Of a stretch of 30,646 nucleotides of DNA, positions 1 to 30,646 are shown in pieces (position 1 is the stretch's first letter; each line of letters begins with the position of its first letter). Below the pieces are notes generated by a model. That model searched no databases. It worked only from the letters and a program-made list of their open reading frames with translations, and was not told the DNA's origin. The DNA comes from a virus. A program made the position numbers and the translations under genes. Where the stretch lies: the IMG/VR virus record IMGVR_UViG_3300043409_000987, positions 1 to 30,646 of that record; one strand, 5' to 3'.

Positions 1-42
1 GCATCACGTTAGTTTCCGCAACTCTGACTCAGGCGGTTTCCA

Positions 43-528
43 TTGGCCCGTCCGACCCCGAAACCGACCGCCATCAAGGCCGCTGAGGGCAACCGAGGCA
101 AGCGCAAACCCCGAAACGAACCCCGTCCCCGTCCCGTTCTCCCGCCCGTCCCCGCCTTCGTCGCCGAAGACCCCATCGCCCTCGCCTACTGGAAACAGTA
201 CGAGCCCCTGCTCGACCGCATGGGCGTTCTGACTGAAGTCGACGGCCTCGCGTTCGGCAGCATGTGCGTCGAAGCCGCAACCTACACGCTCGCCTGTCGC
301 AAGATCGCCGAATCCGACCACGTCCAGAAGGCTTCGACCGGCTGGGAGCAGCCCTCGTCCTGGCTCACGGTGCGGCAGAAGGCGCTCAAGAACCTCGAAT
401 CGCTCGCCGCCCGCTTTGGATTGACCCCCGCCGACCGCACGAAGATAGAGGTGAGACCGCCGGATGCCAAGGAAACCGACCCGGTCGCGGAAGTCATCGC
501 TATCACGTCTCGGAAGGCAGCGCGCTGA
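43..528 (+). CDS. terS: Terminase small subunit, P27-like
   Basis: A 161-residue protein expected to bind phage DNA and present it to the large terminase subunit for packaging. The N-terminus (KPTAIKAAEGNRGKR, then a proline-rich stretch) resembles the start of P27-type small terminases, and the rest is helical with a WLTVRQKALKNLE segment. The length is normal for the family. The start is a TTG at 43 preceded by AGGCGG at 31-36; no better start exists because the window begins just upstream. It overlaps the large-subunit gene by 65 bp, the usual tight small-large terminase pairing. Recognition rests on the N-terminal motif and the gene order. Confidence 0.85.
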   Translation: MARPTPKPTAIKAAEGNRGKRKPRNEPRPRPVLPPVPAFVAEDPIALAYWKQYEPLLDRMGVLTEVDGLAFGSMCVEAATYTLACRKIAESDHVQKASTGWEQPSSWLTVRQKALKNLESLAARFGLTPADRTKIEVRPPDAKETDPVAEVIAITSRKAAR

Positions 529-2086
529 CGCCGTAATCCGCTTCATCGAAGGCGCCTGCGTGCACACGAAAGGGCGCTGGGCCGGGCTCCCGTTCCTGCT
601 CACGCCCTGGGAACGGCGCTTCATCGAGGACGTGTTCGGCAACGTGGACCCGAAGTCGGGCATGCGCCGGACCCGGACCGCGTTTCTGGAGATCGGCCGC
701 AAGAACGGCAAGTCCGAACTGTGCGCCGCGCTGGCCCTCTACATGCTCATCGCCGACGGTGAGGAATCGCCCGAGGTCTACGGCGCGGCCTGTGACCGCG
801 ACCAAGCCTCGCTCGTCTTCAACGTGGCGGCGCAAATGGTGCAGCGGAACGAGTATCTGCGCAGCCGCTGCAAGGTCATCCACTCGACCAAGCGCATCAT
901 CTGTGCCGACAACGGCGGCGTCTACCGGGCCATTCCCGCCGACGCCGGCGGGGCGATGGGCTACAACTCGTCCTGCAACGTGGTAGACGAACTGCACGTG
1001 CAGAAGGACCGCCACCTGCTCGACGCCCTGACGACTTCGATGGGCGCCCGGCAGCAGCCCCTGACCATCGCCATCACGACCGCGGGCTTCGACCGGTCCA
1101 GCATCTGTTACGAGATCTACGACTACGCCCGCAAAGTGAACAAGGGCACGATCCGCGACCGCACCTTCGTCGGGCACATCTACGAACTCCCCGACGGCAC
1201 CGACTTCGAGACCGTCGCCGCCGACGAGTCCCTGTGGAAGCTGGCGAACCCCTCGCTCGAATCCGAGGACGGCGGCTGGCTCCGCTACGAGGACTTGCGC
1301 CTGGAGTTCGAGCGCGCCAAGCACATGCCACAGGCGCAGAACACTGTGATGCGCCTGCACATGAACACCTGGACGCAGGCCGAGTCGCGTTGGTTCAGCC
1401 GCGGCGGCTGGGATGCCTGCGGCGGCATCGTCGTCGAGGAACGGCTCAAGGGCCAGCCCTGTTTCGCGGGCCTCGACCTGGGCAGCACTTCGGACTTCAC
1501 CGCGCTGGCGCTCGTCTTTCCGCGCGACGGTGAGACCGGCGACGGCTACGACCTCGTGATGCGCTTCTGGCTGCCCGAGGCCGCGTTCGACAAGCAGACC
1601 TATTCCGGCATGCGCGACCAGCTCGACGAGTGGCGGCGCGAGGGTGCGCTGATTGTCACCCCCGGCGACGTGCTCGACTACCGCGCCGTGCAGTCCGAGG
1701 TCGAGAAGCTGGCCGCGTACTACGACGTCCGCGAGATCGGCTTTGACCCCTGGCACGCGACGCAGCTTGCCGTGGAACTGGGCGAGTCCCTGGGCGAGGA
1801 CATCATGGTACCCGTCCGGCAAGGCTTCCGCACCCTGAGCGCGCCCTCGAAGATGCTTGAGACCCTTGTCGGTCGCGGCATCGACGGCCTGAACCACGGC
1901 GGTCACCCAGTCCTGCGCTGGATGGCGGACAACGTCGTGGCCGAGGTCAATGCTGATGAGGGGCTGAAGCCGAGCCGTAAGAAGTCCACGCAACGTATCG
2001 ACGGCATCGCCGCCCTAGTTACCGCTCTAGAGCGCGCGATGGTCGCTGAGGAACCGTCCCAAGTACTCGCAATCGCATTCGACTGA
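464..2086 (+). CDS. terL: Terminase large subunit (ATPase and nuclease)
   Basis: The packaging motor: it hydrolyses ATP to pump DNA into the prohead and cuts concatemers. It has 540 residues, a full-length HK97-type large terminase. The ATPase domain has Walker A GRKNGKS at 78-84 and Walker B NVVDELH at 172-178, with the catalytic DE pair at 175-176. The RNase H-like nuclease domain shows acidic residues at D338 (GLDLGSTSD), D428 (GFDPW) and D513 (RIDGIAALV). The ATG at 464 lies inside the small-subunit gene. The next in-frame start, GTG at 560, would remove the conserved ADAVIRFIEG segment, so 464 is preferred. Confidence 0.95.
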   Translation: MPRKPTRSRKSSLSRLGRQRADAVIRFIEGACVHTKGRWAGLPFLLTPWERRFIEDVFGNVDPKSGMRRTRTAFLEIGRKNGKSELCAALALYMLIADGEESPEVYGAACDRDQASLVFNVAAQMVQRNEYLRSRCKVIHSTKRIICADNGGVYRAIPADAGGAMGYNSSCNVVDELHVQKDRHLLDALTTSMGARQQPLTIAITTAGFDRSSICYEIYDYARKVNKGTIRDRTFVGHIYELPDGTDFETVAADESLWKLANPSLESEDGGWLRYEDLRLEFERAKHMPQAQNTVMRLHMNTWTQAESRWFSRGGWDACGGIVVEERLKGQPCFAGLDLGSTSDFTALALVFPRDGETGDGYDLVMRFWLPEAAFDKQTYSGMRDQLDEWRREGALIVTPGDVLDYRAVQSEVEKLAAYYDVREIGFDPWHATQLAVELGESLGEDIMVPVRQGFRTLSAPSKMLETLVGRGIDGLNHGGHPVLRWMADNVVAEVNADEGLKPSRKKSTQRIDGIAALVTALERAMVAEEPSQVLAIAFD

Positions 2087-2109
2087 CCCCGAGGTGAACG
2101 GAATGACAG

Positions 2110-3318
2110 ATGGCTAGATGGCCGTGGTCGAAGGATCGCGAGGGGTCACAGGAGCAGCGTACGTCCGTGGACTTCACGGCGTTCTCGGACAAGTTCTCAT
2201 CGACGCCCAACACGTTCTCCGGCGTCAACGTTGACCGCGACGTGGCGATGACACTGCCCGCCGTCTGGCGCTGTATCAGCCTGAACTCCGAAACGATTGC
2301 CAGCCTGCCCGTCGACTCGTTCCGCAAGGAGGGCAAGCGCCGCGTCGCCACCCCGGCCCCGTTCTGGCTCGAAAGGCCGAACGACGAGTACACCTGGGCC
2401 GAGATGATCCAAGAGGTGCAGGTGGGCCTAGAGCGCGACGAGAACGCCTACCTGCTCAAGGTATCGACCGCCTCTGGGCGCCTGTTCGAGCTCTGGCACC
2501 TCGCCCCGCACGCGGTCACGCCCGAGCGCCTCAACGGCAGCAGTGGACCCATCGTCTACAAGGTCGCCACGAACGCCGGTATCGAGACATTACCGGCGAA
2601 CGCCATCCTGCACATCAAGGGTCTGACCATGCCGCGAGAACTCAAAGGGCTCTCGCGCATCGCCAGCGCCCAGAACGCCATCGGGCAGGGTCTCGCCGCC
2701 GCCGAGTTCGGCCAACGATTCTTCGGTGACGGCGCGCACCTCTCGGGAGTGGTGACGGCTCCGGGCAAGGTCGAGCAGCCCGTCGTCGAGTCCATCCAGA
2801 AGATGTTCACCAAGCGGCACGGCGGCATCTCCAAGAGCCATGCCCTGGGCGTGCTCACCGGCGGCGCCACATGGACCCCGCTCTCGGTCAAGCCCGAGGA
2901 GAGCCAGTTCCTCCAGACTCAGGAATGGACCGCCGCGCAGATCGCCTACATGTTCGGCATCCCGCCGCACTACGTGACCAACGTCGACGGCGCCAAGGGC
3001 TTCGTGACCTCCATCGTCGAGTCCAAGTTGCTGTGGCTGACCACCGGCCTACAGCCGCGCATCGTCCGTCTGGAGCGCGCCTTCTCGTCGCTGCTCCCGC
3101 CCGGCCAGTACATCAAGTTCAACCTCGACGCATTCCTACGCCCGACCCCGCAGGAGCGCGCCGACTTCTACGGCAAGATGGCCGCCGTCATGGGCCTGAC
3201 CCCTGACGAAATCCGCGCCCTTGAAGACCTCGACCCGCTGCCGGACGGCATGGGAGAGAAGCCGCTCCAGTCCGTGCAGTACGTGTGGCCCGAGACATCC
3301 CCGGAGGTAGTCCAGTGA
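2110..3318 (+). CDS. Portal protein, HK97-type
   Basis: A 402-residue portal protein, the dodecameric ring at the capsid vertex through which DNA passes and to which the terminase and neck attach. The N-terminal half carries the usual portal pattern (VWRCISLNSETIASLPV, then W-x-L-x-P-H in LWHLAPHAV). The C-terminal half has the EWTAAQIAYMFGIPPHYV segment seen in HK97-like portals. The position between large terminase and protease is canonical. The start ATG at 2110 has only a weak, somewhat distant purine stretch upstream (GAGGT at 2091-2095). Its stop overlaps the GTG start of the protease gene, implying coupled translation. Confidence 0.93.
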   Translation: MARWPWSKDREGSQEQRTSVDFTAFSDKFSSTPNTFSGVNVDRDVAMTLPAVWRCISLNSETIASLPVDSFRKEGKRRVATPAPFWLERPNDEYTWAEMIQEVQVGLERDENAYLLKVSTASGRLFELWHLAPHAVTPERLNGSSGPIVYKVATNAGIETLPANAILHIKGLTMPRELKGLSRIASAQNAIGQGLAAAEFGQRFFGDGAHLSGVVTAPGKVEQPVVESIQKMFTKRHGGISKSHALGVLTGGATWTPLSVKPEESQFLQTQEWTAAQIAYMFGIPPHYVTNVDGAKGFVTSIVESKLLWLTTGLQPRIVRLERAFSSLLPPGQYIKFNLDAFLRPTPQERADFYGKMAAVMGLTPDEIRALEDLDPLPDGMGEKPLQSVQYVWPETSPEVVQ

Positions 3319-4043
3319 AAGAGACCCGCATCGTATCCGCACCCGTTGAGGTGCGCGGCGAGGGGGAAGGCACCGCCACCATCGCCGGGTATGCGTGCCT
3401 ATACAACCAACCGTATGAGGTCTGGGGCTTCCGCGAGATCGTCGCCCCCGGCGCCTTCACCAAGACCTTGAAAGAGCGCGGCGGCTATGACACCGCCGTA
3501 GTCTGGTCCCACGACGCCGACCGCGTCCTGGGCACCGTCGAGTCCGACACCGCCCGCGTCTTCTCCGACGACGACGGCCTGCGCTACGAGGCCGACCTAG
3601 ACCTGCTCGACCCCGACGGCATGAGCGCCTTCCGCAAGATCACGACAGGCAAGGTGCGCCAGTCCTCGTTCAGCTTCGAGATCATCCGCGACGAGTGGGA
3701 GTACCCCGAGTCCGAAGAGAACTCCCGCGAGCTCCCGGTCCGAACCATCCACGAGGTCCGACTCTGGGAGTGCTCCCCCTGCCTGTGGGGCGCCAACCCC
3801 GAGACCGTCGTCGATGTCGCCCGCGCCGCCCGCTCACTGGCCGTCGCCGCCGACGTTGACGAAGCCGCCGCCGCCGAGGCGCTGGCACAGCACGACCTCT
3901 CCACCCTGAAAACAACGGGCATCGAGCCCGAGTCACGCGAAGACGCCACCGAGACGCCGGATGACGCGCCGCCCGAAGGGGCACCCGTCGCCACCTCTCC
4001 GCCGGAGCCCGCTCGCAAGTTCCGTCCCGTCCTTCCTATCTAA
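3315..4043 (+). CDS. Prohead maturation protease, S78 (HK97) family
   Basis: A 242-residue serine protease that cleaves the capsid protein N-terminus during head maturation. The catalytic His is in VVWSHD and the nucleophile Ser in RQSSFSFE, the paired signature of the HK97 prohead protease family. The core ends near residue 180. An Ala/Glu/Pro-rich tail follows and is probably disordered. The start chosen is GTG at 3315, 7 nt after GGAGG at 3303-3307 and overlapping the portal stop as GTGA. An ATG at 3285 in the same frame lies further inside the portal gene and lacks this ribosome site. The next gene is the expected substrate, the major capsid protein. Confidence 0.92.
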   Translation: MKETRIVSAPVEVRGEGEGTATIAGYACLYNQPYEVWGFREIVAPGAFTKTLKERGGYDTAVVWSHDADRVLGTVESDTARVFSDDDGLRYEADLDLLDPDGMSAFRKITTGKVRQSSFSFEIIRDEWEYPESEENSRELPVRTIHEVRLWECSPCLWGANPETVVDVARAARSLAVAADVDEAAAAEALAQHDLSTLKTTGIEPESREDATETPDDAPPEGAPVATSPPEPARKFRPVLPI

Positions 4044-4052
4044 GGAAACCAC

Positions 4053-5258
4053 ATGGACTACACGAGCATCACCAAGGCGCACGAGGACTACCGACGCGCC
4101 ATCGAAATCGGCAGGGACGAGAACCTGCCCGAAGAGACCCGCACCAAGGCTCTGACCGACGCCGTCGAGATGCGCCGCGTCATCGACGAGGCCGTGGCCG
4201 AACTGGTCAAGTCCAAGGAAGAGGACGACGCCCGCGCCAAGACCGAGGCCGTCATCCACGCCGATCCCGTCGTGGCGCTCGCCAACGAAAAGCGCGCCTT
4301 CAACCAGACCATCATCGACATCGCCGACGGCAAGCGCCAGAACATGACGCTGACCGCGGACGCTCCCGAGATGCGTACCGACTACCCGATGACCACGACC
4401 GAAGCCTCGACGGTGTACTCCTCGTATAACGTCAAGACCGAACTGTGGAATGCCATCGAGTGGCACGAGAACGCCGAATCGGCAGTCAAGCGCGCCGGCC
4501 CGAAGGTTCTGCGTACGGCCGGCGACCACACCATCTACATCCCCGTTCTCGGCACCGACGCCGTGGCCGACACCACGCCCGGCTCTGAGAACACCGCCCC
4601 GACCCACGCCATGTATCCCGTGTTCACCCGCGAGCAGCTCGACAGCTACCGGGTGCAGGGCTTCATGACCGTTTCCGAAGAGATGCTCCGCACCCCGGAC
4701 TATCCCTTCTTCGACGTTCTGACCGAGGTTGCTGCCCGCGCGCTCGCCGTGCAGGAAGCCACCTATCTGGCCCGCGGCACCGGCTCCTCGCAGCCCGACG
4801 GCCTCTACTACGTCGGCACCAGCGCCGCCACCTGCGGTTCGGCCTCGACGTTCACCTATCCCGAGCTCGTCAAGCTCTACTTCGGCCCGACTGAGGGCGT
4901 CAGGAATCGCGGCCAGTGGTTCCTTTCGACCTACGCCATGATCGAGCTGTTCAGCATGGTCAACGGCGAGGGTTCGCCGATCATCCAGCCGAGTCCCGTT
5001 GCCGGAGCCAGCGACACGCTGTTCGGCAAGCCCCTCCACGAAGAGGCATACCTCGTCGCCAGCACCATCACCACGGGCGAGAAGCACGTCTTCTTCGGCG
5101 ACATCTCCAAGCTCTGGGTCCGCTACGCGGGCGGCATCGACATCGGTGCCAGCCGCGAGATGAGATTTAATGAGTGGGAGGTAGTTATCAGGGCCGCCCT
5201 CTGGATGGACTGTTGCATGCCCGACAGCACCGGCATGTACTACCTGACTCAGGGCTGA
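4053..5258 (+). CDS. Major capsid protein, HK97 fold
   Basis: A 401-residue major capsid protein. The first roughly 100 residues are charged and helical (an internal scaffold or delta domain). A Thr/Ser-rich linker follows (MTTTEASTVYSS), after which the HK97-like shell domain begins. Typical shell segments include ITIYIPVL-like strands, FTREQLDSYRVQGFMTVSEEML (E-loop/P-domain region) and the ATYLARGTGSSQPDGLYY helix and loop. Cleavage by the upstream protease near residue 100-110 is inferred. The ATG follows AAGGAAACC with good spacing. A strong 11-bp hairpin lies 18 bp after the stop and may stabilise this abundant message or attenuate transcription beyond it. Confidence 0.93.
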   Translation: MDYTSITKAHEDYRRAIEIGRDENLPEETRTKALTDAVEMRRVIDEAVAELVKSKEEDDARAKTEAVIHADPVVALANEKRAFNQTIIDIADGKRQNMTLTADAPEMRTDYPMTTTEASTVYSSYNVKTELWNAIEWHENAESAVKRAGPKVLRTAGDHTIYIPVLGTDAVADTTPGSENTAPTHAMYPVFTREQLDSYRVQGFMTVSEEMLRTPDYPFFDVLTEVAARALAVQEATYLARGTGSSQPDGLYYVGTSAATCGSASTFTYPELVKLYFGPTEGVRNRGQWFLSTYAMIELFSMVNGEGSPIIQPSPVAGASDTLFGKPLHEEAYLVASTITTGEKHVFFGDISKLWVRYAGGIDIGASREMRFNEWEVVIRAALWMDCCMPDSTGMYYLTQG

Positions 5259-5276
5259 TCCTAGCCTGATCGCACG

Positions 5277-5309
5277 CACCGGGGCGGTGGCGCTACTGCC
5301 GCCCCGGTG
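5277..5309 (+). terminator. Hairpin downstream of major capsid gene
   Basis: Perfect 11-bp GC-rich stem: 5277-5287 pairs with 5299-5309, around an 11-nt loop. There is no T-run after it, so it is more likely an attenuator or 3'-end stabiliser than an efficient intrinsic terminator. It lies in the 105-bp gap between the capsid gene and the next gene. Confidence 0.55.
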
Positions 5310-5363
5310 ACACCCGTACCCGCACCCACGGCTTGAGGTCGTGCGTGCGTAGGAGGTAGCCCC

Positions 5364-5990
5364 ATGGCTAACCCCATCAACTGGCGCATCCCCGCATACG
5401 ACATCCCCGGCGGCGCCGCGAACTCGACCGGCGCCATCTCCACCGACGTGGCGAGTCAGGTCATGGGTTGGCGCTCGTACACCTCGAGCGCCGCCGTCAC
5501 CGGATCGTCTTACGGCGGCCGTTTCCAGCACTACATTCAGGGCGCGCAGGGCTCGGGCGCCGCGCTGCGTACCTACGCGCTCGTCAAGGGCGTAGCGGCT
5601 GGTTCGCTGTACGGCCTTGAGGCCACCGCCGAGATCATGTCCACGACCAGTTCATCGGTCGACGACGAGATTTACGCCATGATCGGCACCCTTGACATCA
5701 ACCTCGACTGCTCGACGAGTCAGGTGGCCGCTCTCAACCTCGTCATCGACGTCGCCAGTGGCAAGACGCTCAGCACGACCACGGCCGCGTTCATCAAGTT
5801 CGACCAGGTCGGCTCCGGCACGCAGAGTGCCGGCAACGTCTTCTACTTCGCCGACACAATCGGCACGGAGTCTGACACGGCGCTGGTCACGACCCGCAAG
5901 GCCGACGCGACCACCACGCACGCTATCAAGTGCAACGCGGCCGGGACGACCCTCTGGATCATGGCGACCACCGACACGCCGGCCAACTAA
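5364..5990 (+). CDS. Beta-rich virion-associated protein
   Basis: A 208-residue protein of unknown function. It is rich in Ser, Thr, Ala and Gly, has almost no Lys/Arg clusters, and alternates hydrophobic and polar residues as expected of beta-strands. No signal peptide or membrane segment is seen. It starts with ATG at 5364, 8 nt after a strong GGAGG ribosome site. Its place directly behind the major capsid gene suggests a decoration or head-surface protein, but a tail or adhesin role cannot be excluded. No specific family is recognised. Hairpins flank it on both sides (5277-5309 and 6002-6032), so its message may be differentially expressed. Confidence 0.75.
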   Translation: MANPINWRIPAYDIPGGAANSTGAISTDVASQVMGWRSYTSSAAVTGSSYGGRFQHYIQGAQGSGAALRTYALVKGVAAGSLYGLEATAEIMSTTSSSVDDEIYAMIGTLDINLDCSTSQVAALNLVIDVASGKTLSTTTAAFIKFDQVGSGTQSAGNVFYFADTIGTESDTALVTTRKADATTTHAIKCNAAGTTLWIMATTDTPAN

Positions 5991-6001
5991 GACGCATTGC
6001 A

Positions 6002-6032
6002 CGGGGGCGCGGGCATCGGACCCGCGCCCCCG
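6002..6032 (+). terminator. GC-rich hairpin before the cysteine-cluster gene
   Basis: A 12-bp perfect stem: 6002-6013 pairs with 6021-6032, around a 7-nt loop, starting 11 bp after the upstream stop. No T-run follows. The AGGAGG ribosome site of the next gene begins only 2-3 bases later. The hairpin could therefore terminate transcription weakly, protect the upstream mRNA or modulate translation of the next gene. Confidence 0.5.
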
Positions 6033-6049
6033 ATAGGAGGGGGCTCCGC

Positions 6050-6304
6050 TTGAGTTGCAATCACTGCGGCGGCTGCTGCAAGTACGTGGCGCTGGACATC
6101 CGGCCCGAGAGCGTCCTGTGGATGGAGCTCCACGGCATCCCGCTATCGGACGATGCGCGCGGCGGCAAGCAAATCGTGATCGGCGCGAAGTGCAAATGGC
6201 GCGACGATGAAACGCAACGCTGCACCAACTACGAGGAGCGGCCGGAAGTATGCCGCCGCTTCCTGTGTGAAACGGGAGGGGAGACGCATGGCAATCAATC
6301 GTGA
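6050..6304 (+). CDS. YkgJ-type cysteine-cluster metal-binding protein
   Basis: An 84-residue protein matching the YkgJ/UPF0153 zinc- or iron-chelating domain pattern. An N-terminal SCNHCGGCCKY holds C3, C6, C9 and C10, and C48, C58, C68 and C73 follow within CTNYEERPEVCRRFLC, the family's hallmark C-x-Y-E-x-R-P-x-x-C-R-x-F-x-C. All eight cysteines are present. The start is TTG at 6050, 9 nt after TAGGAGG. The family binds a metal or cluster, but no biochemical role is established. It is unusual inside a structural gene run; possible roles are a virion metal site, a maturation factor or a host-directed accessory protein. Confidence 0.85.
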   Translation: MSCNHCGGCCKYVALDIRPESVLWMELHGIPLSDDARGGKQIVIGAKCKWRDDETQRCTNYEERPEVCRRFLCETGGETHGNQS

Positions 6305-6491
6305 GGCAATCGAGGAACGCAAGTCCGGACTGATGGCCGAACTGCACGCCATCGGCGGCGCGCTTCAGGACTGCGACTACTGGCTCGCCAAACTCGATGA
6401 GGGCGAGAACGGCATCCCGCTCGAAGACCTCATCCCCGGCGCCGTCGTCGAGGAAGTCGTCACCACCGAAGACATGGAGATCACCGAATGA
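6288..6491 (+). CDS. Small helical protein of unknown function
   Basis: A 67-residue acidic protein (MAINREAIEERKSGLMAELH at the start). It has one long predicted helix (residues 4-40) and a Glu/Val/Thr-rich tail (VVEEVVTTEDMEITE). The start ATG at 6288 follows GGGAGGGGA at good spacing and lies within the end of the cysteine-cluster gene. An in-frame ATG at 6207 is deeper in that gene and has no ribosome site. The stop overlaps the next gene by 4 bp (ATGA). No family is recognised. It could be a small assembly factor; that is only a guess from position. Confidence 0.7.
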   Translation: MAINREAIEERKSGLMAELHAIGGALQDCDYWLAKLDEGENGIPLEDLIPGAVVEEVVTTEDMEITE

Positions 6492-6727
6492 GAATCCGAA
6501 TCCTCGAAGTCCGCGAACTGATGCGGAACCGAGTCGTGGACGGACAGGCCATCGTCCCGTTCGCCATCATCGAGTGTCCCGACGACCTCGCCCGCAAGTG
6601 GATCGACGAGGAAGTAGCCGAGGTCGTGCGCGACAAGCCGACGACCGTCGAGACCGCGGCCGTGGCGCCGCCGCAGAACGCAGCCAAGAGAACCGGCCGG
6701 GCCAAGCCTCGCCGCAAGAGCCAGTAA
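6488..6727 (+). CDS. Small hypothetical protein
   Basis: A 79-residue protein with a compact N-terminal half (VRELMRNRVVDGQAIVPFAI, then DDLARKWIDEEVAEVV). Its C-terminal tail is basic and rich in Ala, Pro, Lys and Arg (KRTGRAKPRRKSQ) and is likely disordered or nucleic-acid-binding. It starts with ATG in an ATGA overlap with the preceding gene, implying translational coupling. The N-terminal segment resembles short adaptor proteins that follow capsid genes in other phages, but not closely enough to name. Function unknown. Confidence 0.7.
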   Translation: MRIRILEVRELMRNRVVDGQAIVPFAIIECPDDLARKWIDEEVAEVVRDKPTTVETAAVAPPQNAAKRTGRAKPRRKSQ

Positions 6728-6755
6728 GCGACCGCACGAAAGGCGGTGTAGACCA

Positions 6756-7871
6756 GTGGCAATCGCCAGAAAAGGGACGCTGACCACGTCTCACAACGCA
6801 ATCACAGGCACCGCCACCTCTGCGGCTATCGAGATGGCCGGATGGGACGCCCTCTACTGCGCGGTGACGCTCTCCACAACGGGGCAGTGGACGATCTCGC
6901 TCACCGGCTGCGACACGCTCGCCGGCACGTACCTCGACATGGTCGGCCAGTCGATGACCTTCTCGGCCAGCGGCATCTACACCTTCACCGGCCTGCCCGA
7001 CTTCGTCAAGATCGTCGCCACTGAGGACTCCGGCAGCGCCGCCTGCACCGTCCAGACCATGCCCGTCGTCAGCACCGGCTCAGCGACCGGGAGTGAGATC
7101 AACCTCGACACCTCCGGCCACATCCAGGTCGATGTCGCGTCCACCACCGGAACCGCCAACGTCGCCGTCGTCTCGTCCGCCACGACCCTCCCCGCCGAGA
7201 CCGTCGTCGCGGGCGCATCCTCCGTCCTCGGCAAGATCGGCACCATTCCCGCCACGACCGGCTACATCTTCGCCGCCTGCAACGCATCCGGCGCGAACTA
7301 CTCTCGCGTCGACTGGCGCTACAAATCGGACAACGCCCACACCCGGCAGATGTACCGGGCGCGCAGCAACGTCCTGTCCGGCACCCTCACCTTCGCCGAC
7401 GCCGATCCCGTAGAGAACGGCGACACCTTCGTCCTCAACGGCCTCACGTTCACGGCCGTCACCTCTGGCGCCGTCGCGGCCAGCCACGAGTACAACATGG
7501 GCGCTGACAACGCCGCCGCCGCCGCAGCTTGCGCCGCACTGCTGATTACCGCCAATGGCGTACCGGGCCTCACCGCCGCCACCGTCACGACTCCAGCGGG
7601 GACCGACGTCATCACCCTCACCTCGGGCACCAATACCGTCTTGCAGTTCTCGCAGGGCACGAGCGGTGCCGCCGAGATCGCCTGGGCCGACACCACGCTC
7701 GCTAGCCTCATCGAGCACGGCTCCGCCACCACAGCCGTCGCCGCGATCACGACCACGTCTGGAAAGCACTACGAGCAATACGTCGACGGCTGGCCGTGGC
7801 TCTTCTACGGGCTGACCAATACCGACGGCGACGCTGCCACGGTCGTCGTGGGCGCGACTCTGTACCTCTAA
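6756..7871 (+). CDS. Beta-domain virion protein with Ig-like repeat module
   Basis: A 371-residue, Thr/Ser/Ala/Gly-rich, beta-strand-dominated protein. Residues about 20-110 (GWDALYCAVTLSTTGQWTIS and onward) look like the beta-sandwich found in phage surface proteins. Residues about 205-310 contain GTLTFADADPVENGDTFVLN, then an Ala-rich helix and DVITLTSGTN, a module common in phage tail and fibre proteins. The start is GTG at 6756 preceded by AGGCGG. Its stop abuts the ATG of the LamG-domain gene with no gap, suggesting matched expression and perhaps one assembly. Likely a head- or neck-attached fibre or decoration component; the exact role is unknown. Confidence 0.75.
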   Translation: MAIARKGTLTTSHNAITGTATSAAIEMAGWDALYCAVTLSTTGQWTISLTGCDTLAGTYLDMVGQSMTFSASGIYTFTGLPDFVKIVATEDSGSAACTVQTMPVVSTGSATGSEINLDTSGHIQVDVASTTGTANVAVVSSATTLPAETVVAGASSVLGKIGTIPATTGYIFAACNASGANYSRVDWRYKSDNAHTRQMYRARSNVLSGTLTFADADPVENGDTFVLNGLTFTAVTSGAVAASHEYNMGADNAAAAAACAALLITANGVPGLTAATVTTPAGTDVITLTSGTNTVLQFSQGTSGAAEIAWADTTLASLIEHGSATTAVAAITTTSGKHYEQYVDGWPWLFYGLTNTDGDAATVVVGATLYL

Positions 7872-9170
7872 ATGGCACTCGTCCTTGACAGACGCAACCG
7901 AGAACCCTCCACCAGCGACAGCGAACGCTGGCTCGACTGGGCCACGCGCAAGGGCTACCTCCAGCCCGTCCAGCCCACCACCCGCACCGGCTTCATCGAA
8001 TACGGCCCCGGTGCCCTCTTCCTGCCTGCCCAGACTAACTACGTCACAAACCCTACGGCGGCGACGACGGGATGGACCGGGCTCTCCGGCCTCACGGTGA
8101 CAAGAGAGACCACGGCCCCAGTTGCGTTTCCTCCGGGTATCTCGACCTGTTGCAAGATTGTCCACGGGGCGGTCGACTACGGTGCCTTCCAGCTTATTCC
8201 TAAGTTTGCGGTGGTGGCGGGAGAGGTCTACACGGGTTCGGCGTTTGTTCATATGTCGGAGGAGTTGACCACAGACCGCATATACGTCGCCTTCCGCACC
8301 TACTTAGGGGCCGACGTGAAGCGGGACTGGTATCTGATCGCCGCCTATGTTTCCGACCCGAATACCTCCTTTGCCCGTATCTCCAAGTCAGTGACCATCG
8401 CCGCCGACGAAGACGGTCTGGAGTTCTCGTGCTGGACCGACACCGGAACGTCCACTGGCTACGTCACCGGCTTCATGGTCGAAAAATCCGCCGTCCTCAC
8501 CCCCTACTTCGACGGCTCCACCCATGACTGTGTCTGGACGGGGGCGGCGAATGCGAGCACGTCAACGCGGGCGGGCTCTGACTTGCAGGTTAGCACGGGA
8601 CTTCCGTCAGGACTGCAAACCGCCGGTACTTTTGCTGGGAGATTGGTCCCGCTCTGGGCAGCTAACGACGGAGCGTTCCATAGCTGCGGAATACTGTGGG
8701 CCGATGCGAACGGCAGCATCAGTTTCTACAAAGCAAGCACCAATTTCTGGACTGTGTCCTGCCGGGGCGGAGGCGCGTCAAACACCACCACGATATCGGC
8801 GGGAGCGTCTGCCGCTGGCACCGCCCATGTTGTGACGGCCCGCTGGACTCAGGGCGGTGCGGGCACAATAGACCTCATGGTAGATGGGACCGCCGCAGCG
8901 CAGGGCGCCCAAGCCAAGACGCTCGCTGCGCCTACCACGTTCTATATCGGTCGGTATCAGGACGGGACACAGCCCGTGCAAGCGTACCTCGGACCTATCG
9001 CAGTCTGCCCCGCCCGCATCACCGACGCCGAGACCGCCCTCCTCTCCACCATGCTCACCGCTGGATGCACCGGGGCATGCCTAGCCAAATGGTTCCGCGA
9101 CAAGTCCTACGTGAACACCCTCATCATTCCCCTTGAGGGAAGCTGTACGGCATTTCGGGTCGTGGCGTGA
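7872..9170 (+). CDS. Putative carbohydrate-binding virion protein with LamG-like domain
   Basis: A 432-residue protein. Residues about 50-215 form a jelly-roll-like module (TNPTAATTGWTGLSGLTVTR start, FMVEKSAVLTPYFDGSTHDC end) typical of phage carbohydrate-binding or fibre domains. Residues about 240-420 look like a LamG/concanavalin-like lectin domain: HVVTARWTQGGAGTIDLMVDG, then TFYIGRYQDGTQPVQAYLGPIAV and ITDAETALLSTM. Such domains bind glycans or act as structural beta-sandwiches. It sits between head and neck genes rather than in the tail-tip region. With the deacetylase two genes later it suggests a surface-glycan-engaging structure. The start is ATG directly after the previous stop. 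Confidence 0.78.
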   Translation: MALVLDRRNREPSTSDSERWLDWATRKGYLQPVQPTTRTGFIEYGPGALFLPAQTNYVTNPTAATTGWTGLSGLTVTRETTAPVAFPPGISTCCKIVHGAVDYGAFQLIPKFAVVAGEVYTGSAFVHMSEELTTDRIYVAFRTYLGADVKRDWYLIAAYVSDPNTSFARISKSVTIAADEDGLEFSCWTDTGTSTGYVTGFMVEKSAVLTPYFDGSTHDCVWTGAANASTSTRAGSDLQVSTGLPSGLQTAGTFAGRLVPLWAANDGAFHSCGILWADANGSISFYKASTNFWTVSCRGGGASNTTTISAGASAAGTAHVVTARWTQGGAGTIDLMVDGTAAAQGAQAKTLAAPTTFYIGRYQDGTQPVQAYLGPIAVCPARITDAETALLSTMLTAGCTGACLAKWFRDKSYVNTLIIPLEGSCTAFRVVA

Positions 9171-9490
9171 TGGGCGGTTGGAATAACGGCATCTACTTTC
9201 CATCAGTCCAGTCCGTAGACCACGACACCTACGCCAGCACCACATTCTTCGGCTGCAAGGAACTGGCCCCGAAGGAATACGCCGACAAAGCCACCGGCCC
9301 CGTCACCGTCCTCTACCGGAAGATAGCCCCGGTCATGGGCACGGGCAAGGACGCGGGCAAGGTCATCACCGAGGCCAAGATCGAGCTGGTGCCGGAGAAG
9401 GACGCGGGGGCGTTTCTGGCGTCGGTTGCGGTGATCGCTGAGGAACCTGTTGAGAAGCCGATTGATGACCTGAAGGAGGTGGCGGGATGA
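9167..9490 (+). CDS. Hypothetical protein between LamG and deacetylase genes
   Basis: A 107-residue protein (106 if the ATG at 9170 is used instead of the GTG at 9167). Both starts overlap the preceding stop. It has an aromatic N-terminus (GGWNNGIYFPSVQS), a central segment (VTVLYRKIAPVMGTGKDAGK) and an acidic C-terminus (EEPVEKPIDDLKEVAG). It ends in an ATGA overlap with the deacetylase-connector gene, so it is translated in the same run. No family is recognised. It may be a small linker or chaperone for the neighbouring fibre-like proteins, which is inferred from position only. Confidence 0.65.
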   Translation: MMGGWNNGIYFPSVQSVDHDTYASTTFFGCKELAPKEYADKATGPVTVLYRKIAPVMGTGKDAGKVITEAKIELVPEKDAGAFLASVAVIAEEPVEKPIDDLKEVAG

Positions 9491-11277
9491 CCGCTCCGTG
9501 TGTGATCAACGCGGGCACCATAATCGAGGATTTCGCCGCCGTCACAGGCTGGACCCAAGACTCGACCCTCTATGCCCCCGCTCTCTCACACCTATCGCTG
9601 ACAGACGGTGGGCACTCCGTGTCGGTACAACCCAAGATCGCCGCCGCTATCGTTACCGGCTACATGGAGAAGACCATCGCCCTCGACGCCTCCGCTCTGT
9701 CGAGCTGCATGGTGCTCGACCTGTGGGCTGGAGAGGACAACGCCATTCTCTTCACCAACGGCGCGAGAGTGACCATCACCCTCTCTTCGACGGCCGACTA
9801 CTCAAAGAACTTCTCGTGGCAGTCCGGGTACCTGTCCTCGGGTTGGAACCGGTTGATGGTCGGAGACACGATGTGGACCAACACCGGGACCGACTCGTGG
9901 GCGAACACGATGATACGTCTGCGAATCGGTATTACCACCTACTATTCGGGGCAGATCGCCACCCTGGTATTCGACCAGCTACGCGGCGGGGTCATCAATA
10001 CCCCTGTCGTCATCTGGCAGTTTGACGACTGCTACGCCTCTCAATACACCGAGGCGTTCCCGTACCTCGAAGCCAACAACATGCAGGGGACTCTATTCCC
10101 GATCGTTGACCAGATGGACACGACCGGCTATCTGACAACGGCGCAAATCAAAGAGATGCACGCGGCGGGCTGGTACGTCGGCAACCACACAAACAGCCAT
10201 ACCAACCTCCGCACCCTCAGCGACGACGGTATCCTCGACGAACTAGAGACGGCTCAGAACTGGTTGCAATCCAACGGTCTAGGAAACCCCGGACACATAA
10301 CCTACCCTGGCAGTAACCACGACGCCAGAGTCGTAGGGATTGTCAAAGACGCCGGGTATCTGACGGCGGCTATAGCTGGCACCAACGCCGCTCAGCCGAT
10401 AGTCAACCCATACGAGATCGTTGTCCGGCAACTCGCATATACGACCTCCCTGGCGACCGCCAAGACCTACATCGATGACGCTATCGACGCCGGAGCCTGT
10501 GTCCACATCCTCCTGCACGACATTCTGGCGACCGCCGACTCGTCTCTAGAGTGGACGATAGACGATTTCGAGGACTTGGTGGACTACGTCGCCACGAAGG
10601 TTGCGGCGGGGCTGATCACGCCGATGACGAGAGACGAGTGGTACGCCTTTGCGACGGACGACGCCGCCGACCTCGCCCTCTTCACCGTCGCCGAGGCTCG
10701 CGCCTTCGCCAACGCCGTGCTCGCCAACACGACCGACTACGCGACTGCGGCGATCACTGACAAGGCGGATGAAATCCTCGAACGCTTCGAGCGCCGTTGC
10801 GGCGTCCGCTTCGTCCCCGCCTCCGTCACCGAGACCCTGTCGGGCGATGGCACCAGCACCCTCTACCTCGGCCAGCACAATCCCGTGCTGGAGCGCCCGC
10901 GCAGGCCCGTGGTCGTGTCCGCCGTCACGGTCGACGGCACGGCCCTGACCGCGACCGAACTGCTGGAAGTCTTCTGCGACTGCGACGGCATGATGCACCG
11001 CAACGGCTCATACTGGCCAGCAACTGAACCACATAACGTCGTGGTCACGTACACGGTCGGCTGGGCGACGGTGCCGTACGAGATCAAGCGCGCGGCCCTG
11101 ATGGTCTGCGTGAACGAGATGCCGACCAACAACTGGTCCGACCGCGCTACCAGCGTCAGCGACGGCGTCCTGAACGCGCAACTGCTGACCGAAGGCGTAC
11201 GCGGCGCCGTGTCCTCGATCCCCGCCGTCAACGACACCCTGAAAACGTATGACGAACGCGGCCTCGGGATCGCCTGA
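9487..11277 (+). CDS. NodB polysaccharide deacetylase fused to head-tail connector
   Basis: A 596-residue three-part protein. Residues 1-170 are a beta-sandwich. Residues about 172-388 are a NodB-fold polysaccharide deacetylase with motif 1 WQFDDC (D180, D181), motif 2 NHTNSH (H234, H238), motif 3 YPG at 273-275 and the C-terminal LLHD (H344, D345), so the metal and catalytic residues appear intact. Residues about 397-596 match gp6-type head-tail connectors: FTVAEARAFANAVLAN, then ILERFERRCGV, an LSGDGTSTLYL strand and a VTYTVGWATVPYEIKRAAL helix. There is no stop or frame change between the parts. The only Met near the junction is M380 (10624), with weak ribosome-site support. The overlap with the next start (TGATG) fits a neck gene. 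Enzymatic activity is inferred from motifs. Confidence 0.85.
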   Translation: MTAPCVINAGTIIEDFAAVTGWTQDSTLYAPALSHLSLTDGGHSVSVQPKIAAAIVTGYMEKTIALDASALSSCMVLDLWAGEDNAILFTNGARVTITLSSTADYSKNFSWQSGYLSSGWNRLMVGDTMWTNTGTDSWANTMIRLRIGITTYYSGQIATLVFDQLRGGVINTPVVIWQFDDCYASQYTEAFPYLEANNMQGTLFPIVDQMDTTGYLTTAQIKEMHAAGWYVGNHTNSHTNLRTLSDDGILDELETAQNWLQSNGLGNPGHITYPGSNHDARVVGIVKDAGYLTAAIAGTNAAQPIVNPYEIVVRQLAYTTSLATAKTYIDDAIDAGACVHILLHDILATADSSLEWTIDDFEDLVDYVATKVAAGLITPMTRDEWYAFATDDAADLALFTVAEARAFANAVLANTTDYATAAITDKADEILERFERRCGVRFVPASVTETLSGDGTSTLYLGQHNPVLERPRRPVVVSAVTVDGTALTATELLEVFCDCDGMMHRNGSYWPATEPHNVVVTYTVGWATVPYEIKRAALMVCVNEMPTNNWSDRATSVSDGVLNAQLLTEGVRGAVSSIPAVNDTLKTYDERGLGIA

Positions 11278-11768
11278 TGGCCGCGACCGCTTCAATCGGC
11301 GAGTTCCTTGACGAACTCAAGATCGACCTCGACGCCATCACCCCCGGCCTCGACGGCGTACGGGTCTTCACCGCGCCCGTAGACGAGAAGGTAGAAGGCG
11401 GCGAGGCCATCCTACTCGGGCACGAGGCAATCACCGCAGAATGGCGCATGCAGGGTCCAGACACCATCGCCGAGCACTACTCGGTTCCCTGCCGCCTGCT
11501 CTGCTTCAAGCCCGGCGGCACGAACATCGCCACCACCGGCAAGGCGAGCGAGACGCAGGTGAGCGCCGCACGCGACCGGGCGCTCGCCATCCTGCACATC
11601 CTCTACGACCAGAGCTACACCGACCACCATGCCTCAAGCACGGTCGAGGACTGGAATATCACCGGCGTCACCATCGACCAGGCACCCTACGAACAGGGCA
11701 GCACCGCCGGCCGAATCTGCGCCGTGACCTTCACCATTGAAGTCTCCGCCATGTTTACCCCAGCGTAA
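11277..11768 (+). CDS. Neck or tail-terminator-like protein
   Basis: A 163-residue protein starting with ATG that shares one base with the preceding stop. It has an N-terminal helix (SIGEFLDELKIDLDAI), beta-strand stretches (GVRVFTAPVDEK, YSVPCRLLCFKPGG), a helix (SAARDRALAILHILYDQ) and a final strand (ICAVTFTIEVSAMF). This alternation and length resemble tail-terminator or head-completion proteins, which lie just after the connector in this gene order. No motif decides between those roles. Confidence 0.6.
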   Translation: MAATASIGEFLDELKIDLDAITPGLDGVRVFTAPVDEKVEGGEAILLGHEAITAEWRMQGPDTIAEHYSVPCRLLCFKPGGTNIATTGKASETQVSAARDRALAILHILYDQSYTDHHASSTVEDWNITGVTIDQAPYEQGSTAGRICAVTFTIEVSAMFTPA

Positions 11769-11782
11769 CGAGGAGCCCCCGC

Positions 11783-11986
11783 ATGCCCGCCAAGCCAAAG
11801 CCCCAACAGGGTCGATTCCGCACGCTCGTCGACAACCTGAGCCACGACAAGCACAACCACCGCGTCGGCTCCGTCGTCGACTGCCTGCCGGAGAAGTCCG
11901 TGGAGTGGATGCTGGCCTGCGGCTGGATCGAGCCAACTACCGAGGAAGCCAACGAAGCCGAGGAGGTGACCGAGCATGACGATTAG
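11783..11986 (+). CDS. Small hypothetical neck-region protein
   Basis: A 67-residue protein with a compact N-terminal half (RFRTLVDNLSHDKHNHRVGS, then a V-x-x-L-P-E-K-S-V-E-W-M-L-x-C-G-W-I-E segment) and an acidic tail. The RVGSVVDCLPEKSVEWML part resembles short phage proteins that carry a small beta-hairpin plus helix. The start ATG follows GAGGAG at 11769-11774. Its end overlaps the following tail gene by 11 bp. Function unknown. Confidence 0.72.
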   Translation: MPAKPKPQQGRFRTLVDNLSHDKHNHRVGSVVDCLPEKSVEWMLACGWIEPTTEEANEAEEVTEHDD

Positions 11987-12710
11987 ACCAGCCAGCCGCA
12001 AAGACGCGCAGGTACTCTTCGGCGGCTATGACTGCTCAAGCGCCCTGGAGATCGTCACCTTCAAGGAAACCGCCGCGCTCGACATCTTCAAACCGCTCGG
12101 CAGCGCCTACCAGACCGCGTACGACACCGGGGGCCGCTCCTGCGAAGTGACCGCGCTCGGCATCGCGGACGGCAACAACACCAGCCTCTCGACCCTCACC
12201 GGCACCAACTCAGTCGCCACCATCAAGTTCGACTCCGACGTACTCGCCCGCCGCTGCCGCTGCTTCCGCACCGCGCTCCTGTCCGAGGCCGAGGTCATCA
12301 CCGCCGACGGGGCCATGACCCGCGTGCAGTCTGGGGTCGCTGTCACGGGCGAGTTCAACAATGGCTACATCGTCGCGCCGCTCACCGCCCGCACCGACTC
12401 CGGCAACACCGACGCCGACGACGCCGACATGGGCAACACCACGTCTGCCGGTCTCGGGCACATGTTCCTGCATGTTACGGCCATCGCCCTGGGCGGCTAC
12501 GCGAACTGCCTCATCACCCTGCGCAACTCCGACGACGCGACCACCTGGGCAGACCACACCGCCTTTACCGCCGTCACCGCCATCGGAGCCGAGTTCAAGA
12601 CACCCGTCGCACAGGTGGAGCGGTACACGTCCGTCTCCTGGCTCTGGCAAGGCGGCACGCCCAGCGGCGGGCACAGCATCACGTTCAGCGTCGCGTACGC
12701 GCGCGACTAA
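11976..12710 (+). CDS. Tail-tube-like protein, probable major tail protein
   Basis: A 244-residue beta-rich protein. The N-terminal region has P-L-G-S-A-Y-Q-T-A-Y-D-T-G-G-R at 40-54. The C-terminal region contains AIALGGYANCLITLRNSDDA, then EFKTPVAQVERYTSVSWLWQ, as seen in tail-tube or major tail proteins of some siphoviruses. The position before the chaperone and tape measure genes fits. A closely similar N-terminal motif appears in the next gene, suggesting relatedness by duplication. The start ATG at 11976 lies inside the previous gene, with GAGGAGG upstream. Major tail protein is the best guess, but the next gene competes for that role. Confidence 0.65.
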   Translation: MTIRPASRKDAQVLFGGYDCSSALEIVTFKETAALDIFKPLGSAYQTAYDTGGRSCEVTALGIADGNNTSLSTLTGTNSVATIKFDSDVLARRCRCFRTALLSEAEVITADGAMTRVQSGVAVTGEFNNGYIVAPLTARTDSGNTDADDADMGNTTSAGLGHMFLHVTAIALGGYANCLITLRNSDDATTWADHTAFTAVTAIGAEFKTPVAQVERYTSVSWLWQGGTPSGGHSITFSVAYARD

Positions 12711-12762
12711 GCACCACGAACGGCCCCCGATGGGGTCCACCTACCCCCACTAAGGAGGGGCT

Positions 12763-13158
12763 ATGGCAATCGTTCCCTGGAGCGCCAAAGACTCGACGCT
12801 CACCTACAACTCGACCGACCTGAGCGCTTGGGTCACGGCGCCGCCGAACCTCAAGTTCAGCGCCGGGATGAACACCTGGACGCCGATGGGCTCCGCGTAC
12901 CCGACCGCCTTCGACTCGGGCCAGCGCGCCCTCGACGCCATCCAAGCGACGTTCGTCTATGACGGCGCCGCTGCGGCACCGAACGTGAAGTGCGCGCTGG
13001 CGACCAGTGCGACCCTCACCATCGTGCTCGGCACCGGCCACTCATGCGCCTGCACCGCCATCGTCGCCGACCAGGAAGTGCAGATCACCGAGACGGCGTC
13101 CCTGCTCGTGGTCACGTTCCAGCCTTCGGGCACGATCACGTGGGACTTGGCGACCTGA
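12763..13158 (+). CDS. Second tail-tube-like protein
   Basis: A 131-residue beta-rich protein with good ribosome site AAGGAGG at 12752-12758. Residues 41-55 (P-M-G-S-A-Y-P-T-A-F-D-S-G-Q-R) align with residues 40-54 of the preceding protein, and both have a Lys-Asp pair at 9-10 followed by a similar strand. It is probably a tail-tube-fold protein, either the tube subunit itself or a specialised terminal ring. It lacks the C-terminal extension of its larger relative. A 52-bp gap separates the two genes, the largest in this part of the operon, suggesting a separately tuned translation rate. Confidence 0.65.
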   Translation: MAIVPWSAKDSTLTYNSTDLSAWVTAPPNLKFSAGMNTWTPMGSAYPTAFDSGQRALDAIQATFVYDGAAAAPNVKCALATSATLTIVLGTGHSCACTAIVADQEVQITETASLLVVTFQPSGTITWDLAT

Positions 13159-13161
13159 GCC

Positions 13162-13653
13162 ATGTCGGTCTCGGTCTCCGTTGACGTAGACATCAAGCTC
13201 CTGCAGGCCACGATCCGCGACACGCAATCGAGCCTGCGCGAGACCGAGCTATCGAAAGCGTTTGAGCGCGGGGCGAAACTCGTCATCGACGAGCGAATCT
13301 CGCTCATCAACCGCGAAGGCACGAACAGGACCGGCCACTTCGCCAAAGCCGGGAAAACGTACCGCAGAGCCGGGAAGGGTATCGCCGCCCTTCCCGGCTC
13401 CCATGACAAGAAGGACTACATCGGCGTACATGAGTTCGGCGGCATGATTCCGCGCCACCAGGGCAAGGCACCACACCAGAGATTCACCATGCACCGGCCA
13501 CCCGCCACGGAGTTCGGCCTCGGCAGTTACTACCTCTATCCGGCCTTCGAGAAGAAGAAGGACGAGATCGTGGACGAGGTCCGCAAGGAAATACAGAACA
13601 TCCTAAACGATCACAGCCTCGGCGACATCTCTGGCTACTCGACCCGCTACTAG
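13162..13653 (+). CDS. HK97 gp10-like tail completion protein
   Basis: A 163-residue protein with the arrangement of HK97 gp10-type neck or tail-completion proteins. It has an N-terminal helical stretch (SSLRETELSKAFERGAKLVI), a basic central part ending in YIGVHEFGGMIPRHQGKAPH (compare the family's V-E-F-G-T), and a C-terminal YYLYPAFEKKKDEIVDEVRK helix. It is expected to act in joining the finished tail to the head. It starts at ATG 13162, 4 bp after the previous stop. Its place after the tube-like genes rather than before them is slightly unusual. Confidence 0.65.
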   Translation: MSVSVSVDVDIKLLQATIRDTQSSLRETELSKAFERGAKLVIDERISLINREGTNRTGHFAKAGKTYRRAGKGIAALPGSHDKKDYIGVHEFGGMIPRHQGKAPHQRFTMHRPPATEFGLGSYYLYPAFEKKKDEIVDEVRKEIQNILNDHSLGDISGYSTRY

Positions 13654-13674
13654 AACCGCTCCCGAGGGGGACCA

Positions 13675-14049
13675 ATGCTTTCACCCGACAAGCTCAATGC
13701 GTGGGAAGTCATCATCCTCGAACGCGCCACGGGCACGCACATGACCACGCTCGTCGGCTCGACCAATGACGACGGCGAGGCAGACGTCGGCATGGACGTG
13801 GTCGCGGGCCTGAAATGGCTAGAGGCCATCCGCAATGGTGAGGCCGATCTACCCGCCCCCTTCGCTGCCGTTCCCGCCTTCCAGAAGTGGTGCGAGTCGC
13901 AGCCGTTCACCGACCTGTTCGCTGGCGAGGACGACGATGCGGACCCTACGACGCCGCCCCCGACGGCGGCCTCGAACAACGACTCCGCGACAACCTCTCC
14001 GGCCTCTGCGCCTTCTACCGCCAAACGCCGGAAGCCTTCCGCCAAATGA
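13675..14049 (+). CDS. Tail assembly chaperone, short (gpG-like) form
   Basis: A 124-residue protein directly upstream of the tape measure, the position of lambda gpG-like chaperones. The folded part is residues 1-85 (MLSPDKLNAWEVIILERATG, then VVAGLKWLEAIRNGEADLP and FQKWCESQPFTDLF). The remainder is a low-complexity Asp/Thr/Pro/Ala tail, as expected where the 0-frame simply runs on past a frameshift site. GAGGGGG precedes the ATG at 13675. A second frame covering 13959-14111 encodes a plausible extension; see the frameshift entry. Confidence 0.78.
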   Translation: MLSPDKLNAWEVIILERATGTHMTTLVGSTNDDGEADVGMDVVAGLKWLEAIRNGEADLPAPFAAVPAFQKWCESQPFTDLFAGEDDDADPTTPPPTAASNNDSATTSPASAPSTAKRRKPSAK

Positions 14050-14111
14050 GTTGGCTAGACCTGGAATCGGCCCTCTCGGGCTACCTGTCCGCCGCTAAGT
14101 CTCAGGAGTAA
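13675..14111 (+). CDS. Tail assembly chaperone, -1 frameshifted (gpGT-like) form
   Basis: Probable extended chaperone of about 145 residues made by a -1 ribosomal frameshift near 13954-13965. After the slip the reading is P-D-G-G-L-E-Q-R-L-R-D-N-L-S-G-L-C-A-F-Y-, then FRQMSWLDLESALSGYLSAA, ending at TAA 14109-14111. This is a folded-looking helical domain, whereas the upstream part of the same frame is an unconvincing Arg-rich shadow with only GTG starts and no ribosome site. The candidate slip sequence is G CCC CCG (13956-13962) within a C5 run. The P-site re-pairing would have a first-base mismatch, so the exact site is uncertain. In lambda-like phages the extended form binds the tape measure and recruits tube subunits. 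Confidence 0.6.
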
Positions 14112-14114
14112 TCC

Positions 14115-15908
14115 GTGGCGCTAAAGAACGTCGCCAAGATCATCATCACAGCGGATTCAAGGCAGGCCCGCCGCGAGTTCTCGCAGCTTGACCGCGACCT
14201 GAAGGACATGAAGGCGCGAATGAAGACGGGCGGTGCCCTGCTCGGCTCCCTGTTCGGCAAGGGCAAGGGCGACCTCACCCACCTCCAGAACGTCCGCAAG
14301 AACTTCGACGGCTTCAAGAAGTCGATGGGCGGCTGGACGGGGATGCTCTCGAAGGTCACGTCCGGGCTGGCGACCGTCGGCTACGGCATCGGCGCCGTCG
14401 GCGTCGTCATCGGCACCGTATTCGCCAAGGCGGTCAGTTCCGCAGCGTCCTTCGAGGACAAGATGAGCATGCTGTCGCGGCTCGCCAACACGTCAGAGAA
14501 GGACGTCGACAGCCTCTCCGACGCCGTCCTCGATATGTCGATGAACCTAGGCGTGGGTGCAAACGAACTCGCCGACGCGCTCTACTTCATCAAGTCGGCC
14601 GGTATCAAGAGCAGCGCCGAGGCGATGGACATCCTCGCCATCTCGGCGAAGGGCGCGGTCGCGGGCCTTGGCGACGTGGCGACCGTTGCCAAGACGATCA
14701 CGGCGATGATAAACGCCTACGGCAAGGGGGCGCTCAGTGCCGCCGAGGCCGGGGACATCTTCATCCGCGCCGCCCAAGAAGGCTCGGCAGAGGCCAAGGA
14801 ATACGCCGCCGAACTCCAGCAGGTAGTCCCGACCGCCGCCATGCTCGGTGTCGAACTCGGCGACGTGGCTGGGGCTATGGCCGTGATGACCAACCGGGGA
14901 CTTTCCGCGTCAACCGCGGCCGTGTCACTAAACCAAGCCTTCGTCAACATCCTCAAACCGTCCAAGGCCGCGCTTGACTCCCTCAAGGAGGTCGGCCTCT
15001 CCGCCGACGACCTCAAGGCGAGTCTCGACGAACGCGGCATCATGCCGACCCTCGTCATGCTCCAGAAGGCGTTCAAGGGCGACAGCGCCGAGATGGTCAA
15101 GCTGTTCGGGAACGCCCGTTCGATGCGCGCCGTCTTCACCCTGCTCCACGGCGACTACGCCAAGACCGCCGAGACCATCGACCGCGTCATCGGCAAGAAC
15201 GAGAAACTGGACAAGACGCTGAGACGTAGTCGCCGCTCGATAGACGGCGCGCGCCGCTCAACGCGCGGCCTGGCGAGCAGCCAGGGCGAACTCGGCGAGG
15301 CGTTCGATAAGGCCGAGCGGTCCACGTCGCAGAAGTACAACAAAGCGATGAACGGCCTCAAGGTCATCATGATCAAGCTGGGCGAGAAGGCAATCCCGGC
15401 CGTCAACCGCATGCTTGAGAAGATGAACACCGAGTACCTGCCGGCCGTTTCTGAGTGGGTCGACCAGAACGGCCCCAAGATCACGAAGTTCTGGAAGAAC
15501 GTCGTCACGTGGGTGGAGAAGAACGCCCCCGCAATCGGCAGACTGGTCGGAGCCCTAGCAGGTCTGGCGACGTGGGTCGGGCAGAACGCCACGGCCATCC
15601 ACGCCGCGCTGAACTTCATGTTCGCCCCCATCATCGCCGCCGCGAAGGCATGGGACGCGCTCAAGTCCGTCACTGGCACCGGTGCGGGCGGCGCTCAGTC
15701 CAAGGGCGGCAAGGGCGGGGCCGTGCCCGGAACCGGCAAGGGCGGCGACGGCGTCTCATCTCGCGTCCAATCCAGCGGCGCCGCCATCACCGTCAACGTC
15801 AACGGCCCCATAGTCGGCACCGGCCCCGGCAGCGCAGACGCCCTGGCGCGGCTCGTCGAACGGGCCATCCAGCAGCGGTCGATGCGAGTGGCGAGAGGAT
15901 ACGCATGA
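14115..15908 (+). CDS. Tape measure protein
   Basis: A 597-residue tail length-determining protein. The N-terminal 60 residues are helical and charged. A Gly/Val/Ala-rich hydrophobic stretch follows (about residues 76-100), then the TP901-type core: SFEDKMSMLSRLANTSEKDV, GVGANELADALYFIKSAG, AKTITAMINAYGKGALSAAE and ILKPSKAALDSLKEVGL. A Gly/Lys/Ser linker precedes the C-terminus. At roughly 1.5 angstrom of tail per residue (a known rule of thumb) it would specify a tail of about 90 nm (inference). The start is GTG at 14115 after AGGAG. It follows the chaperone stop by 3 bp and overlaps the next gene by 4 bp. Confidence 0.92.
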   Translation: MALKNVAKIIITADSRQARREFSQLDRDLKDMKARMKTGGALLGSLFGKGKGDLTHLQNVRKNFDGFKKSMGGWTGMLSKVTSGLATVGYGIGAVGVVIGTVFAKAVSSAASFEDKMSMLSRLANTSEKDVDSLSDAVLDMSMNLGVGANELADALYFIKSAGIKSSAEAMDILAISAKGAVAGLGDVATVAKTITAMINAYGKGALSAAEAGDIFIRAAQEGSAEAKEYAAELQQVVPTAAMLGVELGDVAGAMAVMTNRGLSASTAAVSLNQAFVNILKPSKAALDSLKEVGLSADDLKASLDERGIMPTLVMLQKAFKGDSAEMVKLFGNARSMRAVFTLLHGDYAKTAETIDRVIGKNEKLDKTLRRSRRSIDGARRSTRGLASSQGELGEAFDKAERSTSQKYNKAMNGLKVIMIKLGEKAIPAVNRMLEKMNTEYLPAVSEWVDQNGPKITKFWKNVVTWVEKNAPAIGRLVGALAGLATWVGQNATAIHAALNFMFAPIIAAAKAWDALKSVTGTGAGGAQSKGGKGGAVPGTGKGGDGVSSRVQSSGAAITVNVNGPIVGTGPGSADALARLVERAIQQRSMRVARGYA

Positions 15909-16321
15909 CAATTTCGCTACTGTGGGGACCGGCCTCTCTGGACTTGAACGACGGCACGACCTACACCCTGCTCGACGGCGGCTTCGACCCCGGCGTCCCG
16001 ATCCGCACGTGGGACGAGGTCGGCATGTACAGCGGCACATTCAACCGCCAAGTGAACGTGCAGGTCTCGTCGCTAGTGCAGATGCGGATAGTGGTACTGG
16101 TCGCGGCCGCGTCCCATGCCGCCCTCAAGACCGCGCTCGACGCCATCGACACCATCTGCGCCCTGTCGTCGGCCACGATGGCGTACTCGCCCGACGGCGG
16201 CACCACGACCTACTCCTACACGACCGTCTACTCGCCGCCCTGTACCTACGTCCGTGACGACTCCATGTTCCTGAACAAGTTCCGGGCGTTCGTGACTATC
16301 GAGCCGATGCGTCGGCCATGA
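15905..16321 (+). CDS. Tail protein, probable distal tail component
   Basis: A 138-residue beta-rich protein starting with ATG in an ATGA overlap with the tape measure stop. The frame is open further upstream, but that part is a shadow of the tape measure gene. Features include LWGPASLDLNDGTTYTLLDG, a QVNVQVSSLVQMRIVVLVAA region and a YSYTTVYSPPCTYVRDDSMF hairpin. The position right after the tape measure is that of distal-tail or minor tail proteins. The length is short for a full Dit protein, so it may correspond only to the ring-forming N-terminal domain. No decisive motif. Confidence 0.6.
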   Translation: MTISLLWGPASLDLNDGTTYTLLDGGFDPGVPIRTWDEVGMYSGTFNRQVNVQVSSLVQMRIVVLVAAASHAALKTALDAIDTICALSSATMAYSPDGGTTTYSYTTVYSPPCTYVRDDSMFLNKFRAFVTIEPMRRP

Positions 16322-16331
16322 AAGGACTGAA

Positions 16332-16961
16332 ATGACCGACAACCTCGGGGTCCATACAGGCTCAGATGCGACCGTCGCCACCGACGACATCGGCGGCGTC
16401 CACTACCAAGAGGTCAAGCTCGTCTCGGGGACGAAGAACGCGACGACGCCGGTTAAGGCCGACTCCGCTACCGGCGCCCTGAACGTGATGCCATACGAGC
16501 ACCACGAGATCCACGACGGCAGTTCGTTCACCTGCTCCTACACCGTCGACCTCGCCCAGAGTGCCAGCGCCAACCTGCTGATCGTCACCCCGGACACTAC
16601 CAAATGGGCGCACTTCGGATACGAGGTCGATGTCGAGGTCGAAGCGCACGTCTACATCTACGAGGCGCCTACCGCGACCGCCGCGGCTAACCCCATCGTG
16701 GCCTACAACCGCGACCGGAACAGCCTCACCGCCGCCACCGTCGTCGTGACGCACACCCCGACCAGCGTCACCGAAGGCACCACGCTCATCCGAGAGGCGC
16801 ACCTCGGCAGCCTCAAGAACGTCGGCGGTGAATCGGTAGACGCGCAGGAGTTCATCCTCAAGCAGAACACCAAGTACCTGTTCCGGGTGACGAACGTGAT
16901 CAACAACGCGCCCAACTACATCACCATCCGCCTCAACTGGTACGAACATACCTCGCTCTAA
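16332..16961 (+). CDS. Beta-rich virion structural protein
   Basis: A 209-residue protein beginning MTDNLGVHTGSDATVATDDI, followed by GGVHYQEVKLV. This D-D-I-G-G-V-H-Y-Q motif is frequent in phage structural proteins of otherwise unknown role. The remainder alternates strands (SFTCSYTVDLAQSASANLLI, VDVEVEAHVYIYEAP, YLFRVTNVINNAPNYITIRL) with no membrane segment. GAAAGGACTGAA precedes the ATG. Its stop abuts the next ATG (TAAATG), so it is produced with the large tail-tip protein. Likely a tail-tip or decoration component. Confidence 0.68.
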   Translation: MTDNLGVHTGSDATVATDDIGGVHYQEVKLVSGTKNATTPVKADSATGALNVMPYEHHEIHDGSSFTCSYTVDLAQSASANLLIVTPDTTKWAHFGYEVDVEVEAHVYIYEAPTATAAANPIVAYNRDRNSLTAATVVVTHTPTSVTEGTTLIREAHLGSLKNVGGESVDAQEFILKQNTKYLFRVTNVINNAPNYITIRLNWYEHTSL

Positions 16962-18869
16962 ATGACCCCGTACCTGCTCATCCCGACAGACGAGATACCG
17001 CTCTCCAATAGCAGCGGCGCCAATCCGTGCTTTGACGGCACCCTCTCAATCGACGTCGCCGGGACCGAGTGGAATGCCAGCGCCGTCGGCCTCGTCTGGT
17101 CATCGACCATGCCCGGCGGGTATGCCTCGTGCAGTTTCACGATTCCCGACGTGTACCCGTACGCGCCCGCGCTGACCGGCATCGCCACCGACGCCGTCGT
17201 GACCATCACGCACGGCGCCGGGCCGGAGACCGTCTGGGTCGGCGTCATCTGCAACGATCCCAGCATCGGGTACGCAGGCGAGACGGCGTACGTTACCGTC
17301 GAGTGCGAGGGCTATCTGTCGGTTGCGCGCAGGCGGCAGGACTTTTGCCGGGAGTGGTCAACGCAGAGTTACGAGACCTTCGTCGAGCACCGGGCGTCGA
17401 ATCAGAACTACTCGATGACCTCAGACGGCATGATCGAGGTTCGCGCCGAGCAGGAGACGCACTACAAGAACCAGTCCTGGGCCGGGTACTTGGTCTGCAT
17501 GAACAACATGCTCGGACCGCTGGGGCCGTCGACCTTCGAGTACTGGGGAGACATCGCTTTCGACTACGCGGGCAACCTCGGCAGCGCCAACGCCTGGGAG
17601 TTCTGCGTCTACTGCGGCGCATACGCCGACACGCTCGCCACCATCGAGGCGACGACCCTCATCTGCCGCATCACCGGCGACGGCGGCGCCCTATCGGGCA
17701 GCATCGCGCGCCCCTGCTTCGACTCGTACCTGTACTTCATCCTGAAAAACGACAGCGGCGGGACACTGGACCCGGCCGCGAACCGCTACATACAGGTCAC
17801 GAACCTGACGATGCGTACGGCGTGGTACACGCCCATGAACATCACCAACATCTCGACCGCCAACCCGACCGAGTGCACGACCACCAGCGCGCACGGCATG
17901 GTCAACGGCGACTACGTCATCATCGCCGACACCGCTTCGACGCCGAACATCGCCGGGCGCCGACAGATCACCAAGACCGCCAATACCACCTTTACCGTCG
18001 CCGTGAACGTGAGTAGCGGCACGGCCACGGACGCGACGGCGATTCAGGAGAAGACCTACAGCGTCGACAACGTCATGGCGAACATCGGCACGGCGACCGG
18101 GCTGGCCGTGACCACCGACACGGACACGCTCGACACCCTGACCCACGCCGTGATTCGCCCGTACATGACCTACGCCGACGCCCTGTCCGAGATCGCCGCC
18201 CTCAATAGCGTCGCGTTCGACTGGGGCTTCTGGGGCACCGAGTTCTTCGCCACCGAGCGCCCCGCCGTCGTGGCCATCCCCGCCGGCCATCGCTACATCA
18301 TCGACGGCGCCACGACCCCCGGCATCGAGGTCGACCTGCACGAACAGCCGGACGGGTACGCCGACTACGTCCGTGTAGTCTACGCCGACCGCGCCGGTGG
18401 CACGTACCCGGACGGGACCATTCTGCAGACCGTGCGCCCATCCGACCCCGGCTGGACCGACGCCTCGAAGCGCGTCGCGATCCTCGACCTCTCTGGCACG
18501 ACCATGGACGCCGCGGCTGCCGCTGCCGCCGGGGACCAGTACCTCGAATGGGCCGCCGCCAACCGCGAGCAGGGAACCGTCACCGTGCGCGTGCCGTACC
18601 TGCCGCTGGCCGAAGGCGGGGAAAAGCTCGCCATCTACGCCAAGGCCGGGGACTGGCTCGGAGTCAGTCAGATCGCCGCACACGAAGCCGCGCCGCTGCT
18701 CATCACCGGCGTCGATGTCGATGCCGACTCCGGAACCGTGACGCTTTCCATCGGCGAGAACAAGAACGAGTTCGTCGCCAGCATGCTATCCGGCCTGTCG
18801 CTGGTCGGGGGACCGCCGAAGATCATACAGGGGACACCATTCGGACCCGGAAAGGGGTTCCCAGGATGA
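16962..18869 (+). CDS. Large minor tail (tail-tip) protein
   Basis: A 635-residue protein in the tail-tip position. The N-terminal part (residues 1-130) is beta-rich and resembles baseplate or Dit-Tal scaffolds. A central jelly-roll-like part follows (EYWGDIAFDYAGNLGSANAW). Residues about 297-365 hold NPTECTTTSAHGMVNGDYVI plus a TTFTVAV strand, an insertion domain common in phage tail proteins. The C-terminal 200 residues (VDLHEQPDGYADYVRVVYAD and onward, ending LLITGVDVDADSGTVTLSIG) look like a hub domain that dimerises or trimerises. There is no catalytic signature. It overlaps the next gene by 4 bp (ATGA). Confidence 0.72.
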   Translation: MTPYLLIPTDEIPLSNSSGANPCFDGTLSIDVAGTEWNASAVGLVWSSTMPGGYASCSFTIPDVYPYAPALTGIATDAVVTITHGAGPETVWVGVICNDPSIGYAGETAYVTVECEGYLSVARRRQDFCREWSTQSYETFVEHRASNQNYSMTSDGMIEVRAEQETHYKNQSWAGYLVCMNNMLGPLGPSTFEYWGDIAFDYAGNLGSANAWEFCVYCGAYADTLATIEATTLICRITGDGGALSGSIARPCFDSYLYFILKNDSGGTLDPAANRYIQVTNLTMRTAWYTPMNITNISTANPTECTTTSAHGMVNGDYVIIADTASTPNIAGRRQITKTANTTFTVAVNVSSGTATDATAIQEKTYSVDNVMANIGTATGLAVTTDTDTLDTLTHAVIRPYMTYADALSEIAALNSVAFDWGFWGTEFFATERPAVVAIPAGHRYIIDGATTPGIEVDLHEQPDGYADYVRVVYADRAGGTYPDGTILQTVRPSDPGWTDASKRVAILDLSGTTMDAAAAAAAGDQYLEWAAANREQGTVTVRVPYLPLAEGGEKLAIYAKAGDWLGVSQIAAHEAAPLLITGVDVDADSGTVTLSIGENKNEFVASMLSGLSLVGGPPKIIQGTPFGPGKGFPG

Positions 18870-19246
18870 CCGCCAACGAGCGCAAGATCCTCGGCATAGA
18901 AGACGAGCAAGACCTGCGTGACATGCGGACCATGCTCTTTTCGATGACGACGCACATGGGCCGCATCACGGGCCAGTTTGAGGAAATGGAGCGGCAGCGA
19001 GCAGAGGAGCGCAAAGAGGACCGCGCCTGGAAAGCCGAGATTCGCACGACGCTCGACGCCGTGCCGAACACCATCGCCACCGCCATTGAGAGGTGCAGAG
19101 AAGCGCGCGTCCTAGCGACGCAGCCGACCGTGACGGCCGTCACCGACGTAAAGCTCGTCACCGTGGGCGTCGCCAAGGCAGCGGGCGTCATCACGCTCCT
19201 GTCCGGCGCCATATACGGCGTCGTGAAACTCGTCGAACTCATCTGA
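18866..19246 (+). CDS. Coiled-coil protein with C-terminal membrane anchor
   Basis: A 126-residue protein. Residues 1-80 are a charged, likely coiled-coil stretch (MGRITGQFEEMERQRAEERK). Residues about 97-121 form one hydrophobic helix (VTVGVAKAAGVITLLSGAIY and on) followed by a very short tail. The layout resembles XhlA-like or holin-associated phage proteins, and it is the last gene before the amidase, so a lysis-accessory role is plausible but not shown. The start ATG overlaps the tail-tip gene stop by 4 bp. A strong hairpin ends this operon 52 bp downstream. Confidence 0.72.
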   Translation: MTANERKILGIEDEQDLRDMRTMLFSMTTHMGRITGQFEEMERQRAEERKEDRAWKAEIRTTLDAVPNTIATAIERCREARVLATQPTVTAVTDVKLVTVGVAKAAGVITLLSGAIYGVVKLVELI

Positions 19247-19298
19247 CTCACTCCGAGGGGGCATCCTTCCCCGCTGTGGCCGTCCCCCTCCGGCCGCC

Positions 19299-19344
19299 GA
19301 ACGCCTCGCCTGCATCCCGACAAGGAACCGCAGGCGGGGCGTTC
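19299..19344 (+). terminator. Strong hairpin ending the structural operon
   Basis: A 15-bp stem with one G-U wobble: 19299-19313 pairs with 19330-19344, around a 16-nt loop. It is followed by a short T-containing stretch (ATTCGTT) rather than a T-run. It lies between the last structural gene and the conserved element in front of the amidase, a terminator-then-promoter arrangement. Confidence 0.7.
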
Positions 19345-19359
19345 ATTCGTTCCTGCGAG

Positions 19360-19406
19360 TTTCCACATTCCCCCGGCCGGACGGAGAGCGGAGACTGCAC
19401 CCGTCT
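19360..19406 (+). promoter_or_regulatory. Conserved 47-bp element, copy 1, before the amidase
   Basis: The 19-bp string TTTCCACATTCCCCCGGCC (19360-19378) and the 8-bp string ACCCGTCT (19399-19406) both recur at 24900-24946 with identical spacing. The variable middle keeps an AG-x-x-TG pattern at the place of a -10 box (GAGACT, 19391-19396). The upstream box is not a canonical -35. A phage-regulated promoter or activator site for lysis genes is the likeliest reading (inference). Confidence 0.6.
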
Positions 19407-19422
19407 ACCAGCGGAGGTCATC

Positions 19423-20037
19423 GTGATCGGATTCGCCATCAAGTCATACCCCGCCCGCACGACCTGCTATGCGGCGCGGCCGGGAGGGGCGGGCGATGTG
19501 TCCCTGTTCGTGCTCCACCACACGGCCGGCACCGGGACCGCGGAACGGGTCGTGGACTACCTGAACTCCATCGGCCTGTCCGTCCACTACGTCGTCGACA
19601 AGCTCGGGCACATCGTCCAGAGCGTGCCCGACGCCAAGATGGCCTACCACGCCGGGGACAGCTCCTTCGGCGGGCGCGAGCACTGCAACGAATACAGCAC
19701 CGGCGTCGAGATCGTCAACCTGGGCAACGGAATCGACCCGTTCCCCGACGCGCAGGTGCGCGCGGTCGCGTACCTGGCCCACTTGCAGATGAAGCGGCAT
19801 CCGAAGATCACGTACGCGCGCATCACGGACCACAAGCGCATCAGCCACGAAGGCAAGATAGACATGCGCGGGAACTGGCCGCAGACGAAGTTCCGCAAGT
19901 ATCTTGAGGAGTACAACCGCCCGTCGCTGACCGGGCGCGAGAAGCGGCGTCTGTCGCGGCGACTGCGGCGGGTATCGAGCGCGTCGCTGTCGTGGGTCAC
20001 GCGGCTGGTGAAGCGGATAAAGAAGGGGCGTGCATGA
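19423..20037 (+). CDS. N-acetylmuramoyl-L-alanine amidase endolysin
   Basis: A 204-residue type-2 amidase that should cut the bond between MurNAc and L-Ala in peptidoglycan. Zinc-site and catalytic features of the family are visible: H32-H33 in VLHHTAG, H55 in VHYVVDKLG, H137 in ITDHKRIS and D147 in GKIDMRGN. There is no signal peptide, so export would need a holin. The C-terminus (171-204) is strongly cationic, with 14 Lys/Arg and one acidic residue, and may aid wall or membrane binding. The start is GTG at 19423, 5 nt after GCGGAGG; longer upstream frames cross the terminator and are rejected. It overlaps the next gene by 8 bp. Confidence 0.92.
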   Translation: MIGFAIKSYPARTTCYAARPGGAGDVSLFVLHHTAGTGTAERVVDYLNSIGLSVHYVVDKLGHIVQSVPDAKMAYHAGDSSFGGREHCNEYSTGVEIVNLGNGIDPFPDAQVRAVAYLAHLQMKRHPKITYARITDHKRISHEGKIDMRGNWPQTKFRKYLEEYNRPSLTGREKRRLSRRLRRVSSASLSWVTRLVKRIKKGRA

Positions 20038-20248
20038 GTTGCCGCCTGCGATCCAACAGTGTGAGGCGTGCCAGCGAGACTGCCCCGTTGACATCGAGCA
20101 CGTGCAATACGACCGGGCCACGGGCAGGCGCGTCGCCTCGCTCTACTTCTGTTCGGGCACATGCTGGAAATACTGGGCTCGCCAGATTGCAAAGCTGCCC
20201 GCGAAGCCGCTCACGGTCGGGACACGGGTTCGCATCGGGGGGGAGTAA
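20030..20248 (+). CDS. Small cysteine-rich zinc-finger-like protein
   Basis: A 72-residue protein with C11-x2-C14, C18 and C41-x3-C45 (in YFCSGTCWKYW), a pattern consistent with a small treble-clef or MYM/TRASH-like zinc site. A basic C-terminal strand region follows (AKPLTVGTRVRIGGE). The start is GTG at 20030, overlapping the amidase stop by 8 bp with AAGGGGCG upstream. It is the first of several small cysteine-pair proteins in this part of the genome. Function unknown; nucleic-acid or protein binding is possible. Confidence 0.72.
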   Translation: MHELPPAIQQCEACQRDCPVDIEHVQYDRATGRRVASLYFCSGTCWKYWARQIAKLPAKPLTVGTRVRIGGE

Positions 20249-21094
20249 GTGAGGCTCAATACCGTAACTGAGCGCGTCAAGTTCGGCCAGACCATCACGC
20301 TCTACCCGCTCGGCGACATCCACCTCGGAAGCGCCAACTGCGACCGCGACCTACTGTTTGAGACCGTTGCTGAAATCAGGCAGAACCCGGACGCGCGCTG
20401 GATCGGGATGGGCGACTACATCGAGGCCATCACGCCGACCGACAAACGCTGGCAGGCCGGTGGCATCGACCAGAAGATCGTCGACCTTGGCGCCGTGGAC
20501 CGTATCTGCGACGTGCTCGTAGACAAGACCGCCTCGATCCTGAACCCCATCATCGACAAATGCTGGGGCATGGGCGACGGCAACCACGAGTCGAGCAGCA
20601 ACGCCAAGTACAGCACCAACCTCGTGATACGGATGCTGGAGCAGATGCACCGCCCCGATCTGTACGCAGGCTGGAGTGCCATCACGCGCGTCGTGATGAC
20701 CCCGCGCGGCGCTCGGCTGCCGTTGCGCATCTTTCACATGCACGGGTATCAGGCCGGCCGCAAAGACGGCGCCAAGATCAACGGCCTCGACGACCTCATG
20801 GGCTACATCGACGACTGTCGCATCTACCTCGTCGGCCACTCGCACTCGAAGCTCATCAAGACGAAGACGAAGCTGAGCGCGAATCAGTCCTTCACCGACT
20901 TCCACGCCGAGACCGTCTACGGCGCCCACTGCGGCTCGTTCCTGCGCACCTACGAGAAGGACCAGACCGGATACGGAGAACGCGCAGGTTATCCACCGAC
21001 GCCGCTGGGCACGATCAAGTTCCTGCTCACACCACGGGAGAAGACGCGGGGCGGCAAGCGGGAGACGCGCATCACCATCGAGGCCGTGCAGTGA
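20249..21094 (+). CDS. Calcineurin-like metallophosphoesterase
   Basis: A 281-residue protein with the full di-metal phosphoesterase motif set: GDIHLGS at 22-28, GMGDYIE (D56), GDGNHE at 109-114, H163/H165 in FHMHGYQ and GHSHS at 196-200. The family includes phosphatases, cyclic-nucleotide phosphodiesterases and SbcD/Mre11-type nucleases. Nothing in the sequence picks the substrate. There is no signal peptide, so it should act in the cytoplasm. The GTG at 20249 directly follows the previous stop with a GGGGGGGAG ribosome site. It overlaps the next small gene by 4 bp (GTGA). Its neighbours suggest nucleic-acid or nucleotide metabolism. Confidence 0.9.
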   Translation: MRLNTVTERVKFGQTITLYPLGDIHLGSANCDRDLLFETVAEIRQNPDARWIGMGDYIEAITPTDKRWQAGGIDQKIVDLGAVDRICDVLVDKTASILNPIIDKCWGMGDGNHESSSNAKYSTNLVIRMLEQMHRPDLYAGWSAITRVVMTPRGARLPLRIFHMHGYQAGRKDGAKINGLDDLMGYIDDCRIYLVGHSHSKLIKTKTKLSANQSFTDFHAETVYGAHCGSFLRTYEKDQTGYGERAGYPPTPLGTIKFLLTPREKTRGGKRETRITIEAVQ

Positions 21095-21237
21095 TCCCCC
21101 TCGTCATCCGCACACAGGACGGGCGCCTGTACCTCATCCGCTGCCCCCGTTGCGGCAAGTCCAATCCCGTGCTCTGCATCCCGTCCGGCGTCTGCGATTA
21201 CTGCGGCTACGTCGCGGAGGAGGGTGACGTGAAATGA
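21091..21237 (+). CDS. 48-residue double zinc-ribbon peptide
   Basis: A 48-residue protein (GTG start at 21091, overlapping the metallophosphoesterase stop by 4 bp). It has two cysteine pairs, C18-x2-C21 and C35-x2-C38, and an extra C29, in the spacing of a rubredoxin-like or zinc-ribbon knuckle pair. The frame is open upstream, but that part is a shadow of the phosphoesterase. The stop overlaps the MT-A70 gene by 4 bp (ATGA). The overlaps on both sides support it as a real, co-translated gene. Role unknown; it could be an adaptor for either neighbour. Confidence 0.75.
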   Translation: MIPLVIRTQDGRLYLIRCPRCGKSNPVLCIPSGVCDYCGYVAEEGDVK

Positions 21238-21791
21238 GCGGCAAGTACCGCACCATCGTTGCCGATCCGCCGTGGAGCTACGACGACGGGTTCCCACAGG
21301 GTCCGGCGCATGGAGTCAGACGCGCCACTGTGAAACTCCCGTACCCGTCTATGTCCGCAACTGAAGTCGCAGCCCTGCCCGTGCCGGAATGGTGCGAGCG
21401 GGACTGCTGGCTGTTCCTCTGGACGACGAATCGTTATCTGCCCGATTCGTTCAGCATCGTCGAGGCGTGGGGGTTCCGGTACACGCAGACGATTACGTGG
21501 CGCAAGACCGGCTGCCCGTCACCGTTCGTTCGCAGCGTGGCGCCGCAACACTCTGAGTTTCTGCTGGTCGGCAGACGCGGGCACCCTCGCCGCGATGGCT
21601 CGTTCCCGACATCCGTTATCGACGCCCCCGCTCAGTCGAGACATAGCGCGAAGCCAGAGGTGTTCATGGACTACGTCGAGGCCGTCGGCGAGGGTCCACG
21701 TCTTGAGATGTTTGCCCGCCGCAATCGCCTTGGCTGGGATACGTGGGGCAATGAGGCGCTTGAGCACGTGACGATGGGGGCGGCGAAATGA
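21234..21791 (+). CDS. MT-A70-family adenine methyltransferase
   Basis: A 185-residue protein with the catalytic DPPW at 11-14 (TIVADPPWSY). The MT-A70 pattern continues: LPYPSMSATEVAALP, a CWLFLWTTNRYLP strand, YTQTITWRKTG, a glycine-containing EFLLVGRRG and SRHSAKPEVFMDYVE. Family members methylate the N6 of adenine in DNA or RNA using S-adenosylmethionine. Phage members are commonly orphan DNA methylases that may mask sites from host restriction. No restriction partner is present. The start is ATG in an ATGA overlap, with GGAGGGTGA upstream. The following gene also starts in an ATGA overlap. Confidence 0.9.
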   Translation: MSGKYRTIVADPPWSYDDGFPQGPAHGVRRATVKLPYPSMSATEVAALPVPEWCERDCWLFLWTTNRYLPDSFSIVEAWGFRYTQTITWRKTGCPSPFVRSVAPQHSEFLLVGRRGHPRRDGSFPTSVIDAPAQSRHSAKPEVFMDYVEAVGEGPRLEMFARRNRLGWDTWGNEALEHVTMGAAK

Positions 21792-22057
21792 CCGTGATCC
21801 CCTACCTCACCCAAAAGAAGCGCCTCATCAAGAACCTCGACGCGGCCCGGACGATGCTGCGTTCCCTGGTCGCCGACGACGCATACCTCTCCTACGCCAT
21901 CGAAGTCGCCGTGGAGCGGCACGAGGAAGGGTTCACGCAGTACGGCGACGCCCTCATTCGTACAGAGGATTATAAGATTGACTGCGACATCATCGAGGAG
22001 ATCGCGGACGCGCTCGTGTACCTGGCCGAGAAGTCGGCGCGGGAGCGGGAGACGTGA
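21788..22057 (+). CDS. MazG-like small alpha-helical protein
   Basis: An 89-residue all-helical protein. The segment ERHEEGFTQYGDALIRTE and the later DIIEEIADALVYLA (69-80) resemble the E-E-x-x-D helix of MazG/dUTPase-like NTP pyrophosphohydrolases and of short phage proteins related to them. It lacks the full four-helix set of a complete MazG, so it may be a divergent member or a non-catalytic relative. It overlaps both neighbours by 4 bp, placing it firmly in the methyltransferase and radical SAM run. A nucleotide-pool role is inferred only. Confidence 0.6.
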   Translation: MTVIPYLTQKKRLIKNLDAARTMLRSLVADDAYLSYAIEVAVERHEEGFTQYGDALIRTEDYKIDCDIIEEIADALVYLAEKSARERET

Positions 22058-22938
22058 GAGTCGCCATCGCCCAAGTCGACGGCAAGTGGCCGAATCTGGC
22101 GCTGGCGAAGATCGCTGCGTATCACCGAGCGCGGGGTGATTCCGTCGAGTGGTTCTCGCCGCTCGCTCATCTAGATCGCCGAGGCTGTGAATCGGTGTAT
22201 GCGAGCAAGGTATTCAAGGACACGGTTGACGACCCATACCTACCACTCGACACAGTTTGTGGCGGGTCTGGCTATAGCCTGGACGGGAGGCTGCTGCCCG
22301 AGATTGAGCGGATGAAGCCCGATTGGTCGCTGTGGCCGACGTGGCCGCACGACATGGGCTTCAGCACGCGCGGTTGTGTGCGTAAGTGCCCGTTCTGCAT
22401 CGTGCCCGAGAAGGAGGGGCCGATCCGCGTCGTGGCAGAGTTCGGCGACCTCACGACGTATCGCAAGACGATGAAGCTTCTCGACGGCAACGTGACCGCC
22501 GCACCGATCGAGCACTTCCGCCACTTCTGCGACGCGGCTACAGCGTCGCGCGTCGAGATCGAGTTCAACCAAGGGCTCGACGCTCGCCTGCTCACCGACG
22601 AACACGCCGCCATCATCGCCCGCTCGAAGTTCGCCCGCTACATTCACCTCGCCTTCGACCACGTCGGAGACGAGGCGGCGGTACGGCACGCCATCGCCAC
22701 GATGCAGTCAGCAGGAGTGCCCGCGTCCCGCCTCATGTTCTTCGTGCTGGTCGGCTTCGACACAACGAAAGAGGAGGACATGTACCGAATCGAACTCCTG
22801 CGCTCGCTCGGCTGCTACCCGTTCGTGATGCCGTTCGATCGCCACGACCGCTACCAGCGCGACCTGACGCGATGGTGCAACAAGTACCAGCACCGGAACG
22901 TAACGTGGGCGGAGTACCGGAAGGTGATAGCAGCATGA
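22054..22938 (+). CDS. Radical SAM enzyme
   Basis: A 294-residue protein with the iron-sulphur cluster motif C108-x3-C112-x2-C115 in STRGCVRKCPFC. Residues 1-80 (RVAIAQVDGKWPNLALAKIA) resemble the N-terminal nucleotide- or cobalamin-binding-like part found in phage and bacterial radical SAM proteins. Later parts show barrel segments such as EIEFNQGLDARLLTDEHAAI and FFVLVGFDTTKEEDMYRIEL. It should use S-adenosylmethionine and a 4Fe-4S cluster to make a radical; its substrate is unknown. The start is GTG at 22054, overlapping the MazG-like gene by 4 bp. Adjacent methyltransferases raise nucleic-acid modification as one possibility. Confidence 0.88.
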   Translation: MRVAIAQVDGKWPNLALAKIAAYHRARGDSVEWFSPLAHLDRRGCESVYASKVFKDTVDDPYLPLDTVCGGSGYSLDGRLLPEIERMKPDWSLWPTWPHDMGFSTRGCVRKCPFCIVPEKEGPIRVVAEFGDLTTYRKTMKLLDGNVTAAPIEHFRHFCDAATASRVEIEFNQGLDARLLTDEHAAIIARSKFARYIHLAFDHVGDEAAVRHAIATMQSAGVPASRLMFFVLVGFDTTKEEDMYRIELLRSLGCYPFVMPFDRHDRYQRDLTRWCNKYQHRNVTWAEYRKVIAA

Positions 22939-23225
22939 CCGACCAACCCGTCTGGACCTGCGCCGACTGCGGTATCGAGCACGGCAACGGCGAGCCGCAG
23001 TTTGCGACCTGGCATATGGGCACGTGCGGCGTCTGTGGCTGTCGCCGGGCGGTCACAGAGCCGAGGGACTATGGCTACCTGCGGCCGTCGTGGCGGGTGA
23101 ACGTGGGTACGGGCCGTCCCCCGGTTGGTGCCACGACCAAGGACGTTGGTCAATCGACCACGGAGCCGAACCCGTTCCCCGGCCTGCTGTATGACCTGAT
23201 TGACGAGGCGCGGCATGTTTCCTAA
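22935..23225 (+). CDS. Small zinc-ribbon-like protein
   Basis: A 96-residue protein with C9-x2-C12 (TCADCG) and C31-x2-C34-x-C36 (GTCGVCGC), a likely two-knuckle zinc site. A C-terminal stretch with an N-P-F-P-G-L-L-Y-D-L-I-D helix follows. The start ATG overlaps the radical SAM stop by 4 bp (ATGA); the frame is open upstream but only as a shadow. The C-terminal codons overlap the start of the next small gene by 11 bp. Function unknown. Confidence 0.75.
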   Translation: MTDQPVWTCADCGIEHGNGEPQFATWHMGTCGVCGCRRAVTEPRDYGYLRPSWRVNVGTGRPPVGATTKDVGQSTTEPNPFPGLLYDLIDEARHVS

Positions 23226-23373
23226 ACGGGGCAACTTTACTGTCACAGGAAACATGACCGGCCCCGGTGCACGTCCGGTGCGCGAAACGCCTACAAAACT
23301 AGCCATTGGCGCACGAGACGACAAGTGGCAACCCGCTCGCGTAAACGAGCACGAGACGCGAGGTTCTGCATGA
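23215..23373 (+). CDS. Cryptic 52-residue gene filling an apparent gap
   Basis: A 52-codon frame (begins MFPKRGNFTVTGNMTGPGAR) fills what looks like a 144-bp intergenic space. Its ATG follows GAGGCGGC within the end of the zinc-ribbon gene (11-bp overlap). Its TGA is part of an ATGA overlap with the next gene at 23370. Overlaps at both ends match the style of the surrounding genes. The product is basic, probably unstructured in part, and not recognised. Confidence rests on the overlaps, not on homology. Confidence 0.6.
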   Translation: MFPKRGNFTVTGNMTGPGARPVRETPTKLAIGARDDKWQPARVNEHETRGSA

Positions 23374-23669
23374 GAACCGGCCTCACCTACTCCCCCAACG
23401 CCGACGAACTCCCCTGCCCCGAATGCGGCAGCCGGGTCGCGTACGAGTACGGCGCGCGTGGCAAGCGGCGACGTGATCGCTATGGCACCTGCACCGGGCG
23501 CGGGCTCCTGCTCACGCCCTCGTTCGTCGACGGCGCCTGGATGGGGCGGTTCTGGGCGGAGGGGTTTGCGTGGGAATCGTTCGCGGAGTTCGTGACGAGG
23601 CGAGCACGAGAACTGCGCGAGTTGAGCACTGACAACTCCGGGCGGCGGGAGTTGCGCGCGCGTGAGTAG
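23370..23669 (+). CDS. Small protein with CxxC knuckle
   Basis: A 99-residue protein with C16-x2-C19 (LPCPECGS) and C41, an Arg/Lys-rich centre (GARGKRRRDRYG) and a C-terminal aromatic and helical region (MGRFWAEGFAWESFAEFVTR). The start chosen is ATG at 23370, 6 nt after GCGAGG and in an ATGA overlap with the upstream 52-codon gene. An in-frame GTG at 23325 would add 15 basic residues but has no convincing ribosome site. It overlaps the DNA methyltransferase gene by 8 bp. Possibly nucleic-acid binding; function unknown. Confidence 0.7.
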   Translation: MRTGLTYSPNADELPCPECGSRVAYEYGARGKRRRDRYGTCTGRGLLLTPSFVDGAWMGRFWAEGFAWESFAEFVTRRARELRELSTDNSGRRELRARE

Positions 23670-24624
23670 CAGGCTGATTCACGGCGACTGCCTCGAAGCG
23701 ATGGCCGCGATGGAAGCGGGCAGCGTTGACGCGGTCGTGACTGACCCGCCCTACGGCCTCGCATTCATGGGCAAGCACTGGGACCACGGCCTGCCCGGCG
23801 TCGACTTCTGGACCGAAGCCCTCCGCGTCCTGCGCCCCTCCCACTACCTCCTCGCCTTCGGTGGCACCCGCACATGGCACCGCCTCGCCTGTGCCCTTGA
23901 GGATGCAGGCTTCGAGATACGCGACACGCTGATGTGGCTGTACGGCAGCGGCTTCCCCAAAGGCACCGCCTGTCTCAAGCCCGCGTGGGAGCCCATCATC
24001 CTCGCCCGCAAGCCGGGGCCGAAGCGGGCGCTGGGGATTGAGGAGTGCAGGGTTTCCACCACCGACGACCTCAATGGCGGCGCATACGCACAGAACGGCA
24101 ACCGAGTTGACCTACCCGGAGCAGAGAGAAGCGTCGCGGCCGCAGGGATGTGGGCCGCTGGGAAGACGGTGGGAGCCGACTTCGTGCAGCCCTCCGGCCG
24201 CTACCCCGCGAACCTCATCCTCGACGAAGAGGCGGGGGCGATGCTGGGGGACAAGGCGAGGTTCTTCTTCTGCGCCAAGGCGTCGCGGGCGGAGAGGGAG
24301 GCGGGACTGTTCATGCAGCATGAACGGTTTGCGCCAACGATGGGCAACGGAATCGGCGGCAGGGAGCACGACCCGCTGACGGCGACGCCCAGGGGGAACC
24401 ACCACCCCACCGTCAAGCCCCTCGCCCTCATGCGCTGGCTGGTCAAGCTCGTGGCCTATCCCGGCGACACCGTGCTCGACCCGTTCCTCGGCAGCGGCAC
24501 CACCGGCGTCGCCTGCGCCGAAGAGGGGCGCGAGTTCATCGGTATCGAGCGCGAGGCCGAGTACGTGGAGATTGCACGGGCGAGGATTGGGGCCGCAGAG
24601 GCGCAGACGAGGCTATGCGTGTGA
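23662..24624 (+). CDS. DNA methyltransferase, DPPY type (beta class)
   Basis: A 320-residue amino-methyltransferase. The catalytic DPPY is at 28-31 (VVTDPPYGLAF) and the SAM-binding motif FLGSGTTG at about 275-282, so motif IV precedes motif I, the order of the beta class (N4-cytosine or N6-adenine methylation). A central HHPTVKPLALMRWLVKL segment is also typical. The recognition sequence cannot be read from the protein. No endonuclease is adjacent, so it is likely an orphan methylase that protects phage DNA or alters host signals. The start is GTG at 23662. It is the second amino-methyltransferase within 2.5 kb. A 415-bp gap follows. Confidence 0.92.
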   Translation: MSSRLIHGDCLEAMAAMEAGSVDAVVTDPPYGLAFMGKHWDHGLPGVDFWTEALRVLRPSHYLLAFGGTRTWHRLACALEDAGFEIRDTLMWLYGSGFPKGTACLKPAWEPIILARKPGPKRALGIEECRVSTTDDLNGGAYAQNGNRVDLPGAERSVAAAGMWAAGKTVGADFVQPSGRYPANLILDEEAGAMLGDKARFFFCAKASRAEREAGLFMQHERFAPTMGNGIGGREHDPLTATPRGNHHPTVKPLALMRWLVKLVAYPGDTVLDPFLGSGTTGVACAEEGREFIGIEREAEYVEIARARIGAAEAQTRLCV

Positions 24625-24626
24625 CC

Positions 24627-24674
24627 ATTGACAACTTGAAGCGCCCGGATTGACAAGTTTTCGTGCAAGAAAAC
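24627..24674. repeat. TTGACAA direct repeats with overlapping hairpins
   Basis: ATTGACAA-C/G-TT occurs at 24627-24637 and 24649-24659, two helical turns apart (22 bp). AACTTG (24633-24638) and CAAGTT (24654-24659) are inverted. GTTTTC (24657-24662) and GAAAAC (24669-24674) form another hairpin. The block is AT-rich against its surroundings. TTGACA is present, but no good -10 box lies 16-18 bp downstream, so operator sites are favoured over a plain promoter. Confidence 0.45.
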
Positions 24675-24856
24675 GTGACATTTCGAGACTGCCCAGTCGA
24701 CTCGGAGACGCCACTGCAACCGACAACCGTTCTGGGCATGTGGGAGCCGCGATTCCCGTGGCGGGGAGAGTTATCGGAAGCGGCAGGGCGCGTCGCAGGA
24801 ACGGGGGCACGCGCCACGAGTCTGACCCGGCTCCGATGCCGGCGTAGGACTCATCC

Positions 24857-24892
24857 GGGGCCGTGACCGTACCGAGAGTGCGGCGCGGCCCC
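24857..24892 (+). terminator. Hairpin upstream of second conserved element
   Basis: A 7-bp GC stem: GGGGCCG at 24857-24863 pairs with CGGCCCC at 24886-24892, around a 22-nt loop with a possible small inner stem, followed by TTCTGAATTT. This is weaker than the equivalent hairpin at 19299-19344 but holds the same position just ahead of the conserved element. Confidence 0.4.
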
Positions 24893-24899
24893 TTCTGAA

Positions 24900-24946
24900 T
24901 TTCCACATTCCCCCGGCCCTAGCCGCTCGATAGCGTGGACCCGTCT
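24900..24946 (+). promoter_or_regulatory. Conserved 47-bp element, copy 2, before secreted lysozyme
   Basis: This repeats TTTCCACATTCCCCCGGCC (24900-24918) and ACCCGTCT (24939-24946) from the element at 19360-19406 with the same internal distance. A -10-like TAGCGT lies at 24931-24936. TTCCCC at 24908-24913 is 17 bp upstream of it but is a poor -35. The 3' box would fall at the transcription start. It probably drives the second lysis module about 95 nt downstream (inference). Confidence 0.6.
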
Positions 24947-25039
24947 CGTTTGTCGGCTGCTTGCTCAGTCGGCGCGGGGGCGGTTCTCGCCCAGCCGCCG
25001 GAGCCGCCCCCGGTCTTATCAAACGGCAAAGGAGAAGGT

Positions 25040-25492
25040 TTGCGAAATGCCCTCAAGCTTTCCACCATCACTGCAACGCTCGCGGTCGCATTGGCCGTGC
25101 TGGCCGCTCCTACTTCTGCCGGCCATTCTCCTCGCCACACTGGCGACGGTCGCCCGGCGCCGGTCAAGGTGCATCACCATCACCCCGCCGCCGCGCCGCT
25201 CACGGGACGGGCACTGTGGCGGCACCGGATCGACGTGCGGTTCGGGTACTGGGGACGACATTTTGGGCGACACTGGGGGCTGGCCGAATATCAGCTTGCC
25301 CTGCGGGTGGTCGAGCGCGAGTCCGGTTGGTGCCCCCGCGCCAGCAACGGTGGCACTTACCGGGGGCTGTTTCAGATCTGGTACGCACACGCGCCCGGAC
25401 GCGACCTCTACAACCCGCTGTCCAACATCGAGTGTGCCGCCCAGCTCTGGGGCCGGTGCGGCTGGTCGCCCTGGAGCCAAACCGCCTACTGA
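25040..25492 (+). CDS. Secreted lysozyme-like / transglycosylase-like enzyme
   Basis: A 150-residue protein. A signal peptide spans about residues 1-27: basic MRNALK, a hydrophobic core TITATLAVALAVLAA and a likely cut after PTSA. A His/Pro linker with HHHH at 45-48 follows, then a lysozyme-superfamily domain: ALRVVERESGW with E94 as probable catalytic Glu, YRGLFQIW, and a closing GRCGWSPW. Expected to cleave peptidoglycan outside the membrane after Sec export, unlike the signal-less amidase. The start is TTG at 25040, after AAAGGAGAAGG. A longer frame from GTG 24935 would bury the signal peptide and overlap the promoter element, so it is rejected. It is either a second endolysin or a host-wall-modifying enzyme. 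Confidence 0.82.
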   Translation: MRNALKLSTITATLAVALAVLAAPTSAGHSPRHTGDGRPAPVKVHHHHPAAAPLTGRALWRHRIDVRFGYWGRHFGRHWGLAEYQLALRVVERESGWCPRASNGGTYRGLFQIWYAHAPGRDLYNPLSNIECAAQLWGRCGWSPWSQTAY

Positions 25493-25503
25493 GAGGGGAT
25501 GAG

Positions 25504-25782
25504 ATGCGCGAACGCTGCGGAGAGTGTGGCCGCAAACGGAAGCGGCCAAGGAATCGGGAGTGTGCCGAGCCATTCGGCGCGTCCACCATCGACGAGCTGG
25601 CACAGGCCATCTACACCACCTTCCACGGTCACGACGCGCTCGCTGACGAGCCGTGGGACCTGTTCAGCAACCAGGACGACGACGGGGTCGTGGTCGCATT
25701 CCGTGACGCCGCCTATGCCGTGAAACGTGCCCTCGACGAGGCGGGAATCGGGCGGGCCTACGACAACGAGCGGGACTGGTAA
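25504..25782 (+). CDS. Small protein with N-terminal CxxC
   Basis: A 92-residue protein. A cysteine-rich basic N-terminus (C5-x2-C8, C20, with KRKRPRNR between) precedes an acidic helical domain (STIDELAQAIYTTFHG, then VVVAFRDAAYAVKRALDEAG). The start ATG at 25504 follows AGAGGGGATGAG closely after the lysozyme stop. The stop overlaps the ATG of the next tiny membrane gene (TAATG). The frame is open upstream but only as a shadow. Function unknown; its location is inside the putative lysis module. Confidence 0.7.
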   Translation: MRERCGECGRKRKRPRNRECAEPFGASTIDELAQAIYTTFHGHDALADEPWDLFSNQDDDGVVVAFRDAAYAVKRALDEAGIGRAYDNERDW

Positions 25783-25886
25783 TGCGTGACGATCACTTCA
25801 TCCCAGTCTGGGCCGCCGTCACGTTCGTCGTCGGCTTCATCCTCGCAGTCACAACCGTCGCCGTATGGGCGACGCTACTCGACTAG
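25782..25886 (+). CDS. 34-residue single-pass membrane peptide
   Basis: A 34-codon frame with ATG at 25782 coupled to the previous stop (TAATG). After MRDDHFIP the peptide is almost wholly hydrophobic (VWAAVTFVVGFILAVTTVAV, then WATLLD), one membrane-spanning helix with a short charged N-terminus. It is too short for routine gene calling but sits between two coupled genes in the lysis module. Small membrane peptides in this position can be holin accessory proteins, antiholins or pinholin-like. No function is shown. Confidence 0.65.
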   Translation: MRDDHFIPVWAAVTFVVGFILAVTTVAVWATLLD

Positions 25887-25897
25887 AGGGGGAACGC

Positions 25898-26095
25898 ATG
25901 AAGGGATCGATTACCGCAACGGAACGCGAACTAGCGGCAGCCTTCACGGAGTGGGACCGGCGCTATCGGGAGGAGCCCGAACGATTCCAGTCCGAGGCCG
26001 TGCATTTGCTCAGGGAGACAGCCGAGACATACGGGGACGCGTGTGCCCCGTACCTCGTCAAGATTCTCAACGAGAACAAGAAGGGGAACGCATGA
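25898..26095 (+). CDS. Small helical protein in lysis module
   Basis: A 65-residue charged, all-helical protein (ITATERELAAAFTEWDRRYR, then EAVHLLRETAETYGDACAPY). The ATG at 25898 follows GAGGGGGAAC at ideal spacing. An upstream in-frame ATG at 25865 lies within the tiny membrane gene and lacks this site. It overlaps the holin-like gene by 4 bp (ATGA). The pattern W-D-R-R-Y-R-E-E-P-E-R-F is seen in small phage proteins of unknown function. No motif points to a role. Confidence 0.7.
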   Translation: MKGSITATERELAAAFTEWDRRYREEPERFQSEAVHLLRETAETYGDACAPYLVKILNENKKGNA

Positions 26096-26295
26096 ACGTG
26101 ACAGTCCTAAAAGCCTTCATCTACGACCTCGCCACCACCGTCGCCACCCTCGTCGCCGTGTGGCTGACCGTGCCCGACAACGTGAGCGCCATCGGCGTCG
26201 GCGACGCGCTCGTGCCCATCGTCGTGGGCCTCGCCGGTGCCGGGTTGCTGGCGCTGAGGCGGTACAGGATCGAGAACGGGACGACGAAGTGGTGA
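26092..26295 (+). CDS. Holin-like protein with two membrane segments
   Basis: A 67-residue protein with two hydrophobic helices, about 9-27 (FIYDLATTVATLVAVWLTV) and 35-55 (GVGDALVPIVVGLAGAGLLA). A short polar turn separates them and a basic tail follows (LRRYRIENGTTKW). Size and topology match class II holins, which form membrane lesions that release or activate endolysins. The neighbouring secreted lysozyme-like enzyme and tiny membrane peptide support a lysis role. It starts in an ATGA overlap with the previous gene and ends in a GTGA overlap with the next. The function is inferred from topology and context. Confidence 0.65.
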   Translation: MNVTVLKAFIYDLATTVATLVAVWLTVPDNVSAIGVGDALVPIVVGLAGAGLLALRRYRIENGTTKW

Positions 26296-26732
26296 ACGGT
26301 TACAACCTGTCGGGGCTCACAGTAACCGACTATACCGTCGGTAGTGACGGGACCGTGACCATCAGCGGCTTCTACAACGACAGCGTCTCGGCGGCGAGCA
26401 CCAAGCCTGACGGCTACTTGGCCAGTTCGTGGGCGTGGTCGGACGCGACTGTAGACGAGGCCATTCGGAGCATCACAGACTCAACAGAGGGGAGCCCAAT
26501 GGGCGGAGACACCTGCAACCACTGCGGCGCACGTCGCGAGTGGACGAGTTCGGAGTCGAGCGCGAGCTATCGGAAGGACGGCAGGCAGAAGACACAGCGG
26601 GACTTGTCCCTCATCGGCTACCGCTGCGGCACCGTCGTCTCGAAGTCGTCGCACTCGACGTTCGGCAAGGACGGCCTCGAACAGCACAACGATCCCTGGA
26701 CCGTCGACGTTCGCGGAGACGCCTGCAAGTAG
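26292..26732 (+). CDS. Hypothetical protein with C-terminal cysteine motif
   Basis: A 146-residue protein starting with GTG in a GTGA overlap. Residues 1-69 are polar and beta-prone (NLSGLTVTDYTVGSDGTVTI). Residues 70-146 carry C75-x2-C78 (DTCNHCGA), C112 and C145, perhaps a zinc site. An ATG at 26499 (Met70) is preceded by AGGGGAG at good spacing, so the C-terminal 77 residues could also be made as a separate protein. It is the last gene of the module and is followed by two hairpins. Function unknown. Confidence 0.65.
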   Translation: MNGYNLSGLTVTDYTVGSDGTVTISGFYNDSVSAASTKPDGYLASSWAWSDATVDEAIRSITDSTEGSPMGGDTCNHCGARREWTSSESSASYRKDGRQKTQRDLSLIGYRCGTVVSKSSHSTFGKDGLEQHNDPWTVDVRGDACK

Positions 26733-26779
26733 CCAAGACTGCGCGCTTGCTCGCGCACTGAGACGGCTTCCCAGCCGCA

Positions 26780-26812
26780 GAACGCCCCCCGTATCCGCAA
26801 CGGGGGGCGTTC
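26780..26812 (+). terminator. 13-bp hairpin ending the lysis module
   Basis: A perfect 13-bp stem: 26780-26792 pairs with 26800-26812, around a 7-nt loop, about 48 bp after the last gene of the module. There is no T-run, so termination may depend on other factors. It also isolates the downstream promoter from upstream read-through. Confidence 0.7.
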
Positions 26813-26845
26813 GCCGTTCCGATTCCGCCGCAATCGACCAAATGC

Positions 26846-26874
26846 TTGACAAGCCGACGACGCCGCCGTAAAGT
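26846..26874 (+). promoter_or_regulatory. Near-consensus sigma-70-type promoter
   Basis: TTGACA at 26846-26851 and TAAAGT at 26869-26874 with an exact 17-bp spacer. This is the best housekeeping-type promoter seen in the window. It points rightward and would start transcripts near 26880-26882. The first gene after it is 210 bp away, beyond a strong terminator, so its main product is likely the small RNA. Confidence 0.8.
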
Positions 26875-26880
26875 CCGCAT

Positions 26881-27032
26881 CGGAGGCAAAAGCGACGCCT
26901 CCACAGCGACCGGGAGGGGCTTGGCAAGCGGCATGCTGGGAGCTAGCCACAGGAACTTCGTCAATCAGCCGCTTTCCGTCCCTTCCCCTCGCTACAATGA
27001 GCCACCGGACCAGCCCCCGGTGGCTCTTTTTT
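26881..27032 (+). ncRNA. Candidate structured small RNA, about 150 nt
   Basis: Expected transcript from the promoter at 26846-26874 to the T-run ending at 27032. Predicted helices are as follows. Hairpin 1 pairs 26882-26887 with 26897-26902 (GGAGGC/GCCTCC). A long interrupted stem pairs 26914-26919 with 26985-26990 (GAGGGG/CCCCTC), 26923-26924 with 26976-26977, and 26926-26932 with 26968-26974 (AAGCGGC/GCCGCTT), capped by a large loop. The terminator stem closes the 3' end. No ribosome site plus start codon of convincing quality is inside. It matches no RNA family known to me. The 5' end is estimated from the promoter. Confidence 0.65.
26999..27032 (+). terminator. Intrinsic terminator with T-run
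   Basis: A perfect 10-bp stem: 26999-27008 pairs with 27017-27026, around an 8-nt loop, followed at once by six T residues (27027-27032). It is the only classical rho-independent terminator in the window. It closes the small RNA unit and precedes the early-type genes. Confidence 0.92.
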
Positions 27033-27087
27033 CGTGGGCAGAGAGGAGGAAGTAGCAGCTACGGAGAGTGACTGACTAGGAGGAGAG

Positions 27088-27312
27088 ATGTCTCGTCATA
27101 GACGAGGCGACGCCACTCCGCAAAGACCGGCGCCGCCCCAGTACCCGAGAACCGCGAAGAACCCAGGGACCGTCCGCGAGTATAGCACGGCTCAACGCCT
27201 CGTCACCTGCTGGCAAGACGCCGTCGCCCTCGGCGGCGCCCTCGTCTTGATCTGGTTCATCGCGGTCATCATCTACGCGGTCGCGGTATTCATCATGGCG
27301 GTGGCGGGATGA
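27088..27312 (+). CDS. Small single-pass membrane protein
   Basis: A 74-residue protein. A basic, Pro-rich N-terminal 40 residues is followed by one long hydrophobic helix at about 46-73 (VALGGALVLIWFIAVIIYAV and on). N-in, C-out anchoring is likely from the positive N-terminus. The ATG at 27088 has a very strong AGGAGGAGA site. It overlaps the next gene by 4 bp (ATGA). It is the first gene after the terminator. No promoter of its own is obvious, so it may rely on terminator read-through. Function unknown. Confidence 0.72.
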   Translation: MSRHRRGDATPQRPAPPQYPRTAKNPGTVREYSTAQRLVTCWQDAVALGGALVLIWFIAVIIYAVAVFIMAVAG

Positions 27313-27602
27313 CCTTCGAGGACGCATTCTGCAGGATGCTTGAGCGAGACCACGCCCTCGCGGCGTTGTTCCCGCGTTCGCCCGCTTATCGCTACTTCAG
27401 CCACAGGGGCTATCGCTACTGCTGGACGACGGAACGTATGAGCGGCGGCGTGTACCAGAGTTTCGTTTACCAGCCCGTCGGCAAGGGTTCACGCAGTGGC
27501 GAGGCCAAGACGTTGAAGCTCACGCGCGTAGTCAGCCACAAGACGCGCCGGGCAGCCAAGGCGCGCGCCGAACGCCTCTACGAGAAGGCGGTGGCCTCGT
27601 GA
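27309..27602 (+). CDS. Basic hypothetical protein
   Basis: A 97-residue protein: an N-terminal helix (TFEDAFCRMLERDHALAALF), an aromatic middle (YRYFSHRGYRYCWTTERMSG) and a basic C-terminal helix (TRRAAKARAERLYEKAVAS). It starts in an ATGA overlap and ends in a GTGA overlap with the next gene. The aromatic plus basic make-up suggests nucleic-acid binding, but no family is recognised. Confidence 0.7.
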   Translation: MTFEDAFCRMLERDHALAALFPRSPAYRYFSHRGYRYCWTTERMSGGVYQSFVYQPVGKGSRSGEAKTLKLTRVVSHKTRRAAKARAERLYEKAVAS

Positions 27603-27796
27603 GCTCCTACAGAAAACTCCAAAAGACCGTCCGCGACGCCCAGAAGCGGGCCGACCGCGACGGCGCCGAGTTCTGCATCGTGCAGATGGGCGACGTCCTC
27701 TACGTCCGCACCCCCGCTCGCGCCCGGAACATGGTCCGCAAGCACTCCGACGCCAAGATCGTGGCGCGGGTCAAGCCAGCGGACGTGGCCGCATGA
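27599..27796 (+). CDS. Small basic hypothetical protein
   Basis: A 65-residue protein. A basic N-terminal helix (KLQKTVRDAQKRADRDG) is followed by a beta-hairpin-like stretch (FCIVQMGDVLYVRTPARARN) and a basic end. The start is GTG at 27599, overlapping the previous stop by 4 bp. It overlaps the next tiny gene by 4 bp (ATGA). It resembles small phage proteins of the early region without a known role. Confidence 0.7.
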   Translation: MSSYRKLQKTVRDAQKRADRDGAEFCIVQMGDVLYVRTPARARNMVRKHSDAKIVARVKPADVAA

Positions 27797-27939
27797 AGAT
27801 CGCCTGCGAGTCCTGCCCCCACTTCCTCGTCGGCTACAGCGGCACGCGCCCGGTCGTGTACATGGACGCGCCGCCCGATCCGAGCTGCCAAGCGGATGAG
27901 GGCGTGGAGTGTCCTGAGGACGGGGACGAGGATGTCTGA
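27793..27939 (+). CDS. 48-residue cysteine-pair peptide
   Basis: A 48-residue acidic protein starting with ATG at 27793 in an ATGA overlap. It has C5-x2-C8 (ACESCPHF), C32 and C40, a plausible four-ligand metal site, and an acidic tail (ECPEDGDEDV). Its end overlaps the exonuclease start by 8 bp. The overlaps at both ends support it despite its size. Function unknown. Confidence 0.68.
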   Translation: MKIACESCPHFLVGYSGTRPVVYMDAPPDPSCQADEGVECPEDGDEDV

Positions 27940-28714
27940 CTTCGCCACCTACGCCGCCGTAAAGGCCGTCAACTGGTCCACCCTCCGTGCCCTGCAACGG
28001 TCCCCGCTCCACTACCGGCACCGGCTGGCAACCCCGCGCCCGGACACGGACGCGATGGCGTTCGGCAGGGCCGTCCACTGCGCTGTCCTGGAGCCCGACC
28101 GCTTTCCGGAGCAGTTCGTACTCTGGGACGGCGGCCGGCGCGCGGGCGGGGACTGGAACGAGTTCGTCGCCGTGAACGCCAACCGGACCATTCTCAAGGC
28201 AGACGACTATGGACGCTGCCTAGCCGTCCGCGACGCCGTGCAGGGGCACAGGGCGGCTCACAGGCTACTCCGCAGAGGTAAGGCGGAACAGACCGTCACC
28301 TGGTCAGACCCGCAGACCCGCATCCGTTGCAAGGCGCGTCTCGACTGGATCGGCCCGGAAGCGGCCGTCGACCTGAAAACGACGCGGGACATCGAGCAGG
28401 AAGCGTTTGGGCGCGTCGTCCACAACCTGGGCTACTTAGGGCAACTGGGCTTCTACGATAACGGGCTCCAGGCGAACGGCATCATCCTGCCCTGGGCCAT
28501 CATCGCGGTCGAAGCGGACCCGCCGCACGACGTCGCCGTGTACGTGGTCGACGACGAGACGCTGGACTACGGGCGCGACACGGCCTGGGAGCTCCTGCAC
28601 AAGCTCAAGCGGACGCGGGGGCGGAAGGCGCAGGGGCAGTACCCGGTGCCGGTGCCGCTGCTGCTGCCGAGGTGGGCGATTCCTTACTCTGACGAGATCG
28701 AGGTATTGACATGA
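27932..28714 (+). CDS. PD-(D/E)XK exonuclease, RecE/exodeoxyribonuclease VIII-like
   Basis: A 260-residue nuclease of the type paired with phage recombinases. Visible motifs: a GRAVHCAVLEP segment with H49, E119 (AEQTVTW), D138 in KARLDWIG and the D147-x-K149 catalytic pair in AAVDLKTT, followed by YLGQLGFYDNGL with the usual Y-x-x-Q helix. Expected to degrade one strand of double-stranded ends to make 3' single strands for annealing. The ATG at 27932 lies at the end of the previous tiny gene, after GGGGACGAGG. An in-frame start at 27896 is possible but lacks a ribosome site. No RecT-type annealer follows directly. Confidence 0.87.
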   Translation: MSDFATYAAVKAVNWSTLRALQRSPLHYRHRLATPRPDTDAMAFGRAVHCAVLEPDRFPEQFVLWDGGRRAGGDWNEFVAVNANRTILKADDYGRCLAVRDAVQGHRAAHRLLRRGKAEQTVTWSDPQTRIRCKARLDWIGPEAAVDLKTTRDIEQEAFGRVVHNLGYLGQLGFYDNGLQANGIILPWAIIAVEADPPHDVAVYVVDDETLDYGRDTAWELLHKLKRTRGRKAQGQYPVPVPLLLPRWAIPYSDEIEVLT

Positions 28715-29043
28715 AGACTGCGACACTCATCAAGCGGTTCGACTCCGGCGAGTTCAATGGCGACGCGAGGCTGTACAAAGTCGACCCGCCGATGCCGCTG
28801 CGTGATTGGACGGCCGACAAGCTGGGCGTCAAGGACACCGAGTACGTCGTGGTATCGGCCGTGACGCTGGACTTTGGCGGAATGATGCGCGGTCAGTCCA
28901 TCTACAACTCCACCGAAACCTACATCTTTCCCGCCGACGAGACTGGAGAGATAACCGACTGGGGTGAGTTGGACGGCTCAATGAAGGGCACGCTCAAGCA
29001 CTCCGAGGCGCTTCGCGAGGCCGGATACGAGGTGGCAGCATGA
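28711..29043 (+). CDS. Hypothetical protein of recombination module
   Basis: A 110-residue protein starting in an ATGA overlap with the exonuclease gene and ending in an ATGA overlap with the next. It shows beta-strands in the middle (YVVVSAVTLDFGGMMRGQSI, then TETYIFPADETGEIT) and a helix at the end (GTLKHSEALREAGYEV). Small proteins of this kind are common beside phage nuclease and annealing genes, but no activity is assigned to them. Its tight coupling suggests it works with the exonuclease or its partner. Confidence 0.72.
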   Translation: MKTATLIKRFDSGEFNGDARLYKVDPPMPLRDWTADKLGVKDTEYVVVSAVTLDFGGMMRGQSIYNSTETYIFPADETGEITDWGELDGSMKGTLKHSEALREAGYEVAA

Positions 29044-29543
29044 CCAAAGGACTTTCATTCGACGAACTCTACCCCGGCAACTTCATCAAGGCCGGCGAGT
29101 TCCAGGGCAAGGCCGTGACCCTGACGATCACCACGGTCAAGCGCGAGATGCTGTCCAACGGGGCCGGTGGCGAGGAAGGCGCCGTCACCGTGTCCTTCCA
29201 CGAGACGCCCAAGCAGTTCGTGATGAACAAGACGAACGCGGTCTGTCTCCGCGCCATGTGGGGAGACGACTCCGGCGACTGGATCGGCAAGAAGGTGACG
29301 CTGCATCCCGTCAAGGACGACAGCGGCCTGTCCGAGTCCGGGCTCTGCATCCGCGTCAAGGGCTCGCCGCTGCTCACCAAGCCGCTCAAGTTCAAGGCCC
29401 ATGTGGGGCGCAAGATGCTGGTGCAGACACTGACCCCAACTGAGGCCAAGTCCAACCCTGTACCCGAACCTGAGACTACGCACGACACCGGCACCGACGA
29501 GGACTTCGGCGCGCTGTTCCCCGATGGCGACCCCGATGACTAG
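29040..29543 (+). CDS. Possible single-stranded DNA-binding protein
   Basis: A 167-residue protein. An N-terminal beta-rich domain of about 130 residues is followed by a strongly acidic tail (TDEDFGALFPDGDPDD). This layout, an OB-like core with an acidic tip, is typical of ssDNA-binding proteins. The sequence FDELYPGNFIKAGEFQGKAV, the T-N-A-V-C-L-R-A-M-W-G-D-D segment and DWIGKKVTLHPVK follow a pattern common in phage proteins that accompany RecE-like nucleases. An OB fold is inferred rather than demonstrated. It starts in an ATGA overlap. Its C-terminus overlaps the excisionase-like gene by 20 bp. Confidence 0.6.
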   Translation: MTKGLSFDELYPGNFIKAGEFQGKAVTLTITTVKREMLSNGAGGEEGAVTVSFHETPKQFVMNKTNAVCLRAMWGDDSGDWIGKKVTLHPVKDDSGLSESGLCIRVKGSPLLTKPLKFKAHVGRKMLVQTLTPTEAKSNPVPEPETTHDTGTDEDFGALFPDGDPDD

Positions 29544-29730
29544 CCCCCCCCTCACCTGGCAATCCGCCCCCGACGCCCTCAAGGTCGAGGAAGCGGCCGA
29601 GCTCGTGCGCGTGGGCCGTGGCGTGGGCTATACCCGCATCCGTCGCGGGGACTGGCCGTACTTCCGCGTCGGGCGCCTCATCCGCATCGACAAGCGGGAA
29701 CTGGCGCTGAGGCTGGGGGTGGAGTTGTGA
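29524..29730 (+). CDS. Excisionase-like (MerR-type winged helix) DNA-binding protein
   Basis: A 68-residue protein with the pattern of phage excisionase or MerR-like helix-turn-helix domains: LKVEEAAELVRVGRGVGYTR, then a hairpin wing with FRVGRLIRIDKREL. The family bends or binds DNA in excision, regulation or packaging. ATG codons at 29524 and 29536 are both possible starts and the choice changes only four residues. It ends in a GTGA overlap with the next gene. No integrase is in the window, so a role in excision is not assumed. Confidence 0.75.
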   Translation: MATPMTSPPLTWQSAPDALKVEEAAELVRVGRGVGYTRIRRGDWPYFRVGRLIRIDKRELALRLGVEL

Positions 29731-30119
29731 CCGTCCAAGTAGCCCCCACCGACTACACCCCCGTCCACGACCCCGACATCGCGGAGAAGGTCATCAACGA
29801 TCTCATCGCCTGCCCCGGTCAGTGGCGCGAACCCTGCGCCCTGTTCGGTGTCGATGCCACGCAGGCCCGCGAGATCGTCGAAGGGGGCCGCGCCTGTGGC
29901 CTGCTCATCGAAGGGCACGGCAAGGGGCGGCGCGGGTACCGGTTCCTGTGCTGGCGCAAGCTCTGGGGCAGGCGCCGGGCATGGCAGATATTCGAGGCAC
30001 TGGAAGAGACGATGACACGGCCGCTCTCGCTGATTCGCGAGGTCGCCGAGCAGGGCACGCAACTGGCACTGTTCGCGGCCTTCGACCGGGGACGGTTGTG
30101 CGATTGGAGGGGACGATGA
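29727..30119 (+). CDS. Hypothetical protein, possibly DNA-binding
   Basis: A 130-residue protein starting with GTG in a GTGA overlap. The first 75 residues (AEKVINDLIACPGQWREPCA, then FGVDATQAREIVEGGRACGL and GHGKGRRGYRFLCW) look like a winged-helix-type arrangement with a basic wing. The rest is helical (RRRAWQIFEALEETMTRPLS). It follows the excisionase-like gene and overlaps the next by 4 bp (ATGA). A regulatory or replication-associated role is possible, but no family is recognised. Confidence 0.68.
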   Translation: MTVQVAPTDYTPVHDPDIAEKVINDLIACPGQWREPCALFGVDATQAREIVEGGRACGLLIEGHGKGRRGYRFLCWRKLWGRRRAWQIFEALEETMTRPLSLIREVAEQGTQLALFAAFDRGRLCDWRGR

Positions 30120-30646
30120 CACTGTACAAGACAATGGACGGCACCAAAGGCGCATACGGGCACGGCGAATGGTTCATGCCCCACGGTAAGCGGCCCGGCA
30201 AGTGGATGCCGAAGGTGCCCGCCGTGTTGTGCGAGAGTGGCTACCACTTCTGCGACGATCCGCTCGATTTGCTGGGGCACTACGGACCCGACCTCTACGA
30301 GGTCGAGGTGCGCGGGGAAGTCGTCAAGGGCAACGACAAGTCCTGCGCGGAGCAGGCGCGGCTACTGCGCCGGGTGCCCGCGTGGAGCGACTACACGCTG
30401 CGGATGTTCGCTATCGACTGTGCTCGGCGAGTCGCCTATCTCGTCAAGGACGATGACGAGCGCGAGTTGTACGGCGACATCCTCGACCTGCTCACCGGCT
30501 TCGCCGAGTTCGGCACCGGAGGGATTGATGGCGCGGCGCGGGACGCGGCGTGGGGCGCGGCGCGGGGCGCGGCGCGGGGCGCGGCGCGGGGCGCGGCGCG
30601 GGGCGCGGCGGGGGGCGCGGCGCGGGGCGCGGCGCGGGGCGCGGCG
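30116..30646 (+). CDS. DUF7666-like protein with GAAR repeats, cut by window end
   Basis: A frame from ATG 30116 (after GGAGGGGACG, ATGA overlap) is still open at the last base, 177 codons. The N-terminal domain has ESGYHFCDDPLDLLGHYGPD and DLYEVEVRGEVVKGNDKS, which resembles the DUF7666 domain of phage proteins of unknown function. From residue 139 the protein becomes a tetrapeptide repeat of the form G-A-A-R, with one D-A-A-W and one G-A-A-G. Such Ala/Arg repeats often follow this domain in phage proteins. The true C-terminus is outside the window. Function unknown. Confidence 0.72.
   Translation, partial: MTLYKTMDGTKGAYGHGEWFMPHGKRPGKWMPKVPAVLCESGYHFCDDPLDLLGHYGPDLYEVEVRGEVVKGNDKSCAEQARLLRRVPAWSDYTLRMFAIDCARRVAYLVKDDDERELYGDILDLLTGFAEFGTGGIDGAARDAAWGAARGAARGAARGAARGAAGGAARGAARGAA
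30530..30646 (+). repeat. 12-bp in-frame tandem repeat at window end
   Basis: Nine full units and one 9-bp partial unit of GGCGCGGCGCGG, in frame with the DUF7666-like gene. Unit 2 (30542-30553) reads GACGCGGCGTGG and unit 7 (30602-30613) ends GGG; the others are identical. The sequence stops inside the array, so the copy number is a minimum, and an assembly break is possible. Confidence 0.92.

Follow-up and report, generated by a model that had tools for sequence, protein, structure and literature searches.

The window, that is, the whole 30,646-base stretch of an IMG/VR virus record analyzed here, has the gene order of an ordinary long-tailed phage, beginning with terminase, portal, S78 protease and HK97-fold capsid genes. 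Several small or glycan-type genes follow the capsid gene, and after them come the gene in focus here, the tail genes (including one for neck or tail completion) and a 597-residue tape measure protein. At 9487-11277 on the plus strand, 596 codons without an internal stop join a beta-sandwich, a CE4/NodB polysaccharide deacetylase and a head-tail adaptor in one frame, located between the major capsid gene and the tail genes, where an adaptor is expected. An earlier note on this DNA had described a single uninterrupted 596-codon frame and an in-frame NodB-connector fusion, and both observations are confirmed. The features are as follows.

2110-3318, plus strand: portal protein (context; Pfam)
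3285-4043: S78 prohead protease (Pfam)
4053-5258, plus strand: HK97-fold major capsid protein (context; Pfam)
7872-9170, plus strand: 432-residue protein with a Laminin_G_3/ConA-like lectin domain (Pfam, E 6e-7)
9167-9490, plus strand: 107-residue ORF (from the ORF list), no family in Pfam or PHROG, ATGA overlap with the start of the fused gene
9473-9481, plus strand: near-perfect Shine-Dalgarno sequence AAGGAGGTG for the start at 9487, spacing 5, duplex -12.6 kcal/mol
9487-11277, plus strand: fused gene, 596 residues (ORF, Pfam, PHROG, codon statistics)
9520-9981, plus strand: N-terminal beta-sandwich/CBM-like region, residues ~12-165 (tblastn; weak phrog_9983 match)
9982-10638, plus strand: NodB/CE4 domain, residues ~166-384 (Pfam PF01522; alignment of phage and bacterial homologues)
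10021-10029, plus strand: FDD, putative catalytic base and metal-binding Asp, residues 179-181 (invariant in the alignment)
10183-10200, plus strand: NHTNSH, metal-binding His pair of the H[ST]xxH type, residues 233-238 (aligned to PDB 6dq3)
10303-10311, plus strand: YPG motif, residues 273-275 (alignment)
10510-10521, plus strand: LLHD motif, residues 342-345 (alignment)
10624-10626, plus strand: Met380, the sole in-frame start codon near the joint, weak Shine-Dalgarno sequence (-5.6 kcal/mol, spacing 11)
10642-10677, plus strand: short linker between the domains, residues ~386-397, across which G+C rises from 58% to 67%
10675-11274, plus strand: head-tail adaptor (gp6/gp15/RcGTA g6-like connector), residues ~397-596 (phrog_442, phrog_30828; fold match)
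11277-11768, plus strand: 163-residue ORF of no family, one-base overlap with the stop of the fused gene, in the stopper/terminator position
13162-13653, plus strand: Neck1/tail completion protein (context; phrog_5, E 3e-4)

Among the tail genes, the ORFs at 11976-12710 and 12763-13158 have N-termini that look similar by eye (...GSAY.TA.D.G.R...) and may represent a duplication among tail-tube-type proteins.

The deacetylase part is recognized by Pfam as PF01522 over residues 173-292 (E 6.4e-22; 78.3 bits against a cut-off of 23.1), and in an alignment of phage and bacterial homologues the domain reaches to about residue 384. The profile search thus backs the NodB domain proposed in the earlier note, and the four motifs it had named, FDD, NHTNSH, YPG and LLHD, lie exactly at the residues given for them. 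By sequence, the nearest solved structures are polysaccharide deacetylases such as PDB 6dq3, with which the window protein shares its family and metal motif; it differs from these enzymes in being fused to a virion channel protein and in a variant motif 3. The beta-sandwich, likewise proposed earlier, is backed by tblastn, in which residues 12-369 align to sandwich-NodB proteins of Gordonia phages (glucosaminyl deacetylases), and by a weak profile match to a tail protein family (phrog_9983, E 7e-4); its fold has no confident model. Single-sequence AlphaFold2 prediction of the full chain gave an unusable model (pLDDT 34), and mixed full-length alignments were dropped, as MAFFT had placed connectors on the N-terminal part.

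The metal triad of the domain is intact, with motif 1 (FDD, 179-181) and motif 2 (HTNSH, 234-238) in canonical form. Among the remaining CE4 motifs 3 to 5 (RxPY, DxxDW, LxH), LLHD is present, motif 4 is indistinct and motif 3 reads TYPG, without Arg. CE4 enzymes typically have an Arg in motif 3 (R-x-P-Y), and deacetylase activity is therefore not certain; the related phage proteins have YPNG or YPAG at this position, as against TYPG in the fusion protein. It is conceivable, if rather unlikely, that the NodB part is a glycan-binding or structural domain of a collar and no longer an enzyme. The missing Arg would suit such a role, as would the many phage appendages that bind rather than cut and the Gordonia homologues, in which the alignment shows the second metal His at an altered spacing. 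Against it stands the retention of FDD, HTNSH, YPG and LLHD together, including an intact canonical H[ST]xxH. The chance that the domain is enzymatically active appears a little better than even.

The C-terminal part is assigned with several independent methods. Residues 380-596 match the PHROG families phrog_442 ('head-tail adaptor', E 1e-16) and phrog_30828 (E 5e-22), and a connector HMM built without the fusion sequence finds this frame alone among all ORFs of the window (E 4e-10, residues 399-555). As this HMM finds no second connector-like ORF in the window, the fusion appears to be the sole recognizable head-tail adaptor that the phage encodes there. A model of the connector part, predicted by AlphaFold2 with 19 adaptor relatives, is of low confidence (pLDDT 49); in Foldseek searches with it, neck adaptor chains of RcGTA are the first four PDB matches (best E 1.6e-4). 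With the same model, the RcGTA adaptor also ranks first by VIA (Z 8.6), every match at VIA Z of at least 7 is a portal- or neck-complex chain, and the top of the table consists of neck and portal-complex chains of RcGTA, T5/DT57C, phage 812, Mycofy1 and Milano. The VIA alignment places residue 1 of the RcGTA adaptor at model residue 9, that is, at residue 386 of the fusion, which indicates that the fused part continues from the natural N-terminus of the adaptor. A glucokinase match in Pfam to the connector (E 0.014) is below the cut-off and was rejected as chance. The gp6-type connector of the earlier note is thus borne out by phrog_442, by the independent HMM and by the fold match to RcGTA. 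Since profiles, alignment or HMM, and the fold of the adaptor agree, the NodB and adaptor assignments each rest on more than one test.

The separate parts of the protein have relatives in a telling arrangement. Searches with the whole protein by tblastn return sandwich-NodB proteins of Gordonia, Arthrobacter, TM7 and Bacillus phages, none of which covers the connector. Gordonia phage Jabberwocky encodes the head-tail adaptor gp25 directly after the deacetylase gp24, and in Gordonia phage Mareelih the adaptor gp89 comes directly after the NodB protein gp88. These pairs resemble the window in encoding a sandwich-NodB protein directly upstream of an adaptor, but they are separate genes, their adaptors, recognized as such by PHROG, belong mainly to phrog_783, and their NodB proteins carry an N-terminal fiber-type anchor: by PHROG, the N-terminal segment of gp88 matches fiber and minor-tail families, and that of gp24 a family of unknown function. 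The fusion protein has no such anchor segment. In the viral contig L126, the module protein follows the tape measure and tail-tip genes and has a fiber-like N-terminus (roles assigned by eye). The Gordonia anchors and the position in L126 suggest that the module is usually attached to the virion as an appendage by an anchor that it carries itself, and that here the adaptor takes this role. Because the NodB gene of the Gordonia phages lies directly upstream of the adaptor gene, the fusion looks like a joining of neighbors, and the order in these phages may represent its natural precursor.

The fusion itself appears to be rare. The phrog_442 adaptor is present in 26 of 35 terminase-related viral records, in frames of 168-315 residues, and in none of these 26 relatives is NodB fused to it. 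When viral contigs were scanned with the full-length protein, with the connector and with several NodB alignments, neither a further fusion nor a close relative of the fusion protein was found; the fetched DNA of L089, L090, L098-L105 and L126 contains NodB, with no connector found, and in the genome scan the bacterial contigs contain NodB relatives without an adaptor. A prophage survey drew 396 genomes from the phylum of Marisediminicola (G044) and 398 from that of a Hellea MAG (G047). None of the approximately 130 prophage adaptor matches listed is fused to a deacetylase, and inspection of the longest adaptor frames by eye revealed no enzyme domain. Open frames of as many as 876 residues that surround prophage adaptors were considered as fusions and rejected, most being unconstrained GC-rich frame and others being explained by a beta-type stretch of ~100 residues or by read-over from a capsid gene. 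The latter case, L128, is a prophage- or GTA-like locus in which a frame runs from the capsid gene into the adaptor gene, and it is more suggestive of frame decay or read-over than of a designed fusion.

Smaller N-terminal additions do occur in this family. The adaptors of the bacterial prophages L116, L119, L120 and L121 have an extra ~90-100 beta-type residues at the N-terminus, and gp30 of Streptomyces phage Beuffert likewise has ~100; an extension of ~90-100 residues apparently is a common phrog_442 variant. The adaptor of L050 (1392-2294) is a further observation of this type. In L036 and L037 (both 7029-7973), a beta-rich insert of ~110 residues that matches no Pfam family lies between the first helix of the adaptor and the remainder. 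These extensions and inserts indicate that the N-terminal side of the adaptor accepts passengers. The window protein is like the phrog_442 family (the HK97 gp6/SPP1 gp15/RcGTA g6 class) in its connector domain, genome position and fold match, but the known members are free proteins of ~185-225 residues or bear the ~100-residue beta-type stretch, and none in these surveys bears an enzyme. Among these surveys, the fusion is a singleton on one contig, and the deacetylase passenger is seen here alone. This agrees with the earlier statement that no esterase-bearing connector is known, in that the viral and prophage surveys found no other NodB-connector fusion. Among a limited collection of papers, no useful reports on deacetylases of phage necks or of Gordonia phages were found. 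The protein is therefore a new domain combination of known families, with partial precedents for its neck location and gene order, and its interest is moderate, limited by its being known from a single contig.

At the joint, translation signals and composition both bear on how the two parts are produced. The strong Shine-Dalgarno sequence is found only at 9487, as opposed to Met380, and codons 381-410 contain no ATG, GTG or TTG. The adaptor is thus not simply translatable from its own N-terminus, and because its own start codon is absent too, loss of a stop codon alone is insufficient to explain the fusion. The reading frame does not change at the joint; coding-frame statistics give positive log-odds for frame 1 and negative ones for frames 2 and 3 throughout the joint, and no long repeat was found there. 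Residues 166-384 have a G+C content of 58.4% and a GC3 of 0.76, residues 385-596 have 66.8% and 0.88, and the other structural genes range from 0.85 to 0.93 in GC3 (in 212-codon blocks). The lower-G+C stretch lies between about 7,900 and 10,640 and is interrupted by an incomplete recovery around 8,700-9,100; structural genes of normal composition flank it on either side. We read this stretch as a glycan module that was acquired horizontally and became fused to the adaptor. The LamG/ConA-like lectin protein at 7872-9170 shares this stretch with NodB and may be a second glycan-binding protein on the head or neck side.

That the fused gene is real while the connector acts as a free protein of ~23 kDa, supplied by initiation at Met380 or by proteolysis of the linker, is unlikely. 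The S78 prohead protease would be an example of a cutter, and the deacetylase would then be released or reside elsewhere in the particle. Met380 does lie in frame just ahead of the connector, a prohead protease gene is present in the phage, and unfused adaptors of ~185-225 residues are the rule. The internal start raised in the earlier note is nevertheless not favored, given that the duplex at Met380 is weak (-5.6 kcal/mol at the long spacing of 11, against -12.6 kcal/mol at 9487) and that Met380 sits within the final, C-terminal segment of NodB; furthermore, adaptors with extra N-terminal stretches exist and presumably assemble uncleaved. Still more improbable is an assembly artefact, in which an in silico join of two phage fragments, or an erroneous base that erased a stop codon, would have produced the frame: although the fusion is known from one metagenome contig, with a G+C step at the joint and with close relatives not found in the viral contig scans, an essentially complete NodB meets a complete adaptor in frame and without a long repeat, the adaptor lies where expected between capsid and tail genes, a chimera would need two joints since normal structural genes bound the lower-G+C stretch on both sides, a single base error cannot remove both a stop and a start (codons 381-410 having no start codon), and Gordonia phages have the matching order of NodB and adaptor. 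The fusion is very probably real.

The explanation that we favor is that of an acquired module whose fusion yields one chain and an outward collar acting on glycans. An acquired glycan module, consisting of the beta-sandwich and CE4/NodB, would have been the immediate upstream neighbor of the adaptor gene and would have been joined in frame to its 5' end; the deacetylase would have lost its stop codon, and the adaptor its start codon, in the process. The 596-residue chain would be translated from 9487; its C-terminal part would assemble as the adaptor ring beneath the portal, a dodecamer by homology, and its N-terminal part would hang outside the neck as a collar of deacetylase and glycan-binding domains. 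Such a collar might engage and deacetylate host capsule, exopolysaccharide or wall glycan, similar to the way in which neck whiskers and the head fibers of RcGTA engage host glycan.

Known neck structures illustrate how this could be accommodated. In RcGTA, the adaptor dodecamer lies on the outer face of the portal and is 143 A wide, its C-terminal hook binds the portal clip, its attachment domain touches the capsid, and the head fibers of the particle bind capsule (PMC7296036). In phage 812, a beta-sandwich of the adaptor lies on the outer surface of the neck (PMC12886913). We infer that the deacetylases of the window protein would lie outside the ring. By a rough estimate, twelve domains of ~45 A need a radius of ~85-90 A, as compared with 71 A for the ring, and a short linker could suffice; a difficulty for this explanation is that twelve NodB and sandwich domains must fit beside the capsid.

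The earlier note had regarded the neck as an unexpected place for a glycan-acting protein, a view weakened by two precedents. The dodecameric head-tail connector gp4 of P22 has lysozyme activity and was the only virion-associated lysin located in the neck when the review in question was written (PMC5380687). It resembles the proposed collar in being an adaptor-level dodecamer with a glycan-acting activity (PMC5380687), but this activity resides in the 18-kDa adaptor itself, not in a fused CE4 deacetylase. The neck-passage proteins of lactococcal 936 phages end in carbohydrate-binding, pectin-, alginate- or carbohydrate-esterase-like folds, and the lactococcal neck passage structure (NPS) is likewise a neck-level collar with glycan-binding and carbohydrate-esterase-like domains (PMC6669499). 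In contrast to the fusion, it consists of an accessory whisker protein that is distinct from the adaptor and held by a BppU-like anchor; the general Pfam and PHROG scans list no BppU-like match for the fusion protein. By analogy, the latter may work like the neck whisker proteins, and we do not class it as a member of the NPS.

Display of the module as one chain is likely, and the favored explanation as a whole, from acquired module to outward collar, is on balance probable. More tentative, at somewhat less than an even chance, is the strictest form of it, in which an essential channel-forming adaptor and an active deacetylase form one uncleaved chain in a fixed neck collar of twelve copies. 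If the collar exists, the virus carries about twelve deacetylases around its neck. As the lining of the DNA channel, adaptors rank with the virion proteins under the strongest constraint. That one of them bears a 380-residue enzyme module suggests that the outside of the neck ring is usable for the display of glycan enzymes, and that the NodB genes beside adaptor genes in Gordonia phages may code for proteins of the neck and not of the tail tip. If uncleaved and active, the fusion would, to our knowledge, be the first case of a catalytic domain fused to an adaptor.

Elsewhere in the window, two methyltransferase genes of the MT-A70 and N6_N4_Mtase families lie at 21234-21791 and 23662-24624. 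A weak radical-SAM protein with a CVRKCPFC motif is located at 22054-22938 (Pfam E 4e-4, below the cut-off). At ~30116-30646, a truncated DUF7666 protein runs into a GAAR-type repeat at the end of the contig.
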